From Pseudomonas entomophila L48 (lineage in GTDB: Bacteria > Pseudomonadota > Gammaproteobacteria > Pseudomonadales > Pseudomonadaceae): a DNA stretch of 64,000 nucleotides. The notes under the pieces are model-generated. The model did not search any database. It was not told the DNA's origin and worked only from the letters and a program-made list of their open reading frames with translations. Of the stretch, positions 1 to 64,000 are shown piece by piece. The position numbers and the translations under genes were made by a program. The stretch's first letter is position 1. Each line of letters starts with the position of its first letter. The stretch is from the NCBI RefSeq assembly GCF_000026105.1, contig NC_008027.1, positions 3,114,501 to 3,178,500 on the forward strand, written 5' to 3'.

Positions 1-253
1 GCTGGTTGCCGACGTCGACTATGAGGAAATACTCGAAGACACCGACGTCGCCGACTGGGGCATCTGGAACGATTTGCCACTGCCCTATCGCCGTGAGCTC
101 CGAGGCCTGCAGCAATTGCCCGACTACAGCCAGCCACAATTGTGGGAACGGCTGCGCACCTTTACCGATCCTCGGGTAAGAGACTATGCCTTGTCGATCG
201 GCGCAATGAGACTGCTGGAGGACGAGGTGTTCCCTCCGCCCTTCGAGGAGTGA
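1..253 (+). CDS. C-terminal fragment of an unidentified protein
   Basis: An open frame enters from the left edge (first whole codon at base 2) and ends at a TGA at 251-253, giving 84 residues. The fragment is acidic and Pro/Leu-rich (it contains WNDLPLPYRRELRGLQQLP and ends in PPPFEE). I see no signal peptide, membrane segment or recognisable motif in this tail, and the domains that would identify it lie outside the window. Codon choice is GC-rich and like its neighbours, so it is probably a real gene end. The next gene starts about 110 bases further on, on the same strand. Confidence 0.6.
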   Translation, partial: LVADVDYEEILEDTDVADWGIWNDLPLPYRRELRGLQQLPDYSQPQLWERLRTFTDPRVRDYALSIGAMRLLEDEVFPPPFEE

Positions 254-362
254 CCCCAAGGCCGGTGCTACCCGCCGCTTCATGAGCCAGACTGGTGTTT
301 TTAAGCCGGTGAGCGCATGCTCACTGGCTGAAGCGTTTCATCATCTGGATTAGAGAGGTGCA

Positions 363-1988
363 GTGCCCATGGACCGTCTGCTCGATTCGTTGTTTCCCGC
401 CCCTGAAGATGTTCCCGAAGCCTGGCGCCTGGGCGAACCTCTGGAACAACGTGATTACCTCGTCGCCGGTGAACTCAGGCGCTGGGACGGCCCGCTGGCC
501 ACGGTACGCAGCCCGGTCTGGCTGAAAGACGGCGACGGTGAGCGCCAGGTGATCCTCGGCAGCGCCCCGCTGCTCGATGCCGACACCGCGCTCACCGCCC
601 TGGACGCCGCCGTCGCCGCCTATGACAAAGGCCGTGGTGCCTGGCCGAACATGCGCGTGGCCGAACGCATCCAACATGTCGAGTCATTCCTGGCACGTAT
701 GCGTGAGCAGCGCACGGCCGTGGTCAAGCTGCTGATGTGGGAGATCGGCAAGAACCTCAAGGATTCGGAAAAAGAATTCGACCGCACCTGCGACTACATC
801 GTCGACACCATCAATGCACTCAAGGACCTCGACCGCCGCTCCAGCCGCTTCGAACTGGAGCAAGGCACCCTTGGCCAGATCCGCCGGGCACCGCTGGGCG
901 TGGCGCTGTGCATGGGCCCCTACAACTACCCGCTTAACGAAACCTTTACCACGCTGATCCCGGCGCTGATCATGGGCAACACCGTGGTGTTCAAGCCGGC
1001 CAAGTTCGGCGTGCTGCTGATCCGCCCGCTGCTCGAGGCGTTCCGCGACAGTTTCCCGGCCGGGGTGATCAACGTCATCTACGGTCGTGGCCGCGAGACG
1101 GTCAGCGCCCTGATGGCGAGCGGCAAGGTCGACGTGTTCGCCTTCATCGGCACTCATAAGGCCGCCAGCGACCTGAAGAAACTGCACCCGCGCCCGCACC
1201 GCCTGCGCGCAGCCCTCGGCCTTGACGCCAAGAACCCCGGCATCGTCCTGCCGCAGGTCGACCTGGACAACGCCGTGGAAGAGGCCGTCACCGGCGCGCT
1301 GTCGTTCAACGGCCAGCGCTGCACCGCCTTGAAGATCCTCTTCGTGCACGAGGATGTGGTCGAGCCGTTCCTCGACAAGTTCCAGCGCAAGCTGGCCGCG
1401 CTCAAGCCCGGCATGCCCTGGGAACCGGGGGTGGCCCTGACGCCGCTGCCGGAGCCTGGCAAGGTCGACTACCTCGATGGCCTGGTGGCCGACGCCACCG
1501 CCAAAGGCGCCAGGGTACTCAACGAAGGGGGCGGCCAGAGCCGTGGTTCGTTCTTCTACCCCGCCCTGCTCTACCCGGTCAGCCGTGACATGCGGGTATA
1601 CCACGAGGAACAGTTCGGCCCGCTGGTGCCAGTCGTGCCCTACCGTGACCTGCAGACGGTGATCGACGATGTGCTCGACTCCGACTACGGCCAGCAATTG
1701 AGCCTGTTCGGCAACGACCCCGAGACCATCGGCGCACTGGTCGACATCTTCGCCAACCAAGTGGGGCGCATCAACCTCAATGCCCAGTGCCAACGTGGCC
1801 CGGACACTTACCCGTTCAACGGCCGCAAGAACAGCGCCGAAGGCACGTTGTCGGTGCACGACGCACTGCGGGTGTTTTCCATCCGCACCTTGGTGGCAAC
1901 CAAGTTCCAGGAATCAAACAAGCAACTGATCAGCGAAATCATCCGCAACCGGCAGTCGAGTTTCCTGACCACCGACTACATCTTCTGA
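363..1988 (+). CDS. NADP-dependent glyceraldehyde-3-phosphate dehydrogenase-like aldehyde dehydrogenase
   Basis: This 541-residue cytosolic enzyme has the aldehyde dehydrogenase fold. The Rossmann/NADP part lies around residues 165-290 (PYNYPLNETFTTLIPALIMGN, then VVFKPAK). The catalytic cysteine is about C320 in FNGQRCTALK. Its length and sequence match the Pseudomonas group annotated as NADP-dependent glyceraldehyde-3-phosphate dehydrogenase, which oxidises the triose phosphate without making ATP. The usual ELGGK motif with the general-base Glu is replaced by ALGLDAKNP, so the exact substrate is uncertain. The frame opens with GTG at 363. An ATG at 369 lies at a better distance from the AGAGAGG just upstream and may be the true start. 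It is monocistronic, followed by a REP element. Confidence 0.8.
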   Translation: MPMDRLLDSLFPAPEDVPEAWRLGEPLEQRDYLVAGELRRWDGPLATVRSPVWLKDGDGERQVILGSAPLLDADTALTALDAAVAAYDKGRGAWPNMRVAERIQHVESFLARMREQRTAVVKLLMWEIGKNLKDSEKEFDRTCDYIVDTINALKDLDRRSSRFELEQGTLGQIRRAPLGVALCMGPYNYPLNETFTTLIPALIMGNTVVFKPAKFGVLLIRPLLEAFRDSFPAGVINVIYGRGRETVSALMASGKVDVFAFIGTHKAASDLKKLHPRPHRLRAALGLDAKNPGIVLPQVDLDNAVEEAVTGALSFNGQRCTALKILFVHEDVVEPFLDKFQRKLAALKPGMPWEPGVALTPLPEPGKVDYLDGLVADATAKGARVLNEGGGQSRGSFFYPALLYPVSRDMRVYHEEQFGPLVPVVPYRDLQTVIDDVLDSDYGQQLSLFGNDPETIGALVDIFANQVGRINLNAQCQRGPDTYPFNGRKNSAEGTLSVHDALRVFSIRTLVATKFQESNKQLISEIIRNRQSSFLTTDYIF

Positions 1989-1996
1989 CGACCCGT

Positions 1997-2047
1997 TCGC
2001 CAGCAAGCCGCTTCGCACGCTCCTGTAGGAGCCGGCTTGCCGGCGAA
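1997..2047. repeat. REP element pair (GCCGGC/GGCGAA family)
   Basis: A partial left copy (TTCGCCAGCAAGC at 1997-2009) faces a full copy reading TGTAGGAGCCGGCTTGCCGG then CGAA, which folds on itself through GCCGGC. The element sits directly after the stop codon of the dehydrogenase, the usual position of Pseudomonas REP sequences. Confidence 0.8.
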
Positions 2048-2159
2048 CCGCCCTTTTTATAGACAAACGATCTAAGGCGACTGTCGATTTCCTGCGCGTT
2101 TGAACGACTCTAAATCACCCAGGTGTTGCAACCCACCCACGTGAAAGGAGCTTACGAAA

Positions 2160-2627
2160 ATGGCAGTCAAACCTATCCCCGAAGGCCAGCACAGCATCAC
2201 CCCCTACCTCGGTATCGAGGGTGCCGCCAAGGCCATCGAGTTCTATAAGAAGGCCTTCAACGCCGTCGAGATGTTCCGCCTGGAAGGCCCGGATGGCCGG
2301 GTCGGCCATGCGGAACTGAAAATCGGTGACTCCTCGCTGATGCTCGCCGACCCGTGCGACATGCCGGACAGCCTCAAGGCCACCCAGAGTATCAAGGACC
2401 CCGCCGTCGGCCTGCACCTCTATGTCGAGGATTGCGACAAGACCTACGCCCAGGCCATCGCCGCTGGCGCCAAGCAGGTCACTGAACTGAAGGACCAGTT
2501 CTACGGCGACCGCAGCGGCGCCCTGAAGGACCCGTTCGGCAACGTGTGGTTCGTCTCCACGCACAAGGAGGACCTCAGCGTCGAGGAGATCCGTGCCCGC
2601 GCCGCGAAGATGTTCGCCGGCCAGTAA
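2160..2627 (+). CDS. VOC-family (PhnB/glyoxalase-like) protein
   Basis: A 155-residue soluble protein of the vicinal oxygen chelate superfamily. It has one long PhnB-like module: the opening ITPYLGIEGAAKAIEFYKKAF, a middle metal-ligand-like segment VGHAELKIGDSSLMLAD, and a C-terminal half ending GALKDPFGNVWFVSTHKED. PhnB-type members are usually metal-binding enzymes or resistance proteins of unknown substrate, and nothing here fixes the reaction. The start is well supported by GAAAGGAG about 10 bases upstream of ATG. It stands alone, 170 bases after the preceding gene, and is followed by a long inverted repeat. Confidence 0.85.
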   Translation: MAVKPIPEGQHSITPYLGIEGAAKAIEFYKKAFNAVEMFRLEGPDGRVGHAELKIGDSSLMLADPCDMPDSLKATQSIKDPAVGLHLYVEDCDKTYAQAIAAGAKQVTELKDQFYGDRSGALKDPFGNVWFVSTHKEDLSVEEIRARAAKMFAGQ

Positions 2628-2634
2628 GCCCCAG

Positions 2635-2690
2635 GCCCCAAGCCTCAAGCCACGGTTGAAAGCATCGCCGCTTTGCTTGAAGCTTGGGGC
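2635..2690. repeat. Long inverted repeat, possible terminator or REP relative
   Basis: The arms 2635-2650 and 2675-2690 are complementary at 15 of 16 positions (GCCCCAAGC... against ...GCTTGGGGC) around a 24-base loop. It starts 7 bases after the VOC gene stop and ends just before the ribosome-binding site of the next gene. No U-run follows, so a simple Rho-independent terminator is not supported. Confidence 0.6.
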
Positions 2691-2713
2691 TCGTAGCTTG
2701 GAGCTGCTTCTCA

Positions 2714-3907
2714 ATGCGTATCATCGAAAAATCCGGCGCGCAGGTGCGCAGCCTGACCCTGGCCGAAGAGGAACTGTTGGCCGGTTTTTCCGCCGGCACC
2801 CTGTCCGGCCCCCGCCTGCTGCAAGCCAATCAACTGCTCATGAAGGTGCGCGGCGCCAACCAGTGGCTGGCCTGCGACTGCCGCAAGGATGCCCTGCCGG
2901 TGCTCAACGTCACCCTCAACGGCAACACCGGCACACTGTTCCTGCGCAACAACCCCGACACCCCGGAGCATGCCACAGGCTGCCCGTTCACCAAGGATCC
3001 GCGGGAAGCCGGCGAGCACAGTGATGAAATCACCCAGCCCGCCGCCTGGCTGGCACCGGATACCCCCCTGCGCCTGCTCGGCGACTACCGACGTGCCAAT
3101 GACAGCGAAACGACCGCTTCCCCTCGCGAACCGGGTGAGCGCCGTGAGCAGCAGCGCTTGTTGTCCTTGCTGCTGACCTGGATCGAGGCCAGCGGGCTTA
3201 ACGTCTACGCCACCCATTTGAAGAAAGACCTCACCGCACAGTTCGCCGAACTGCGCGGCGTTGCCAGCCGCTATCCGTTGCTGGAGCGGGTGCCGGCCAG
3301 CAACTACCTGGAAACCCGCCTGGACATGAAGCACATGATGATGCTCAAGGCCAAGCTGCGGGAAGCCACGGTGTTCGGCAACCACCGCCGCCATGGCCTG
3401 CTGCTCGACTGCGTCGAGCAGATCAAGGGGCGCAAGGTCGTCACGGCTCGCAGCGAGGACGGCTTCGATTTCCAGGGTAATCACCAGTACTGGGGAGGCA
3501 GCCGGACCGACGGTCCGTTGCTGGCGCTGGCGCTGTACTCGCCGGCCACCGCGGGCAGCCATTTCTATGAACTGATCCATGTGGCCAGCGTGCCAGTGTT
3601 GTCACGGGCGCATCTGTTCCCGGTCTACCGCGATGAAGAACGCGAGCCGCTCAAGGCATTGGTGTCTTTGATCGACTGGATGGCGGGCAAAGGCGTGAAG
3701 GTATTGATGCGCCGGCCGGTGATCGGTGGCCAGGTGATGGATGAGCTGGTGCTGACCTCGGACCAGGACCGCGTGCTGTCGGTGTCGTTGCTCGAGCAGC
3801 CGCTGGGCCCGGAGCCGGACGCCGAGAACTTCAAGCGCTACGCCGACTTCAAGAGCCTGGAGACCTTCCGCAAATATGTGGCGGGGTTCTTCATGCGCGA
3901 GCGATAG
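2714..3907 (+). CDS. Conserved protein of unknown function with an N-terminal Cys/His cluster
   Basis: A 397-residue soluble protein without signal peptide or membrane segment. Near residues 55-95 it carries CDC...H...GC (WLACDCRKD, then PEHATGCPF), spaced like a small zinc site. That arrangement recalls the N-termini of DUF1173-type proteins, but I cannot confirm the family. The rest is mixed alpha/beta with a charged middle (residues 115-160). The frame is open further upstream, but ATG at 2714 is preferred because GGAG lies 10 bases before it and the upstream part overlaps the inverted repeat. It is probably monocistronic and is followed by a REP pair. Confidence 0.75.
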   Translation: MRIIEKSGAQVRSLTLAEEELLAGFSAGTLSGPRLLQANQLLMKVRGANQWLACDCRKDALPVLNVTLNGNTGTLFLRNNPDTPEHATGCPFTKDPREAGEHSDEITQPAAWLAPDTPLRLLGDYRRANDSETTASPREPGERREQQRLLSLLLTWIEASGLNVYATHLKKDLTAQFAELRGVASRYPLLERVPASNYLETRLDMKHMMMLKAKLREATVFGNHRRHGLLLDCVEQIKGRKVVTARSEDGFDFQGNHQYWGGSRTDGPLLALALYSPATAGSHFYELIHVASVPVLSRAHLFPVYRDEEREPLKALVSLIDWMAGKGVKVLMRRPVIGGQVMDELVLTSDQDRVLSVSLLEQPLGPEPDAENFKRYADFKSLETFRKYVAGFFMRER

Positions 3908-3917
3908 GGTGCCGGCC

Positions 3918-4002
3918 TGTAGGAGCGGCTTTAGCCGCGATCACCCGCGAAGCGGGTGGTGGACACCGCGGTGCCTGCATCGCGGCTGAAGCCGCTCCTA
4001 CA
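3918..4002. repeat. BIME: two inverted REP copies (GCGGCTTTAGCCGCGAT family)
   Basis: The left unit TGTAGGAGCGGCTTTAGCCG and the right unit, its inverse ending GCCGCTCCTACA, enclose shorter internal palindromes (CACCCGCGAAGCGGGTG and CACCGCGGTG). It lies between two convergent genes and may end or stabilise both transcripts. Confidence 0.85.
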
Positions 4003-4004
4003 AG

Positions 4005-5153
4005 CTAGAACGCCGCCTTGAAGATCGCCTCGATCTCCACCTGGCTCGCCACCCGTGGGTTGGTCAACCCGCAGGCATCTTTCAGCGCATTGGCCGCCAG
4101 CACCGGCACATCCTCGACCTTCACCCCCAGCTCCGCCAACCCGTCCGGGATACCAATCGCCGCCGCCAGGTGCTCGATGGCCGAGATCGCCGCGCCAGCG
4201 CCCTGCTCCGCATCCAACCCGCACACCTTGGTGCCCATCGCCTTGGCCACATCGCGCAGGCGCGCCGCGCTGACCTTGGCGTTGAAGCGCTGCACATGGG
4301 GCAGCAGCACAGCGTTGCACACACCATGGGGCAGGTCGTAGAAACCACCCAACTGGTGCGCCATGGCATGCACGTAGCCGAGCGAGGCGTTGTTGAACGC
4401 CATGCCCGCCAGGAACTGTGCATACGCCATGTTCTCCCTTGCCTGCAGGTTGCTGCCGTCCGCTACTGCCTGGCGCAGGTTGTCGCTGATCAGGCTGATG
4501 GCCTTGAGCGCGCAGGCGTCGGTGATCGGCGTGGCCGCCGTCGAGACATACGCCTCGATGGCGTGGGTCAGGGCATCCATGCCGGTGGCGGCGGTCAGCC
4601 CCTTGGGCATCCCGACCATCAGCGCCGGGTCGTTGACCGAGAGAATCGGTGTGACGTTGCGGTCGACGATGGCCATTTTCACATGGCGTGCCTCGTCGGT
4701 GATGATGCAGAAGCGCGTCATCTCGCTGGCCGTGCCAGCGGTGGTGTTGATGGCGATCAGCGGCAACTGCGGCTTGCTGGAGCGATCCACACCTTCGTAA
4801 TCGCTGATATGACCGCCGTTGGTGGCGCACAAGGCGATGCCCTTGGCGCAATCGTGGGGCGAGCCGCCGCCCAGCGAAACAACGCAGTCGCAGCGCGATT
4901 GCCGAAGCAGGGCCAGGCCTGCCTCGACATTGGCGATGCTCGGGTTGGGCTTGGCGCCGTCGAACACCACCGAATCGATGTCACGCATCGCCAGCATGCC
5001 GGCGATACGTTCGGCCACGCCGGCCTTGGCCAGGCCCTGGTCGGTGACGATCAAAGCCTTGCGCAGGCCGTAGCCGGCAATGGCGGTCATCGCCTCGTCC
5101 AGGCAATCGATGCCCATGATGTTCACGGCGGGAATGAAGAAGGTGCTGCTCAT
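4005..5153 (-). CDS. yiaY: Iron-containing alcohol dehydrogenase (YiaY-like)
   Basis: A 382-residue cytosolic group III alcohol dehydrogenase that would interconvert alcohols and aldehydes with NAD(H). The nucleotide-binding stretch [13 protein letters not shown] is near residue 94. The metal ligands are seen as Asp and His in [13 protein letters not shown] and the two His of [13 protein letters not shown] and [15 protein letters not shown]. Agreement with E. coli YiaY as I remember it is very high along the whole length. The start is set by GAGAGGA about 8 bases upstream. It lies 145 bases downstream of ilvA on the same strand, separated by a REP element, so joint transcription is possible but not shown. 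The physiological alcohol is unknown. Confidence 0.85.
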
Positions 5154-5260
5154 GGCCGGGTCCTCTCACGCTGACGGTTTGCCTTGAGCATCCGCCTGAA
5201 CGGCAACAGGCATCTTGACCCAGGACAATGCGCCACGCCTGTCCGGCACGCATGGCTCTT

Positions 5261-5285
5261 TGTAGGAGCCGGCTTGCCGGCGAAC
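5261..5285. repeat. Single REP element
   Basis: One copy of TGTAGGAGCCGGCTTGCCGG followed by CGAA lies just past the ilvA stop codon on the minus-strand transcript, between ilvA and yiaY. Confidence 0.8.
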
Positions 5286-5298
5286 GACACCCTCCACA

Positions 5299-6861
5299 TC
5301 ACCCCAGGAACAACTGATACGCCGGATTCTGCGTCTCATCCCAATACCGATATCCCATCTCGTCCAGCGCCCTGGGCAACCCCTCCAGTTCATCGTCCGG
5401 CACTTCCAGCGCGGCAAACACCCGCGCCTCCGCCGCACCATGGTTGCGGTAATGGAACAGGCTGATGTTCCAACGCTTGCCCAGCCGTTCAAGGAAACCG
5501 AGCAAAGCACCCGGCCGCTCCGGAAACTCGAAGCGCAGCACCCGCTCATTGACACCCGGTGCCGCGTGCCCGCCCACGGTATGGCGCACGTGCAGCTTGG
5601 CCAGCTCGTTGTCGGTCAGGTCGAGTACCTGGTACCCCTGCTCGCCCAGGCTGGCCAGCAGCTGCTGGCGCGGATCGTGTTGCGGATGGGTCTGCACCCC
5701 AACGAACAACCGCGCTTCCTTGCCCGGGTAATAGCGGTAGTTGAACTCGGTGATCTGGCGCTTGCCCAGGGCCTGGCAAAAAGCGCGGAAGCTGCCGGGC
5801 TGTTCGGGGATGGTCACGGCAATCACCGCTTCGCGCTGCTCGCCCAGCTCGGCACGCTCGGCGACATGGCGCAGGCGATCGAAGTTGACGTTGGCGCCAG
5901 AGTCGATGGCCACCAGCGCCTGCCCCTGCACACCCTCGCGGGCCACGTACTTCTTGATCCCGGCCACCGCCAGGGCGCCGGATGGCTCGGTGATCGAACG
6001 GGTGTCGTCATAGATGTCCTTGATCGCCGCACACAGCTCGTCGCTGCTGACCGTCACCACCTCGTCAACGAAGTGGCGGCACAGCTCGAAGCAGTGGGCG
6101 CCGATCTGGGCCACCGCCACACCGTCGGCGAAGGTGCCCACCTGCGGCAGGATCACCCGCTCACCCGCCGCCATGGCGGCCTGCAGGCAGTTGGAGTCTT
6201 CCGGTTCGACACCAATCACCTTCACCTCGGGGCGCAGGTACTTGACGTAGGCGGCGATGCCAGCGATCAGCCCGCCGCCGCCAACCGGCACGAAGATCGC
6301 GTGCAGCGCACCGGGGTGCTGGCGCAGGATCTCCATGGCCACGGTGCCCTGCCCGGCGATCACGTCCGGGTCGTCGAACGGCGGCACGAAGGTCGCGCCG
6401 TCGCTGTCGGCCAACGCCAGCGCGTGGGCCAAGGCATGGGGGAAGCTCTCGCCATGCAGCACCACATGCCCGCCACGGGAGCGAACGCCCTCGACCTTGA
6501 GCGAGGGCGTGGTGGTGGGCATGACGATGGTGGCCTTGATGCCCAGGTGTGCGGCGGCCAGGGCCACGCCCTGGGCGTGGTTGCCGGCCGAGGCAGTGAT
6601 GACCCCGCGCTCGCGCTGGGCGGTCGTCAGGCGTGACAGGCGGGTGTAGGCACCGCGGATCTTGAACGAGAACGTCGGTTGCAAGTCTTCGCGCTTGAGC
6701 AGCACTTGGTTGCCCAGCGCCGCGGACAGCGCGGGCGCCACTTGCAAGGGCGTCTCGATGGCCAGGTCGTACACGGGCGCAGCGAGGATGCGGCGTACCT
6801 GCTCGGACAGCAGTTGCTGGGGCGTTACGGGGGTACGGGGGCTGACGCTCAGATTGGTCAT
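5299..6861 (-). CDS. ilvA: Threonine ammonia-lyase, biosynthetic type
   Basis: This 520-residue enzyme deaminates L-threonine to 2-oxobutanoate, the first step towards isoleucine. The fold-type II PLP domain holds the Schiff-base lysine K67 in FSFKIRGAY, the motif SAGNHAQGVA and the phosphate loop VPVGGGGLIAG. The C-terminal part has two ACT-like regulatory repeats (about 345-420 and 440-520), the form that senses Ile and Val, and full length matches the biosynthetic rather than the short catabolic enzyme. ATG is set by AGGAG 8 bases upstream. The mRNA leader encodes an Ile-rich peptide and an attenuator (separate entries), which supports the isoleucine role. P. putida strains are expected to have another ilvA elsewhere. 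Confidence 0.93.
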   Translation of the reverse strand: MTNLSVSPRTPVTPQQLLSEQVRRILAAPVYDLAIETPLQVAPALSAALGNQVLLKREDLQPTFSFKIRGAYTRLSRLTTAQRERGVITASAGNHAQGVALAAAHLGIKATIVMPTTTPSLKVEGVRSRGGHVVLHGESFPHALAHALALADSDGATFVPPFDDPDVIAGQGTVAMEILRQHPGALHAIFVPVGGGGLIAGIAAYVKYLRPEVKVIGVEPEDSNCLQAAMAAGERVILPQVGTFADGVAVAQIGAHCFELCRHFVDEVVTVSSDELCAAIKDIYDDTRSITEPSGALAVAGIKKYVAREGVQGQALVAIDSGANVNFDRLRHVAERAELGEQREAVIAVTIPEQPGSFRAFCQALGKRQITEFNYRYYPGKEARLFVGVQTHPQHDPRQQLLASLGEQGYQVLDLTDNELAKLHVRHTVGGHAAPGVNERVLRFEFPERPGALLGFLERLGKRWNISLFHYRNHGAAEARVFAALEVPDDELEGLPRALDEMGYRYWDETQNPAYQLFLG

Positions 6862-6904
6862 CGGTGACTCCTGGTTCTTGTTTGAAGTGCCCAGGAGTCA
6901 GAGA

Positions 6905-6930
6905 GAAAAAACCCGCCTCCAGGGCGGGTT
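6905..6930 (-). terminator. Attenuator terminator of ilvA
   Basis: On the minus strand the arms AACCCGCC (6930-6923) and GGCGGGTT (6917-6910) form an 8-bp GC-rich stem with a 5-base loop, followed by a run of Ts through 6906. It lies between the leader peptide and ilvA. A competing helix is possible: GGTTTGG (minus strand of 6954-6960, inside the last leader codons) can pair with CCGAACC (6927-6933), which takes up part of the terminator's 5' arm. This is the layout of translation-coupled attenuation. Confidence 0.85.
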
Positions 6931-6945
6931 CGGTGCACGTACGCG

Positions 6946-7014
6946 CTAGCCCGCCAAACCGATAATGGCGGTAATAATAATGCTGGCGGCGAATGGGTGC
7001 GGGAATGTGTTCAT
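6946..7014 (-). CDS. ilvA leader peptide, 22 residues, Ile-rich
   Basis: ATG at 7014-7012 opens a 22-codon frame reading MNTFPHPFAASIIITAIIGL followed by AG, and it stops with TAG at 6948-6946. Five of its codons are Ile, three of them adjacent, as expected for a leader that senses charged tRNA-Ile. A ribosome stalled at residues 12-18 would leave the GGTTTGG segment free to form the antiterminator; one reaching the stop would cover it and let the terminator form. No Shine-Dalgarno sequence precedes the ATG, and the best promoter places the transcript start next to it, so the leader may be translated from a leaderless mRNA. Confidence 0.8.
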   Translation of the reverse strand: MNTFPHPFAASIIITAIIGLAG

Positions 7015-7022
7015 GGGTCGGG

Positions 7023-7052
7023 AACTTAGCGTGGGCGATAGCGGCGCGTCAA
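7023..7052 (-). promoter_or_regulatory. Candidate promoter of the ilvA leader transcript
   Basis: The minus strand has TTGACG (7052-7047), 18 bases, then TAAGTT (7028-7023). The TGA stop codon of the upstream PACE gene lies inside the -35 hexamer. The predicted start, about 7015-7017, is next to the leader ATG. The -35 is good and the -10 is weak (3 of 6). Confidence 0.4.
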
Positions 7053-7486
7053 CACCCTTTCGCGGCCTCCTGTGCAGACACGGGCACATCGAACACCTTG
7101 TCGAACCCCCACTGGAACACGAAGGCATAGACGAAGAAGAACACGAACAACGCCAGGTTGGTCACCAACGCTGCCCACAGGCTGATGCCCAGCCAGTAGG
7201 CCACCAACGGCAGCAGGATCAATACCAGCCCGCCCTCGAAACCCAAGGCATGCAGCAGGCGGCGCATGAAGGTGCGGCTGCGTTTGTGCTGGCGTGCCTC
7301 CCAGCGCTCGAAGAGCCAGTTGTAGGCCATGTTCCAGCCCATGGCGATGGCCGACATGAGGATCGACAGCACCGTCGACTGGGCCATGCCGGCGCCAAAC
7401 GCCAGCTCCAGCGCCGGCGCCACGCAGGCCACGGCGATGGCTTCGTAAAGGATGGCCTGGACGACCTTGCGTGCCTTGCCTTGCAT
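7049..7486 (-). CDS. PACE-family multidrug/biocide efflux transporter
   Basis: A 145-residue inner-membrane protein with four predicted helices arranged as two tandem bacterial transmembrane pair domains, the plan of the AceI/PACE family of proton-coupled exporters (chlorhexidine, acriflavine and similar compounds). The conserved acidic residue of helix 1 is E15 in AILYEAIAVA. The second repeat has a matching LLHALGFEGGLVL. The start is supported by AGGGAG about 8 bases upstream. It ends only 34 bases before the ilvA leader peptide on the same strand, so read-through into the attenuator is possible. A palindrome in its promoter suggests control by a repressor encoded elsewhere. Confidence 0.88.
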   Translation of the reverse strand: MQGKARKVVQAILYEAIAVACVAPALELAFGAGMAQSTVLSILMSAIAMGWNMAYNWLFERWEARQHKRSRTFMRRLLHALGFEGGLVLILLPLVAYWLGISLWAALVTNLALFVFFFVYAFVFQWGFDKVFDVPVSAQEAAKGC

Positions 7487-7549
7487 GTGCGGCTCCCTGA
7501 AGAAAAGACCTACAAATTTACTAGAAGCAGCCTGTAGGAAAAAGCCTGA

Positions 7550-7578
7550 AATACATTGTTAACTGATCATTCAGTCAA
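7550..7578 (-). promoter_or_regulatory. Promoter and overlapping palindromic operator of the PACE gene
   Basis: On the minus strand TTGACT (7578-7573), 17 bases, TGTATT (7555-7550). The inverted repeat ACTGA-N4-TCAGT (7562-7575) covers the end of the -35 box and the spacer, where a bound repressor would block polymerase. The rest of the 317-base gap up to wecB contains a GGGCC/GGCCC hairpin near 7637-7653 and the inverted repeat upstream of wecB. Confidence 0.5.
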
Positions 7579-7742
7579 GATTCGCTAGCATAAACGTTTC
7601 CGCACCACCCTTCTCCCTGGCACACGAACGATCGCCGGGCCTCTTCGGCCCTGGCCTTCAGACACGTTCGGCACTGGCCTATCGCCACAGTCTGCGACGG
7701 CCCCCGCATTGGACAACCCCGCATTCGGCTGCTTGTATCTAT

Positions 7743-7764
7743 GACTTGCAAACAGCGGCAAGTC
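7743..7764. promoter_or_regulatory. Inverted repeat upstream of wecB-nfr operon
   Basis: A perfect 7-bp inverted repeat, GACTTGC-N8-GCAAGTC, lies 39 bases before the wecB start. It could be an operator or a hairpin in the 5' untranslated region. I could not place a convincing promoter next to it. Confidence 0.45.
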
Positions 7765-7803
7765 TTACCCCTTCGTCCAGGGAATCGTACGAGGAATTAG
7801 ACG

Positions 7804-8958
7804 ATGGCTCACACCGTCATGATGGTATTCGGTACCCGCCCTGAAGCAATCAAGATGGCCCCACTGGCCCGTGTGCTACGCACCTGGCCCGGGATCGACC
7901 TGCACATCTGCTCCACCGGCCAGCACCGGGAAATGCTCGAGCAGGTACTCACCGCGTTTGGCCTGAAGGTTGACCAGGACCTGCAGGTGATGACCCAGAA
8001 CCAGACCCTCAACGGCCTGTCCCGCGACCTGCTGGACAAGCTCGACCAGGCCTACGAGCAGGTCAAGCCCGAGATCGTGCTGGTGCACGGCGACACCACC
8101 ACCAGCTTCATCGCCTCGCTGGCCGCCTTCCACCGGCACATCCCCATCGGCCATGTCGAGGCCGGCCTGCGCACCGGCAACCTGCAGCAGCCCTGGCCCG
8201 AGGAGGCCAACCGGCGCCTGACCGGGGTGCTCGCCGACCTGCACTTCACCCCCACCCGTGATTCCGATGCCAACCTGATTCGCGAAGGCGTACCACCCGA
8301 GCACATCGAGGTGACCGGCAACACGGTGATCGACGCCCTGCTGTGGATGCGCGACAAGCTCAAGCACGACAACTGGCGCCCCGCCGCCGATTCGCCGCTC
8401 AATGTGCTGCGCGACGACCAGCGCATGGTGCTGATCACCGGCCACCGCCGCGAGAACTTCGGCAGCGGCTTCGAGCGCATCTGCCTGGCCCTGGCCGAAC
8501 TGGCCCTGCGTTATCCGGACGTGCAGTTCCTCTACCCGGTGCACCTCAACCCGCAGGTGCAGCATGCCGTGTACAGCGTGCTGTCCGGGCGCGAGAACAT
8601 CCACCTGGTGGCGCCCCAGGACTATCCGCACTTCGTCTGGCTGATGAACCGTGCCCACGTGATCCTCACCGACTCCGGTGGTGTGCAGGAAGAGGCGCCC
8701 GCGCTGGGCAAACCGGTGCTTGTGCTGCGCAAGGTCACCGAGCGCCCCGCCGTGCTCAAGGGCGGCACGGTCAAGCTGGTCGGCACCCTGACCGAACGCA
8801 TCGTCCATGAAACCAGCCAACTGCTCGACGACCCGGCCGCCTATGCACGCATGGCGCGGGTATTCACCCCGTTCGGCGACGGCCACGCCAGCGAACGCAT
8901 CGCCGAGCGCCTGACCCGCTGGTTCGCCGACCAATCCGCCACACGGGACAACGCATGA
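7804..8958 (+). CDS. wecB: UDP-N-acetylglucosamine 2-epimerase (non-hydrolysing)
   Basis: A 384-residue cytosolic enzyme that interconverts UDP-GlcNAc and UDP-ManNAc. Family landmarks are the opening VFGTRPEAIKMAPL, VLVHGDTTTSFIASL, the active-site segment HVEAGLRTGN, the UDP-binding ITGHRRENFGSG, and DSGGVQEEAPALGKPVLVLR. Length is standard. GAGGAA precedes the ATG. The stop overlaps the start of nfrB by 4 bases, so the genes are translationally coupled. In E. coli this enzyme is NfrC, needed for the phage N4 receptor; its position here makes supply of ManNAc to the NfrB synthase its likely task rather than enterobacterial common antigen, whose other genes are not in the window. Confidence 0.93.
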   Translation: MAHTVMMVFGTRPEAIKMAPLARVLRTWPGIDLHICSTGQHREMLEQVLTAFGLKVDQDLQVMTQNQTLNGLSRDLLDKLDQAYEQVKPEIVLVHGDTTTSFIASLAAFHRHIPIGHVEAGLRTGNLQQPWPEEANRRLTGVLADLHFTPTRDSDANLIREGVPPEHIEVTGNTVIDALLWMRDKLKHDNWRPAADSPLNVLRDDQRMVLITGHRRENFGSGFERICLALAELALRYPDVQFLYPVHLNPQVQHAVYSVLSGRENIHLVAPQDYPHFVWLMNRAHVILTDSGGVQEEAPALGKPVLVLRKVTERPAVLKGGTVKLVGTLTERIVHETSQLLDDPAAYARMARVFTPFGDGHASERIAERLTRWFADQSATRDNA

Positions 8959-11129
8959 GCCTGGCTTTCATCGACTTCCTCACCTATGTCCTGTTCGGCC
9001 TGAAGATCCTCGCCATCGTCCTGGCCACGCTGATGTTCGTGCTGGGCCTGGACGACCTGTTCATCGACCTGTGCTACTGGGGCCGCAAGCTGATCCGGCG
9101 CTTCCGCATTTACGACAAGTTCGAAAAGGCCGACGAGAAACGCCTGTTCGAGGTGCCGGAAAAACCCCTGGCGATCATGGTCCCGGCCTGGAACGAGGTG
9201 GGCGTGGTCGGCGAGATGGCGCGCCTGGCGGCCTCGACTATCGACTACGAGAACTACCAGATCTTCGTCGGCACCTACCCCAACGACCCACAAACGCAGG
9301 CCGACGTCGACGCCGTGTGCCTGCACTACCCCAACGTGCACAAGGTGGTCTGCGCCCGCCCCGGCCCCACCAGCAAGGCCGACTGCCTGAACAACATCAT
9401 CGACGCCATCCTGCGCTTCCAGCAGGACGCGCGCATCGAGTTCGCAGGTTTCATCCTGCATGACGCCGAAGATGTCATCTCGCCCATGGAACTGCGGCTG
9501 TTCAACTACCTGTTGCCGAACAAGGACATGATCCAGATCCCGGTGTACCCCTATGCGCCGGAGTGGAAGGGCTTCACCGCCGGGCACTACGTCGACGAGT
9601 TCGCCGAGAACCACGGCAAGGACGTCATCGTGCGCGAGGCGCTCACCGGCCAGGTGCCCAGCGCGGGGGTCGGCACCTGCTTCAGCCGCCGGGCAATCAG
9701 CGCGCTGCTGGAGGATGGCGACGGCATCGCCTTCGATGTGCAGAGCCTTACCGAGGACTACGACATCGGTTTCCGCCTGAAGCAGAAAGGCATGAAGTGC
9801 ATCTTCGCCCGCTACTCGATCACCGACCCGGCGCTGGCCCTCAAGCAGGACTGGCGCCCCGGCATGAGCCGCGAATTCTCCCAGGTGATCTGCGTGCGCG
9901 AGCACTTCCCCCGGGACTGGCAGCACGCCATCCGGCAGAAGTCGCGGTGGATCGTCGGCATCGTGTTCCAGGGCACCAGCAACCTCGGCTGGAGCCGCAA
10001 GGGCGCGCTGAACTACTTCCTCTGGCGCGACCGCCGCGGGCTGTTCGCCTACCTGCTGAGCTTTTTGGTCAACCTGTTGCTGCTGGTGCTGCTGGCGATG
10101 TGGCTGGTCACGGTGATCGCGCCGGAGTCGTGGCGCTTCATGTCGATCCTCGGCGACAGCAAGCTGCTCTCCACCCTGCTCTGGCTCAATGGCCTGCTGC
10201 TGGTCAACCGCCTGTTCCAGCGTGGCTGGTTCGTGACCCGCTACTACGGCATCTTCGAAGGATTGCTGTCGGCGCCGCGGATGATGTGGAGCAACTTCGT
10301 CAACTTCTTCGCCAACCTGCGCGCGCTGCGCCAGGTCATGGAGATGGGCGACTCGCGCCGGGTGGCCTGGGACAAGACCACCCACGAGTTCCCCGCCCTC
10401 GCTTCGCCGGCGCGCACGCCCCTGGGCCAGCGCCTGGTGGAGAAAGGCCTGATCAACGAAGAACAACTGCACCAGGCGATCACCAGCCCGGTGCGCCGGC
10501 GCCTGGGCCGCGAGCTGCTGCTGCGCGGCTGGCTGAACAGCGAGCAACTGGCCGAGGCCCTGGCCGAACAGCTGGACTTGCCGTGGGCGCCACTCAACCC
10601 GTTCAAGATTTCACCGGTGCTGATCAAGCAACTGCCACGCAAGCTCGCGACCCACTACGGTGTGCTACCGGTGGACGAAGACGGCGATACCCTGGTGCTG
10701 GCCAGCGAAAGCCCGGTCAGCCAAGTGTCGCTGGGGGTCATCAGCCGCCAGCTCAAGCGTCCGGTGCGCGCCCGACTGGCGCCTCAGGGGCGGGTAACGC
10801 TCGGCCTGCGCTACCACTACCCGAGCGAATGGCAAAAACCCGAGACCCGCGAGATGCTCGCCGTGCTCGAACGCCGCCAGGACGACGCCAGGCTGCTCGA
10901 AGACGTCAGCACCCACCAGGTGATGCTTGGCACCCTGCTGCAGGTGCGCGGCATGGTTCCGGCGACCCTGTTCAACCAGGCGCTGATCGACTTCGACCCC
11001 GAGCGCCAGAGCCTGGGCGAACACCTGATCAGCCGCGGCATCATCACCGAAGAGATCCTGCAGCAGGCTCTCGCCGAACAGGCCAGCGAACAGCAGGCCG
11101 CCTATGACCTGACCCGGGAGGTGGCATGA
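8955..11129 (+). CDS. nfrB: NfrB-like membrane glycosyltransferase with c-di-GMP-binding MshEN modules
   Basis: A 724-residue inner-membrane polysaccharide synthase. The order is: N-terminal membrane segment (about 8-35); family-2 glycosyltransferase core with DAED (170-173), TED (266-268) and QKSRW (328-332), the D,D,D,QxxRW set of processive synthases; membrane helices (about 355-430); then MshEN-type repeats, TPLGQRLVEKGLINEEQL from 488 and RRLGRELLLRGWLNSEQL from 515, with a further pair near 655-720 (MLGTLLQVRG and SLGEHLISRGIITEEIL). MshEN repeats bind c-di-GMP. The organisation matches E. coli NfrB, the phage N4 adsorption protein B, described as a c-di-GMP-dependent synthase of a ManNAc-containing glycan. 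The start overlaps the wecB stop and its stop overlaps the nfrA start. Confidence 0.9.
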   Translation: MSLAFIDFLTYVLFGLKILAIVLATLMFVLGLDDLFIDLCYWGRKLIRRFRIYDKFEKADEKRLFEVPEKPLAIMVPAWNEVGVVGEMARLAASTIDYENYQIFVGTYPNDPQTQADVDAVCLHYPNVHKVVCARPGPTSKADCLNNIIDAILRFQQDARIEFAGFILHDAEDVISPMELRLFNYLLPNKDMIQIPVYPYAPEWKGFTAGHYVDEFAENHGKDVIVREALTGQVPSAGVGTCFSRRAISALLEDGDGIAFDVQSLTEDYDIGFRLKQKGMKCIFARYSITDPALALKQDWRPGMSREFSQVICVREHFPRDWQHAIRQKSRWIVGIVFQGTSNLGWSRKGALNYFLWRDRRGLFAYLLSFLVNLLLLVLLAMWLVTVIAPESWRFMSILGDSKLLSTLLWLNGLLLVNRLFQRGWFVTRYYGIFEGLLSAPRMMWSNFVNFFANLRALRQVMEMGDSRRVAWDKTTHEFPALASPARTPLGQRLVEKGLINEEQLHQAITSPVRRRLGRELLLRGWLNSEQLAEALAEQLDLPWAPLNPFKISPVLIKQLPRKLATHYGVLPVDEDGDTLVLASESPVSQVSLGVISRQLKRPVRARLAPQGRVTLGLRYHYPSEWQKPETREMLAVLERRQDDARLLEDVSTHQVMLGTLLQVRGMVPATLFNQALIDFDPERQSLGEHLISRGIITEEILQQALAEQASEQQAAYDLTREVA

Positions 11130-14128
11130 AGCCCCGTCTTTCCCTGACGATCGCCAGCCTGCTGCTGTGTTCTTCCGCCCTCGCCGCCCCGACGGCCCCC
11201 ATGACCGACTTCCAGCGCTTCACCAGTTTCCCGTTCATGGAGCGCGGTTACCGTGAAGCGCAGAAGGACAACTGGCCCGAGGTCGAGCGCCTGACCCGCC
11301 ATGTGCTCAAGCGCGTGCCCAACAACAACGAGGCCCGCGCCCTGCTGGCCGAATCGCTCGCGCACCAGCGCCGCTACAAGGAAGCCGAGGCGATCGCCGA
11401 GGACCTCGACGATAACCCCGAGCATGCCGATGCCCTGCTCGAACTGCGCCTGACCTGGATCGAGCAGGATCCGCCGCCGGCCAGCCAGGTCGAGGGCTGG
11501 ATCGCCAGCAGCAACAGCAACCAGCGCATCCGCCTGTGGCAGGCCTATAGCCTGAGCCTGGCCAAGTTCGGCGGTGCGCGCCGTGCCCTGGACTGGCTCA
11601 ACCAGTTGCCACCGCGCGACGACGGCATGGTGCTGCGCCTGGCCCGGGGCAACTTTTCCGAACAGTTGCGCAACTGGGGCGAAACCATCGACCAGTTGCA
11701 ACCGCTGGCCGACAAGGGTCAATTGCCGCCGGAGGACTGGCAGCGCCTGGCCAACGCCTATATCCAGCAGGTCGATGAAAAAGGCCTGAACAAGCTGCTG
11801 GCCAGTGCGCCTTCGCAAGAGGCCGCCACCCGTGCCCGCCTGGCCATGGCCGACCGCGCCATCGCCATGGGCCACAACCAGCAGGCCGAACGCTGGCTGC
11901 ACAGCGTGCCGGCCGATCAACTTCAGCGGCCCGAACAGCGCAAGCAGTTGTGGGAATTGGCCCGCGAAGGCGACGACGCACCGCTGGTGCAACACCTGAG
12001 CAACGAGTTGCAGCGCCCCTGCCTGGAAACCGTCGACTGGCTGTCGCGCAAGGACCTGGCCCTGGCCCGCGAACAGCTCAAGGGCTGCCAGGCCAGCGAC
12101 AACCCACGCTCGTACGCCATCCTCAAGCAGCGCCTGTATGGTGACCCGCCCCAACCTGCGCAGCCACGCACGGCGGCGCAGTGGGAGCAGCGCTACCGCC
12201 AGACCGGCGACCTCGCCGCTTTGGAACAAGCCAGCTTCATGCTGCTCGACCAAGGCCACGGCGAGCGCGTCCGACAACTGTTGGCACAAGCCTATGACCG
12301 CCGCCAGGGGCGCCTGACGCCCTCGCTGCTGCAGCGCCTGGGCAATCTCTATGCGCGCAACGACAGCCCGCTGGACACCCGACGCATGCTTGCCCTGATG
12401 CCCCGGGTCGATGCCGCCACCCGGGGCCTGCTGCTCGGCCGCCTGGCCGAGGCCGGTGAGTGCGAGGCCGTGCGTGGCGCGATACCGGCCAACCCGACCG
12501 AAGCCGGCCAGTACCGTGCGCTGGGCCGCTGCGCGATGCCCGACCAACCCGGCGAAGCGGTGGTCTACTACCAGGCCGCTGACCGCCTCGGCGACCCAGG
12601 CAGCCGCCTGCCCTTGGCCTACGCCCTGGAGGCCTCCGGTGATTCGCAAGCGGCCTTGCCGATCTGGAACAGCCTGCCCGCCAGCGCCTGGACCGACAAT
12701 GCCCGCCTGACCGCCGCGCGGGGCGCGCTGAACACTGGCGATGCCAGCAGCGCCCGTCGCCACTGGGACGCGGCCGCGCACAACAGCGCCGACGACTGGG
12801 CGCTGGGCGCCGCGATTGCCCAACGCCAGGGCGACCTGCCACAAGCCTTGGCCTTTCAACGCGAAGCCCTGCGCCATAACCCACGCGCCGACCACTACTA
12901 CGCTGCCGCTGGCACCGCCCAGCAGGCCGGTGACACCGCCCAGAGCACCGCTTGGCTGGCTGAGGCCGTGCGCATGGCCCCGGACCAGCCGCGCTACCGC
13001 GCCGACTACGGCATGCGCCTGGCCGGCGCCGAGGACAAGGCCCAGCGTCGCCAGTCGATCCCCTACCTGGAGCAAGCCACCCGCGACTTCCCCGAGGACT
13101 ACCGCCTCGGCGAAACCCTCGCCCTGCGCTACGACGAGGTCGAGAACAGCGCGGCGGCCCGCCGCGAACTGCGCCGAGTGCTGGATGTGGAGCAGAACCT
13201 GGTCGACGGCGATGACGAATACGGCAGCCTGGAAGCGCGCAAGTATCGCCAGCGTCGTGCCCACGAAACCCTGTCGCGGCGCGACAGCGTCACCCTGGCC
13301 AGCACCTGGTCGCCTGCCGGCACTTCCACCAACGACCGCTTCCTCGACAACGGCACCCGCAGCGGCAGCTCGCGCAAGGCGCAGTCGCAGAACGTGCAAC
13401 TGGCAATGTGGGACCACGCCCTGGGCGAAGAGCCCAGCCGCAACGGCAGCACCCTGTCGGTGTACGGCCGGGTGTTGTTCGGCGGCCAGAGCCGCACCGA
13501 CTACGCCCAGAGCATGGGCACCGGCGTCGGCCTGCGCTACAAGCCGCTGGGCCAGGCCAACCTCAACCTGTATGCCGAGCTCTACCACCAGCGCCAGGTC
13601 GACAGTGACCACTACAGCGGCCTGAGCCTGGGCGAGCTGCTCAGCCCGGCCAAGGTCGGCGGCAACTGGGGCGACCTGCGCCACCATGCGGAATCGAGCA
13701 ACGACCTGCTGCTGCGCGCCACCGCCTCGTTCCTCGACCAGGGCAGGTACCGCAACGACTGGCGCATCGACGAAGACGACTGGGATGAACGCTTCCTTTA
13801 TCTGGACGCCGCCTGGTGGACCCGCGCCGGCGACCATGCCTGGCTGTCGCGCTTGCAGCAGGGCCATGCCTGGAAGCTGCCCAGCCAGTCGCCGCAGACG
13901 ATCATGCCCTACGGTTTCCTCGAGTTCTCCAGCCAAGACCCCAGCAACGACTGGCGCCAGGATGCCCGCGCCGGTGTTGGCGTGCGCTGGCAGTGGTGGT
14001 TCGACGACGACCGCTACAACGCGTACCGCGGCTCGTTGAAAGTGCGCGCCGAGTACCAGCAGGCGCTGGGCGGCAACCTCTATGAACGCGCCAACGGAGT
14101 GCTGCTGGGTGTGGAGATGAACTTCTGA
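11126..14128 (+). CDS. nfrA: NfrA-like outer-membrane polysaccharide exporter / phage N4 adsorption protein A
   Basis: A 1000-residue secreted protein. A signal peptide (about 1-20, ending SSALAA) is followed by a long TPR-like helical solenoid (about 30-620, many Ala/Leu-rich 34-residue-like helical pairs) and a C-terminal part (about 660-1000) rich in Tyr, Trp and alternating polar residues that ends VLLGVEMNF. The terminal Phe is the outer-membrane beta-barrel signature. This plan, periplasmic TPR scaffold plus barrel, is shared by NfrA and by exporters such as BcsC, PgaA and PelB. The ATG overlaps the nfrB TGA by 4 bases. In E. coli NfrA is the surface receptor and export channel partnering NfrB. 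Confidence 0.88.
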   Translation: MKPRLSLTIASLLLCSSALAAPTAPMTDFQRFTSFPFMERGYREAQKDNWPEVERLTRHVLKRVPNNNEARALLAESLAHQRRYKEAEAIAEDLDDNPEHADALLELRLTWIEQDPPPASQVEGWIASSNSNQRIRLWQAYSLSLAKFGGARRALDWLNQLPPRDDGMVLRLARGNFSEQLRNWGETIDQLQPLADKGQLPPEDWQRLANAYIQQVDEKGLNKLLASAPSQEAATRARLAMADRAIAMGHNQQAERWLHSVPADQLQRPEQRKQLWELAREGDDAPLVQHLSNELQRPCLETVDWLSRKDLALAREQLKGCQASDNPRSYAILKQRLYGDPPQPAQPRTAAQWEQRYRQTGDLAALEQASFMLLDQGHGERVRQLLAQAYDRRQGRLTPSLLQRLGNLYARNDSPLDTRRMLALMPRVDAATRGLLLGRLAEAGECEAVRGAIPANPTEAGQYRALGRCAMPDQPGEAVVYYQAADRLGDPGSRLPLAYALEASGDSQAALPIWNSLPASAWTDNARLTAARGALNTGDASSARRHWDAAAHNSADDWALGAAIAQRQGDLPQALAFQREALRHNPRADHYYAAAGTAQQAGDTAQSTAWLAEAVRMAPDQPRYRADYGMRLAGAEDKAQRRQSIPYLEQATRDFPEDYRLGETLALRYDEVENSAAARRELRRVLDVEQNLVDGDDEYGSLEARKYRQRRAHETLSRRDSVTLASTWSPAGTSTNDRFLDNGTRSGSSRKAQSQNVQLAMWDHALGEEPSRNGSTLSVYGRVLFGGQSRTDYAQSMGTGVGLRYKPLGQANLNLYAELYHQRQVDSDHYSGLSLGELLSPAKVGGNWGDLRHHAESSNDLLLRATASFLDQGRYRNDWRIDEDDWDERFLYLDAAWWTRAGDHAWLSRLQQGHAWKLPSQSPQTIMPYGFLEFSSQDPSNDWRQDARAGVGVRWQWWFDDDRYNAYRGSLKVRAEYQQALGGNLYERANGVLLGVEMNF

Positions 14129-14967
14129 TGCGTACCTTCCTGGCCATCTGCCTGCTCGCCCTGTGCCTGCCCGCCCAAGCCGACCAGCGCCTGTTCTACC
14201 AACCGCTGAACCGCGACGCGGACGTTACTCCGGCGCAATGGCAACAGCTGTGGCGCGCCACCGTGGCCCAAGGCGGCAAGACCCTGATCGTGCAGTGGAG
14301 CGCCTATGGCGACAGCGACTTCGGCGCCGCCCGGGGCTGGCTGGCCAACAGCCTGCGCGAGGCCCGCGCCCAAGGGCTGGAGCTGGTACTCGGGCTATAC
14401 ATGGACCCGGCGTACTACCAGCGCCTGCAGGAACTCGACGGTGAAGGCCTGAACAGCTACTTCAAGGCCCAGCTGGGCCGCTCGCTCACCCAATACCAGC
14501 AACTGCGCACACGTTGGGAACTGCCAGTCAGCGGCTGGTACCTTCCGCTTGAGCTGGACGACCTGCATTTTCGCGACCCGGCTAGACGTGATGCGCTGCG
14601 CACACAGCTGCAAGCCTTCAATCGGCAACTGGACAAACCCCTGCATATCAGCGCCTTCAGCGCAGGCCAGCTGTCACCACGGGTCAATGGCGCGTGGCTC
14701 GATCAACTGGCAAGCCTTGGCCTGAGTGTCTGGTGGCAGGACGGCGCGGGGACCGGGCGCTTGGCGCCGATGGTGCGCCAGGGCTATGAACAGGCGCTGC
14801 CCTGCCGGGTGGGAATTGTGCGCGAAGCGTTCCGTCAGGTCAGCCATCCAGGCCAACCTTTCCGTGCGGAGCCGGCACAGCCCGCCCTCAACGGAGGCTG
14901 CCATGCCGAAGCGGTGTTCGCCCTCAGGTACAGGCCCTGGGCCAAGGGCGTGCTTTCCTACCCCTAG
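14128..14967 (+). CDS. Periplasmic DUF4434-type glycosidase-like protein
   Basis: A 279-residue secreted protein with a signal peptide (MRTFLAICLLALCLPAQA, then D). The remaining sequence looks like a TIM-barrel glycoside-hydrolase fold: strand-like segments KTLIVQWSAYG, LELVLGLYMDP, VSGWYLPLELDDLHF and LHISAFSAG, with acidic residues in ELDD as possible catalytic groups. I assign it to the DUF4434 family on these features. E. coli has a gene of unknown function (ybcH) beside nfrA that may be comparable, from memory. The TGATG overlap with nfrA shows it belongs to the operon, so trimming or processing of the NfrB product is a reasonable inference but not shown. Confidence 0.75.
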   Translation: MRTFLAICLLALCLPAQADQRLFYQPLNRDADVTPAQWQQLWRATVAQGGKTLIVQWSAYGDSDFGAARGWLANSLREARAQGLELVLGLYMDPAYYQRLQELDGEGLNSYFKAQLGRSLTQYQQLRTRWELPVSGWYLPLELDDLHFRDPARRDALRTQLQAFNRQLDKPLHISAFSAGQLSPRVNGAWLDQLASLGLSVWWQDGAGTGRLAPMVRQGYEQALPCRVGIVREAFRQVSHPGQPFRAEPAQPALNGGCHAEAVFALRYRPWAKGVLSYP

Positions 14968-15000
14968 GCACAGCGATGCATGGCACCGGCGCTGCCGGTG

Positions 15001-15065
15001 TTCGCGGGTAAACCCGCTCCTACAGGGGTCGCACCGTATCTGTAGGAGCCGGCTTTGCCGGCGAA
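15001..15065. repeat. Pair of REP elements between DUF4434 gene and diguanylate cyclase
   Basis: Copy one (15001-15024) is TTCGCGGGTAAACCCGCTCC ending TACA. Copy two (15041-15065) is TGTAGGAGCCGGCTTTGCCG ending GCGAA, in the opposite orientation. They sit in the 183-base gap of the operon and may reduce read-through into the cyclase gene. Confidence 0.85.
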
Positions 15066-15150
15066 AGGGCCAGACCGATCAACACCAAACTGTCGCCTTC
15101 ACACAAGCCGTGAAAGCGACAATAAACCTGAAGGACCTTGCCGGCCCACC

Positions 15151-16239
15151 ATGTACAAGACCCTGGAAGCCCACATCCGCCAGCAGGTCGCCCCCGCCGC
15201 CCTGCGCGCCGAGTTCCGTCAGCACGAATTCGAGGCGATGCGCCGCTTCTGCCTGCTGATCTTCTGCATCGGCATCGCCATCTGGCTGGTCTTCGACCTG
15301 ATCGTCAGCTACCTGGGCGGCCAGGGCTTCACCTGGTTGTCGGGCCTGTTCATCGCCCTGCTGTGCAGCCTCACCGTGGTCCTGGGCTTCACTCGCAAGA
15401 GCCAGCACTTCGACGTGCTCAACCTATTGTTCGTGGCGGTGATCACCCTGGCCATGCGCCTGGTGATCGAGGGCATCCCCATCGTCCTGCGCCCAGTGTG
15501 GCTGGTGCTCGGGGTGTCGACTGTGCTGTACACCGTATCGGTGTTGCCGGTGCGGCGCTGGTCGTTCTTCTGCGCCATGGGCATCACCTGGCTCATGCTC
15601 AACCCCTTCTTCCACACGCGTATCGCATTGCTGGAACTCGAGGGGGCGATGCTGTTCAGTTATGCGCTGTGCCTCAGCGGCCTGGTGACCTACAGCTACC
15701 TGCGCCTGCGCCAGGCCAAGCTGCACAATTTCTACCTGACCAAGGTGCTGCTGGAGCAAGCCTATGTCGACGCCCTGACCGAGATCCCCAACCGCCGCTC
15801 GTTCATGGCCAAAGCCGAGAAGCAGCTGCAGCAAGCTGGCCCTGGGCAGTTTTTGGCGATGATCGATATCGACAACTTCAAGAAGGTCAACGACCGCTTC
15901 GGGCATGACATCGGCGATGAAGTGCTCAAGCGCGTGGCGGGGCATATCAAGGCGGCGATGGTTGGTTTCGAGATCGCAAGGCTGGGTGGTGAGGAGTTCG
16001 CGATCTTTTTCCAGGGGCTGAATGAGCAAGGGGCCGAGGAGCAGGTCGGGGCCCTGTGCCAGCGAGTGCGCGAGGATGCAGCGGAGCATCCGGTGACCAT
16101 CAGCATCGGGCTGACCCGGGTCGACAGCGGGGATACCCTGACCCTGGCGCTGATCCGTGCGGACCAGGCGTTATATGAGGCCAAGCACACGGGCAAGGAC
16201 CGATTCGTGGTGTGGGACCACCGTCTTGCGGATGCCTGA
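15151..16239 (+). CDS. Membrane diguanylate cyclase (GGDEF)
   Basis: A 362-residue inner-membrane protein. A short cytosolic start is followed by six predicted helices (about 30-195) with no known sensor signature, then a GGDEF domain (about 200-360). The active-site motif is GGEEF (279-283), with DIDNFKKVNDRFGHDIGD and the NRRSFMAKA stretch before it, so synthesis of c-di-GMP from GTP is expected. The RxxD inhibitory site normally five residues before GGDEF is absent (VGFE instead), so product feedback through that site is not expected. ATG at 15151 has AAGGA 15 bases upstream. It follows the nfr operon after a REP pair and is a natural candidate to activate NfrB, as DgcJ does in E. coli. 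Confidence 0.88.
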   Translation: MYKTLEAHIRQQVAPAALRAEFRQHEFEAMRRFCLLIFCIGIAIWLVFDLIVSYLGGQGFTWLSGLFIALLCSLTVVLGFTRKSQHFDVLNLLFVAVITLAMRLVIEGIPIVLRPVWLVLGVSTVLYTVSVLPVRRWSFFCAMGITWLMLNPFFHTRIALLELEGAMLFSYALCLSGLVTYSYLRLRQAKLHNFYLTKVLLEQAYVDALTEIPNRRSFMAKAEKQLQQAGPGQFLAMIDIDNFKKVNDRFGHDIGDEVLKRVAGHIKAAMVGFEIARLGGEEFAIFFQGLNEQGAEEQVGALCQRVREDAAEHPVTISIGLTRVDSGDTLTLALIRADQALYEAKHTGKDRFVVWDHRLADA

Positions 16240-16248
16240 CGTGCGCTG

Positions 16249-16273
16249 TTCGCCAGCAAGGCTGGCTCCTACA
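16249..16273. repeat. Single REP element
   Basis: TTCGCCAGCAAGGCTGGCTC ending CTACA, directly after the cyclase stop and between it and the convergent sensor-kinase gene. Confidence 0.8.
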
Positions 16274-16285
16274 GGCTGATCGGTG

Positions 16286-17584
16286 TCAGCCCGCCGGCAG
16301 TCGAATCCTGAATTGTGCGCCCCCCAACGCCGACTGCGCCACGGTCAGCGTCCCCCCCTGCCCCTCGATGGCCCGGCGACTGATCGCCAACCCCAACCCA
16401 AACCCGCCGGTATTGCGATCACGGCTACGGTCCAAGCGATAGAACGGCTGGAAGATCCGCTCGCGTTCTTCGGTCGGGATACCGATGCCATCGTCCTCCA
16501 CCGTCAGCAGGCAGGCACCATCTGCTTCCAGGCGCAAGCGCAGCAGCAGGCTCTCGTCACAATAACGCATGGCATTGCGCACCAGGTTTTGCACCGCACG
16601 CGCGGTCAGGCGAGGGTCGAGCACGAAGCGCGGCAGGTTCGCGTCGGCGCGCACCTCCCACTGGATGCCACGGCTGTCGAGCTCCTCGGCGAACCCTCCC
16701 AACACACTGTCCACCAGCTCCAGCAACGACACCTCGACCCGCTCGCGGGCCTGGTCGAGGCTTTCCATGCGGCTGTAGGACAGCAGTTCGAGCACCAGCT
16801 CGTCCAGCTCACGCACATGGCCCACCAGTTCCAACAGGCGCTTGCGGCTGGGCGGCGGCACTTCGTCGAACAGCAGCACCAGGCCGAAATCCAGGCGGGT
16901 CAAGGGGGTGCGCAACTCGTGGGATACCGCATTGAGCAGTTCGCGCTGCTGGTTCACATGGCGCTCCAGGTCACTGGCCATGGTGTCGAACACTCCGGCC
17001 AGTTCGCCGATGTTCGAGCGCGGCGAGATATGCGTGCGCTCCGACATTTCGCCATGCCCCAGGCGCCGGGCGGTTTCCTTCAGCCTTTCCAGATCGCGCC
17101 AGTGCGGCCATACCCACAACAGCAGGCAGCCGAGCATGGCCGCACCGATCAGCACGGTCACGCCCCAGGACAGCACGTTGATGTCCAGCGGGTCGTCCGG
17201 TGAATGCAGGCGCACCATCCACTCCCCGTCCAACGCCGCCAGCGCCGTTTCGTAGTAACCCCAGTCGGCCAACCGCACCACGAACAGGCCATGCTCGATC
17301 CGGGCTTTCTCCTCGGGGCTCAGGTCGGCGTCAGCAATGCGCTCCAAACGCACCTCCAGCGGCTTGAACACCGTGGCGAGGTCTTTTTCCACCACCGGCC
17401 ACTGCTCCCGTGGCACCTGCTGGAACTGGCGCACGATCAAGGTCTGTACGCCCTTGGCCTGCTCGAGGTTGTAGGCCACGAAGCGGTCATGGAACAGCCC
17501 GACGATGGTGTCGGGAATCAACGCGATAGCGCCGGCATAGGCGACGATGATCACCAGGTACAGCCGCACCAGGATCTTGAGCAT
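16286..17584 (-). CDS. Sensor histidine kinase, RstB-like
   Basis: A 432-residue inner-membrane kinase. Transmembrane helix 1 is at about 5-25, a periplasmic sensor region follows (about 30-135), helix 2 is at about 138-160, then HAMP, then the dimerisation and phosphoacceptor segment with H222 in AVSHELRTPLTRLDF, and a HATPase domain with N-box LVRNAMRY, EDDGIGIP and GGFGLGLAI. It follows the response-regulator gene with a 6-base gap, forming a two-component operon. The pair is divergent from an RND efflux operon, so control of that pump in response to an envelope or solvent signal is likely, though unproven. The sensor region has no family I can name. Confidence 0.9.
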   Translation of the reverse strand: MLKILVRLYLVIIVAYAGAIALIPDTIVGLFHDRFVAYNLEQAKGVQTLIVRQFQQVPREQWPVVEKDLATVFKPLEVRLERIADADLSPEEKARIEHGLFVVRLADWGYYETALAALDGEWMVRLHSPDDPLDINVLSWGVTVLIGAAMLGCLLLWVWPHWRDLERLKETARRLGHGEMSERTHISPRSNIGELAGVFDTMASDLERHVNQQRELLNAVSHELRTPLTRLDFGLVLLFDEVPPPSRKRLLELVGHVRELDELVLELLSYSRMESLDQARERVEVSLLELVDSVLGGFAEELDSRGIQWEVRADANLPRFVLDPRLTARAVQNLVRNAMRYCDESLLLRLRLEADGACLLTVEDDGIGIPTEERERIFQPFYRLDRSRDRNTGGFGLGLAISRRAIEGQGGTLTVAQSALGGAQFRIRLPAG

Positions 17585-17590
17585 GGCCTG

Positions 17591-18292
17591 TCAGTACTCC
17601 CACTCGACCCGGCTGAACAGGTAGCCCTTGCCCCACACGGTCTTGATCTTGCGCGCTTCGCCGGCGTTGTCGTCGAAGCGCCGGCGCAGCTTGGAGATGG
17701 CCACGTCCACCGAACGGTCGGTGCCGTTGAACTCGATGCCGCGCAATTGCTGGAGAATGCGGTCGCGGCTCATCACCTCGCCGGCATTGCGCGCCAGCAC
17801 CACCAGCAGGTTGTACTCGCCGCTGGACAGCTCCACCTCCTCGCCGCGCCAGCTGACGCTACGCTCGGCCAGGTCGATGCGCAGGCCGCCGACCTGGATC
17901 AGGTCGCTGTCCAGGCGCGGCTCGTTGACGCTGCTGCGGCGCAGCAGGGTGCGCACGCGGGCCAGCAAAACCCGGGGCTCGCAGGGCTTGGTGACGTAGT
18001 CATCGGCGCCCATTTCCAGGCCCAGCACCTGGTCGTGGCTGTCGTCGCGGGCGGTCAGCATCAGGATCGGCAGGCACTGCGTCTCCTGGCGCAGCAGGCG
18101 GCACACCTGCAGGCCATCCAGGCCCGGGAGCATGAGGTCGAGGATCACCAGGTCCGGTTTCTGCCGACGGAATTCGTCCAGCACATGGTCGCCCCGGGCA
18201 ATCACCCGGACATGGAAATCGTTGCGTTGCAGGTAGCTGGCGATCAGCTCGGACAGCGCGCTGTCGTCTTCGACCAGGAGAATGTTGGGCAT
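17591..18292 (-). CDS. OmpR/PhoB-type response regulator, RstA-like
   Basis: A 233-residue DNA-binding regulator. The receiver domain (1-115) has the acidic pair ED at 8-9, the phosphoacceptor D52 in VILDLMLPGLDG, and the K in YVTKPCEPRVLLARV. The C-terminal winged helix (about 130-230) ends KIKTVWGKGYLFS. ATG at 18292 (MPNILLVEDD) is chosen because the receiver begins there; the frame is open 24 codons further upstream without homology. No strong ribosome-binding site is visible. It is co-transcribed with the kinase and shares a 159-base divergent region with the RND adaptor gene. Confidence 0.9.
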   Translation of the reverse strand: MPNILLVEDDSALSELIASYLQRNDFHVRVIARGDHVLDEFRRQKPDLVILDLMLPGLDGLQVCRLLRQETQCLPILMLTARDDSHDQVLGLEMGADDYVTKPCEPRVLLARVRTLLRRSSVNEPRLDSDLIQVGGLRIDLAERSVSWRGEEVELSSGEYNLLVVLARNAGEVMSRDRILQQLRGIEFNGTDRSVDVAISKLRRRFDDNAGEARKIKTVWGKGYLFSRVEWEY

Positions 18293-18389
18293 AAAGTGAA
18301 TTTGACGAAAGATTGAAGTCAGGCAGGATATAGAATCCTGCGCCAGGCGCCGCCAACGCTTCACACTTTTTCACATACCGCCTACACAG

Positions 18390-18423
18390 CTTAACAGCGG
18401 TCACGCGAACGGCTGCCTTAACA
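18390..18423. promoter_or_regulatory. Possible response-regulator direct repeat in the divergent region
   Basis: CTTAACA occurs at 18390-18396 and again at 18417-18423, 27 bases apart, between the regulator and the RND adaptor. OmpR-type regulators bind direct repeats, but their usual spacing is near 10-11 bases, so this is only a candidate. Confidence 0.25.
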
Positions 18424-18451
18424 TACGCTCGATCAATTCCGGAAGATCTGT

Positions 18452-19627
18452 ATGTCCACTCCACGCTCCCTGCGCCTGCGCCCCTTGGCGCTGCTGGCGC
18501 TGATGACCCTTTCCCTGGCCGGCTGCAATGACGCCACCGAACAGGAAGAACAGGCCCCCGCCCCCCAGGTGCGGGTCGAAACCCTCGCCGTCCAGCCGCT
18601 GGCCATCAGCACCGAGCTCAGCGGCCGGATCCTCGCGCCACGCACCGCCGAAGTTCGTGCCCGGGTGGCCGGCGTGGTGCTCAAGCGGGTGTACCGCGAA
18701 GGCAGCGACGTCAAACAGGGCGATGTGCTGTTCCTGATCGACCCGGCGCCGTTCAAGGCCGACTTCGACAGCGCCCGCGCCACCCTGGCCAAGGCCGAGG
18801 CGACCTTGTACCAGGCACGCCTGCAGGAGCAGCGCTACCGCGAGCTGGTCGACGACAAGGCGGTCAGCCGCCAGGAATATGACAACGCCCGCGCCGCCTT
18901 CCTCCAGGCCGATGCCGAAGTCGCCGAGTCCAAGGCAGCCTTGGAACGCACGCGCCTGAACCTGGGCTATGCCACCGTTACCGCACCGATTTCCGGGCGC
19001 ATCGGTCGCGCCTTGGTAACCGAGGGTGCCCTGGTCGGCCAGAGCGAAACCACGCCGCTGGCCACTATCCAGCAACTGAACCCGATCCACGCCGACGTCA
19101 GCCAGTCGACCCGCGAGCTCAACGCCCTGCGCCGGGCGTTGCGTGCCGGCGAGCTGCAACAGGTCGGCCAGGACCAGGTCAAGGCCACCCTGGTGCAGGA
19201 TGACGGCAGCGCCTATCCGCTGCCCGGCAAGCTGCTGTTCTCCGACATCAGCGTCGACCCGAGCACCAACCAGATCACCCTGCGCAGCGAGTTCCCCAAC
19301 CCCGACCTCGACCTGCTGCCCGGCAGCTACGTGCGCGTGCGCCTGGAACAGGCCGTGCAGCCCCAGGGCATCAGCGTGCCGCAGCGGGCCATCCTGCGTG
19401 ACAGCGCCGGCGTGCCCAAGGTGCTGGTGGTCGATCACCAGGACCGCGTCAGCGAACGCCCGGTGACCCTGGGCAGCGTCCAGGGCGACCGCTGGATCGT
19501 CAGCGAGGGCCTGGCCCCGGGTGATCGCGTGGTGGTCGAGGGCCTGCAACACGTCAAGGCCGGCGACCAGGTGCAGGTCGACGAGCAACCGGGCGCCACC
19601 GCCGTCGCCCAACACAACGGCCAATGA
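18452..19627 (+). CDS. RND efflux periplasmic adaptor (membrane fusion protein)
   Basis: A 391-residue lipoprotein of the AcrA/MexA type. The signal ends in lipobox LAGC (lipid-bearing Cys near residue 25). Next come a lipoyl half-motif (LSGRILAPRTAEVRARVAG), an alpha-hairpin (about 95-165, Gln/Ala/Glu-rich), the second lipoyl half (ATVTAPISGRIGRALV), a beta-barrel and a membrane-proximal domain ending near DQVQVDEQPG. It would link the pump to an outer-membrane channel. No channel gene lies nearby, so the pump probably borrows a TolC/OprM-type partner. It is separated from the pump gene by 11 bases. GGAAG precedes the ATG. Confidence 0.92.
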   Translation: MSTPRSLRLRPLALLALMTLSLAGCNDATEQEEQAPAPQVRVETLAVQPLAISTELSGRILAPRTAEVRARVAGVVLKRVYREGSDVKQGDVLFLIDPAPFKADFDSARATLAKAEATLYQARLQEQRYRELVDDKAVSRQEYDNARAAFLQADAEVAESKAALERTRLNLGYATVTAPISGRIGRALVTEGALVGQSETTPLATIQQLNPIHADVSQSTRELNALRRALRAGELQQVGQDQVKATLVQDDGSAYPLPGKLLFSDISVDPSTNQITLRSEFPNPDLDLLPGSYVRVRLEQAVQPQGISVPQRAILRDSAGVPKVLVVDHQDRVSERPVTLGSVQGDRWIVSEGLAPGDRVVVEGLQHVKAGDQVQVDEQPGATAVAQHNGQ

Positions 19628-19638
19628 GGGCCTGATCC

Positions 19639-22600
19639 ATGCCGCAGTTCTTCATCGACCGCCCGGTGTTCGCCTGGGTGGTCGCCCTGTTCATCCTCCT
19701 GGTCGGCGCCCTGGCCATCCCGCAACTGCCGGTGGCCCAGTACCCCGACGTGGCGCCGCCGCAGGTGGAAATCTACGCCGTCTACCCCGGCGCCTCGGCG
19801 GCGACCATGGACGAGAGCGTGGTCAGCATCATCGAGCAGGAGCTCAACGGTGCCGATAACCTGCTCTATTTCGAGTCGCAGAGCAGCCTGGGCAACGCCA
19901 CCATCACCGCCAGCTTCCAGCCCGGCACCAACCCGGACATGGCCCAGGTGGACGTGCAGAACCGCCTGAAGGTGATCGAGTCGCGCCTGCCGCGCCCGGT
20001 GACGCAACAGGGCCTGCAGGTGGAGAAGGTGTCCACCGGCTTCCTGCTGCTGGCCACCCTCACCTCCGAGGACGGCAGCCTTGACGAGATCGCCCTGTCG
20101 GACATCCTCGCGCGCAACGTGATGAACGAGATCCGCCGTATCAAGGGCGTCGGCAAGGCGCAGCTGTACGGCTCGGAACGGGCCATGCGCATCTGGATCG
20201 ACCCGGCCAAGCTGGTCGGGTTCAAGCTCACCCCCAACGACGTGGCCGAGGCCATCGCCGCGCAGAACGCCCAGGTTGCCCCTGGCAGCATCGGCGACCT
20301 GCCCAGCCGCCCGACCCAGGAAATAACCGCCAACGTGGTGGTCAAGGGCCAGCTGAGCACCCCTGAAGAGTTTGCCGCCATCGTCCTGCGCGCCAACGCC
20401 GACGGCTCGACGGTCACCGTGGGCGATGTCGCCAGGGTCGAGATCGGGGCCCAGGAATACCAGTACGGCACCCGCCTCAACGGCAAGGCCACCAGTGCTT
20501 TCAGCGTCAAGCTGTCGCCGGGTGCCAACGCCATGGAAACCGCGGCCCTGGTCAAGCAGAAGCTCGACGAACTGTCGCGCTACTTCCCGGCCGGCGTGAA
20601 GTACGACATCCCCTACGACACTTCGCCATTCGTGAAAGTGTCGATCAAGCAGGTGATCAGCACCCTGGTCGAGGCCATGGTGCTGGTGTTCGCGGTGATG
20701 TTCCTGTTCCTGCAGAACTTCCGTTACACCCTGATCCCGACCCTGGTGGTGCCGGTGGCGCTGATGGGCACCTTCGCGGTGATGAACGCACTGGGCTTCT
20801 CGATCAACGTGCTGACCTTGTTCGGCATGGTGCTGGCCATCGGCATCCTGGTGGACGACGCCATCGTGGTGGTGGAGAACGTCGAGCGGATCATGGCCGA
20901 GGAAGGCCTGCCGCCGAAGGAAGCCACGCGCAAGGCCATGGGCCAGATCAGCGGTGCCATCGTCGGGATCACCCTGGTGCTGGTGGCGGTGTTCCTGCCG
21001 ATGGCCTTCATGCAGGGCTCGGTGGGGGTGATCTACCAGCAGTTCTCGGTGTCGATGGCGGTATCGATCCTGTTCTCGGCGTTCCTCGCCCTGAGCCTCA
21101 CGCCAGCCCTGTGCGCCACCCTGCTCAAACCGCTGGAGAAAGGCGAGCACCATGAGCGCAAGGGTTTCTTCGGCTGGTTCAACCGCCGCTTCGAGGGCAT
21201 GAGCAACGGCTACCAGCGCTGGGTGACCCACGCCCTGGCCCGCAGCGGTCGCTACCTGCTGGTCTACGCCGCACTGGTGGCGGTGCTGGGCTACGGCTTC
21301 AGCCAGCTGCCCACCGCCTTCCTGCCCACCGAGGACCAGGGCTACACCATCACCGACATCCAGCTGCCGCCAGGCGCCAGCCAGGCGCGCACCATCGAGG
21401 TGGCGCGGCAGATCGAAGCGCACAACACAGAGGAGCCCGGTGTGGCCAACACCACGCTGATCCTTGGTTTCAGCTTCTCCGGCAGTGGGCAAAACGCGGC
21501 CCTGGCCTTCACCACGCTCAAGGACTGGTCCGAGCGCGGTGCTGATGACAGCGCCCAGTCCATCGCCGACCGCGCCACGATGGCCTTCACCCAGTTGAAG
21601 GACGCCATTGCCTATGCAGTGCTGCCACCGCCGGTGGATGGCCTGGGCGAGTCGACCGGTTTCGAGTTCCGCCTGCAGGACCGTGGCGGCATGGGCCACA
21701 CGGCGCTGATGGCAGCCCGTGACCAACTGCTGGAACAGGCGCGCAAGAGCAAGGTGCTGGTCAACGTACGTGAAGCCTCGCTGGCGGAAAGCCCGCAGGT
21801 GGAACTGGAGGTGGACCGCCGCCAGGCCAATGCGCTGGGGGTGTCGTTCGCCGACATCGGCGCCGTACTGGACACCGCAGTGGGCTCCAACTACGTCAAC
21901 GACTTCCCCAACCAGGGCCGCATGCAGCGGGTGGTGGTGCAGGCCGAGGGCGACCAGCGCAGCCAGGTCAAGGACCTGCTGAAGATCCATGTGCGCAATA
22001 GCGGCGGCAAAATGGTCCCGCTGGGCGCCTTCGTCAGCGCCCACTGGCGCAGCGGGCCGGTGCAGCTGACCCGCTACAACGGCTACCCGGCGGTGTCGAT
22101 CTCCGGCGAACCGGCGGCGGGCCACAGCTCGGGCGAGGCGATGGCCGAGATCGAACGCCTGGTGGCGCAGTTGCCGGCCGGCGCGGGCCTGGAATGGACC
22201 GGCCTGTCGTTGCAGGAGCGCCTGTCCGGCAGCCAGGCGCCGCTGCTGATGGCCTTGTCGCTGCTGGTGGTGTTCCTGTGCCTGGCCGCACTGTACGAAA
22301 GCTGGTCGATTCCGACCGCGGTGTTGCTGGTGGTACCCCTGGGCGTCTTGGGCGCGGTGCTGGCGGTGACCCTGCGCGGCCTGCCCAACGACGTGTTCTT
22401 CAAAGTCGGCCTGATCACCCTGATCGGTCTGTCGGCGAAGAACGCCATCCTGATCATCGAGTTCGCCAAGGACCTGGTGGACCAGGGGCACGACGCGGTG
22501 GACGCCGCGATCCAGGCCGCACGCCTGCGCCTGCGGCCGATCGTCATGACCTCGCTGGCGTTCATTCTCGGCGTGGTGCCCCTGGCCATCGCCAGCGGCG

Positions 22601-22761
22601 CCAGTTCGGCCAGCCAGCAGGCGATCGGCACCGGGGTGATCGGCGGCATGCTCAGCGCCACCTTTGCCGTGGTGTTCGTGCCGGTGTTCTTCGTGGTGGT
22701 GATGCGGTTGGCTGGGCGCAAGTCCGCTAAGGACGCAGTGGTCACCGCTCGCGAAGCCTGA
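19639..22761 (+). CDS. RND multidrug efflux transporter (AcrB/MexB/MexF type)
   Basis: A 1040-residue inner-membrane proton/drug antiporter of the HAE1 family. It begins FFIDRPVFAWVVALFILLVG, the invariant first helix, and has the duplicated plan of two six-helix bundles and two large periplasmic loops. The proton-relay acidic pair is in ILVDDAIVVVENVERIM (helix 4), and helix 10 carries the conserved Lys in IGLSAKNAILIIEFAKDL. Length is typical. It is co-transcribed with the adaptor and followed by a strong terminator. The substrate range cannot be read from sequence; the neighbouring two-component system is the likely regulator. Confidence 0.93.
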   Translation: MPQFFIDRPVFAWVVALFILLVGALAIPQLPVAQYPDVAPPQVEIYAVYPGASAATMDESVVSIIEQELNGADNLLYFESQSSLGNATITASFQPGTNPDMAQVDVQNRLKVIESRLPRPVTQQGLQVEKVSTGFLLLATLTSEDGSLDEIALSDILARNVMNEIRRIKGVGKAQLYGSERAMRIWIDPAKLVGFKLTPNDVAEAIAAQNAQVAPGSIGDLPSRPTQEITANVVVKGQLSTPEEFAAIVLRANADGSTVTVGDVARVEIGAQEYQYGTRLNGKATSAFSVKLSPGANAMETAALVKQKLDELSRYFPAGVKYDIPYDTSPFVKVSIKQVISTLVEAMVLVFAVMFLFLQNFRYTLIPTLVVPVALMGTFAVMNALGFSINVLTLFGMVLAIGILVDDAIVVVENVERIMAEEGLPPKEATRKAMGQISGAIVGITLVLVAVFLPMAFMQGSVGVIYQQFSVSMAVSILFSAFLALSLTPALCATLLKPLEKGEHHERKGFFGWFNRRFEGMSNGYQRWVTHALARSGRYLLVYAALVAVLGYGFSQLPTAFLPTEDQGYTITDIQLPPGASQARTIEVARQIEAHNTEEPGVANTTLILGFSFSGSGQNAALAFTTLKDWSERGADDSAQSIADRATMAFTQLKDAIAYAVLPPPVDGLGESTGFEFRLQDRGGMGHTALMAARDQLLEQARKSKVLVNVREASLAESPQVELEVDRRQANALGVSFADIGAVLDTAVGSNYVNDFPNQGRMQRVVVQAEGDQRSQVKDLLKIHVRNSGGKMVPLGAFVSAHWRSGPVQLTRYNGYPAVSISGEPAAGHSSGEAMAEIERLVAQLPAGAGLEWTGLSLQERLSGSQAPLLMALSLLVVFLCLAALYESWSIPTAVLLVVPLGVLGAVLAVTLRGLPNDVFFKVGLITLIGLSAKNAILIIEFAKDLVDQGHDAVDAAIQAARLRLRPIVMTSLAFILGVVPLAIASGASSASQQAIGTGVIGGMLSATFAVVFVPVFFVVVMRLAGRKSAKDAVVTAREA

Positions 22762-22787
22762 CTGGACAAGCGCCCCGTTGAGTGAGA

Positions 22788-22821
22788 GGGTTCCCGGCAT
22801 CGACTGCCCGGAACCCTTTTT
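22788..22821 (+). terminator. Rho-independent terminator of the RND operon
   Basis: GGGTTCCCGG and CCGGAACCC form a 9-bp stem with one bulged base and a 10-base loop, followed by five Ts. It lies about 25 bases after the pump stop codon and ends immediately before the mobA ATG. Confidence 0.75.
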
Positions 22822-22822
22822 C

Positions 22823-23398
22823 ATGTCCACTGCCCTGCCCCTCTGCTCCATCCTCATCCTCGCCGGTGGCCGTGGCCAGCGCATGGGCGGCCGCGACAAA
22901 GGCCTGGTGTCCTGGCATGGCGAGCCGCTGGTGGCCCACGTGCAACACGTGGTACGCGAGTTCTCCGACGATGTGGTGATTTCCTGCAATCGCAACCAGG
23001 AGCGCTACGCCCTCTACGCAGACCAGTTGGTATCGGATGCCGAGGTGGATTTTCCCGGGCCGCTGGCCGGGGTGATCACCGGGCTCAAGGTGGCACGGCA
23101 TGAGTGGGTGGTGATGCTGGCGTGCGATGCACCGTTGATTGACCAGGCGCTGATCGAGGGGCTGTTGAGGTTGGCCGTCGAGCATGACAGTGCGGCCATG
23201 GTGCGCCAGGGTGGGTACTGGCAGCCGATGTTCAGCGTGCTGCCGCGCCGGGTGCTGCCGATGCTGGAGCATGCGTGGGCAGCCGGTGAGCGCAGCCTAC
23301 AGAAAGCCTTGCTGGGGGCGGTGCCGGTACAGGCGCTGGAATGCGCGGAAAATGACCAACGCCTGAGCAACTTCAATAGCCCGGAACTTCTGCTGTGA
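22823..23398 (+). CDS. mobA: Molybdenum cofactor guanylyltransferase
   Basis: A 191-residue cytosolic enzyme that links GMP to molybdopterin to make the bis-MGD cofactor. The N-terminal GTP-binding signature is ILILAGGRGQRMGGRDKGL. The segment VVMLACDAPLIDQALIEGLL supplies the conserved Asp for Mg2+ and is followed by HDSAAMVRQGGYWQPMFSVLPRRVLP. ATG at 22823 gives the usual short N-terminus. An upstream TTG in frame at 22778 would add 15 residues without homology. The ATG follows the T-run of the RND terminator with no clear ribosome-binding site, which is unusual. Confidence 0.92.
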   Translation: MSTALPLCSILILAGGRGQRMGGRDKGLVSWHGEPLVAHVQHVVREFSDDVVISCNRNQERYALYADQLVSDAEVDFPGPLAGVITGLKVARHEWVVMLACDAPLIDQALIEGLLRLAVEHDSAAMVRQGGYWQPMFSVLPRRVLPMLEHAWAAGERSLQKALLGAVPVQALECAENDQRLSNFNSPELLL

Positions 23399-23422
23399 TC
23401 ACCACCATGGCCGACGCGAACC

Positions 23423-23505
23423 TGTAGGAGCGGGCTTGCCGGCGAACAAGCCGTGACACGTCGGTTGCCTGTAACGGCCCTTTCGCCGGCAAGCCGGCTC
23501 CTACA
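23423..23505. repeat. BIME: inverted REP pair
   Basis: A left copy starting TGTAGGAGCGGGCTTGCCGG and a right copy ending GCCGGCTCCTACA flank a 30-base centre. It lies between the convergent mobA and acyl-CoA ligase genes. Confidence 0.85.
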
Positions 23506-23517
23506 GGACTGTGCGAC

Positions 23518-25188
23518 CTAACGCGCAAGCTCCGCGATGCTGATCTCGCGCATCCTGAACTTCTGCACCTTCCCCGTCACCGTCATCGGGAACTCGTCGA
23601 CGAAACGGAAATGGCGCGGCACCTTGAAGTGCGCGATCCGCGCCTTCGCCCATTCGCGCAGCTCATCCTCGCTGGCGGCATGCCCGGGGTGCAAGCGCAC
23701 CCAGGCGACGATCTCCTCGCCGTACTTGCTGCACGGAACGCCAATCACCTGCACATCGGCCACCGCCGGATGGGTGAAGAAAAACTCCTCCAGCTCACGC
23801 GGATAGATGTTCTCCCCGCCGCGGATGATCATGTCCTTGCTGCGACCAACGATGCGCACATAGCCCTGCTCATCCATCACCGCCAGGTCGCCAGTGTGCA
23901 TCCAGCCATCGCTGTCGATGCTCTCGGCCGTGGCCTTGGGGTTGTTCCAGTAGCCGATCATCACGCTGTAGCCTCGGGTGCACAGTTCACCGACCTCACC
24001 GCGTGGCAGCGTGGCGCCCTCACTGTCGATGACCTTGGTTTCCAGGCGCGGCTGGGTGCGACCGACGCTGGTCACGCGGCGCTCGAGATCATCGGCGGCG
24101 CCCGTTTGCAGCGATACCGGGCTGGTCTCGGTCATACCGTAGGCGATCTGCACCTCACCCATGTGCATCTCGTCGATCACCCGGCGCATCACCTCGATCG
24201 GGCAGGTAGCACCGGCCATGATCCCGGTGCGCAGGCTGGACAGGTCGAATTCGCCCCGGCGCGGGTGGTCCAGCTCGGCGATGAACATGGTCGGCACGCC
24301 GTAGAGCGCGGTGGCGCGCTCCTCGGCGACCGCCTGTAACGTGAGCAGCGGGTCGAAGGCGTCATTGGGGTAGATCAGGGTGCTGCCATGGGTCATGCAG
24401 CCGAGGTTGGCCATGACCATGCCGAAGCAGTGGTACAGCGGCACCGGTACTACAAGACGGTCGTGCTCGGTGAGGCCCAGGCTTTCGCCGACCATGTAAC
24501 CGTTGTTGAGGATGTTGTGGTGGCTCAGTGTCGCGCCCTTGGGGAAGCCGGTGGTGCCGGAGGTGTACTGGATGTTGATCGGTTCGTGGCGGTGCAGGCT
24601 GGCCTGGCGTGTGGCCAGTGCCTGCGGGTTGACCGCTTCGGCCCGTGCCTGAAGCGCGGTCCAGGCCAGGAAGCCCTTGGGCGGCTCGGCGGCCAGGCTC
24701 ACCACCCCGCGCAATTCGGGAAGGCGCGCGCAGGCGAGCTCGCCGCAGCCGCTGTCGACAAGCGAGGGTGCCAGTTCCAGCACCATGGCGTGGTAGTCGG
24801 AGGTTTTGAACGCATCGGCACAGATCAGCCACTTGCAGCCAGACTGGCTGAGGGCATATTCCAGCTCGCTGGTGCGGTAGGCCGGGTTGATATTGACCAG
24901 GATAGCGCCGACCTTGGCGCTGGCGAATTGGGTGATGCACCATTCGGCGCCGTTCGGCGCCCAGATCCCCAGGCGTTCGCCAGCTTGCACGCCCAAGGCC
25001 ATCAGGGCACGGGCATGGCGGTCGACAGCCTCGGCCAGTTGCCGCCAGGTGAAGCGCAGCTGCTGATGGCGGACCACCAGTGCCTCGCGGTCGGGGAAAC
25101 GGGCGACGGTGGTATCGAAGGCGTCGCCGATGCACTGGGTCAGCAGCGGTTTGTCCGGGTTGCCCTGGGTGTGGCTTGGCTGGGTCAT
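23518..25188 (-). CDS. AMP-binding acyl-CoA synthetase
   Basis: A 556-residue cytosolic member of the ANL superfamily, activating a carboxylic acid to its acyl-AMP and then CoA thioester. The P-loop-like motif [16 protein letters not shown] lies near residue 208, the A5 motif is AYGMTETSP, the hinge region is [22 protein letters not shown], and the C-terminal catalytic Lys is in [13 protein letters not shown]. Length and sequence resemble medium-chain fatty-acyl-CoA ligases. It lies downstream of the amine dehydrogenase genes on the same strand, beyond a BIME, and could activate the acid they generate, but a general fatty-acid role is as likely. Confidence 0.88.
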
Positions 25189-25252
25189 GGGCTGCTCTTG
25201 TTGTTCTTGTGGTGGGTGATGCGGACATAACCCATTGATTTGACGCGACCTC

Positions 25253-25337
25253 TGTAGGAGCGGCTTTAGCCGCGATCACCAGCAACGCTGGTGCCAGGCA
25301 CCGCGGTGTCTGCATCGCGGCTGAAGCCGCTCCTACA
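25253..25337. repeat. BIME: inverted REP pair
   Basis: The two outer units are TGTAGGAGCGGCTTTAGCCG and its inverse ending GCCGCTCCTACA, with inner palindromes CACCAGCAACGCTGGTG and CACCGCGGTG. It lies between qhpB and the acyl-CoA ligase gene. Confidence 0.85.
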
Positions 25338-25359
25338 CAGCGAAGGCCGCGACACCGAA

Positions 25360-26481
25360 CTAACGGACGAACACCTGCGGCGTGGTGGTCGACATGTCGC
25401 CACCCGGCAGCTTGATGTTCCCGACTTTCTCCAATGTATTCGGGTCGAACACCGCCAGGTCGTTGAACGTGCCGCCCAGATACAACTTGTCACCGGCCTT
25501 GTCGAAGGTCACGCAGTAGTAGGTATGGTCCAGGTTGGCGGCCTTGACCAGCTTCTTCTGCTGGATGTCGTAGCGGGCCAGGCGGTTGAGCACCCCGTAC
25601 ATCTGGTTCGGGTCCTTCGGCGAACGCAGGCCGGTGAAGTACAGCTCGGTGAGTTCGGCAAACTCCTGGGTGTGCGCCTTGCCGGTCTTCAGGTCGATGC
25701 TCAGGTAGCCGTACAGGGGCTCGGCGGTGGCCGGGTCCTGCTTGGCATCCTTGAACTTGGCGATGGTGTAGAGCATCGAGAACTCGTGCCGGGCGCTCTG
25801 GTGCGGCCAGAAGTACAGCACGTCCGGCGCGCTGTAGCCGGGGCGGTTCCAGGTACGCAACGGCAGCGCCACGCTGTACTGGCCAGTCTTCACGTCCATC
25901 TTGTAGATGTCCGGCCCGGCCACGTACAGGCTGCCGTCGTCGGCCGCGCGCATCAGGTAGACCTGGCGCGGCATCGGGAAGGTGCGCACCGGTTTGGCAT
26001 CCAGGCCATCGGCGGTACTGAACACTTCAAGGCGCGGCGGCTTGACCACATAGTGGTCGTTCAGGCGCTGGCTGGGGTTGACCGTGGCATACACCTCCTT
26101 GCCGTCGGGGCTGATGGCGAACGAGTACATCGCCTTGCCCACCTCGCCCGGCACGCTGGACAAGTTGGCGTGGAAGGTGGTCTTGCAGCTGTCCAGGTCG
26201 ATGCCGTAGATATCGGCGAAATGGTTGTTGAGCACATAGGCGGTGCGGTTGTCCGGCGCCATCATCGCCGTGCCGGGGCCAAATGAATCGGGCATGCGGC
26301 AGGTCTTGTACAGCGTGTCGCTGGCCACCTCGACCACGTGCAGGTTGTTCGGGTAGTTGGTGGCGATCAGGTACTCATGGCCGGCCTTCAAGGCCTTGCC
26401 GGCGTCATCTGCCTGGGCTGCCCAGGTGCAGGCCGAAGCGACGACGGTGAGCGCGAGCTGCGCGCAAAGTCCAGGTTTCAT
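25360..26481 (-). CDS. qhpB: Quinohemoprotein amine dehydrogenase, beta subunit
   Basis: A 373-residue periplasmic protein with a signal peptide (about 1-24, ending WAAQA). The rest is a seven-bladed beta-propeller-like repeat pattern (HEYLIATNYPNNLHVVEVAS, TAMMAPDNRTAYVLNNHF, YSFAISPDGKEVYATVNP and so on). In the family this subunit packs on the CTQ-bearing gamma subunit and the dihaem alpha subunit in the heterotrimer that oxidises primary amines and passes electrons to a c-type cytochrome or azurin. It is the last gene of the qhpA-D-C-B run, 19 bases after qhpC, and is followed by a BIME. Confidence 0.92.
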   Translation of the reverse strand: MKPGLCAQLALTVVASACTWAAQADDAGKALKAGHEYLIATNYPNNLHVVEVASDTLYKTCRMPDSFGPGTAMMAPDNRTAYVLNNHFADIYGIDLDSCKTTFHANLSSVPGEVGKAMYSFAISPDGKEVYATVNPSQRLNDHYVVKPPRLEVFSTADGLDAKPVRTFPMPRQVYLMRAADDGSLYVAGPDIYKMDVKTGQYSVALPLRTWNRPGYSAPDVLYFWPHQSARHEFSMLYTIAKFKDAKQDPATAEPLYGYLSIDLKTGKAHTQEFAELTELYFTGLRSPKDPNQMYGVLNRLARYDIQQKKLVKAANLDHTYYCVTFDKAGDKLYLGGTFNDLAVFDPNTLEKVGNIKLPGGDMSTTTPQVFVR

Positions 26482-26500
26482 GCGGTTTCCCCTTGTCGTT

Positions 26501-26824
26501 CTATTTGTCTTTCGGGAATACGGTGCCCAGGTTGCGCCAGTCTTCCTGGGAGTTGGTCGCCTGGGCGTTCCAGTCCTGGTAGGTGCTCATCATGTCCGGC
26601 ACCTGGGCCGGCCACCAGCAGGGGTCGGAACAGCCGTACAGGTCGGCTTCCATCGGCTGGCACAGCGAGCTGACGCCACCGAAGGCGTCCACCTCCCAAC
26701 CCGGGTCGGTGGTGGCGGTGCAGCCGGCCACGGCACTCATGGCCAGCACTTCTTCGACGCGGTCTTCGGCGGCGGCCTGTTCGAGGATGCGCGCCTTGTT
26801 GTTCAGCGGTTTGAGGTGCTTCAT
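26501..26824 (-). CDS. qhpC: Quinohemoprotein amine dehydrogenase, gamma subunit (CTQ subunit)
   Basis: A 107-residue precursor: a 28-residue leader ending EEVLA, then a 79-residue mature chain starting MSAVAGC. In mature numbering all residues known to be crosslinked in this family are present: C7-E16, C27-D33 and C41-D49 for the three thioether bridges, and C37-W43 for the cysteine tryptophylquinone cofactor (segment [14 protein letters not shown]). The leader is not a Sec signal; in the family it directs modification by QhpD and is removed later. The gene starts one base after qhpD ends. Confidence 0.95.
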
Positions 26825-26825
26825 G

Positions 26826-28256
26826 TCAGTGCGCCTTCCGGGGAGTGATGTAGCGATCGATGAAGGCCGGGTTGGTGGCCATGATGCGGCTGTAGACCTC
26901 GATGCCGAAATCGACCCAGTCGCGCATCAGCTCGCAGTAGTGGTAGGTCGGGTGCTGCGGGTCGCCGTAGCGGGCGTAGCTCTCGTGGTAGCAGCCGCCG
27001 GAACACAGGTTGCGGATGCGGCAGCTGTCGCAGCCGGTACCGCTGCGGTCCAGGCGCTGTGAGAGGAAGTCGTTGAGCTGTGCCTGCTTCACACCCTGGT
27101 GCACGTTGCCGAAGGTCGGCAGGCTGGAGCCGGTGAAGCGATGGCAGAGGTTCAGCTCGCCTTCGTGGTCCACGGCCAGCATCTTCAAGCCGGCACCACA
27201 CGGCAGGGCCTTCTTGTGGCCTTCGTGGATATCAGTGATCAGTTGGTGCAGGTTGGAGAAGCCGATGTTGCGGTGCTCCAGCGCTGCTTCCAGATAGTGC
27301 CGGCCCAAGGCCTTCATGTTGGCGAACACCTGCACCAGTTCGTCACCGGTCAGGTTGAAGTCGGCCATGTCGCCGGAGGTCACTGGGGCGAAGCCCACTT
27401 CAGCGAAACCCAGCTCGTTGAACAGATGGTTCCAGATGGTCTCGACATCGGTGATGCCGCGGGTCAGGGTGACCCTCGCGCCCACCGGCCGGCTGCGGTA
27501 GCGCGACAGCAGCATGTCGGCCTTGCGTCGCACCACGTCGTAGGTGCCCTGCCCACCCACGGTGATGCGGTTGCGGTCGTGCACGGTCTTCGGCCCGTCG
27601 ATGCTGACGGACAAGCCGAAACGATGGGCGTCGAGCCAGTCGACGATCTCCTCGGTGAGCAGCGTGGCGTTGGTGGTCATGATGAACTCGACCTGCTTGC
27701 CTGCCTCGGCGAAGCGCCGCTCGCAGTAGGCGACCATGTGCTCGATCAGTGCCCGGTTGGACAGCGGCTCGCCGCCGAAGAACACCACGCTGTAGCGCGC
27801 TTCATCGGGGGACTCCCTGAGCAGCATTTCCACCGAGGCCTCGGCGGTGGCACTGTTCATCTTGCGGCCTGCCGAAGGCTTGTCGAGGTCTTCCTTGTAG
27901 CAGTAGGTGCAGCTCAGGTTGCAGCCGGTGTTGACGTTGAGCACCACGGTGTTCAACGCGGTGCGCTCGACCCGCTGGAGCGCGATCTCCGGCGTCAGTG
28001 GCGAGCCGTCGCTGACCACTTCCAGGGCAATCAGCTCGCGCAGGGTTTCCTCGATGTCCTGCCCGCTGAACTGCTGGCCGAGGTGCTGCATCAGTTCCTC
28101 GGCGGAGCAGCCCTGGCGGCGCAGGGTGTCGATGATGCCGCCGGTCACCGCGTCGGCGGCGAACAGCGAACTGCTGGGGATATGGAACAGCATGCGGTCG
28201 GCATCCACCTGCACTTCATGCAGGTTGCGTTCGACCAGGTTCAGTAGTGCGCCCAT
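26826..28256 (-). CDS. qhpD: Radical SAM/SPASM maturase of amine dehydrogenase gamma subunit
   Basis: A 476-residue cytosolic radical SAM enzyme. The iron-sulfur motif [12 protein letters not shown] is near residue 112, followed by the GGEPL motif ([14 protein letters not shown]). A C-terminal SPASM-type cysteine cluster (CGAGL...CHRF...[19 protein letters not shown]...YHYCEL) holds extra clusters. In Paracoccus QhpD forms the three Cys-to-Asp/Glu thioether bridges inside QhpC. A well-placed GGAGG precedes the ATG. Its position between qhpA and qhpC matches other Pseudomonas clusters. Confidence 0.95.
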
Positions 28257-28292
28257 GGCGACCTCCCGATAATCGATTCGTCAGGTTGATGC

Positions 28293-29858
28293 CTACGGCA
28301 GCGGCGGATTGTTCCAGCGCTGCACGGTGACGATCAGATGCCCCTCGCCCTGCTGGCCGCCATCGGCGAGCGTGGCGATCACCTTCAGGTTGCCGGCGTT
28401 GTTGGTCATCATCTTGCGCTCGGGGTTCGGCCCCGCACCGCCCGGCACGAACACGCCGTCGGGTTGCATCTGCCCGGCGAACTTGAGGTCTTCGTCCTCG
28501 ACGGCCCGCTCGTTGAACGGCTCGACCTTCCAGGTGGCAGGCAGGTAGCCGATGCGCAGTGGCTGGCCATTGGCATCCTTGCCCCAGGCCTCTGCCTCGA
28601 AGCGGCCCTGGACCTTGGGCACCGAGGCACCGTTCTCGCCGATGCGGGCGATGGAGAACGCCGGCACCACCTTGACCTCATCGACCTTGTCGTACACCGC
28701 CAGCTGCACGCCCTTGAGCGCGCCCAGCGCCACTTCGCGCTGGCCCACGGCGGCATCCTGGGCGGCGCGCGCCTTGACCCGGATCAGCGTCGGGGTCGAC
28801 TCCAGCACCTCGGTCACCTCCACGCCCGCCCCCAGCACCGGCGTGCCCGACAGGTCGCTGCCCACCAATGAGATCTCGCTGTCGCTACCGGCCTTGATGA
28901 ACGCCGGCTGCACCGCCAGCAAACGGGCCTGGCCAGCCTTGGAGGCACTGAAGTCCAGGCCGCGTTCATCGTGCTCGGCCTCGAACATGCGGCCTTTCAT
29001 CTGGCCGTCGATGGCCGCGAACACCTGGCGCAGGTTGGCTTCGCCGACCTTGACGTTGCCGCGCCACTCGTAGCCGTTGTAGAGGATCGCCGAACCGTTG
29101 CCGTTGAACGGCGTGCCGTCGGCATAGGTGCCCTTGACCTCGACCTTGAAGGTGTCGCCCTGGCCGGCGCTGACGCTCATCACCCCGCGCACATCGCCCT
29201 TGGCCAGCATATGGCCGCTGAACGCCCACTGCCCGGCCAGGGCCTCGGCCTTGGGCCGGTCCTTGAGCCACTCGGCCCAGGCCGGGTTGTCGAGGGGGAA
29301 GCGCTTGGCCAGTTCCGGCACCATCTGCTTGAGGGCGATATCCAGCCAATCACGGTCGCGGGCTTGGGCCTGGTATTCGAGGGACGGCCACTGGCTGAGG
29401 TGGAAGTTGACCAGGTGTTCCCACTCCTGGGCCGGACGTCGTTGCAGGGCGACCCGGGCTCCGGAGTGGCAGCGCCCGCACATCTGGCTGAGTTGATCGT
29501 CGAAGTGCTCGACGGTGTTCAGCCGCCGCTCCATGGCGTAGCGCACGCCCTCGGTCTCGCTGGGCGCCAGGCCCTGCTTGTCGGCCAGGTACTTGACCAG
29601 GGTGCGGCGGTCGTCGTCGCTGATCGAAAGGCCGTGCATCACCTGCATGCGGGCGATGCTCATCAGCCAGCCTTCCGGGGTCTTGCGCTGGTGGCTGATG
29701 CGGCTGTAGCTGTCATTGCCCTCGGGGATATGGCACCCCATGCACTTGCTCTGCAACAGGCTCGGGCCCTGCTCGGCCGCCATGGCCTGGGCGGACAGCA
29801 GTGCGGTGGCGACCAGCGCCAGTGTGCCCGCCCGCCGCCGGAGTCGAGTCGTCTTCAA
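28293..29858 (-). CDS. qhpA: Quinohemoprotein amine dehydrogenase, alpha subunit (dihaem)
   Basis: A 521-residue periplasmic dihaem protein. A Sec signal peptide (about 1-27, ending AQAMA) precedes a cytochrome domain with two haem-binding motifs, CMGCH (about residue 39) and CGRCH (about 127), followed by beta-barrel domains (about 180-520) of the family. It accepts electrons from CTQ in the gamma subunit. The start codon is TTG, supported by a perfect GGAGG seven bases upstream. It is the first gene of the qhpA-D-C-B operon and divergent from the aldehyde dehydrogenase. Confidence 0.93.
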   Translation of the reverse strand: MKTTRLRRRAGTLALVATALLSAQAMAAEQGPSLLQSKCMGCHIPEGNDSYSRISHQRKTPEGWLMSIARMQVMHGLSISDDDRRTLVKYLADKQGLAPSETEGVRYAMERRLNTVEHFDDQLSQMCGRCHSGARVALQRRPAQEWEHLVNFHLSQWPSLEYQAQARDRDWLDIALKQMVPELAKRFPLDNPAWAEWLKDRPKAEALAGQWAFSGHMLAKGDVRGVMSVSAGQGDTFKVEVKGTYADGTPFNGNGSAILYNGYEWRGNVKVGEANLRQVFAAIDGQMKGRMFEAEHDERGLDFSASKAGQARLLAVQPAFIKAGSDSEISLVGSDLSGTPVLGAGVEVTEVLESTPTLIRVKARAAQDAAVGQREVALGALKGVQLAVYDKVDEVKVVPAFSIARIGENGASVPKVQGRFEAEAWGKDANGQPLRIGYLPATWKVEPFNERAVEDEDLKFAGQMQPDGVFVPGGAGPNPERKMMTNNAGNLKVIATLADGGQQGEGHLIVTVQRWNNPPLP

Positions 29859-29933
29859 GATCAGACCTCCACGGTGTTGTTCTTATCGTTTTTCGCACGC
29901 TTGGGTACTGCGGTGTGCATCTGACAGTGGCGA

Positions 29934-29949
29934 TACAGGAAGTGTGCCA
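29934..29949 (-). promoter_or_regulatory. Candidate sigma-54 promoter of qhpA
   Basis: The minus strand reads TGGCACA-N4-CTGTA, with a perfect -24 element and spacing but GT where -12 normally has GC. It would give a 5' leader of about 65 bases before the TTG start. Confidence 0.4.
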
Positions 29950-30056
29950 ACTGACGCAAAAATCTTGTGGATCAATCAGTTGAGAAGATTTTGAGCGACA
30001 TTCGACAGGCCACGGGGCGCTGGTGAACGTTCCATTTCGCGACTGAGTGTTTCACC

Positions 30057-30164
30057 TTGAGACACCGGCCCCGACCGATGGGCGAGATCCCTGTAGGAGC
30101 CAGCCTTGCTGGCGAAATGGCCGCCACGGTCACCTGTTCCATCGCTGTCTCAACGGTGTCTCAA
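30057..30164. promoter_or_regulatory. Upstream activator-type repeats between qhpA and the aldehyde dehydrogenase
   Basis: TTGAGACACC at 30057-30066 is matched in inverse by TGTCTCAA at 30146-30153 and GGTGTCTCAA at 30155-30164. Three copies of one 8-10 base word lie about 90-200 bases upstream of the forward sigma-54 promoter, where enhancer-binding activators act. A REP element lies between the outer copies. Confidence 0.55.
30092..30116. repeat. Single REP element in the divergent qhpA/aldehyde dehydrogenase region
   Basis: TGTAGGAGCCAGCCTTGCTG followed by GCGAA. It is one of the few REP copies in the window that lies in a divergent promoter region rather than after a gene. Confidence 0.8.
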
Positions 30165-30249
30165 TGTGCAACAGACCGGTTGCCTCACTGCCTCCACTCC
30201 CGCCCTGAAAGTATCGAACTATCAAATGCTTGCATGGCCCAGCGGGTAT

Positions 30250-30264
30250 TGGCACGGCCATTGC
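30250..30264 (+). promoter_or_regulatory. Sigma-54 promoter of the aldehyde dehydrogenase
   Basis: TGGCACG-N4-TTGC with GG and GC ten bases apart matches the -24/-12 consensus. It lies about 40 bases before the ATG of the dehydrogenase. Confidence 0.75.
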
Positions 30265-30303
30265 CGATAGCTGTGCACACCCAATGACAAGAGGCACCGC
30301 CCC

Positions 30304-31797
30304 ATGCATTCCGAACTGCCCACCCTCCCCGCCACCCGCGCCTTCCTCGCGCGCAAGCTGAAGATGCGCATCGGCGCCGACTGGCAGGACGCCGCCAGCG
30401 GCCGCACCATGGCCTTGCGCAACCCGGCCACCGGCGAGGTGCTTGGCGAGGTGCCGGCCGCCGCCTCCGAGGACGTGGACCGGGCGGTGCAGGCAGCGCG
30501 CCAGGCCTTCGACGCCTCGCCCTGGAGCCGCCTGCGTCCGCGGGAGCGGCAGAACCTGCTGTGGCGCCTGGCCGACCTGATGCAGCGCGACGCCCAGGAG
30601 CTGGCCGAACTCGAATGCCTGAACAACGGCAAGAGCGCCGCCGTTGCACAAGTGATGGACGTGCAACTGGCGATCGACTTCCTGCGCTACATGGCCGGCT
30701 GGGCGACCAAGCTCGAGGGCAGCACCGTCGAGCCGTCGCTGCCGCTGATGCCCAACGACGAATTCCACGGTTTCATCCGCCGTGAGGCGGTGGGCGTGGT
30801 GGGTGCCATCGTCGCCTGGAACTTCCCCCTGCTGCTGGCCTGCTGGAAACTCGGCCCGGCCCTGGCCACCGGTTGTACCCTGGTGCTCAAACCCGCCGAC
30901 GAGACGCCGCTGACCGCCCTCAAGCTGGCGGAGCTGATCGACGAAGCCGGCTACCCGGCCGGGGTGTTCAACGTGGTCACCGGCACCGGCCTCGAAGCCG
31001 GCGCCGCCCTCAGCCGCCACCCCGGTGTCGACAAGCTGACTTTCACCGGCTCCACCGAGGTCGGCAAGCTGATCGGCAAGGCCGCCATGGACAACATGAC
31101 CCGCGTCACCCTCGAGCTGGGCGGCAAGTCGCCAACCATCGTCCTGCCCGACGCCAACCTGCAGGAGGCCGCCGCCGGCGCCGCCACGGCGATTTTCTTC
31201 AACCAGGGCCAGGTGTGTTGCGCCGGGTCAAGGCTGTACGTGCACCGCAAGCACTTCGACAACGTGGTCGCCGATATCGCCGGCATCGCCAACGGCATGA
31301 AACTGGGTAACGGCCTGGACCCTTCGGTGCAGATGGGGCCGCTGATTTCGGCCCGGCAGCAGGAGCGGGTGACCGGCTACATCGACCTGGGCCGGGAGCT
31401 GGGCGCCACCATTGCCTGCGGTGGCGAGGGCTACGGCCCGGGCTACTTCGTCAAGCCGACGGTGATCGTCGATGTCGACCAGCGCCACCGCCTGGTGCAG
31501 GAAGAGATCTTCGGCCCGGTGCTGGTGGCCATGCCGTTCGACGATATCGACGAAGTGCTGCGCATGGCCAATGACAACCCTTATGGCCTTGGCGCGAGCA
31601 TCTGGTCCAACGACCTGGCGGCGGTGCACCGGATGATTCCGCGTATCAAGTCCGGCTCGGTATGGGTCAACTGCCATAGCGCACTGGACCCGGCGCTGCC
31701 GTTTGGTGGCTACAAGCTGTCCGGTGTCGGCCGCGAGATGGGCGCGGCGGCGATCGAGCATTACACCGAGTTGAAATCGGTGCTGATCAAACTCTGA
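30304..31797 (+). CDS. Aldehyde dehydrogenase, probably phenylacetaldehyde dehydrogenase
   Basis: A 497-residue cytosolic NAD(P)-dependent aldehyde dehydrogenase. Motifs are VVGAIVAWNFPLLLACWK (cofactor binding), FTGSTEVGK, the general-base Glu in TLELGGKSP, and the catalytic Cys in FFNQGQVCCAGSR. It is divergent from the qhp operon and shares its regulatory region, so its natural substrate is the aldehyde released by the amine dehydrogenase, for example phenylacetaldehyde from 2-phenylethylamine (called PeaE in P. putida U). A sigma-54 promoter precedes it. The exact substrate is inferred from context. Confidence 0.9.
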   Translation: MHSELPTLPATRAFLARKLKMRIGADWQDAASGRTMALRNPATGEVLGEVPAAASEDVDRAVQAARQAFDASPWSRLRPRERQNLLWRLADLMQRDAQELAELECLNNGKSAAVAQVMDVQLAIDFLRYMAGWATKLEGSTVEPSLPLMPNDEFHGFIRREAVGVVGAIVAWNFPLLLACWKLGPALATGCTLVLKPADETPLTALKLAELIDEAGYPAGVFNVVTGTGLEAGAALSRHPGVDKLTFTGSTEVGKLIGKAAMDNMTRVTLELGGKSPTIVLPDANLQEAAAGAATAIFFNQGQVCCAGSRLYVHRKHFDNVVADIAGIANGMKLGNGLDPSVQMGPLISARQQERVTGYIDLGRELGATIACGGEGYGPGYFVKPTVIVDVDQRHRLVQEEIFGPVLVAMPFDDIDEVLRMANDNPYGLGASIWSNDLAAVHRMIPRIKSGSVWVNCHSALDPALPFGGYKLSGVGREMGAAAIEHYTELKSVLIKL

Positions 31798-31836
31798 ATC
31801 CGCATTGTCTTTGCGATCAAGCGCCGCCGCGCGGCG

Positions 31837-31926
31837 CATCGCGGATGAATCCGCTCCTACAGGTTTGTTTCGGGCCATGCGCCGCGGTACGTTGCAACCT
31901 GTGTAGGAGCGGATTCATCCGCGATG
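31837..31926. repeat. BIME: inverted REP pair (GGATTCATCCGCGATG variant)
   Basis: CATCGCGGATGAATCCGCTC ending CTACA (31837-31861) faces its inverse (31902-31926). This is a third sequence variant, seen only here in the window. It follows the aldehyde dehydrogenase gene. Confidence 0.85.
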
Positions 31927-32011
31927 CACGCGTGAGCGGCGCTCGACTTCGAGACCACTGCATGTTGCTCGCCTGGCAGTTGGTCGCGGTGATCCAACCC
32001 TCTACCGAGCC

Positions 32012-32815
32012 TCACTCCTGATGCTGCTGTTGCTTCCACAACGCCAGGTTCTGCGCCAGCCACTGCTCGGGCAACGGGCTGGCGACGATCTCCTGCATCT
32101 TTTCCGCCATTTGCTTGCGCAACGCCGGCTGGTTGCAGGGCGCATTGCGCGACAGCGCCAGGTACAGGCCCTCGCTGGAAACCGGCGGCTCGAGTACTTC
32201 AAGGCGCTTATCCATGCCCTGGGTCTCGGCCAGCGCCATGCCAGGGTAACGCTCGTAGATCACATAGTCGTTGCGCTTGAGCAGCAGCTTCTGGAACGCC
32301 TGCGCCGCGCTGGGTACCGCCTCGAGGTTGAGGTTGGCCCGGGCGTAGTCATCGAACTGCTGGCCGTAACTGTTGTTGACCAGCGTCCCCCCGCTGCGCC
32401 CTTTCAGGTCCGCCCACCACGAATAGGCAAAGCCATCGCCCTGACGCACCCAGACCACACTGGGGGTGTTCAGGAAGGCGGGCTTGATGAAATCCATGAC
32501 CTGCTGCCGCGCCCGGGTGAGGAAATACCCGGCCAGCATGTCGATGCGCCCGGTGCGCACCTCTTCCTGGGCCCGAGACCAGGGACCTGCATACACCACA
32601 TCGACCACCAGCCCCAGTTCTTCTGCCAGGTGCTTGAGCAAGTCGGCGTTGGCGCCGATCAGTTGCTCAGGATTATGCGGATCTCGCCAGAGATACGGAG
32701 GGTACTCGGGGTTGCCCGTCGCCTTCAGATGCCGGCAGTCATCCGCCGCCTGCACGCCCATGGCCATCAGCGCCAGGACCAGGCACAAGGACTGGCACAC
32801 ATTACGTCCGCTCAT
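32012..32815 (-). CDS. Periplasmic substrate-binding protein, SBP_bac_3-like, solitary
   Basis: A 267-residue periplasmic protein. The signal peptide spans about 1-23 (ending GVQAA) and the mature part has the two-lobe pattern of polar amino-acid binding proteins (ATGNPEYPPYLWRDPHN, LIGANADLLKHLAEELGL, VRTGRIDMLAGYF). The start at 32815 has GAGG 9 bases upstream; the frame is open further but without homology. No permease or ATPase gene is adjacent, so it either serves a distant ABC system or acts as a sensor-type binding protein. A mature chain of about 245 residues is typical. Confidence 0.8.
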   Translation of the reverse strand: MSGRNVCQSLCLVLALMAMGVQAADDCRHLKATGNPEYPPYLWRDPHNPEQLIGANADLLKHLAEELGLVVDVVYAGPWSRAQEEVRTGRIDMLAGYFLTRARQQVMDFIKPAFLNTPSVVWVRQGDGFAYSWWADLKGRSGGTLVNNSYGQQFDDYARANLNLEAVPSAAQAFQKLLLKRNDYVIYERYPGMALAETQGMDKRLEVLEPPVSSEGLYLALSRNAPCNQPALRKQMAEKMQEIVASPLPEQWLAQNLALWKQQQHQE

Positions 32816-33039
32816 TTGCGACCCTCGGCTCATTGGACATTCGGTGGAAGTGAGTGGACGGGGTCCGGTGCCGCTCAGGGCACAAATGGCACATTCTGCA
32901 CGACAAATGGCCACTAGCCACTCCCCACTGGAGCCTCTGTGCTGCGGTACATCGTCACGCTGCGCCGCAGTGGCGAAACGGCTAAGCTGAACAGGCCAAT
33001 TTCACACAGGCCTGGGGCCTGTCCAGCAAGAGCTTTGAC

Positions 33040-33318
33040 ATGACCGACAGACCTGCCTCCTGGCTATTGCTCTGCACCCTCGCCCTGGGCTTGGCCATTG
33101 GCGCGGGCTGCTCCAGCAAAGCCCGTTACGCAACCGCCAACGCTGGCTCCAACTGCTATGCCAAGGCCATGCCCAGCAATGGTGAAGGGGGCCTGGCCTT
33201 CGGTAACACCCTGGCCATGGCACGCAAGAAGTCCATGGACAGTTGCATCCGCTACGCCGGCCGCTCCGGCGGCACACCCGGCACCTGCCAGGTGGTGCTC
33301 GCCCAGTGCAAGCGCTAG
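33040..33318 (+). CDS. Small putative lipoprotein of unknown function
   Basis: A 92-residue exported protein. The hydrophobic signal (about 8-23) ends in IGAGCSS, a loose lipobox with the Cys at about residue 24. The mature part is Gly/Ser/Ala-rich with three further cysteines (SNCYAKA, DSCIRYAG, TCQVVLAQC) that could form disulfides. I do not recognise a family. Its last 4 bases overlap the end of the convergent hydrolase gene. Confidence 0.7.
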   Translation: MTDRPASWLLLCTLALGLAIGAGCSSKARYATANAGSNCYAKAMPSNGEGGLAFGNTLAMARKKSMDSCIRYAGRSGGTPGTCQVVLAQCKR

Positions 33319-34007
33319 CTGAGCGCCTTCACCGCCTCGTCGATCAGGTTCGCCACATCGGCCGCCCTTGACGCCAGGGAGGCATGGCTGGCATCCAGCG
33401 TGATGACCTTCTTCGCGTTCAATCGATCAGCCATCTTGCGTTGGTTGTCCGGGTGGATCATGTGGTCGGCGCTGGAAATCTGGTACCAACTCGGCTTGTC
33501 CTTCCAGGCCGGGTTGGCGATGGTGTCGCCAAAGGTGCTGGCCAGCGGCGCCTTTTGTGTTACCCCCATGACCAGTCCATCCTCCTTCGGCAGATCCTGG
33601 CAGAAGCTTTCATGGAACTTGTCGGCCTTGAGCCATAGATAGCCATCGCTGTCCGGCGCCAGGTTGGGTGCTGCGGCGGGAAGATGCTCCTGTGTGATGG
33701 CACCAGGGCTTTCGCCCGCGTCCGGCGCGAACGCGGCAATGTAGACAAGCCCCTTAACATTGCTCGCATTGCCTGCCTCGGTGATGACCGCACCGCCATA
33801 GGAGTGCCCCACCAGCACCACTGGCCCCTCGATCTGCGCGACCACCTTGCGAGTGCGTTCGACATCGTCGGCCAGCGACGTCAGTGGCATTTCCACGGCC
33901 CGCAGGCCTGTGTGGCCCTTGCGGTCCAGCTCGACGATAACCCGCCCCCAATGGGCGGCGCCGCCCCAGAAACCGTGGACCAGAACAACTGTGGGCTTAC
34001 TGCTCAT
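33315..34007 (-). CDS. Alpha/beta-hydrolase fold esterase-like protein
   Basis: A 230-residue soluble protein. The oxyanion-hole segment VLVHGFWGGAAHW lies near residue 8, the nucleophile elbow GHSYGG near residue 74, the acid is probably in the SSADHMIHPD stretch, and the catalytic His in LDASHASLASRA. It resembles EstC/plant hydroxynitrile-lyase-like hydrolases. The start at 34007 has GAGGGA 8 bases upstream and gives a standard N-terminus; the frame extends 16 codons further without support. The substrate is unknown. Confidence 0.85.
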   Translation of the reverse strand: MSSKPTVVLVHGFWGGAAHWGRVIVELDRKGHTGLRAVEMPLTSLADDVERTRKVVAQIEGPVVLVGHSYGGAVITEAGNASNVKGLVYIAAFAPDAGESPGAITQEHLPAAAPNLAPDSDGYLWLKADKFHESFCQDLPKEDGLVMGVTQKAPLASTFGDTIANPAWKDKPSWYQISSADHMIHPDNQRKMADRLNAKKVITLDASHASLASRAADVANLIDEAVKALS

Positions 34008-34165
34008 GAAGGCATTCCCTCGTAAGGTGGCATGGCTGGAAAACGGGTGCGTCACACCCGTCGGAACAGCATAGGTGAGTGGTGCAATGGCGATAGATCA
34101 AAGCCATTGGCCGCCGCCCGCGCTCATTCCCAAAGCCACTGGATTCGTGCGATTCAATCGCGAGC

Positions 34166-34195
34166 TTGACGTATACGTAAACCTGGCTTTAGGTT
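34166..34195 (+). promoter_or_regulatory. liuR promoter with LiuR-type operator
   Basis: TTGACGTATACGTAAA (34166-34181) is nearly palindromic and matches the LiuR recognition word as I remember it. Its TTGACG doubles as -35; TAGGTT (34190-34195) 18 bases on is the -10. It lies just upstream of the MerR-type gene, so autoregulation is expected. Confidence 0.6.
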
Positions 34196-34223
34196 ATCCC
34201 CATTCCTCCCGCCGAGCCCCAGC

Positions 34224-34625
34224 ATGACCAGCCAGACCTACAGCATCTCCGACCTCTCCCGCGAACTGGACATCACCACCCGCGCCATTCGCTTCTATGA
34301 GGAGCAGGGCTTGCTCAGCCCTGAGCGCCGCGGCCTGGAACGCATCTATTCGGCACGCGACAAAGTGACCCTCAAGCTGATCCTGCGCGGCAAGCGCATC
34401 GGCTTCTCGCTGGCCGAATGCCGCGAGCTGATCGGCCTGTACGACCCTACCGGTGGCAACCTCAAGCAGCTCAACAGCATGCTCGCCAAGATCGCCGAAC
34501 GCCGTGCCCAACTGGAGCAGCAGATGCTCGATATCCAGCAGATGCACCTGGAACTGGACACCGCCCAGGAGCGCTGCGAGCAGGCGCTGGCCGCCACCCT
34601 GAACCAGCAGCACCCCAACCGTTGA
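34224..34625 (+). CDS. liuR: MerR-family regulator, LiuR-like
   Basis: A 133-residue cytosolic regulator. The winged helix-turn-helix (YSISDLSRELDITTRAIRFYEEQGLL) is followed by wing residues (RRGLERIYSARDKVTLKLILRGKRIGFSL) and a dimerisation coiled coil (about 85-125). There is no metal-binding Cys set, as expected for LiuR, which controls branched-chain amino acid breakdown. It is followed 20 bases later by HMG-CoA lyase, the last step of leucine catabolism, which supports the name. The rest of the liu pathway genes are not in this window. Confidence 0.85.
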   Translation: MTSQTYSISDLSRELDITTRAIRFYEEQGLLSPERRGLERIYSARDKVTLKLILRGKRIGFSLAECRELIGLYDPTGGNLKQLNSMLAKIAERRAQLEQQMLDIQQMHLELDTAQERCEQALAATLNQQHPNR

Positions 34626-34645
34626 TCAGCCACAGGAACCCCGCC

Positions 34646-35545
34646 ATGTCATTGCCAGAAAAAGTCCGCCTGGTCGAAGTCGGCCCGCGCGACGGCCTGC
34701 AGAACGAAGCCCAGCCCATCAGCGTCGCCGACAAGGTGCGGCTGGTGGACGACCTTACCGATGCAGGGCTCGGCTACATAGAAGTGGGCAGCTTCGTTTC
34801 GCCCAAGTGGGTGCCGCAGATGGCCGGCTCCGCCGAGGTGTTCGCCGGTATCCGGCAACGTCCAGGTGTAACCTATGCGGCGCTGGCGCCCAACCTGCGC
34901 GGTTTCGAGGATGCGTTGGCGGCCGGCGTGAAGGAAGTGGCGGTGTTCGCCGCCGCCTCCGAGGCGTTCTCCCAGCGCAATATCAACTGTTCGATCAGTG
35001 AGAGCCTCAAGCGCTTCGAGCCGATCATGGAGGCCGCAGGCAACCACGGTGTACGGGTGCGCGGCTATGTGTCCTGCGTGCTCGGCTGCCCTTATGAAGG
35101 TGCGGTCAAGGCCGAGCAGGTCGCCCCGGTCGCTCGCGCCTTGCACGACATGGGCTGCTACGAAGTGTCGCTCGGCGACACCATCGGCACCGGCACCGCC
35201 GGCGCTGCCCGCCGCCTGTTCGAGGTGGTCGCGGCCCAGGTGCCCCGTGGGCAACTGGCCGGGCACTTCCACGACACCTACGGCCAGGCCCTGGCCAATG
35301 TCTATGCCGGCCTACTCGAAGGGATCGCGGTGTTCGACAGCTCTGTGGCCGGCCTGGGCGGCTGCCCTTATGCCAAGGGTGCCACCGGTAACGTGGCCAC
35401 CGAGGATGTGGTGTACCTGATGCAAGGCTTGGGTATCGACACTGGCATCGACCTCGACCGCCTGATCGGTGCGGGGTTGCGAATCAGTGAAGTGCTCGGC
35501 CGTGCCACCGGTTCGCGGGTGGCGCGGGCGCGCGGCGCGCGCTGA
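34646..35545 (+). CDS. mvaB: Hydroxymethylglutaryl-CoA lyase
   Basis: A 299-residue cytosolic enzyme that splits HMG-CoA into acetoacetate and acetyl-CoA, ending leucine degradation. The HMGL-like TIM barrel opens VRLVEVGPRDGLQNE; the metal site includes the HFHDTYGQAL histidines; the signature GCPYAKGATGNVATEDVVYL carries the catalytic Cys. ATG at 34646 has AGGAA 8 bases upstream; the frame is open further because it overlaps liuR in another register. It is co-transcribed with liuR and also called liuE. Confidence 0.93.
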   Translation: MSLPEKVRLVEVGPRDGLQNEAQPISVADKVRLVDDLTDAGLGYIEVGSFVSPKWVPQMAGSAEVFAGIRQRPGVTYAALAPNLRGFEDALAAGVKEVAVFAAASEAFSQRNINCSISESLKRFEPIMEAAGNHGVRVRGYVSCVLGCPYEGAVKAEQVAPVARALHDMGCYEVSLGDTIGTGTAGAARRLFEVVAAQVPRGQLAGHFHDTYGQALANVYAGLLEGIAVFDSSVAGLGGCPYAKGATGNVATEDVVYLMQGLGIDTGIDLDRLIGAGLRISEVLGRATGSRVARARGAR

Positions 35546-35577
35546 GTCACACGGATGTCACGCAACTGTGGGTGGAG

Positions 35578-35618
35578 TGTTACCGCCCACAGATCGCATA
35601 GGGAAAATTCGGGTAACA
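35578..35618 (+). promoter_or_regulatory. CbrB-type upstream activating sites
   Basis: TGTTACC (35578-35584) and the inverse GGTAACA (35612-35618) lie 85-125 bases upstream of the crcY sigma-54 promoter. This word pair matches the sites bound by CbrB in front of crcZ and crcY. Confidence 0.6.
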
Positions 35619-35700
35619 GGGAAACAATTCGACAGAATTTCACTGGCTCGAATTTTCAGCAATTCTATCAAGTCATTGATTTTAAAGGATTTTAAAAAGT

Positions 35701-35715
35701 TGGCACGGCACCTGC
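35701..35715 (+). promoter_or_regulatory. Sigma-54 promoter of crcY
   Basis: TGGCACG-N4-CTGC, with GG and GC ten bases apart, predicts transcription from about 35727, directly before the first A-rich motif. Confidence 0.75.
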
Positions 35716-35726
35716 TTTATCTCTGG

Positions 35727-36082
35727 CATAACAAGAACAAAAAACGCGACACCCAATAAGAACAATAGAGAACGGCTCTGACATAACAAGAACAACACGG
35801 CAGAGGCGTAGCAAGCAGATTTTTTTGGAGTCGACGTGCTTTTCAGGGGTTCGCCCCGCAACCTGACACAGAACAATAAAACTACCTGCAAGGTAGCGGC
35901 AGTCACGGTTGGATCACGTTGGATGAACGCAGGTCAGCGCTCAAAAAAATACGTTTGCTCTTGGCCCCGGGTAGGGGCCCTGCGGTACCGAGGCAACGGC
36001 TGACAAAAACAACAACAGGCCCGTCTCCAATAATAATAAAAGAGCAGGCAACAACGCTTTGAGGGGAGCTTCGGCTCCCCTC
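35727..36082 (+). ncRNA. crcY: CrcY-type small RNA, antagonist of Hfq/Crc
   Basis: An approximately 355-base non-coding stretch, strikingly AT-rich for this genome, holds at least six A-rich motifs of the ANNAANAA kind that bind Hfq/Crc: near 35730, 35755, 35784, 35871, 36003 and 36028. It lies between mvaB and mgtC, where crcY lies in P. putida, and is preceded by a sigma-54 promoter and CbrB-like sites. The RNA would titrate Hfq/Crc and relieve carbon catabolite repression when good carbon sources run out. The 3' end is placed at the 9-bp UUCG hairpin 36061-36082, which lacks a U-run and overlaps the mgtC stop codon, so the exact end is uncertain. Confidence 0.88.
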
Positions 36083-36608
36083 AGTGCTTCCTGCCCTCGT
36101 CCTTCTCGTGCTCCCCCTCGCGTTCACCTTCCACCTTCTCCACCAGCACCGGCATGCTGCACAGCACCAGCAGCGCCAGTACCGTGCTGATCAATGCCGT
36201 TGCCTCGCGCCCCATGCCTGCGGCGGTGCCGATAGCGGCGGTCATCCAGAGCCCGGCGGCGGTGGTCAGGCCTTTCACATGACTGGTGTCCTGGCCATGC
36301 CCCTTGAGAATGGTGCCGGCCCCCAAGAACCCGATACCGGCAACGATGCCCTGGATGATCCGGCTCAGCGCTTGCTCGTCCGCGCCAGCCATGCCCGGGG
36401 CAAGCACGAACAGCGCCGCCCCCATGCACACCAGCATGTGCGTGCGCACACCGGCCGCCTTGCCCTTGCTCTCGCGCTCGAAGCCCAGTACGGCACCCAG
36501 CAATGCCGCCATCAGCAGGCGCAGGAGCACCTGTGTCACTTCGTGCTCATCGGTGATATCGGCGAATTCGGCTTGCAGCGTCGTCCAGATGGCTTCCCAG
36601 GTCTGCAT
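36081..36608 (-). CDS. MgtC/SapB-family membrane protein
   Basis: A 175-residue inner-membrane protein. About four to five helices include the family hallmark RLLMAALLGAVLGFERESKG followed by GVRTHMLVCMGAALF and IIQGIVAGIGFLGAGTILK. The C-terminus is short and highly charged (EKVEGEREGEHEKDEGRKH), without the soluble domain of true MgtC virulence factors. The family role is unsettled (Mg2+ stress, ATP synthase interaction). The start at 36608 has GGAGG 9 bases upstream; a longer frame exists but runs through a REP pair. It converges on crcY and shares its terminal hairpin. Confidence 0.85.
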   Translation of the reverse strand: MQTWEAIWTTLQAEFADITDEHEVTQVLLRLLMAALLGAVLGFERESKGKAAGVRTHMLVCMGAALFVLAPGMAGADEQALSRIIQGIVAGIGFLGAGTILKGHGQDTSHVKGLTTAAGLWMTAAIGTAAGMGREATALISTVLALLVLCSMPVLVEKVEGEREGEHEKDEGRKH

Positions 36609-36643
36609 GGTCACACCTCCCCCTCTTTGGCTTACCCAGCCCT

Positions 36644-36728
36644 TGTAGGAGCCGGCCTTGCCGGCGAAGCAGGCACCGCGGTGCCTGGCACCGGCCATCG
36701 GTGTTCGCCGGCAAGGCCGGCTCCTACA
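36644..36728. repeat. BIME: inverted REP pair upstream of mgtC
   Basis: TGTAGGAGCCGGCCTTGCCG and its inverse ending GCCGGCTCCTACA enclose the palindrome GGCACCGCGGTGCC. It lies in the 367-base divergent region between mgtC and ccoG, again a promoter-side location. Confidence 0.85.
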
Positions 36729-36858
36729 AGGGCCCATGTTGCTGTAGACCCCTGTCCATCCGCTGAGTGCACCGCAGTCCGTCCAGTGACCGGCGCAGGT
36801 GCGGTAGATAGCCGCAGGTACCTGCTGATAAACCCTCAAGGTTGTGTAATTCGAGGGG

Positions 36859-36887
36859 TTGACGCTGCACGCCACGCATCTGATATG
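36859..36887 (+). promoter_or_regulatory. Candidate sigma-70 promoter of ccoG
   Basis: TTGACG (36859-36864), 17 bases, GATATG (36882-36887), about 90 bases before the ccoG ATG. I saw no ANR box (TTGAT-N4-ATCAA) nearby. Confidence 0.4.
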
Positions 36888-36975
36888 GTTTTTATCGTGA
36901 TACCTGAGTCTGTGCTGCAAACAGATCGGGCGCCATAGTGCCCAGGCCTGATCGAGGCCTGATGAGCGATGAACC

Positions 36976-38385
36976 ATGAGCGATAGAATCCCCTTCCGAG
37001 TCATCGAGATTGCCCCCGCCGCCGCCAACAAGAGCAAAAGCCAAGCGGACGGCAGCATTCACACCCGCAGCTTCACTGGCTTCTACCGCACCCTGCGGGT
37101 CGCCTTCGCGGGCCTGTTGTTCGCCCTGTTCTTCGGCACGGCGTGGTTGCAGTGGAATGGCCGCCAGGCCGTGCTCTGGGACCTGGCCGAAAGCAAGTTC
37201 CACATCTTCGGCGCGACCTTCTGGCCCCAGGACTTCATCCTGCTCTCCGCGCTGCTGATCATCTGCGCATTCGGCCTGTTCGCCATCACCGTATTCGCCG
37301 GCCGTGTCTGGTGCGGCTATAGCTGCCCACAGAGCACCTGGACCTGGCTGTTCATGTGGTGCGAAAAAGTCACCGAGGGTGACCGCAACCAGCGCATCAA
37401 GCTGGACGCCGCCCCCTGGGGCCTGAACAAATTGGCCCGGCGCGGTCTCAAGCACGGATTGTGGCTGGCCATTGGCGTGGCCACCGGGCTGACCTTCGTC
37501 GGTTACTTCACGCCGATCCGCCCACTGGCCCAGGAGCTGTTCACCTTCGAGCTCGGTGGCGTGGCGCTGTTCTGGGTGCTGTTCTTCACCGGCGCCACCT
37601 ACATCAACGCCGGCTGGCTGCGTGAGGCGGTGTGCATGCACATGTGCCCCTATGCCCGCTTCCAGAGCGTGATGTTCGACAAGGACACCCTGGCGGTGGC
37701 CTACGACCCGAGCCGCGGCGAATCCCGCGGGCCGCGCAAGAAAGGCAGCGACCCACGCAGCCAGGGCCTGGGCGACTGCATCGACTGCACCTTGTGCGTG
37801 CAAGTCTGCCCCACCGGCATCGACATTCGCGACGGCCTGCAGATGGCCTGCATCGGCTGCGCCGCCTGTATCGATGCTTGCGACGGGGTGATGGACAAGA
37901 TGGGTTACGCCCGTGGCCTGGTTGGCTACAAGTCCGAACACAACCTGCAGGGTGGCAAGACCCACTGGCTGCGCCCTCGCCTGCTGGGCTACGCCACCGC
38001 CCTGGTGGTGATGATCGGCGCGCTGGTGGTGGCCCTGCAGATGCGCCCGATGGTGTCGATGGATGTGATCAAGGACCGCGGCCTGTTCCGTGAGAATGCC
38101 CTGGGCCAGATCGAGAACATCTACTTGCTCAAGATCATCAACAAGACCCCGCAACCCCAGCACTATCGCCTACGCCTGGTGGATGCCGACGGCTTCGAAT
38201 TGCACGGACGCACCGAATTCACTATCGCGCCCGGCGAGATGAGCGAACTGCCGGTGTCGGTGGCGATGCTGGCCGACCGCCCAGCCAGCAGCTCCCAGGA
38301 GCTGGCCTTCGAAATCCAAGACAGCGATCAACCTGGCGTGCGCAGCGTCGCGACGAGCCGCTTCGTGGCGCCGATGAACCGTTGA
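36976..38385 (+). CDS. ccoG: Cytochrome c oxidase accessory protein CcoG (RdxA/FixG)
   Basis: A 469-residue inner-membrane iron-sulfur protein needed for assembly of cbb3-type oxidase, acting in copper handling. There are five predicted helices (first near 42-60, others near 85-110, 160-180, 195-215, 335-355). An NapH-like segment has WCGYSCPQ and CMHMCPYARF, two 4Fe-4S motifs follow (CIDCTLCVQVCPTGID and CIGCAACIDACDG), and an Ig-like periplasmic C-terminal domain spans about 370-469. It stands apart from cco structural genes here and is followed 50 bases later by a MocR-type gene on the same strand. Confidence 0.93.
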   Translation: MSDRIPFRVIEIAPAAANKSKSQADGSIHTRSFTGFYRTLRVAFAGLLFALFFGTAWLQWNGRQAVLWDLAESKFHIFGATFWPQDFILLSALLIICAFGLFAITVFAGRVWCGYSCPQSTWTWLFMWCEKVTEGDRNQRIKLDAAPWGLNKLARRGLKHGLWLAIGVATGLTFVGYFTPIRPLAQELFTFELGGVALFWVLFFTGATYINAGWLREAVCMHMCPYARFQSVMFDKDTLAVAYDPSRGESRGPRKKGSDPRSQGLGDCIDCTLCVQVCPTGIDIRDGLQMACIGCAACIDACDGVMDKMGYARGLVGYKSEHNLQGGKTHWLRPRLLGYATALVVMIGALVVALQMRPMVSMDVIKDRGLFRENALGQIENIYLLKIINKTPQPQHYRLRLVDADGFELHGRTEFTIAPGEMSELPVSVAMLADRPASSSQELAFEIQDSDQPGVRSVATSRFVAPMNR

Positions 38386-38435
38386 TCCCTTACACTGCCC
38401 CTCACCTTGCCTGCAGGTTGCGACAGATCATTACA

Positions 38436-39845
38436 ATGAAACGCTACGAACGATTCGCCGACGACATTGCCGAACTGATCCGCTCCGGGGTGCTCGGCCC
38501 CGGCCAGCGCGTGCCCTCGGTACGTTATGCCAGCCAGACCCACGGCGTCAGCCCGTCCACGGTGTTCCAGGCCTATTACCTGCTGGAGCGCCGTGGCCTG
38601 ATCCGCGCCCGGCCGCGCTCGGGCTACTTCGTCAATGCCCACGCCCCACGCCCATTCAACGAACCCCAGGCGCAGGCGCCGGCCAGCGAATCCACTGACG
38701 TGGATGTCAGCGGCCTGGTGTTCTCCATCCTCGATTCGATCAAGGATCCGCACACCGTTCCGTTCGGCTCGGCCTTCCCCAGCCCCACCCTGTTCCCCCT
38801 GCAACGCCTGTCGCGCTCGCTGGCCAGCGCCAGCCGGGCGATGGACCCGCGCATGGTGGTCACCGACCTGTCGCCGGGCAACCCGCAACTGCGTCGGCAA
38901 ATTGCCCTGCGCTACATGGTCGGCGGGCTGATGCTGCCGATGGAAGAACTGCTGATCACCAACGGTGCGCTGGAGGCGCTGAACCTGTGCCTGCAGGCGG
39001 TGACCCAGCCCGGCGACCTGGTGGCCATCGAGGCGCCGGCCTTCTATGCCTGCCTGCAGGTGCTCGAGCGCCTCAAGCTCAAGGCCGTGGAAATCCCGGT
39101 GCATCCGCGCGAAGGCATGGACCTTGGCGTGCTCGCCAAAACCCTGGAAAAGCACCCGGTCAAGGCCGTGTGGTGCATGACCAATTTCCAGAACCCGGTT
39201 GGCGCCAGCATGCCGGAGGCGAAGAAACAGCAACTGGTCGAGCTGCTGCGCCGCCATCAGGTGCCGCTGATCGAAGACGACGTCTACGCCGAGCTGTACT
39301 ACTCGCAGCAAGCACCGAAGCCGGCCAAGGCCTTCGATACCGAGGGGCTGGTGATGCACTGCGGCTCGTTCGCCAAGAGCCTGGCCCCGGGCTACCGCAT
39401 CGGCTGGGTCGCCGCCGGGCGCTTCGCGCAGAAGATCGAACGGCTCAAGCTGATGACCTCGCTCTGCGCCTCGATGCCGGCCCAGGCCGCCATCGCCGAC
39501 TACCTGCAGCACGGCGGCTATGACCGCCACCTGCGCAAGCTGCGTTATGCGCTGGAAGGCCAGCAGGCCAACATGCTCGCCGCCATCGCCCGCCACTTCC
39601 CGGCGCAGACCCGCGTCAGCCAGCCTTCCGGCGGCTATTTCCTGTGGCTCGAACTGCCCGAGCAGATGGATGCGCTGAAGCTGTTCCACATGGCCCTGGC
39701 CCAAGGCATCAGCATCGCGCCGGGGCCGATCTTCTCGCCGACCCGACGCTTCGGCAACTGCATCCGCCTGAACTACGGCAGCCCCTGGGGCGATGGCCCC
39801 GAACAGGCCATGGAGACCCTCGGGCGGATCGTGCGCTCGTTCTAG
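38436..39845 (+). CDS. MocR-type GntR regulator with aminotransferase domain
   Basis: A 469-residue protein. The N-terminal GntR winged helix (YERFADDIAELIRSGVLGPG, then SVRYASQTHGVSPSTVFQAY) is followed by a linker and a fold-type I aminotransferase domain (about 95-469). The PLP-binding Lys is in CGSFAKSLAPGYRIGW, and NFQNPVGASM and LIEDDVYAELYY supply further cofactor contacts. Such proteins sense PLP or amino compounds and control neighbouring or distant genes. ATG at 38436 is chosen because the HTH begins there; no good Shine-Dalgarno is visible. The target is not evident. Confidence 0.88.
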   Translation: MKRYERFADDIAELIRSGVLGPGQRVPSVRYASQTHGVSPSTVFQAYYLLERRGLIRARPRSGYFVNAHAPRPFNEPQAQAPASESTDVDVSGLVFSILDSIKDPHTVPFGSAFPSPTLFPLQRLSRSLASASRAMDPRMVVTDLSPGNPQLRRQIALRYMVGGLMLPMEELLITNGALEALNLCLQAVTQPGDLVAIEAPAFYACLQVLERLKLKAVEIPVHPREGMDLGVLAKTLEKHPVKAVWCMTNFQNPVGASMPEAKKQQLVELLRRHQVPLIEDDVYAELYYSQQAPKPAKAFDTEGLVMHCGSFAKSLAPGYRIGWVAAGRFAQKIERLKLMTSLCASMPAQAAIADYLQHGGYDRHLRKLRYALEGQQANMLAAIARHFPAQTRVSQPSGGYFLWLELPEQMDALKLFHMALAQGISIAPGPIFSPTRRFGNCIRLNYGSPWGDGPEQAMETLGRIVRSF

Positions 39846-39899
39846 CCGCCGACGGGCCGGCAGGCTACAGTGGGGCCTCGCCCTCCTGCGGACACTCGC

Positions 39900-41942
39900 A
39901 TGCCCGAACGTGAACTCCATGAGCTGCGCCAGCGCAATGCCGAGCTTGAGGCTCAGCTGGCGCAGCTGCAAGGTATCGATAACAGCCTGTACCGTTTCTT
40001 GTTCGACACCATGGACGAAGGTTTCTGCGTCATCGAGTTCTTCGATGGCCCCCATGGCCCGCTCAGCGACTACATCCACGTCATCGCCAACGCCGCCTAC
40101 GCCCGCCATGCCGGCATCCCCAATGTGGTCGGGCAGAAGCTGCGGGAGATGGTGCCCGACGAAGCCGACGACTGGGTGGCTCGCTACGGCGAGGTGCTAC
40201 GTACTGGCCAGCCGTTGCAGTTCGAACAGGAACTGGTAGCCACCGGGCGGGTACTGTCGGTCACCACCTTTCGCATCGAGCCCGCCGAAAGGAACCAGGT
40301 CGCCGTGCTGTTCAAGGATGTCACCGAAAAACGCCGCGCAGAGACCGCGCTGCAGCAGCTCAACGATCATCTCGAGCAACGCGTTGTCGCGGCGCTGGCT
40401 GAACGCCGCCTGTTCGCCGAACTGGTTGAACGAAGCGTGGCGCGTGTGCAGGTGCTGGACACTTCGCTGTGCTTCCTGGCCGTCAACGCGCGGGCGGTAA
40501 AGGACTTCGAGTTCCTGTTCGGTCGCAGTGTCAAGGCAGGTGACAGCCTGGTCGAATGCCTGTCCGGTTTTCCCGAGGAGTGCGAACGCTCGGTGACGCT
40601 CTGGCGGCGGGCACTGGCCGGAGAAAGCTTCATCGAAGTGATCCAGTACGGGAGAGGAGAACGACAGCGGCATTTCGAGCTGCGTTTCAACCCACTGCGT
40701 GATGCCAGCGACGCGATTGTCGGTGCTTACCTGTTCGTCTACGACATCAGCCGCCAGGTCAGCGAGCAGCAACGTCTGCTGGAGGCCGAGGATGCATTGC
40801 GTCAAGCGCAGAAGATGGAGGCTGTCGGCCAGCTTACCGGTGGTATCGCCCACGACTTCAACAACCTGCTTGGGGGCATCCTGGGCGCCCAGGAGCTGGT
40901 TCGCCAACGCCTGGAACAGGCACGTCTGGACGATATTCCGGCCTTGCTCGACACTGCAGGCGATTCCGCGCGACGGGCCGCGGCCCTGGTGCATCGATTG
41001 CTGGCGTTCTCCCGTCGCCAGACCCTGTTGCCACAGGCCACCTCGGTCGGTGCGCTGATCCTCGACATCGAGGAACTGATCCGCCGCAGCGTGGGCCCGG
41101 CCATCGCCGTCCATGTCGGTTGCGCCCCAGGCCTGTGGTCGACGTTCATCGATCCACCGCAACTGGAAAGCGCCCTGCTCAACCTGTGCATCAATGCCCG
41201 CGACGCCTTGCCCGATGGAGGGCGAATCGAGATCCGTTGTGAAAACCTGTCGCTCGACACAGAACGCGCCACTGCATTGGACCTCGCGGCAGGCGAGTAC
41301 CTGCAACTGAGCGTCGAAGACAACGGTCGCGGGATGCCAGCAGAGGTCGTCGAACGGGCCATCGACCCGTTCTTCACCACCAAGCCGCTCGGCCAGGGCA
41401 CGGGGCTTGGGCTGTCGATGGCCTTCGGTTTCGTGCGCCAGTCGGGTGGCCAGTTGCAGATCCAGTCGACGCCGGGAGCAGGCACGCGGATCGATCTCTA
41501 CCTGCCCCGCCACCCTGAAGCGCCCAAGGCACCGGAGGCCCGCCCGGTGGCCGAACGGCTGGCGCACCCTGGCCGGGCGCGGATCCTGCTGGTCGAGGAC
41601 CAGGCGGCGCTACGCCTGGTCATTGGCGAGGTACTCGATGAATTCGGGCATGACGTGGAAGGCGTCGAGCACGGCCCGGCCGCTCTGGCGCTATTGGCGC
41701 ACGGCTTCGTGCCGGACCTGCTGATCAGCGATATCGGCCTGCCGGGCGGCCTCAACGGGCGCCAGGTCGCCGAGGCCTGCAGAGCCCGGCATCCTGACCT
41801 GCCGGTGCTGTTCATCACCGGCTATGACGAGAGCGCGGCACTCAGCGACGGGCAGTTACCGGCGCGCACCGCTGTGCTGCGCAAACCGTTCGAGCTGCCA
41901 GCGATCGCCGACCTGGTCGCGCAGCTGCTGAGCGCCGGGTAA
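39900..41942 (+). CDS. Hybrid sensor histidine kinase (PAS-PAS-HisKA-HATPase-receiver)
   Basis: A 680-residue cytosolic protein with no membrane helix. A short coiled coil (1-25) leads to PAS 1 (about 28-140), a second PAS (about 180-290), and a dimerisation domain with phosphoacceptor H318 in GGIAHDFNNLLGG, the HWE/NtrB-like form common in soluble hybrid kinases. A HATPase domain (NARDALPDGG, EDNGRGMP, GLGLSMAFG) and a C-terminal receiver with D611 in LLISDIGLPGG follow. No separate output regulator is adjacent. The start at 39900 is chosen for the coiled coil; the frame is open 10 codons further up. Signal and target are unknown. Confidence 0.88.
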   Translation: MPERELHELRQRNAELEAQLAQLQGIDNSLYRFLFDTMDEGFCVIEFFDGPHGPLSDYIHVIANAAYARHAGIPNVVGQKLREMVPDEADDWVARYGEVLRTGQPLQFEQELVATGRVLSVTTFRIEPAERNQVAVLFKDVTEKRRAETALQQLNDHLEQRVVAALAERRLFAELVERSVARVQVLDTSLCFLAVNARAVKDFEFLFGRSVKAGDSLVECLSGFPEECERSVTLWRRALAGESFIEVIQYGRGERQRHFELRFNPLRDASDAIVGAYLFVYDISRQVSEQQRLLEAEDALRQAQKMEAVGQLTGGIAHDFNNLLGGILGAQELVRQRLEQARLDDIPALLDTAGDSARRAAALVHRLLAFSRRQTLLPQATSVGALILDIEELIRRSVGPAIAVHVGCAPGLWSTFIDPPQLESALLNLCINARDALPDGGRIEIRCENLSLDTERATALDLAAGEYLQLSVEDNGRGMPAEVVERAIDPFFTTKPLGQGTGLGLSMAFGFVRQSGGQLQIQSTPGAGTRIDLYLPRHPEAPKAPEARPVAERLAHPGRARILLVEDQAALRLVIGEVLDEFGHDVEGVEHGPAALALLAHGFVPDLLISDIGLPGGLNGRQVAEACRARHPDLPVLFITGYDESAALSDGQLPARTAVLRKPFELPAIADLVAQLLSAG

Positions 41943-41948
41943 CCGGCG

Positions 41949-42695
41949 TCAGCGCCCGCCACTCAGGTCGATGAAGGTGCCCGTCGAGTAGGACGCCTTG
42001 TCCGACAGCAGCCAGAGGATCGCCTCGGCCACTTCCTCGGGGCGCCCGCCGCGCCCCATGGGCAGGCCTGGCTCGAGCTTGGCGACGCGCTCGGGGTCAC
42101 CGCTCAAGGCGTGGAAGCCGGTATGGATATAGCCCGGCCGTACGCCATTGACGCGCACGCCCTCGCTCGCCACTTCCTTGGCCAGGCCAATGGTGAAGGT
42201 ATCCAGCGCCCCTTTGGAGGCGGCGTAGTCGACATACTCGTTGGGCGAGCCCAGGCGCGCGGCCATGGACGAGACGTTGACGATCGCCCCGCCCTGCCCG
42301 CCATGGCGCCGCGCCATGCGCAGCAGGGCGTGCTTGGCGCAGAGCATCGGGCCGACCACGTTGGTCTTCATGACCTTGAGCAGACGGAACTCCGACATCT
42401 CTTCCACCCGGCCCTGCTGGCCGATAGTGCCCGCATTGTTGACCAGCGCGGTGACCGGCCCCAGCTCATGGTCGACACGCTGGAACAACTGCACCACCTC
42501 GTCCTCGACGCTGGCGTCGGCGCGCACGGCAATGGCCGTGGCACCTAGCTCGCGAACCTGGGCCAGCACCGTTTCGGCGGCCTCGTCGTTGGCGTGGTAG
42601 TTGATGCAGATGCGATAACCCTGTTGCGCCGCCAGCAAGGCGGTGGCGGCGCCGATGCCCCGGCTGGCGCCGGTGATGACGATGACCTTGTCCAT
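41949..42695 (-). CDS. Short-chain dehydrogenase/reductase
   Basis: A 248-residue NAD(P)(H)-dependent oxidoreductase of the classical SDR type. TGASRGIGAATALLA is the cofactor loop, NNAGT follows, then the catalytic Ser in IVNVSSMAARLG and YxxxK in YVDYAASKGAL. The C-terminus STGTFIDLSGGR is usual. The start at 42695 gives the standard N-terminus; the upstream TTG at 42728 adds 11 residues without homology. It is convergent with the hybrid kinase, 6 bases apart. The substrate is unknown. Confidence 0.9.
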   Translation of the reverse strand: MDKVIVITGASRGIGAATALLAAQQGYRICINYHANDEAAETVLAQVRELGATAIAVRADASVEDEVVQLFQRVDHELGPVTALVNNAGTIGQQGRVEEMSEFRLLKVMKTNVVGPMLCAKHALLRMARRHGGQGGAIVNVSSMAARLGSPNEYVDYAASKGALDTFTIGLAKEVASEGVRVNGVRPGYIHTGFHALSGDPERVAKLEPGLPMGRGGRPEEVAEAILWLLSDKASYSTGTFIDLSGGR

Positions 42696-42772
42696 GGATA
42701 TGCCAAATTGCTCGGAAAAGACCTGCAAGATTAGGGGAAACCCACCGCCTTGATCAATGCCACGCCATCCCC

Positions 42773-42844
42773 TGTAGGAGCCAGCTTGCTGGCGAACCGC
42801 TTCAACACCGTGTGGCCTGGTTCGCCAGCAAGCTGGCTCCTACG
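42773..42844. repeat. BIME: inverted REP pair
   Basis: TGTAGGAGCCAGCTTGCTGG and its inverse ending GCTGGCTCCTAC, followed on the plus strand by a run of eight Ts. It lies upstream of the SDR gene and downstream of emrB. Confidence 0.85.
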
Positions 42845-42856
42845 GTTTTTTTTATG

Positions 42857-44392
42857 TCAGTGCCCTGCCGACGCGGGCCCGGCCTTGGCGGTGAAAGGCG
42901 GCTTGGCCAGCCACACCAACAGGATCAGCCCGGCGAACACCCAGGTCAGCAAGGTGAAATAATCCACCGTCGACATCATGTAGGCCTGACTGTTAAGGAT
43001 CTGCTCCAGTTTCGCAAAACTTTGCGGGCTGGCCCCACCCAACTGCTCCAGGGAATGCCGGGTGGCCGGGTCGAAGGTGCTGATGTGCTCGCTCAGGTAC
43101 GCATGGTGCTGGTCGGCGCGGCGAATCCAGATCCAAGTGGTCAGCGACGCGGCGAAGCTGCCGCCCAACGTGCGCAGGAAGGTGGCCAGCCCCGAACCAT
43201 CGGCGATCTGGTGTGGCGGCAGGTCAGACAGCAGGATGCTCAGGGTCGGCATGAAAAACAGCGCCACACCGATGCCCATGAACAACTGCACCAAGGCGAT
43301 ATGGGTGAAGTCCACCTCGCTGGTGAAACCGGCGCGCATGTAGCAGCTGGTGCCGATGGCCAAGAACGCGATGCCGGCCAGAACGCGCAGGTCGAAGCGG
43401 TGCGCATACTTGCCGACGAAGGGCGACATCAGTACCGGCAACAAGCCGATCGGTGCCACCGCCAGCCCCGCCCAGGTCGCCGTGTAGCCCATCTGCGTCT
43501 GCAACCACTGGGGCAGGATCAGGTTGATGCCGAAGAACCCGGCATAGCCGCCCACCAGCACCAGCGTGCCGATGCGGAAATTGCGGTGCACGAACAAGCG
43601 CAGGTTGACCACCGGGTGGCGGTCGGTCAATTCCCAGATGATGAAGATCGCCAGGAACACCACCGAGATCAACGTGCCGACGACGATGAACGACGACTCG
43701 AACCAGTCCAGGTCGTTGCCCTTGTCCAGCACCACCTGCAACGCGCCGACACCGACGATCAGGGTCAGCAAGCCGATGTAGTCCATCGGCTGGCGGCTGG
43801 TGACCACCGGCCGCGCGCGCATCTGCTGGCGCACCACGGCGGCGGCGAACAGCCCGATGGGAATGTTGATGAAGAAGATCCACGGCCAGCTGTAGCTGTC
43901 GGTGATCCAGCCGCCCAGGATCGGCCCGGCGATCGGCGCCACCACGGTGACCATCGCCAGCAACGCCAGGGCCATGCCTCGCTTCGCGGGTGGGTACACG
44001 GCAATCAGCAGGGTTTGCGTCATCGGGTACAACGGCCCGGCCACCACCCCCTGCAGCACCCGGAAACCAACCAGTTCGGGCATCGACTGGGCGACGCCGC
44101 AGAGGAACGAGGCCAGCACGAACAGCAGCGTGGCCCAGATGAACAGTTTCACCTCGCCGAAACGCCGGCTCAGCCAGCCGGTCAGCGGCAAGGCGATGGC
44201 GTTGCTCACCGCGAACGAGGTGATCACCCAGGTGCCCTGCTCGTAGCTGACCCCCAGGTTGCCGGAGATGGTCGGCAAGGCGACGTTGGCGATGGTGGTG
44301 TCGAGCACCTGCATGAAGGTCGCCAGCGACAGGCCGATGGTGGTCAACAGCAGGCTCGGCGGGGTGAACTGCGCGGGGGCCGCCTGGCTCAT
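42857..44392 (-). CDS. emrB: DHA2-family MFS multidrug exporter (EmrB-like)
   Basis: A 511-residue inner-membrane transporter with 14 predicted helices. The family motif LDTTIANVALPTISGNLG is in helix 1 and the GWLSRRFGEVKLF loop follows helix 2. The antiporter motif GPILGGWITDSYSWPWIFFIN is in helix 5. It would export hydrophobic compounds together with the EmrA adaptor. The ATG overlaps the emrA TGA by 3 bases (ATGA). It is the last gene of the marR-emrA-emrB operon. Confidence 0.9.
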   Translation of the reverse strand: MSQAAPAQFTPPSLLLTTIGLSLATFMQVLDTTIANVALPTISGNLGVSYEQGTWVITSFAVSNAIALPLTGWLSRRFGEVKLFIWATLLFVLASFLCGVAQSMPELVGFRVLQGVVAGPLYPMTQTLLIAVYPPAKRGMALALLAMVTVVAPIAGPILGGWITDSYSWPWIFFINIPIGLFAAAVVRQQMRARPVVTSRQPMDYIGLLTLIVGVGALQVVLDKGNDLDWFESSFIVVGTLISVVFLAIFIIWELTDRHPVVNLRLFVHRNFRIGTLVLVGGYAGFFGINLILPQWLQTQMGYTATWAGLAVAPIGLLPVLMSPFVGKYAHRFDLRVLAGIAFLAIGTSCYMRAGFTSEVDFTHIALVQLFMGIGVALFFMPTLSILLSDLPPHQIADGSGLATFLRTLGGSFAASLTTWIWIRRADQHHAYLSEHISTFDPATRHSLEQLGGASPQSFAKLEQILNSQAYMMSTVDYFTLLTWVFAGLILLVWLAKPPFTAKAGPASAGH

Positions 44393-45582
44393 CGCTGGGC
44401 CGTCTTGCCGGCGGCGCTGTTATCGTGGATCAGCCGGGCGATCAGGTTGTCGGCCTCGACCAGCTGGCGGTCATACACTTGGGTGGTGTAGCTGGCCTGT
44501 TGGGGTGGCTGCTGGGCCAGGGCCGGGCCGCTCTGGTCGTGCAAGTCGACTTCGGCGATGGTCGACAGGCCGATGCGCAGGGGGTGGTCTTTGAGCTGGT
44601 CAGGGTTCAGGTGGATGCGCACCGGCACACGCTGGACGATCTTGATCCAGTTGCCGGTGGCGTTCTGCGCCGGCAGCAGGGCAAAAGCGCTGCCGGTGCC
44701 GGCCCCCAGGCTGTCGACGGTGCCGTTGTACTTCACCTCGCTGCCGTACAGGTCGGCGCTGATCTCCACTGGCTGGCCGATGCGCATGTCGCGCAGCTGG
44801 GTTTCCTTGAAGTTGGCGTCTATCCATACCTCGTCCAGCGGGATCACCGCCATGGTCGCGGTGCCCGGTTGCAGGCGCTGGCCCAGTTGCACCGTGCGCT
44901 TGGCCACGTAGCCGGTGACCGGCGCCACCAGGGTGGTGCGGGCATGGTCGAGGTAGGCCTGGCGCAGGTCGGCGGCGGCGGCCATCACTTCCGGGTGCGA
45001 GGACACCACCGTGTCGTCGACCAGCGCGGTACTGGTGTTGAGTTGCTGGCGCGCGCTGTTGAGCGCGGCCTGGGCGACGGCCAGGTCGTCGCGAGAGTGG
45101 GCGATTTCTTCCTGGGCGATGGCGCCGCTGTCGGCCAGCACCTTGCGTCGGTTGTAGTTCTGCTGGGCCTTCTGCAGCTCGGCCTGGCGGGTTTCCAGCT
45201 GGGCCTTGAGCGAATCGACATTGCTGTACAGCCCGCGCACCTGGCGCACGGTGCGCGCCAGCTTGGCCTCGGCAGCCTGCAGGACCACCTCGCTGTCTGC
45301 CGGGTCGAACTGCAGCAGCACCTGGCCGGCGTGCACCAGGTCGCCGTCATCGGCACCGATGCTGGTGACTGTGCCGGTGATCAGCGGGGTGATCTCCACC
45401 ACGTTGCCATTGACGTAGGCGTCGTCGGTGCTTTCGTGCCAGCGCCCGACCAGGCTGTACCAGGCCCAGGTGCCGGCACCGGCGAGGATCAGCAACAGCA
45501 ACAGGGCGAGCAGCCAGGCCTTGCGCTTGCGTGTGTTGTCAGGCGCGACGGCGGGTGTGGAGGTGTCTGCGGGAGTGGCCAT
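44389..45582 (-). CDS. emrA: EmrA-like HlyD-family adaptor
   Basis: A 397-residue inner-membrane-anchored periplasmic protein. A cytosolic N-terminal tail and one helix (about 25-48) come first, then a lipoyl half-motif (VEITPLITGTVTSIGADDGD), a long alpha-hairpin (about 95-205), and the second lipoyl half (TTLVAPVTGYVAKRTVQLGQ). The beta-barrel domain starts at VWIDANFKETQL. It bridges EmrB to an outer-membrane channel, which is not encoded here. It follows marR after 30 bases. Confidence 0.9.
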   Translation of the reverse strand: MATPADTSTPAVAPDNTRKRKAWLLALLLLLILAGAGTWAWYSLVGRWHESTDDAYVNGNVVEITPLITGTVTSIGADDGDLVHAGQVLLQFDPADSEVVLQAAEAKLARTVRQVRGLYSNVDSLKAQLETRQAELQKAQQNYNRRKVLADSGAIAQEEIAHSRDDLAVAQAALNSARQQLNTSTALVDDTVVSSHPEVMAAAADLRQAYLDHARTTLVAPVTGYVAKRTVQLGQRLQPGTATMAVIPLDEVWIDANFKETQLRDMRIGQPVEISADLYGSEVKYNGTVDSLGAGTGSAFALLPAQNATGNWIKIVQRVPVRIHLNPDQLKDHPLRIGLSTIAEVDLHDQSGPALAQQPPQQASYTTQVYDRQLVEADNLIARLIHDNSAAGKTAQR

Positions 45583-45612
45583 GGCGGTACCTTGGAGAAT
45601 GCGTGACAGGGA

Positions 45613-46086
45613 TCAACGATCGCCGAAGCGGCGGATCGTCAGGGGGTCGCCGGCACTGATCAACACCTTGGCCAGCAAGCCTTCGAGGGTCTTGAGTTCT
45701 TCGGGCTGCAGCACCCCGACCAACTCGTTCATCGCCGCCGCGCCCACCTGCGGCAGGCGGTCGGCCAGGCGCTGGCCGTCGGCGGTCAGGGCCAGGCGCA
45801 CCTGGCGACGGTCGTCCGCGCAGCGATGGCGCAGGATCAGGCCCTTCTGCTCGAGGCGGTCGAGCATGCGGGTCATCGAGCCGCTGTCCAGGCCCAGGTA
45901 GCGGCACAGTTCTGCGGGGGTATCGACCTGGTACTGGGTAACGATGATCAGCACCTTGAACTGCGCGGCGGTGACGCCGTCGGCTTCGAGGTGCCAGTCG
46001 AGGATGCGATCCTTCAGCAGCGCCGCACGACCCAGCAGCATGCCGATGGTGCAGGTCTGGAAATTATCCGGGGTGAAATGGGACAT
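45613..46086 (-). CDS. MarR-family transcriptional regulator
   Basis: A 157-residue dimeric winged-helix repressor. The recognition region QYQVDTPAELCRYLGLDSGSMTRMLDRLEQKGLI is followed by the wing RHRCADDRRQVRLALTADG and C-terminal dimerisation helices. It is the first gene of an operon with emrA and emrB, and a perfect palindrome in the promoter is its obvious operator, giving derepression of the pump by ligand. It resembles EmrR/MprA in role. Confidence 0.9.
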   Translation of the reverse strand: MSHFTPDNFQTCTIGMLLGRAALLKDRILDWHLEADGVTAAQFKVLIIVTQYQVDTPAELCRYLGLDSGSMTRMLDRLEQKGLILRHRCADDRRQVRLALTADGQRLADRLPQVGAAAMNELVGVLQPEELKTLEGLLAKVLISAGDPLTIRRFGDR

Positions 46087-46115
46087 CGGGGGTCTGCTCG
46101 GGCAATTGTATGAAA

Positions 46116-46144
46116 ATATTACTGCCTAGGCAGTGAATGTCAAA
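46116..46144 (-). promoter_or_regulatory. marR-emrAB promoter with perfect palindromic operator
   Basis: On the minus strand TTGACA (46144-46139), 17 bases, TAATAT (46121-46116), close to ideal sigma-70. ACTGCCTAGGCAGT (46121-46134), a perfect 14-bp palindrome, fills the spacer. The remainder of the 387-base gap to the FecR gene holds a BIME and an upstream region with a weak Fur-like word. Confidence 0.75.
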
Positions 46145-46210
46145 GCCTTGATTAGCTGGCTAACAAAAAATTCATGGATGGAGCAAAAACCACGGCTTTG
46201 ACGCGGCTTC

Positions 46211-46294
46211 TGTAGGAGCGGCTTCAGCCGCGATCACCTGCGAAGCGGGTGCCAGAAACCGCGTTGCCTTCATCGCGGCTGAAGCCGCTCCTAC
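46211..46294. repeat. BIME: inverted REP pair between marR and fecR-like gene
   Basis: TGTAGGAGCGGCTTCAGCCG and its inverse ending GCCGCTCCTAC, with CACCTGCGAAGCGGGTG inside. It lies in a divergent intergenic region. Confidence 0.85.
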
Positions 46295-46400
46295 GCCCGC
46301 AACCCCAACCCGTTCACCGTCCTCGGACTCGACCTCGCTGATCGCCCGCCCCTGGCCCAGATACGACCCATCCTCATATGCGACGATTTTTCCTACAATT

Positions 46401-46415
46401 GATAGTCATTCGCCA
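46401..46415. promoter_or_regulatory. Weak Fur-box-like sequence upstream of the FecR-like gene
   Basis: TGATAGTCATTCGCC agrees with about 10 of 14 informative positions of the 7-1-7 Fur consensus TGATAAT-N-ATTATCA. It is consistent with iron control of a FecR-type gene but weak on its own. Confidence 0.25.
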
Positions 46416-46473
46416 TTAACACGTTCTCGACAGGCCCGCCCGGAGGTAGAATGCCGCAAAACCGGGAGCCGCA

Positions 46474-47481
46474 ATGAACCAGGACCGCCACATTCCCAGC
46501 GAAGACGATGCCATCACCGATGCCGCCGCGCACTGGTGCATGCGCCTGCACGCCGACGATTGCACGGCGCTCGAGCGCCAGGCGTTCAGCCAGTGGCTGG
46601 CCGCCGACCCACGGCATGCCGAGGAATACCAGGCGATGCTGGAGATCTGGCAGACCGCTGATCTGCTGCCGCGCACGGCCACGGTCGTCGAGCTCAAGCC
46701 CTCGAGACCACGGCAGGCGCCAGCGCGCCATTGGCGCCCTTTCGCCTCCGCGGCGGCAATTGCCCTGCTCGCCCTGCCCCTGGCCGGCTGGGTTGGCTGG
46801 GAGCAAGGCTGGCTACCCAATAGCTACCAGCACTTCGAAACCACCGGCCAGTTGCAGCAGGTGCGCCTGAGCGACGGCAGCAGCGTCGAGCTGAACCTGC
46901 ACAGCGAACTGCGCTACCTGAACTTCAAGGACGAGCGCCGTGCCACCCTGGTCAAGGGCGAGGCATTCTTCAAGGTCGCGCACGACAGCAGCCACCCGTT
47001 CATCGTCCGCGCCGGCAACGGCCAGACCCGAGTGACCGGCACCCAGTTCAACGTGTGGAAGTACGAGGATCAGGTCAAGGTGACCCTGGTGGAAGGTTCG
47101 GTGCTGGTGAGCAGTGCCGGCAACGCTGGTGGCTACCGGCTTGGCCCGGGCATGCAGGCCAGCTACGACAAGGGCGATTTCGAGCCCCAGCTGGCCCAGA
47201 GCGACGACTACGGCAACAACCTGGCCTGGCGCAACGGCAAGCTGGTGCTGGACAACCTGAGCCTTGCCCAGGCGCTGCCGCTGATCAACCGCTACCTCGA
47301 CAAGCCGCTGCTGCTGGCTGACGACAGCACCGCTGGCATTCGCATCAGCGGTATCTACAGCACCACGGAAGTCGAACGCCTGGTCGACACCCTGCCCAAG
47401 GTGCTGCCGATCTACCTCACTCGCAGCAAGGACGGCAGCACCGTCCTCAACCGCATCGTCCCGGTCCCCAGCCGCAGCTGA
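46474..47481 (+). CDS. FecR-like anti-sigma factor / transmembrane sensor (orphan)
   Basis: A 335-residue inner-membrane regulator. The cytosolic N-terminal anti-sigma segment (DUF4880-like: AAAHWCMRLHADDCTALERQ then FSQWLAADPRHAEEYQAM) is followed by one helix (about 88-108), the periplasmic FecR domain (ELRYLNFKDERRATLVKGEAFF, PFIVRAGNGQTRVTGTQFNV) and a C-terminal secretin/STN-like signalling domain (LDNLSLAQALPLINRYLDK). Such proteins hold an ECF sigma factor and respond to a TonB-dependent receptor. Neither partner is adjacent here: upstream is marR and downstream a convergent transporter. The gene looks intact. Confidence 0.88.
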   Translation: MNQDRHIPSEDDAITDAAAHWCMRLHADDCTALERQAFSQWLAADPRHAEEYQAMLEIWQTADLLPRTATVVELKPSRPRQAPARHWRPFASAAAIALLALPLAGWVGWEQGWLPNSYQHFETTGQLQQVRLSDGSSVELNLHSELRYLNFKDERRATLVKGEAFFKVAHDSSHPFIVRAGNGQTRVTGTQFNVWKYEDQVKVTLVEGSVLVSSAGNAGGYRLGPGMQASYDKGDFEPQLAQSDDYGNNLAWRNGKLVLDNLSLAQALPLINRYLDKPLLLADDSTAGIRISGIYSTTEVERLVDTLPKVLPIYLTRSKDGSTVLNRIVPVPSRS

Positions 47482-47490
47482 GGCCCTGCT

Positions 47491-48810
47491 TCAGAGGATC
47501 ATCGCAGCCAGCCAGCCGAAGGCCAGCAATGGCAGGTTGTAGTGGATGAAGGTGGGCACCACGGTGTCCCAGATATGGTGATGCTGGCCATCCACGTTAA
47601 GGCCTGCGGTCGGCCCCAACGTCGTATCCGAAGCGGGTGAACCAGCGTCGCCCAACGCACCCGCAGTACCAACGATACACACGATGGCGAGCGGGTCGAA
47701 CCCCAACTGGACACACAGTGGCACGAAGATCGTGGCCAGGATGGGCACGGTCGAGAACGACGACCCAATGCCCATGGTCACCAACAAGCCGACCAGCAGC
47801 ATCAACAGCGCCCCGACGCCCTTGCTGTGCCCGATCCATTGCGCCGCAGCCGAGACCAGCATCTTCACCTCGCCCGTGGCCTTCAGCACCTCGGCGAACC
47901 CTGCCGCGGCAATCATGATGAAGCCAATCATCGCCATCATCTTCATGCCTTCGGTGAAGACGTCGTCGCTGTCCTTCCAGCGCACGATGCCCGACAGGGT
48001 GAAGATCAGGAATCCGACCATCGAGCCGATGATCATCGACGACAACCACAATTGCACGACGAATGCCGCGGCCACGGCGAAGACAGCGACCAGCAAGGTC
48101 TTCGGGTTGTAGCTTACTTCGACCTGTTCGACCTGCTCGATTCGCGCCAGGTCGTAGTCACGCTTCTTGCGATAGCTGAAGAACACCGCCAGCAGCAATC
48201 CCACCACCATGCCGGCTGCCGGAATGGCCATCGCCCGGCTGACATTGATACCGCTCACGTCAACCCCTGCACGGCTGACGTTGGCCAGCAGGATTTCATT
48301 GAGGAAGATGTTGCCGAACCCCACCGGAAGGAACATGTACGGCGTGACCAGGCCAAAGGTGATCACACAGGCGATCAGCCGTCGATCGATACGCAGGCGA
48401 GTCAACACATACAGAAGCGGTGGCAGGAGCATGGGAATGAAAGCGATGTGAATCGGCAACAGGTTCTGCGAACAAATGGAGACGAGCAGGATCAAGTAGA
48501 TCAGTGCCCACTTGACCCGGCCTCCCTCCGCGCGACCCTGGTGGTTCACCATCGCCAGCGCGCGGTCCGCCAAGGCATGGGCCAGCCCGGACTTGGCAAT
48601 GGCCACAGCGAACGCTCCCAGCAACGCGTATGACAGTGCCACCGTGGCGCCACCACCCAGGCCACCATTGAAAGCTACAAGCGTTCCCTCAACACCCAGT
48701 CCACCGACCAGCCCCCCCGCCAAGGCGCCGATGGTCAGCGCAATGACGACATGCACGCGGCAGAGACTCAGGACCAGCATGAGCCCGACCGCGGCGATAA
48801 CAGCATTCAT
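47491..48810 (-). CDS. Na+/H+ antiporter-family transporter (NhaC/YuiF-like)
   Basis: A 439-residue inner-membrane protein with about 11-12 helices. It has the family features [28 protein letters not shown] near the N-terminus and, near the C-terminus, [19 protein letters not shown] followed by [17 protein letters not shown], the substrate/ion site stretch. Proteins of this type are annotated as Na+/H+ antiporters, but some may carry amino acids. ATG at 48810 has GAGG 10 bases upstream. A TTG at 48819 is too close to that site. It is convergent with the FecR-like gene. Confidence 0.82.
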
Positions 48811-48995
48811 GGTATGCAAACCTCTTTACTACAGACAAAAAGTGGGTATTCCGGCAGCAAGCGGCGGCCAGACCCAGGCATGTTGTATGAAAGGCGCACA
48901 CTCTGAAGCACGAATTAACAGAAGTCAAAGGCGTCTGTTTCGCGCCATGGCGTAGGAATAGGTCCAGGCCTTACACTTTAAATTGAACGTTTGAA

Positions 48996-49022
48996 TAAAG
49001 AAAAAACTTACCCCGCCGATAC
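48996..49022 (+). promoter_or_regulatory. FliA (sigma-28) promoter of the chemoreceptor
   Basis: TAAAGAAA, 11 bases, GCCGATAC matches the flagellar consensus TAAAGTTT-N11-GCCGATAA at 13 of 16 positions, about 40 bases before the ATG. Confidence 0.65.
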
Positions 49023-49061
49023 AGCCTGCAGCATCAAACCTATTAGAACGGAATTGCCCCA

Positions 49062-51209
49062 ATGCCTTCGCTGCGACAACTCTCGATTCAATGGAAGATC
49101 ACCCTGCTGGCAGGCCTGTGCCTGGCGGCTATCGTCACTCTGCTGGTCGGCCTTTCGCTGTACCGCATGGACCACAGTTCGGACCTGGTCAAGGCCAGCA
49201 GCATGAAGATGCTCACCGAGGCGGCCCAGTCGCGCATCGAGTCCCAGGGCGAAGTGCAGGCCCTTAACATTCGCCGCCAGTTCATGGACGCCTACCAGTA
49301 CGGCGCCGGCTTCGCCCGCCAGGTGCTGTTCCTGCGCGAGCAGGCGGAAAAGCGCTTCCTCGACGCCTACGACCTGCGCCAGGACATGACCGCCCAGGTG
49401 CGCGCGGCCCTGCAGGCCAACCCCGACCTGCTGGGGCTGTCGCTGGTGTTCGAGCCGGGTGCGCTGGACGGCAAGGACAAGCTGTTCGCCGGCCAGAGCG
49501 AGCTGGGCAGCAACGAAACCGGGCGTTTTGCCCTGTACTGGTCGCAGCCCCGTGCCGGCCAGTTGACCTCGATGGCCCTGCCCGAGCACGACATGGCCAA
49601 CACCGAGATCGGCCCCAGCGGCCAGCCGGCCAACACCTGGTGGGTGTGCCCGCGCAGCAGCGGCCAGGTCTGCGTGGTGGAGCCGTACTTCTATGACATC
49701 GACGGCCAGCGCGTGCTGATGACCAGCATCGTCTTCCCGCTCAAGGCCAACGGTAAAGTGATCGCCACGCTGTCCATCGACATCAACCTCAACAGCCTGC
49801 AGGCCCTCAGCCAGACAGCCAGCCGCAGCCTGTACGAAGGCCGCACCACGGTCGGCATCCTCAGCCCGGTCGGTTTGCTGGCCGGCTACAGCGCCGACGC
49901 CACCAAGCTGGCCCAGCGCTTTGACCAGGTTGACCGCGCCCAGGGCGCCGAGATGGTACGCAAGCTCGGTGAAGGCAAACTGCAGATCCTCCACGACCAG
50001 CAACGCCTGAAAGTACTGGCCGCATTCGAGCCGATCCCTGGCGGCAAGCCCTGGGGCGTGCTGCTCGACGTCCCGGAAAGCGCCCTCACCGGCCCGGCCG
50101 AAACCCTCAAGGTGGAACTCGACGCCCTCAACACCAGCGGCACCCTGCTGGAGCTGGGCCTGGGCCTGGCCGCCGCCATCGCCGGCCTGCTGCTAGTGTG
50201 GCTGATGGCCCGTGGCGTGACCCGGCCGATCCTCGGCGTGGCGAGCATGCTCAAGGATATCGCCAGCGGTGAAGGTGACCTGACCCGCCGCCTGCAGTAC
50301 GCCAAGCAGGACGAACTGGGCGAGCTGGCCGGCTGGTTCAACCGTTTCCTCGACAAGCTGCAACCGACCATCGCCGAGGTAAAGCGCTCGGTGCAGGCCG
50401 CCCGTGGCACCGCCGACCAGTCGGCGGCCATCGCCGCCGAGACCAGCGCCGGCATGGAACAGCAATACCGCCAGGTCGACCAGGTGGCCACCGCCTCCCA
50501 TGAAATGAGCGCCACCGCCCAGGACGTCGCCCGCAGTGCCGCCCAGGCCGCCCAGGCCGCGCGCGAGGCCGACCAGGCCACCCGCGAAGGCCTGGCGGTG
50601 ATCGACCGCACCACCACCAGCATCGACACCCTGGCCGCCGACATGAGCAGCGCCATGGCCCAGGTCGAAGGGTTGGCGCAGAACAGCGAGAAGATCGGTT
50701 CGGTGCTGGAGGTGATCCGCTCGATCGCCGAGCAGACCAACCTGCTGGCGCTAAACGCCGCCATCGAGGCCGCCCGCGCCGGTGAAGCCGGCCGTGGCTT
50801 CGCGGTGGTCGCCGACGAAGTGCGCAACCTGGCCCGCCGCACCCAGGAATCGGTGGAGGAAACCCGCCAGGTGATCGAAGCCCTGCAGGCCGGCACCCAG
50901 GTAGTGGTGGGCGCCATGGACAGCAGCCATCGCCAGGCCCAGGGCGGTGTCGAACAGGTCGGCCAAGCCGTCACCGCGCTGCAACGCATCGGCCAGGCCG
51001 TGACGGTGATCACCGACATGAACCTGCAGATCGCCAGCGCCGCGGAAGAGCAAAGCGCGGTGGCCGAGGAAATCAACAGCAACGTCGCCACCATCCGCGA
51101 CGTCACCGAGTCGCTGTCGGGGCAGGCCAACGAATCGGCGCGGGTCAGCCAGTCGCTCAACAGCCTGGCCAACCAGCAGCAAGGCTTGATGGACCAGTTC
51201 CGCGTCTAA
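49062..51209 (+). CDS. Methyl-accepting chemotaxis protein with large Cache-type sensor
   Basis: A 715-residue inner-membrane chemoreceptor. Helix 1 (about 13-34) is followed by a periplasmic sensor of about 325 residues in a double-Cache-like layout ([15 protein letters not shown], then [24 protein letters not shown] and [11 protein letters not shown]), with two cysteines close together. Helix 2 (about 363-386), HAMP (about 387-440) and the signalling domain with the conserved hairpin [20 protein letters not shown] complete it. It ends in QFRV without a CheR-tethering pentapeptide. A sigma-28 promoter places it in the motility regulon. The ligand is unknown. Confidence 0.92.
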
Positions 51210-51237
51210 CCCTCACCCCTTGGCAGGCTGGCCCCCC

Positions 51238-51262
51238 TGTAGGAGCCAGCCTTGCTGGCGAA
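51238..51262. repeat. Single REP element
   Basis: TGTAGGAGCCAGCCTTGCTG followed by GCGAA, after the chemoreceptor stop and before the convergent recombinase. Confidence 0.8.
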
Positions 51263-51292
51263 CACCAGCAAAGCCGGTGCCAGAACTGCCCC

Positions 51293-52207
51293 TCAATAGT
51301 CGAACCGCTCCACCGCCCGCCGCCGCTCATTGTCATCCCGCCGGTCGTACCCCGCCGTGGTCTGGATGTTGGCGTGGTGCGCCAGCTTCTGGGCGATCGA
51401 CAGGTCGTGTTCCTCGATCACCCGGGTGATGAACGCGCGGCGAAAATCATGGGGCATGATCTTCGCCCCCACCTGCGCCCCACGCTGGCGTGCGATGTAG
51501 TAGATGGCGTGCTTGGTAATTCGTGCACGGGTGATGTGGCTGCCCCGTCGAATACGGTTGAACAAGAACGCATCGTCGCACTCCCCCGCCGGCAGGTGCT
51601 GGCGGCGCAGGTCGAGCCAGGCCTGCAGCTTGTCGAACGCCCAGCCCGGGGCGTACTTGATCAGTTCGCGATTGCCCTTGCCCAGCACCTGCACGCTGCG
51701 CTCGTCGAAGTCGACCTGGTCCAGGTTCACATCCACCGATTCCGACTTGCGCATGCCGGTGCCATACAGCAGCGCCAGGATCGCCGCATCGCGCACGCCC
51801 TGCGGTCGCGGGTCGGCAGCACAGACATCCATCAGTTCACGAATCAGGCTGCGCCGCAAATTGCGCCCTGCCGGCAGGCGACTGCCGCTGGCCGGCTTGA
51901 TTTCACGGATCTTCAGCAGATGCTCGTGCTCGACCAAGCCCTGGCGCCAAGCCTCGTTCATGACCCCGCGCACCGCGTTCACATACAGCGAGGAAGTATT
52001 CGGGGCATAGCCATCCGTGCGCAGGGCCGCCACCAGGGCGATCACATGGCCGGGCTCGAGATGGTGCCAGGGCACATCGGCGATATCGCAATCGACGAAA
52101 CCCAGGCGATCGGCGGCATCCTGGAGGATGTAGCGCATGGTCAACTGGCTGGACGGCGCCAGGCGGGCGAGGTACTGCAGCAGCGGGTTGCGCAGGAGGT
52201 CGGTCAC
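51293..52207 (-). CDS. Tyrosine recombinase (site-specific integrase), solitary
   Basis: A 304-residue XerC/D-like recombinase. The N-terminal SAM-like domain (about 1-100) is followed by the catalytic domain with R in GTGMRKSESVD, HxxR in PHDFRRAFITR, the second-box His in LAHHANIQTT, and nucleophile Y287 in TAGYDRR. All catalytic residues are present. The start is taken as GTG at 52207, with AGGATT about 8 bases upstream; no ATG fits. No other phage or mobile-element genes, direct-repeat attachment sites or tRNA are seen, so it is not evidently part of a mobile element. The base composition is like its neighbours, which suggests long residence. Confidence 0.85.
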   Translation of the reverse strand: MTDLLRNPLLQYLARLAPSSQLTMRYILQDAADRLGFVDCDIADVPWHHLEPGHVIALVAALRTDGYAPNTSSLYVNAVRGVMNEAWRQGLVEHEHLLKIREIKPASGSRLPAGRNLRRSLIRELMDVCAADPRPQGVRDAAILALLYGTGMRKSESVDVNLDQVDFDERSVQVLGKGNRELIKYAPGWAFDKLQAWLDLRRQHLPAGECDDAFLFNRIRRGSHITRARITKHAIYYIARQRGAQVGAKIMPHDFRRAFITRVIEEHDLSIAQKLAHHANIQTTAGYDRRDDNERRRAVERFDY

Positions 52208-52284
52208 AACGGGAATCCTGTAGCGGAGCTTCGGCGCGGGAAGGCAGCGTAAAGCAAAAACAAGTCTCAATGACCACGATGGAA

Positions 52285-52327
52285 GTCAATATGACAACAA
52301 AATCGCAAGGTCATTATGACAACAAAA
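52285..52327 (+). promoter_or_regulatory. Twin palindromic operator upstream of nnrS
   Basis: GTCAATATGACAACAAAA (52285-52302) and GTCATTATGACAACAAAA (52310-52327) are identical at 17 of 18 positions and 25 bases apart. Each begins with GTCA-N3-TGAC, which also fits GT-N7-AC, the word bound by NorR-type nitric oxide regulators. A candidate promoter (ATGACA 52316-52321, 18 bases, TGATAT 52340-52345) overlaps the second copy. Confidence 0.6.
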
Positions 52328-52420
52328 CTGCCATCATCTTGATATTCAAGGGTTTCAGCGATGGCACGAATCGTGATGGTACCCCATTCACTTACGCTGA
52401 TCGAACCAAGGCGCTTGCTC

Positions 52421-53602
52421 ATGCTCATACAGCCGATCACCGCTCGCCCACGCCAGGCCCTCTGGGCCCTGGGTTTTCGCCCGTTCTTCCTTGGCGGCAG
52501 CCTGTTCGCCTTGCTTGCCCTGTTGCTATGGGCCGGGACACTGACCGGCACGCTGCAAGTTTCACCTGCGGGGGGCATGCTGGCCTGGCACCGCCATGAA
52601 ATGCTCTATGGCTTTGCCGCGGCCATCGTAGCCGGCTTTCTGCTGACAGCCGTGCAGAACTGGAGCGGCATCCCCGGCCTGAGCGGCCGCCCCTTGGCGG
52701 GCTTGTTCCTGCTCTGGCTGCTGGCGCGGGCAAGCTGGTTCCTGCCCTTGCCGCCGGCGCTGCTGATCGTGCTCCAAGGCGCCTTCCTGCCCCTGGTGGC
52801 CGTGGCGTTGGCACGGCCGATCATCCAGCGCCGCCTGCGCAACAATTACCCCATCGTGGTACTGATCCTGCTGTTGTCGGCCTGCCAATGGCTGGCACTG
52901 GCCGGCTGGCTCAACCACGACGAGCGCTGGCAACGGCGTGGCGTGCTCGCCGGGCTTTGGCTGGTGGCGGCAATGATGAGTGTGATCGGTGGCCGGGTGA
53001 TCCCTTTCTTCACCCGTCGCGGCCTGGGCAACATGGCCCCGGCGCCGACGCGGCCCTGGCTAGATCGCACCTGCCTGGCGGCCAGCGTGGCACTGCCCGT
53101 CAGTTACCTGGCAGGGGCCAACGATACGCCACAATCCTTGATGGCTTTGCTGTTCGGCGCCCTGGCCATGCTGCACGGAGTACGCCTGGTACTCTGGCAC
53201 GACCGCGGCATCTGGCGTGTGCCGCTGCTGTGGTCGCTGCACCTGGCCTATGCCTGGCTGGTACCGGCCTGCCTGGGGCTGGCGGCGTGGCATGCCGGGG
53301 TGGCTATCAACCCGAGCCTGGCGGCCCATGCACTCACGGTCGGCGCCATGACCGGACTGATCGTGGCCATGATGGCGCGGGTCAGCCTTGGGCACACCGG
53401 GCGGCCATTGCAGGTGCCACGCAGCATCGGCTGGGCATTCGCGCTGATCCAGTTCGCGGCACTGGCCCGGGTGGCACTGGTGCCGTTCACGTCGCTGGGG
53501 CTGGGCCTGTCGGTGCTTTTGGGTTGTGCGGCGTTGCTGCTGTTCCTGTGGCATTACCTGCCGATCCTGACGCGCCCCAGGATAGATGGCATGCCGGGAT
53601 AG
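52421..53602 (+). CDS. nnrS: NnrS family membrane haem-copper protein
   Basis: A 393-residue inner-membrane protein with about 12 helices. It has the family opening [22 protein letters not shown], the invariant [26 protein letters not shown] (His ligands for metal or haem) and a third His-bearing stretch [28 protein letters not shown]. NnrS proteins protect against nitric oxide and related nitrosative stress. ATG at 52421 is preferred because it gives the usual N-terminus; another ATG at 52361 with AAGGG upstream would add 20 atypical residues. The twin operator upstream suggests control by an NO-type regulator. Confidence 0.85.
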
Positions 53603-53627
53603 CGAAACACCTGCGATGCTTACATGT

Positions 53628-53712
53628 TGTAGGAGCGGCTTCAGCCGCGATCACCCGCGAAGCGGGTGCCAGACACCGCGTTGTCTGTATCGCGGCTAAA
53701 GCCGCTCCTACA
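53628..53712. repeat. BIME: inverted REP pair
   Basis: TGTAGGAGCGGCTTCAGCCG and its inverse ending GCCGCTCCTACA, with CACCCGCGAAGCGGGTG inside. It lies between nnrS and the DUF1345 gene. Confidence 0.85.
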
Positions 53713-53796
53713 AAATATTTGTTCCAGGGGGAGCAAGTGGGCATTGCTCGTCGTGTGGTCTACAGTTGCAGCGCACCCCTCCAACGCCGAGACAGC

Positions 53797-54444
53797 ATGG
53801 CCTTCCACCACCTCACCCGCACTCACCCGCGCCTCAGCATCGCCATCCTGGCCGGCCTTCTCGGCGCCTGGTTGATCCCCGCCGACGATACCGTGCAACA
53901 CATCCTCGCCGGCTGGAATCTGGGCGTGTGGCTTTATCTGCTCATGGTCCTGTGGCTCAGCCTGCGGGCGACGGCGGCCAAAGTGCGCCAGGTGGCCAGC
54001 ATCGAGGACGAGAACGCAGGCCTGGTGCTGGTCACCGTCATCGTGGCGGCCATCGCCAGCCTCGCCGCAGTGACCTTGCAACTGGTGTCCAGCCGTGGCC
54101 TGGAGGGCGGCGCGCTGGCCCTGCACTACCTGTACACCGGCCTGACCGTAGCCGGGTCATGGCTGCTGATCGGCTGCATCTTCAGCCTGCACTACGCGAG
54201 GCTGTTCTACACCGGCGATCGCCACGAGCCGCCGCTGCGCTTCCCCGACAACGAGCGCAATCCGGACTACTGGGACTTCCACTACTTCTCGTTCACCATC
54301 AGCGTCGCCGTGCAGACTTCGGATATCGGTGTCGGCGGGCGCGCCATGCGCAAGGCGGTGCTGGCCCATTCACTGGTAGGCTTCGTGTTCAACACGGCGA
54401 TCCTGGGCTTCACCATCAACATCGCCGCCGGCCTGCTCGGCTAG
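53797..54444 (+). CDS. DUF1345 membrane protein
   Basis: A 215-residue inner-membrane protein with about five helices (about 15-30, 40-58, 77-100, 108-133, 185-212). The family segment [20 protein letters not shown], just before the last helix, is its clearest mark. The function is unknown. The start at 53797 opens the conserved region; the frame is open far upstream only as a shadow of nnrS. The last 75 bases overlap the C-terminus of the convergent aminotransferase. Confidence 0.85.
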
Positions 54445-55599
54445 CACTCGCCGGGCACAGGCGACGATGCGCCGGCAAGCCTCCTCCAGCACCTCGGCAT
54501 CCAGCACCAGCCCCAACCGCACATGCCCCGCCGCGCTTGGGCCGAAGGCATCCCCCGGCAACAGCGTCACGCCCTCCTCCAGCAGCAGGCGCTGAGCGAA
54601 GATCTGGGCGCTGAGCCCGCTGCCACGAATATCGAGCATGACGAACATGCCGCCCGCTGGACGATGTACACGCACCCCCGGGCAGCCTTCCAGCGCCGCG
54701 CAGACCCGGTCCCGCCGCTGGCGGTAGGCCTCGCGCATCCGCCGTACCTCCGGCAAGTCGCGTTCCAGCGCCAGGCGAGTGGCCTGCATGACGAACTCAG
54801 GCAGGCCGAACAGCATGGCCATGGCCAGGTTGCCCAGATGCGCCGCCAGCGCCTTGGGCCCGATCACCCAGCCCACTCGCCAGCCGCTCATGGCATGGGA
54901 CTTGGACAGGCTGTCAATCACCACGCAGCGTTCGGCCATGCCCGGCAAGCTGAGCGGGCTTGGCGCCGGGCCGTCATAACTCAGGTTGCGATACACCTCG
55001 TCGCACACCAGCCACAGGTCATGCTCGCGGCACAGTTGCGCAAGGCTCGCCATGTCGGCCGCATCGATGATCGCGCCGGTAGGGTTGTGCGGGCTGTTGA
55101 GCAGCACGCCGCGGGTACGCGGGGTGATGGCCCGGGCCACGGCGCCTGGGTCAAGCCGAAAGCCTTCTTCCGAGCTTACCGCCACGGGTACCGCCTGCGC
55201 GCCGCAAGCACCGAATACACCGTGGTAGGTGACATACATCGGCTCAGCGACGATCACCTCGTCGCCGGCCTCGAACAGGCACTGGAAAGTCGCGTACAAG
55301 GCGCACTGGGCGCCGGCGGTGACGACCACTTGGTCCGGGTCGAGGGGCAACTGGCGGTCGCGCACGATGGCCTCGCGCAACGCCAGGCTGCCGCGCACAT
55401 CGCTGTAGTGGGTGTCACCCTGCCGCAAGCTGGCCACCGCCGCCTCGACCACTGCTGACGGTGTGTCGAAATCCGGGTCGCCCATCGACAGCAGAAAGAT
55501 CTCGCGCCCCTGTCGGCGCAGGGCCAGGGCCTGGTAGTGGATATCCCAGGCGGCGGCCGCCTCGCCGGCGATGCGTTGGGTGAGCGTGGAAAACCGCAT
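54370..55599 (-). CDS. aruH: PLP-dependent aminotransferase, AruH-like (arginine-pyruvate transaminase)
   Basis: A 409-residue cytosolic fold-type I aminotransferase. Motifs include [29 protein letters not shown], the cofactor Asp in [13 protein letters not shown], the Schiff-base Lys in [15 protein letters not shown], and the C-terminal Arg in [12 protein letters not shown]. The whole sequence agrees closely with P. aeruginosa AruH as I remember it, an enzyme that moves the arginine amino group to pyruvate. The C-terminal 15 or so residues ([16 protein letters not shown]) extend beyond that protein and overlap the DUF1345 gene. The aruI partner is not in the window. A palindrome CAAACGTTTG lies about 100 bases upstream. 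Confidence 0.75.
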
Positions 55600-55697
55600 G
55601 GCTACCTCCCTGTCTGCCCGACCCGCACCGCTGGTCCGAAATTGCTGCCAGTAAACATAGCAGAGCCGGGCGCCTCGCCAGCGCCCGGCCCATAGGA

Positions 55698-55707
55698 CAA
55701 ACGTTTG
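55698..55707. promoter_or_regulatory. Palindrome CAAACGTTTG upstream of the aminotransferase
   Basis: A perfect 10-bp palindrome within GGACAAACGTTTGCC, 99 bases upstream of the aminotransferase start. It resembles the core of LacI/PurR-type operators. No such regulator lies nearby. Confidence 0.3.
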
Positions 55708-55882
55708 CCCCGGTGGACGCCCGCCGACCGGTCACGATGACAGCAGTGTGACCACCGTCATGCATTAGCACATTTGCCATATTTTCCAGGGAACACTGCC
55801 ATGGCAGGTGCTATGGTTAATTCCCGACGGCCAGGCACGGCCATTTCAATCACCGCGTTCAGGTACGAACAAGGAGGCTGGC

Positions 55883-56146
55883 ATGAACAAGATGACGTTC
55901 CCCAACGCCTGCCAGGTGATGCGTTGGCATTTTCACCCGCTTGGGTTCGAAGCCAGCATGGATGCACCTCGCAGCATGATTGCCCGGCTCTTCGATCGGG
56001 CCACGGGCGTGACACTGCTGGCCATCGCCGGCATCCCCTGCACGGCGATCATGGCCGCCGCCGATGTCGAGCGCATCATCGAGGCCGTGGAAGCCGAGCT
56101 GGAAACCTTCGACCTGGTCGGCAACGCGCTGCACGACGCGGTCTGA
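55883..56146 (+). CDS. DUF1652 small protein
   Basis: An 87-residue soluble protein of the Pseudomonas DUF1652 group: CQVMRWHFHPLGFEASMD, then GVTLLAIAGIPCTAIMAAADVERIIEAVEAEL. The function is unknown. ATG at 55883 has an excellent AAGGAGG 5-6 bases upstream, which decides against longer frames. It stands alone. Confidence 0.85.
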   Translation: MNKMTFPNACQVMRWHFHPLGFEASMDAPRSMIARLFDRATGVTLLAIAGIPCTAIMAAADVERIIEAVEAELETFDLVGNALHDAV

Positions 56147-56253
56147 TTTCAATCCCCGCTTGCGAATGACTGGAACGGCCGTGGTATCCCGCTGGCCAAA
56201 TACCTGGCAACGTCTTTAATTGCTGTTACGCCCCTTCACCCTGGTGTGAGCCT

Positions 56254-56640
56254 ATGAAGATCGTGGTCACCAGCATTCTCGTCGACGACCAGGCCAAGGC
56301 CCAGGCGTTCTATCATCACGTACTGGGTTTCCAACCCAAGCATGACATTCCGATGGGCAAGCACCGCTGGCTCACCTTCACTTCCCCCAACGACCCCAAC
56401 GGCGTCGAGCTGTTGCTCGAACCGGATGCCCACCCAGCGGCAAAAGCCTACAAGACCGCCCTCAAGCAGGACGGCATCCCCGCCACCTCATTCGGCGTGC
56501 GCGATATCCAGGCCGAGTACGTCCGCCTGTGCGCCGCAGGCGTACACTTCACCCAGCCACCGACGGTGGCGGGACCGGTGACGGTCGCGGTGTTCGACGA
56601 CACCTGCGGCAACCTGATCCAGATCGCCCAGCGTCACTGA
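56254..56640 (+). CDS. VOC-family (glyoxalase-like) protein
   Basis: A 128-residue soluble protein. It is a single vicinal oxygen chelate module: opening MKIVVTSILVDDQAKAQAFYHHVLGF, centre HRWLTFTSPNDPNGVELLLEPD, and closing VAVFDDTCGNLIQIAQ. It resembles YkcA/glyoxalase-superfamily proteins of unknown substrate and is unrelated in detail to the PhnB-like protein near the left end of the window. The ribosome-binding site is weak (GTGAG). Confidence 0.85.
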   Translation: MKIVVTSILVDDQAKAQAFYHHVLGFQPKHDIPMGKHRWLTFTSPNDPNGVELLLEPDAHPAAKAYKTALKQDGIPATSFGVRDIQAEYVRLCAAGVHFTQPPTVAGPVTVAVFDDTCGNLIQIAQRH

Positions 56641-56716
56641 GGAAGTGGTTGGCGACCTACGCTCAGCCCATCTACATTGCTGACTTCACCCAGCGCAGTC
56701 ACAACAAGGAAAACCC

Positions 56717-57286
56717 ATGCGCTACGAGTTCAGCGAAGTCCTCAACGACCTGGTCGACTACTTTCTTCTCGGCGACATCCAACTGCTCGAACACTTCAAG
56801 GAGCAACACGACCTTCCCGACGACCTGGCCCGGGCTTTCACCCAGGGCGACAGCGGCGACCAAGCGGTACGGGAAGGCGTGATCCTGCCCCTGGCCGGTA
56901 TCGACAACCTGCCCTACCGCATCGTCTTCAGCCTCGACAGTGAAACACCGGCCTTGCTCGCGCCCGGCAGCCGCCTCAAGCACCAACGCAAAGGCCATGT
57001 GCTGCGGGTTGAGAACCGCGCGCTGATGCTGTTTACCTGGCGCGTGCTGCAGCATTTCACCCGCAAGACCATGGGCGACCTGCTGGCGCGCTACCAGGAG
57101 CCGGGGCGGCCGATCATCGAGCTGGACAATGGCTGGTACGACGTCGAGGTGCTGGCGGGTGCCTTGGTGCGGGACGGGCTGTACGAGCCGGCATTCGAGT
57201 TCGTGTTGACGAAAACCCTCGGTCCTCGCGCCGAGGCCGAGGTAGACACCGGTTACCGCTATGGCCTGCGTGGGTACTTCGACTGA
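56717..57286 (+). CDS. Conserved hypothetical protein, 189 residues
   Basis: An acidic, soluble protein without signal or membrane segments. The N-terminal helix region (NDLVDYFLLGDIQLLEHFKEQHDLPDDLARAF) and the central beta-rich part (PYRIVFSLDSETPALLAPGSRLKH, RALMLFTWRVLQHFTRKT) give no family I recognise. AAGGA lies 6 bases upstream of the ATG. Codon use is normal for the genome. It is followed by a BIME. Confidence 0.7.
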   Translation: MRYEFSEVLNDLVDYFLLGDIQLLEHFKEQHDLPDDLARAFTQGDSGDQAVREGVILPLAGIDNLPYRIVFSLDSETPALLAPGSRLKHQRKGHVLRVENRALMLFTWRVLQHFTRKTMGDLLARYQEPGRPIIELDNGWYDVEVLAGALVRDGLYEPAFEFVLTKTLGPRAEAEVDTGYRYGLRGYFD

Positions 57287-57296
57287 GCACAGGGAC

Positions 57297-57379
57297 GTAG
57301 GAGCGGCTTTAGCCGCGATGCAGACAACGCGGTGCCTGGCAGCCGCTTTGCGGGTGATCGCGGCTGAAGCCGCTCCTAC
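57297..57379. repeat. BIME: inverted REP pair, inner part inverted
   Basis: GTAGGAGCGGCTTTAGCCGC and its inverse ending GCCGCTCCTAC. Compared with the other BIMEs of this family, the inner part (ACCGCGGTGCC-like then CGCGGGTGATCG-like) appears in the reverse order, as if the whole unit had been inserted the other way round. Confidence 0.8.
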
Positions 57380-57402
57380 TGGTCCTGCCAAATAAATGGA
57401 TA

Positions 57403-59082
57403 TCAGGTGTGTTGAATGTCCCTGTCCTTGGTCTCCGGCAGGAAAAAGATCCCCAACACCGCCGTCATCACCGCGATCACGATCGGGTACCACAAGCCGT
57501 AGTAGATATCCCCGGTCGCCGCCACCATGGCGAACGCCACGGTGGGCAGGAAGCCGCCGAACCAGCCGTTGCCGATGTGGTACGGCAACGACATCGAGGT
57601 GTAGCGGATACGCGCCGGGAACAACTCCACCAGCCAGGCGGCGATCGGGCCGTAGACCATGGTCACGTAGATCACCAGGATGGTCAGCAGCAACAGCACC
57701 ATCGGGTAGTGGATCTTCGCCGGGTCGGCTTTTTCCGGGTAACCGGCTTCCTTCAACGCAGCCCCGAGACTGGCCGTGAAGGCATCACTCTGCGCCTTGA
57801 AATCGGCCGCCGCCAGGCTGCGACCATCGAAGCTCGACAACACCCGCTCACCGATGCGCACCTGGGCGACGCTGCCGGGCTCGGCCGCCTGGTTCTCGTA
57901 GGGGATGGCGCGCTTGGCCAGCAGGCTCTTGGCGATGTCGCAGGAGCTGGTGAAGCGGGCCTTGCCCACCGGGTCGAACTGGAACGCGCATTGCCCGGGG
58001 TCGGCCACTACCACCACCGGGTTCTGTTCCTGGGCGACGAACACGTCCGGGTTGCCGTACTCGGTGAGCCCCTTGAAGATCGGGAAGTAAGTCAGCGCCG
58101 CGATAATGCAGCCGGCCATGATGATCGGCTTGCGCCCGATACGGTCGGACAGGCTGCCGAAGATGATGAAGAAGGGTGTGCCGATCAACAGCGAGCCAGC
58201 AATCAGCAGGTTGGCGGTCTGCGGATCGATCTTGAGCATCTGCAGCAGGAAGAACAGTGCATAGAACTGCCCCGTGTACCACACCACCGCCTGCCCAGCG
58301 GTGCCGCCCAACAGCGACATGATCACCACCTTCAGGTTGTCCCAGCGTGCGAACGACTCGGTGAGCGGCGCTTTCGACGCCTTGCCCTCGGCTTTCATCT
58401 TCATGAACACCGGCGATTCGTTGAGTTGCATGCGGATATACACCGAGATCGCCAGCAGCAGGATCGACAGCAGGAACGGGATGCGCCAGCCCCAGGCCTC
58501 GAACGCCTCGGTGCCCATCGCCGTGCGGCAGGCCAGGATCACCAGCAATGACAGGAACAACCCGAGCGTGGCGGTGGTCTGGATCCACGCGGTGAAGAAA
58601 CCGCGCCGGCCCTTGGGTGCATGCTCGGCCACATAGGTGGCCGCGCCGCCATACTCGCCGCCCAGCGCCAGCCCCTGCAGCAGGCGCAAGGTGATGAGGA
58701 TCACCGGTGCAGCCACACCAATGGCCGCGTAACTGGGCAGGATACCCACCACTGCGGTGGACAGGCCCATGATCACGATGGTGATGAGGAAGGTGTACTT
58801 GCGCCCGATCATGTCGCCCAGGCGACCGAACACGATGGCGCCGAACGGCCGCACCGCAAAGCCTGCGGCAAACGCCAGCAAAGCGAAAATGAACGCAGTG
58901 GTTTCGTTGACGCCGGCGAAGAAGTGCTTGGCGATGATCGCCGCCAGCGAGCCGTACAAGTAGAAGTCATACCATTCGAACACGGTCCCCAATGAAGAGG
59001 CGAAGATGACCTTGCGCTCCTCCCGGGTGATGCCACGTTGGGGCGCGCTACTGCCCGTGGATGCGCTGTCGAGGACCGCCAT
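57403..59082 (-). CDS. MHS-family MFS transporter with a large periplasmic insertion
   Basis: A 559-residue inner-membrane symporter of the metabolite:H+ type (ShiA/ProP relatives). Twelve helices are expected. The motif FEWYDFYLYGSLAAIIAKHFF is in helix 1, VFGRLGDMIGRKYTF is the loop 2-3 signature, LRLLQGLALGGEYGGAATY follows, and GSLSDRIGRKPIIMAG is the second-half repeat. Between about 334 and 458 it carries an insertion of about 125 residues with two cysteines (GQCAFQF, TSSCDIA), absent from typical 430-450 residue members. GGAGG 6 bases upstream fixes the start. The substrate is unknown. Confidence 0.88.
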   Translation of the reverse strand: MAVLDSASTGSSAPQRGITREERKVIFASSLGTVFEWYDFYLYGSLAAIIAKHFFAGVNETTAFIFALLAFAAGFAVRPFGAIVFGRLGDMIGRKYTFLITIVIMGLSTAVVGILPSYAAIGVAAPVILITLRLLQGLALGGEYGGAATYVAEHAPKGRRGFFTAWIQTTATLGLFLSLLVILACRTAMGTEAFEAWGWRIPFLLSILLLAISVYIRMQLNESPVFMKMKAEGKASKAPLTESFARWDNLKVVIMSLLGGTAGQAVVWYTGQFYALFFLLQMLKIDPQTANLLIAGSLLIGTPFFIIFGSLSDRIGRKPIIMAGCIIAALTYFPIFKGLTEYGNPDVFVAQEQNPVVVVADPGQCAFQFDPVGKARFTSSCDIAKSLLAKRAIPYENQAAEPGSVAQVRIGERVLSSFDGRSLAAADFKAQSDAFTASLGAALKEAGYPEKADPAKIHYPMVLLLLTILVIYVTMVYGPIAAWLVELFPARIRYTSMSLPYHIGNGWFGGFLPTVAFAMVAATGDIYYGLWYPIVIAVMTAVLGIFFLPETKDRDIQHT

Positions 59083-59255
59083 GGGTCGCCTCCGTCTGGT
59101 TGTCGCGGGCCGGAGTGTCCCAATCAGATGAAGCGCACGCACCCAGGCCCCAGGGCTTTACCGGTTGCGCGAAGCACGACGAGGCAGGCCTCGGATCGCG
59201 GCAAGGTCACCTGAAGCATAATCGGCTTTGTCGGGATAGCCAGCGTGCCCTACGT

Positions 59256-60035
59256 TCACGCCAGGAAACGGACGACCTCGTCAAGCACCCGAGGCATCTG
59301 CTCGCGGTGCGGCACATGCCCGCAACCCGCCAGGATCGTCTTTCGACTTGGCCCTGCGGCCAATCGAACGAGACGTTCGGGATGGGCAAGGCTGCCGAAC
59401 TCGTCGTTGTCGCCATGCAGGCAGAGCAACGGGCTACGCACCTGCGCCAGCACGCCGTCGAGGTTCCAACTGGCAAAGTCCGCCGACAGCCAGTTGTCGA
59501 TCCAGGCACGCAGCACCCACTCGGCCTTGTCACCGTGGTAGCGCTGCAACCGCTGCAGTTGCCCAGGCTCGGCGAACTGCCGTGCAGCCGCGCGAATACC
59601 TTCGAGCGTGCGCGCCTCGGCGAACGCCTGGGCTGACTCGGTGATCAGGCCCAGGCAGTACTCAGCATGGGCCGCGGCACACGCGATGGCCATGCCGCCA
59701 CCGACACTGTGGCCGAACACCAGGAACTGCTCGATGCCCAACTGCCGGCGCACCGCGGCGAACCCCTGGCAAGCTTCTGCCTCGACAAACCCCACGCGCA
59801 GTTGCCCCGGGTGAGTGTCGGAGTAGCCGAAGCCCAAGCGGTCGTAGGCGATGACTCTGCAACCGGTGGCCTGGGCAAGGCAGGCGGGGAAGTCACGCCA
59901 AAGTGCCACGCAACCGAGTGAATCGTGCAACAGGATGATTGGCGCGCCCTGCTCCACCGCCGGTAGCCAGCTCTGGGCATACAGCCGCCCTTCAGGCAGG
60001 TCGATCCAGTGTTGCTGCACTGTGATGTCGGTCAT
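59256..60035 (-). CDS. Alpha/beta-hydrolase
   Basis: A 259-residue soluble hydrolase. The HDSLGC oxyanion region (IILLHDSLGCVALWRDF), nucleophile elbow GHSVGG (about residue 100), acid in LCLHGDNDEFG and the catalytic His in ILAGCGHVPHREQMP form a full triad. It resembles esterase/lipase and haloperoxidase-type members. The start at 60035 has GGGAG 7 bases upstream. The neighbours give no functional hint. Confidence 0.85.
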   Translation of the reverse strand: MTDITVQQHWIDLPEGRLYAQSWLPAVEQGAPIILLHDSLGCVALWRDFPACLAQATGCRVIAYDRLGFGYSDTHPGQLRVGFVEAEACQGFAAVRRQLGIEQFLVFGHSVGGGMAIACAAAHAEYCLGLITESAQAFAEARTLEGIRAAARQFAEPGQLQRLQRYHGDKAEWVLRAWIDNWLSADFASWNLDGVLAQVRSPLLCLHGDNDEFGSLAHPERLVRLAAGPSRKTILAGCGHVPHREQMPRVLDEVVRFLA

Positions 60036-60202
60036 TCGGGCTCCCGTGCCGGGTGATGGACGAGCCGCCATCCTAAACCGCAAACAGCGCACAAGCCCAT
60101 CGAACATTGCCACAGAGGGGCGCTGCCCCGGTTGGAATATGCACCACCCCAGCCAGGACCTGCTGCCGTTGAATGGTCGCCCACCTCTCACGGAGTACGA
60201 CC

Positions 60203-63200
60203 ATGCACGGTATCGATCCCCCCTACCACCAGCGGCAGATCCTGCGCAGCTTGCCCGGCTGGAGCAAACACCTTCACCACACGCACGCCAGCAGACTGCT
60301 GAAGCATGCCCACGGGATACCTGTCGACGAAGAAGGCCAGTTCCCGGACTGGTTCACCCAGGCCACTGCCGACCAGCAAGCCAACCTGCGCGATGCCATC
60401 AGCCACCGGGCCGCCAGCCACAAGGCATTGGCCAAGGCGCTGAAAGACCTGCGCGGCATTACCGAGTTCTGCGAGCCCTTGCTGCAGGCGCGACTGGGCA
60501 TTACGGCCTCGCTGACAGAAGCACAGTTTCGCTTCCAGCCCTTCACGCCTGGCCTGGAAGGCGAGTTTCCCGATCCGGATGGCTCGCACGATACCCCCCA
60601 TCCGCCGTCCTTGACCGAACAACCGACCGGCGACGCGACCCTCACCAGCCTGCTGGAAGCTGCCCTGCACAACTTCGAGGGCATGGCCGAAGTCGGTCCG
60701 TTCAGCACGCTCCAGGCCAGCGCCACGGACAGCGCCGAGCTGCCTGGGCTAACCGCCAGCCAGTTCGTCGCGCACTGCCGTGCGCTTGACCTGGGCAAGC
60801 GCTACCAGGCGCATCTGCAAAGCGTCTACGGCGGTGACCGCGCAGCCCTGGTAAAACCATCATGGATCCAGGCGCAGCGCGACGAACTGACCGTGAAGTG
60901 CGTCATCGCGAACCTGCGCGGCAAACTCACCGACACTGGCTACCAGGCGCTGCGCCAGTTCTGCGTCGCCGATACCGCCCCCCACTACGGCAACCACCCC
61001 ATCGTGGCGAAGACCCTGACCATGCTCGGTGTCCAGCTGCACGATCTGATACTGCTAGCCCCCGAGGGCATGACGACGCCCCCCTACATCGCCTACCTGC
61101 CCTTCGATGACGAGCATCCAGTGCAAGAGTTCGCCAACTTGCTGGCGCTGGGCAGGCACATCCGCCAGCGCCTGCTGGAGCCCGCCTACCGTGAACGCTT
61201 CCTGGAGCATGTCGCGCTGGAGGATCGCCCGACACTGTCCAGGAAACTGATGGCCAGGCTATTCGACAGCACCCATCCCGATGTGATCCCCCTCGAGCCG
61301 CCTTCACCCGCTCTCGGCGAGACCGAGCCCGGTACACATCCCTGGCAAGGGCAGGTGGCCGACGAGGGGCAAGAAGAAGATGGCGCGCTGCGCCCCACCC
61401 GCTTCCCGGCGCTGGCGGTGCATGAAGTGCCGATTGCCTTCCCCGTCTGGCCCAAACTCTTCAATGCCCATGTCCAGCGCCTGCAGGCTGATGCCCGCGG
61501 GGTGGCGGTGCCAACGGCGGACATGGATGCCAAGGCACGGGCCGAACGCCTGGAGCATTGGGCCGAAAGGGGGCTGACGCTGCTCAATGTCGCCGCCATG
61601 TTCGTTCCCGGCCTGGACGCGGTCATGCTGGCCGTGGGCGCCGCGCAGGTCATGGCCAGCATTTTCCATGGTTTCGAGGCCTGGTCCGAAGGTGACAACG
61701 CCGAAGCGGTGACGCAGGTCGAATCGTTGCTCGTCAACCTCGGCAGCGTCATCGCCATCGCTGGTGTCGCCAAGCTGGCCAAGGCCTCCGGTTTCGTCGA
61801 CTGGATGGACAGCATCTGGCTCGACGGCGAGGAGCGCCTGTGGCACCCAAACCTGGAGCAGTATCGCAGCCCGGTCGAACTGCCCGCAGACCTGCAACCA
61901 GACGACGAAGGCATCCTCAACCATGGCGCGCGACACTTCATCGAACGGGGTAACGACCTTCACGAAGTAGCAAAGGATGCCCAAGGGCATTGGCGCATCG
62001 TTCATCCGAACGACCCGCAGGCCTACAGGCCACGCCTCGAGGGCTATGGCGATGGCGCATGGCGCGCGGAACACGAGCGCCCCCAGGACTGGAGCCGCGT
62101 CGAGCTGATGCGCCGCCTAGGCCCGCTCGGTAAAGGGTTGAAGGATGAAGACCTGCTGGCTGCGCTGGACAGCACGGCGCTGGACCGCGGCGTGCTGGAG
62201 CGGGCGCATGCCGATGGCAGGCGCGCCCCGGCGCTGCTCGAGGATACCCTGAAGCGACTGAAAGCCGACATGACGGCCGACGACATCATCACCCGTACCC
62301 GTGAGGGCAGCCCGCTGGCTGCCTACAAGCAATTCGCCGCGACCGTGCTGGGCGAACTACCTGGCTGGCCTGACGATGTAGTGCTGGAGGTGTTCGACGG
62401 TACCGAGACAATGGGCAGTGCGACGCGCTATGGACGCAACCAGCTGGGTGACACACTGATTCAGCTGACCCGCACCGACCTGGACAACGGCGACTTGGCG
62501 CGCGTCGTCCTCGAGCATCTGGACGAAAGCACGATCAACGCATTGTTGCCTGAGGCTACCGACACCACGCAGCGCCAGCAGGCCCTGCGCACGCTGATGG
62601 CTGACCACCTCACGACCAAGCGCCAGTCGCTGTTCGACAGCCTCTACGCCAGCCCATCCGTGGCCACACTTCCCTCGGTCGAGGCCATTGGCCGACAGTT
62701 CCCATCATTGCCCAGGCGAGCACTGGAGGAATTGGTCGGACACGCCAACACCCTCGAGCGGGAAGCCCTGCTTGCTGGCCGCGTCCCCCTGCGCATTGCC
62801 GAGGAAGCTCGTCTGATGCAGGCTCGAGTGCGCCTTGACCGTGCCATTGTGGGCCTGCACCGAAACACCCTGGCCAACGCCGACAGCCAACTCATCCGTG
62901 CCGGCCTGCTTGCCGAACATCCACAGTGGACCGCCGAACAGTGTTATCACGCCGCATTGGCCGATCGCCCGCGCGCTGCTCGCCTGATCGGCCAGCAACC
63001 CGTACGCGTGGGCTTTCGCTCGCCGCTGCGCCTGAGCGATGGACGTTATGGCTACCCCTTGAGCCCCGGCATATTTGCCTCCCGGGCCGAGCGTGAACTG
63101 CACGCGTTGTATCCAGGCCTGAGCGACCGCGCACTGCGACAACTACTCAACACCCTGCGTGCCAGGGGGAATGTGAGCGAGCAGATTCAGGCACTGCGCA

Positions 63201-64000
63201 TGCAATTGGACGGGCTGCGCAAGCAACTCGCCGAGTGGGCGAGAACCGGTGCAAGCGACTGGGGCGAGGAAGTCGGGCAGTACTACACACGAGCCGCCGA
63301 TCGGCTGATACGCGCTTGGCAGAGAATGGAAGGCGAGACACTCAGCCTGGAGAGCCTGGCACTCGATGCGCTGCCGTCGCTTTCAGCGCGTTTCGACCAT
63401 ATCACCGCATTGGAGCTGGAAAATCTCAATGTGACCGAGATGCCTGCCGACTTCCTGCAAGCGTTTCCGTCACTCCAGCGAATCGACGTCAGAAGCAGCC
63501 CGCAGATGAGCGTTGCCTCGGTGATAAACGCCTTGCGCCATGCGCCACAGTTGCGCGAACTGTACTTGAGCGGCACGCGCCTGGCGCAGTTGCCCGCCGA
63601 GGCAGGTGAAGTCCTGCCGGGCCTGGGCCAGCTGCGCAGCCTCTGCCTGCCACGCAACAGGCTGACACTCGTGGCGGACGATATGCAATTACTGACAAGT
63701 CTACGCCTGGAAACCCTCGACCTGCGTTCCAACCGCATAACACTGGACGCGGCCAGCGCAGGTCGCTTCCGCGAGCTGGGCGAGCTTCGTCGCCTGCGCC
63801 TGAGCAACAACCCGTTGGTCATCAGCCCCAACCTGACCGGCCTCGACAACCTCGCCACCCTGCTTTTGGACAACTGCCGGCTCGAGCAATGGCCCACGGG
63901 GCTCACCGGCTTGATGCAGCGCACACCGTGCATGCTGCGCGAGCTCGACCTGAGCGTGAACCGTATCGCGCAGGTGCCCGACATGCAGCCCCTGCTGGCA
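60203..64000 (+). CDS. Large LRR protein resembling NEL-type effector/dermonecrotic-toxin-domain proteins (cut at the right edge)
   Basis: A frame open for 1,266 codons from ATG 60203 (GGAG 7 bases upstream) to the window edge without a stop. The N-terminal region (about 1-450) is helical and charged; a hydrophobic stretch follows (about 458-525: NVAAMFVPGLDAVMLAVGAA, then LVNLGSVIAIAGVAKLA). A long helical middle leads to leucine-rich repeats from about residue 1045 (ITALELENLNVTEMPADF, LRELYLSGTRLAQLP, LETLDLRSNRITLD, LRRLRLSNNPLVISPNL, LRELDLSVNRIAQVPD). This architecture matches the large Pseudomonas proteins with a dermonecrotic-toxin/DUF6543-like N-terminus, LRRs and a C-terminal NEL E3 ubiquitin ligase domain. 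The NEL domain, if present, is outside. No type III secretion genes are in view. Confidence 0.8.
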   Translation, partial: MHGIDPPYHQRQILRSLPGWSKHLHHTHASRLLKHAHGIPVDEEGQFPDWFTQATADQQANLRDAISHRAASHKALAKALKDLRGITEFCEPLLQARLGITASLTEAQFRFQPFTPGLEGEFPDPDGSHDTPHPPSLTEQPTGDATLTSLLEAALHNFEGMAEVGPFSTLQASATDSAELPGLTASQFVAHCRALDLGKRYQAHLQSVYGGDRAALVKPSWIQAQRDELTVKCVIANLRGKLTDTGYQALRQFCVADTAPHYGNHPIVAKTLTMLGVQLHDLILLAPEGMTTPPYIAYLPFDDEHPVQEFANLLALGRHIRQRLLEPAYRERFLEHVALEDRPTLSRKLMARLFDSTHPDVIPLEPPSPALGETEPGTHPWQGQVADEGQEEDGALRPTRFPALAVHEVPIAFPVWPKLFNAHVQRLQADARGVAVPTADMDAKARAERLEHWAERGLTLLNVAAMFVPGLDAVMLAVGAAQVMASIFHGFEAWSEGDNAEAVTQVESLLVNLGSVIAIAGVAKLAKASGFVDWMDSIWLDGEERLWHPNLEQYRSPVELPADLQPDDEGILNHGARHFIERGNDLHEVAKDAQGHWRIVHPNDPQAYRPRLEGYGDGAWRAEHERPQDWSRVELMRRLGPLGKGLKDEDLLAALDSTALDRGVLERAHADGRRAPALLEDTLKRLKADMTADDIITRTREGSPLAAYKQFAATVLGELPGWPDDVVLEVFDGTETMGSATRYGRNQLGDTLIQLTRTDLDNGDLARVVLEHLDESTINALLPEATDTTQRQQALRTLMADHLTTKRQSLFDSLYASPSVATLPSVEAIGRQFPSLPRRALEELVGHANTLEREALLAGRVPLRIAEEARLMQARVRLDRAIVGLHRNTLANADSQLIRAGLLAEHPQWTAEQCYHAALADRPRAARLIGQQPVRVGFRSPLRLSDGRYGYPLSPGIFASRAERELHALYPGLSDRALRQLLNTLRARGNVSEQIQALRMQLDGLRKQLAEWARTGASDWGEEVGQYYTRAADRLIRAWQRMEGETLSLESLALDALPSLSARFDHITALELENLNVTEMPADFLQAFPSLQRIDVRSSPQMSVASVINALRHAPQLRELYLSGTRLAQLPAEAGEVLPGLGQLRSLCLPRNRLTLVADDMQLLTSLRLETLDLRSNRITLDAASAGRFRELGELRRLRLSNNPLVISPNLTGLDNLATLLLDNCRLEQWPTGLTGLMQRTPCMLRELDLSVNRIAQVPDMQPLLA

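What the first reader, a model, noticed from the sequence alone, without database searches (positions are those of the whole stretch)
7804..16239. Self-contained Nfr-type exopolysaccharide locus: epimerase, synthase, exporter, glycosidase-like protein and its own diguanylate cyclase
Seen: wecB, nfrB, nfrA and a DUF4434 gene overlap by 1-4 bases, and a membrane GGDEF protein follows on the same strand after a REP pair. Known: in E. coli NfrA, NfrB and WecB (NfrC) form the phage N4 receptor pathway, NfrB responds to c-di-GMP through its MshEN repeats, and the cyclase DgcJ feeds it; there the genes are scattered. Inference: here all parts are gathered into one unit, so the Pseudomonas version likely makes and secretes a ManNAc-containing surface glycan under local c-di-GMP control, and may serve as a phage receptor.
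Basis: partly seen in the sequence, partly recalled or inferred. Interest (0 to 1): 0.8.

Follow-up and report, generated by a model that had tools for sequence, protein, structure and literature searches.

The report
Nfr glycan operon with own cyclase
This is a Pseudomonas version of a known set of genes that makes and exports a surface sugar chain, with a gene for the signal c-di-GMP attached; the arrangement has been described before, but the signal gene sometimes outlives the rest, so it probably does more than switch this one sugar on.

Summary
wecB, nfrB, nfrA and ybcH (DUF4434) are packed with 1-4 nt overlaps, and a membrane GGDEF cyclase follows after a REP pair. The arrangement is in print: Junkermeier and Hengge 2021 (PMC8669469, passages read) report linked wecB and a putative cyclase beside nfr in most pseudomonads. 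In E. coli nfrBA-ybcH is also an operon; only wecB and dgcJ lie elsewhere.

Beyond that paper: (1) of 249 Pseudomonas genomes 41 have NfrB, 50 the cyclase, 36 both; in one clade ybcH and the cyclase gene overlap by 17-23 nt, so the REP looks like a later insertion. (2) An element TTGGACAA-N10-GGCTGCTT (window 7709-7734) lies upstream of 38 of 41 nfr loci, in more than one genomic context. (3) 14 genomes have the cyclase without NfrB; in four of them the element sits 88-104 nt before the cyclase gene. Its active-site motif is intact in all 14, with dN/dS 0.06-0.10 in one such clade. So the cyclase is co-operonic but probably not private to NfrB. It is not DgcJ and lacks the RxxD inhibition site. 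A phage-receptor role is plausible, not shown.

The parts
7709..7734 (+). conserved upstream element TTGGACAA-N10-GGCTGCTT (possible promoter or operator), 95 nt before wecB
   Evidence: <=2 mismatches upstream of 38 of 41 nfr loci, 0 of 4100 single-base shuffles; only exact match in the own genome
7804..8958 (+). wecB (nfrC), UDP-GlcNAc 2-epimerase
   Evidence: TIGR00236 464 bits vs cut-off 210
8955..11129 (+). nfrB, GT2 synthase with C-terminal c-di-GMP-binding MshEN region
   Evidence: NF008411 1253 bits vs 1170; Pfam MshEN residues 540-625, NF053729 residues 489-539; catalytic and c-di-GMP-site residues
11126..14128 (+). nfrA, TPR + outer-membrane exporter
   Evidence: NF007302 1295 bits vs 1223; PF13283 NfrA_C
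14128..14967 (+). ybcH homologue (DUF4434), TIM-barrel glycosidase-like protein
15005..15060 (.). REP doublet between ybcH and the cyclase gene
   Evidence: short gaps of 15-43 nt without it in L035, L037, L049, L054, L056, L057
15151..16239 (+). membrane diguanylate cyclase (GGEEF, no RxxD I-site); ATG start, alternative TTG at 15055
   Evidence: PF00990 119.7 bits; GGEEF in 49 of 49, RxxD in 0 of 49 aligned copies

Best explanation
A five-gene Nfr operon of the Pseudomonas type. WecB makes UDP-ManNAc; the inner-membrane GT2 enzyme NfrB polymerises it when c-di-GMP is bound to its MshEN region; NfrA exports the chain through the outer membrane; YbcH is a periplasmic glycosidase-like accessory that probably trims or guides the chain. 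The fifth gene, a membrane cyclase of ImcA-like build without the canonical feedback site, is transcribed with the others from an upstream region marked by TTGGACAA-N10-GGCTGCTT and supplies c-di-GMP. Its product probably also serves at least one target other than NfrB, since it is retained in genomes without NfrB. Shown by sequence: gene identity, order, overlaps, conserved residues, the element, the retention. Inferred: sugar identity, direction of regulation, promoter activity, cotranscription in the window's own strain, cyclase activity, YbcH catalysis, the second target.
For: Family cut-offs. NfrB D170, TED 266-268, QxxRW 328-332 and L490, G491, L494, L505, L517, G518, L536 identical in 41 of 41; these include positions mutated in E. 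coli NfrB (D169, D267, W330, L490, G491, L537 in PMC8669469; L505, L518, G519 in PMC8669472). wecB rule: 7 of 7 NfrB genomes without linked wecB carry an unlinked WecB of 53-56% identity, against 3 of 34 with linked wecB that carry a second one of >=49% (Fisher 5e-6). Cyclase in 36 of 41 genomes with NfrB and 14 of 208 without (Fisher 1e-26, not corrected for relatedness). ybcH-cyclase overlap of 17-23 nt in 10 loci and 20 of 80 named loci (artefacts L070 and L168 left out; the two sets share genomes). Element upstream of 38 of 41 loci and directly upstream of the cyclase gene in G033, G095, G208, G242. dN/dS 0.06-0.10 among G033/G095/G208.
Against: No experiment. The element is not reported as a sigma-70 promoter by a simple scan. 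5 of 41 NfrB genomes lack the cyclase, and none of nine neighbour proteins scanned there is a GGDEF protein. The genome has a second WecB-family gene (225 bits), so UDP-ManNAc could have another source or use. YbcH was dispensable for N4 infection in E. coli. dN/dS is higher (0.22, 0.26) in two comparisons with the NfrB-less G188 and G086.
Confidence: 0.8

Rival explanations
1. Strictly dedicated local cyclase: it acts only on NfrB, as proposed for DgcJ in E. coli.
For: Co-occurrence in 36 of 41, 17-23 nt overlaps, literature suggestion of a specific role; higher dN/dS in the comparisons with G188 and G086.
Against: GGEEF cyclase without internal stops in 14 NfrB-less genomes, dN/dS 0.06-0.10 in the G033/G095/G208 clade, orthologues in an unrelated efflux-gene context.
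Confidence: 0.2
2. The cyclase is an independent gene beside which nfr merely inserted; the linkage is positional.
For: Cyclase-only loci exist in a third context (TM_HPP gene - cyclase - efflux genes); in the window a REP pair separates the genes.
Against: The pair stays adjacent in at least two unrelated contexts, overlaps in one clade, is present in the P. nitroreducens/resinovorans-type loci, and nfr relics show losses rather than late insertion in several genomes.
Confidence: 0.12
3. The product is not a ManNAc polymer: NfrB uses UDP-GlcNAc or a mixed donor, and wecB serves another glycan.
For: No chemical structure of the glycan was seen in the passages read; a second WecB-family gene exists.
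Against: wecB presence rule; E. coli genetics: wecB needed, wecC and wecA not.
Confidence: 0.15

Closest known systems
E. coli nfrBA-ybcH / NGR system (PMC8669469, PMC8669472; passages read)
   Same: NfrB, NfrA and YbcH orthologous and in the same order; c-di-GMP-site and GT residues kept; needs WecB
   Different: wecB linked here; cyclase linked and not DgcJ-like (DgcJ model 76 vs 500 bits; no dCache reported by Pfam); FliA-like site upstream not above shuffles for the window, whereas the E. coli operon is FliA-dependent
nfr loci of other pseudomonads, e.g. P. soli SJ10 (PMC8669469)
   Same: linked wecB; putative cyclase beside nfr in most pseudomonads
   Different: essentially the same kind; the window is a further member, nearest among named loci to P. 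entomophila COR5 (NfrB 99%)
ImcA of P. aeruginosa (8wcn; PMC10904736, passages read)
   Same: six-transmembrane + GGDEF build; the one listed chain aligned over nearly the whole model (346 residues)
   Different: rmsd 7.0, 22% identity; its partner IsmP was not looked for here; likeness of build, not shown kinship
PslG-type exopolysaccharide hydrolases

Membership tests
NfrB (NF008411) / NGR system | NfrB above curated cut-off with the catalytic D, TED and QxxRW | tested here: met
   1253/1170 bits; residues
NfrB (NF008411) / NGR system | MshEN c-di-GMP-site residues | tested here: met
   L490, G491, L494, L505, L517 (Ec L518), G518 (Ec G519), L536 (Ec L537) in 41 of 41; Ec L495, L509 and M522 are V, I and L in the window, Ec I500 is I or L, Ec S486/L487 not kept
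NfrB (NF008411) / NGR system | NfrA and YbcH orthologues adjacent | tested here: met
   cut-offs met, order
NfrB (NF008411) / NGR system | WecB available | tested here: met
   linked wecB
NfrB (NF008411) / NGR system | makes a surface glycan that c-di-GMP switches on | not testable with these tools
   needs experiment
DgcJ | DgcJ equivalog NF040885 | tested here: not met
   76 bits vs cut-off 500
DgcJ | periplasmic dCache domain | tested here: not met
   Pfam reports GGDEF only; the model has helices only before the GGDEF domain
Diguanylate cyclase (GGDEF) | GGDEF/GGEEF active-site motif | tested here: met
   GGEEF at residue 279; 49 of 49 copies
Diguanylate cyclase (GGDEF) | RxxD inhibitory site (common, not required) | tested here: not met
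   0 of 49 copies
N4-type phage receptor | a phage adsorbs to this NfrA or its glycan | not testable with these tools
   only indirect: gp65 module in Pseudomonas phages

The most novel reading that the evidence does not exclude
The Nfr operon is a c-di-GMP unit in which the cyclase, not the glycan machinery, can be the durable part: where the glycan genes are gone the cyclase often stays, in four genomes right behind the nfr element, and in one clade under clear purifying selection. It then serves a second, unknown output that in nfr-bearing strains is coupled to glycan synthesis. Loss of the glycan (perhaps driven by phages) would leave a cyclase under what was the glycan's promoter.
Probability: 0.5. 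Interest if true: 0.6.

Novelty: new member of a known kind. Interest (0 to 1): 0.42.

Why it matters
Whether a cyclase that is encoded together with a c-di-GMP-dependent synthase is truly private to it is an open question in c-di-GMP signalling. Natural genomes here supply the test set: cyclase with nfr, nfr without cyclase, and cyclase left alone behind the nfr element. The element gives a handle on regulation that seems to differ from the FliA control known in E. coli. The locus is also a candidate receptor system for Pseudomonas phages.

Tried and rejected
FliA control: FliA-like sites are not above single-base shuffles for most upstream regions (8-9 of 13 positions against shuffle means of 8.2-9.2; L047, L049 and L074 reach 10, L068 11). 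A sigma-70 promoter at the element: not reported by the simple scan. Pseudogene decay of the cyclase in NfrB-less genomes: the TAG flagged for G235 and G191 did not appear as an internal stop when the genes were translated, so the idea was dropped; among nfr-bearing genomes the G158 copy (L070) does show two stops, and L168 has only a fragment match. Element as a genome-wide regulon: at <=1 mismatch 74 of 249 genomes have a match; 35 are nfr loci, 4 cyclase-only loci and 2 relics, which leaves 33 genomes, against 35 genomes with a match to the reversed control pattern (recounted), so the rest is at chance level; the neighbours of the other hits were not examined except G059 and G068, which showed no nfr gene. 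Deletion scar at the G208/G033 junction: 13-14 of 22 bases identical to the ybcH tail of L069 against a best of 11-12 at other offsets, so only suggestive. Replacement cyclase in the five NfrB genomes without it: ten neighbour proteins scanned (nine from these five loci, one from G009), none GGDEF; not every neighbour was scanned. Halfdan-type matches to N4 gp65 cover residues 53-419, not the middle module, so they were not counted as receptor evidence. (a search term too short) failed and was repeated with longer terms.

Full report
What is there. The five genes lie as described: wecB 7804-8958, nfrB 8955-11129, nfrA 11126-14128, ybcH/DUF4434 14128-14967 and a GGDEF gene 15151-16239, all on the + strand, with a REP doublet at 15005-15060. 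The first four pass the curated NCBIfam cut-offs. The nearest named NfrB locus found is that of P. entomophila COR5 (99%). Upstream lie a PACE transporter gene and a gene that I label ilvA from memory; downstream a convergent two-component pair, best matches RstB and RstA but below their cut-offs.

What is already known. Junkermeier and Hengge 2021 (PMC8669469; passages read) show that E. coli nfrBA-ybcH is an operon, that NfrB binds c-di-GMP, that wecB-like genes are linked to nfrB in organisms with no other copy (P. soli SJ10 named), and that in most pseudomonads a putative cyclase is associated with the operon. Sellner et al. 2021 (PMC8669472; passages read) propose a ManNAc-based glycan, NGR, under DgcJ control. 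In the listings (40 of 101 papers listed), 72 and 73 I saw no paper with a Pseudomonas nfr operon as its subject; PMC6467409, on a P. aeruginosa host of an N4-like phage, names NfrA/NfrB only for E. coli in the two passages found.

Distribution. In 249 Pseudomonas genomes (minimum completeness 95%) NfrB over cut-off is in 41 and a cyclase relative (E <= 1e-40; 50-100% identity; near full length in 49, residues 72-356 in G158) in 50; 36 have both, 5 only NfrB, 14 only the cyclase. Around NfrB, nfrA and ybcH are present in 41 of 41 (40 fetched loci plus window; ybcH cut by a contig end in G166) and wecB is adjacent in 34 of 41. The cyclase gene lies next to ybcH in 35 of 41 loci and on another contig in G166; the G158 copy has stops. 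Among 80 named loci (partly the same genomes; 322 matched, the best 80 kept) a cyclase match is present in 68, one of them a fragment (L168); one of the other 12 (L129) is cut by its contig end. The P. nitroreducens, resinovorans and panipatensis loci also have the five-gene order.

wecB rule. All 7 NfrB genomes without linked wecB have an unlinked WecB (53-56% identity); of the 34 with linked wecB only 3 (G025, G206, G237) have a second one of >=49% (E <= 1e-30). The own genome has a second, weaker TIGR00236 match (225 bits).

Coupling of the cyclase. In one clade ybcH and the cyclase gene overlap by 17 nt (9 loci) or 23 nt (1 locus); 20 of 80 named loci show the same (leaving out L168). In the ilvA/PACE context the gap is 15-347 nt; it is mostly larger where REP cores lie in it, but L042 and L048 have 171 and 135 nt without one. 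The REP in the window is best read as a later insertion into an operon.

The upstream element. TTGGACAA-N10-GGCTGCTT is found with <=2 mismatches within 300 nt upstream of the first gene in 38 of 41 loci and in 0 of 4100 single-base shuffles, in the ilvA/PACE context and in the thioredoxin/TerC context alike; 68 of 80 named loci have it. Eight of the 12 without it are loci that I group, by names and low cyclase identity, as nitroreducens-like (L184, L191-L197). It is exact once in the own genome, with no match of the reversed control. At <=1 mismatch, matches outside nfr, cyclase-only and relic loci occur in 33 of 249 genomes, no more than for the reversed control (35). Its function is not shown.

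Loss of nfr. In G033, G095, G208 and G242 the element lies 88-104 nt upstream of the cyclase gene, without nfr genes. G086 has a 3-mismatch copy of the element, wecB, then by eye sequence like the first codons of nfrB, then the cyclase gene. G188 keeps only the cyclase gene between ilvA and rstB, without the element. The other eight cyclase-only genomes show no element near the gene. Two further genomes lost the cyclase too: G016 keeps the element and wecB codons 1-55, and G219 keeps the element, nfrB 1-143, ybcH 15-276 and only residues 298-360 of the cyclase. The cyclase tree of 49 rows needs at least 4 changes of the nfr label. In the G033/G095/G208 clade dN/dS is 0.06-0.10, against 0.08-0.20 in seven nfr-bearing pairs; three NfrB-less pairs of the efflux-gene context gave 0.12-0.20. 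Two comparisons of an NfrB-less with an NfrB-bearing genome gave higher values, 0.22 (G188) and 0.26 (G086), which would fit some relaxation there (all). GGEEF is intact in 49 of 49 aligned copies and the RxxD site absent in all 49. Six orthologues lie beside RND efflux genes without nfr, so the oldest state is open.

Other lineages. Of 397 genomes across the phylum 6 pass the NfrB cut-off, the own genome included. G418 and G456, nearest to E. coli NfrB, have nfrB-nfrA-ybcH without wecB or cyclase beside them; G388 has genes with GGDEF matches on both sides in the opposite direction; G305 and G385 have the five-gene order without the element.

Phages. N4 gp65 (taken as the 160 kDa protein after gp64; named tail sheath and receptor binding protein in NC_008720) has relatives in 118 phage records, 13 named Pseudomonas. 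Its middle module (300 residues) is in 97 records, 11 of them named Pseudomonas (8 of these with P. syringae hosts), and also in Achromobacter phages and in roughly 145-kb E. coli phages including Justusliebigvirus. Whether those hosts carry nfr is not known; none of the 80 best NfrB loci is P. syringae. For P. aeruginosa phage DEV the abstract in the listing gives other receptors (PMC12892993).

Verdict. A well-supported new member of a published kind. What goes beyond the literature seen here is the conserved element, the overlap that shows close coupling in one clade, and the repeated survival of the cyclase without its supposed partner.

Noticed in passing
window 7709-7734: Conserved element TTGGACAA-N10-GGCTGCTT upstream of nfr loci, binding factor unknown; the downstream half extends to CTGCTTnTnTnTAT.
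   Followed up: partly
L111 (G016), L112 (G219): Relics of deleted nfr operons: element plus wecB codons 1-55, and element plus nfrB start, ybcH and the end of the cyclase gene.
   Followed up: partly
L116 (PP954860, phage Halfdan_Juelich_variant): A phage recorded from P. taiwanensis is filed as a variant of E. coli phage Halfdan; one of its tail-region proteins matches N4 gp65 residues 53-416.
   Followed up: partly
L106, L107, L108, L109: NfrB-like paralogue loci with their own wecB and extra genes; matches of 623-648 bits in 30 of 249 Pseudomonas genomes and of 560-577 bits in 4.
   Followed up: partly
window 6908-6981 (-) and 35728-36115 (+): Rfam matches to sRNAs P9 and CrcZ.
   Followed up: no
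window 16286-18364 (-): Two-component pair nearest to RstBA, convergent with the cyclase gene; the same neighbour in most loci of the ilvA/PACE context.
   Followed up: no
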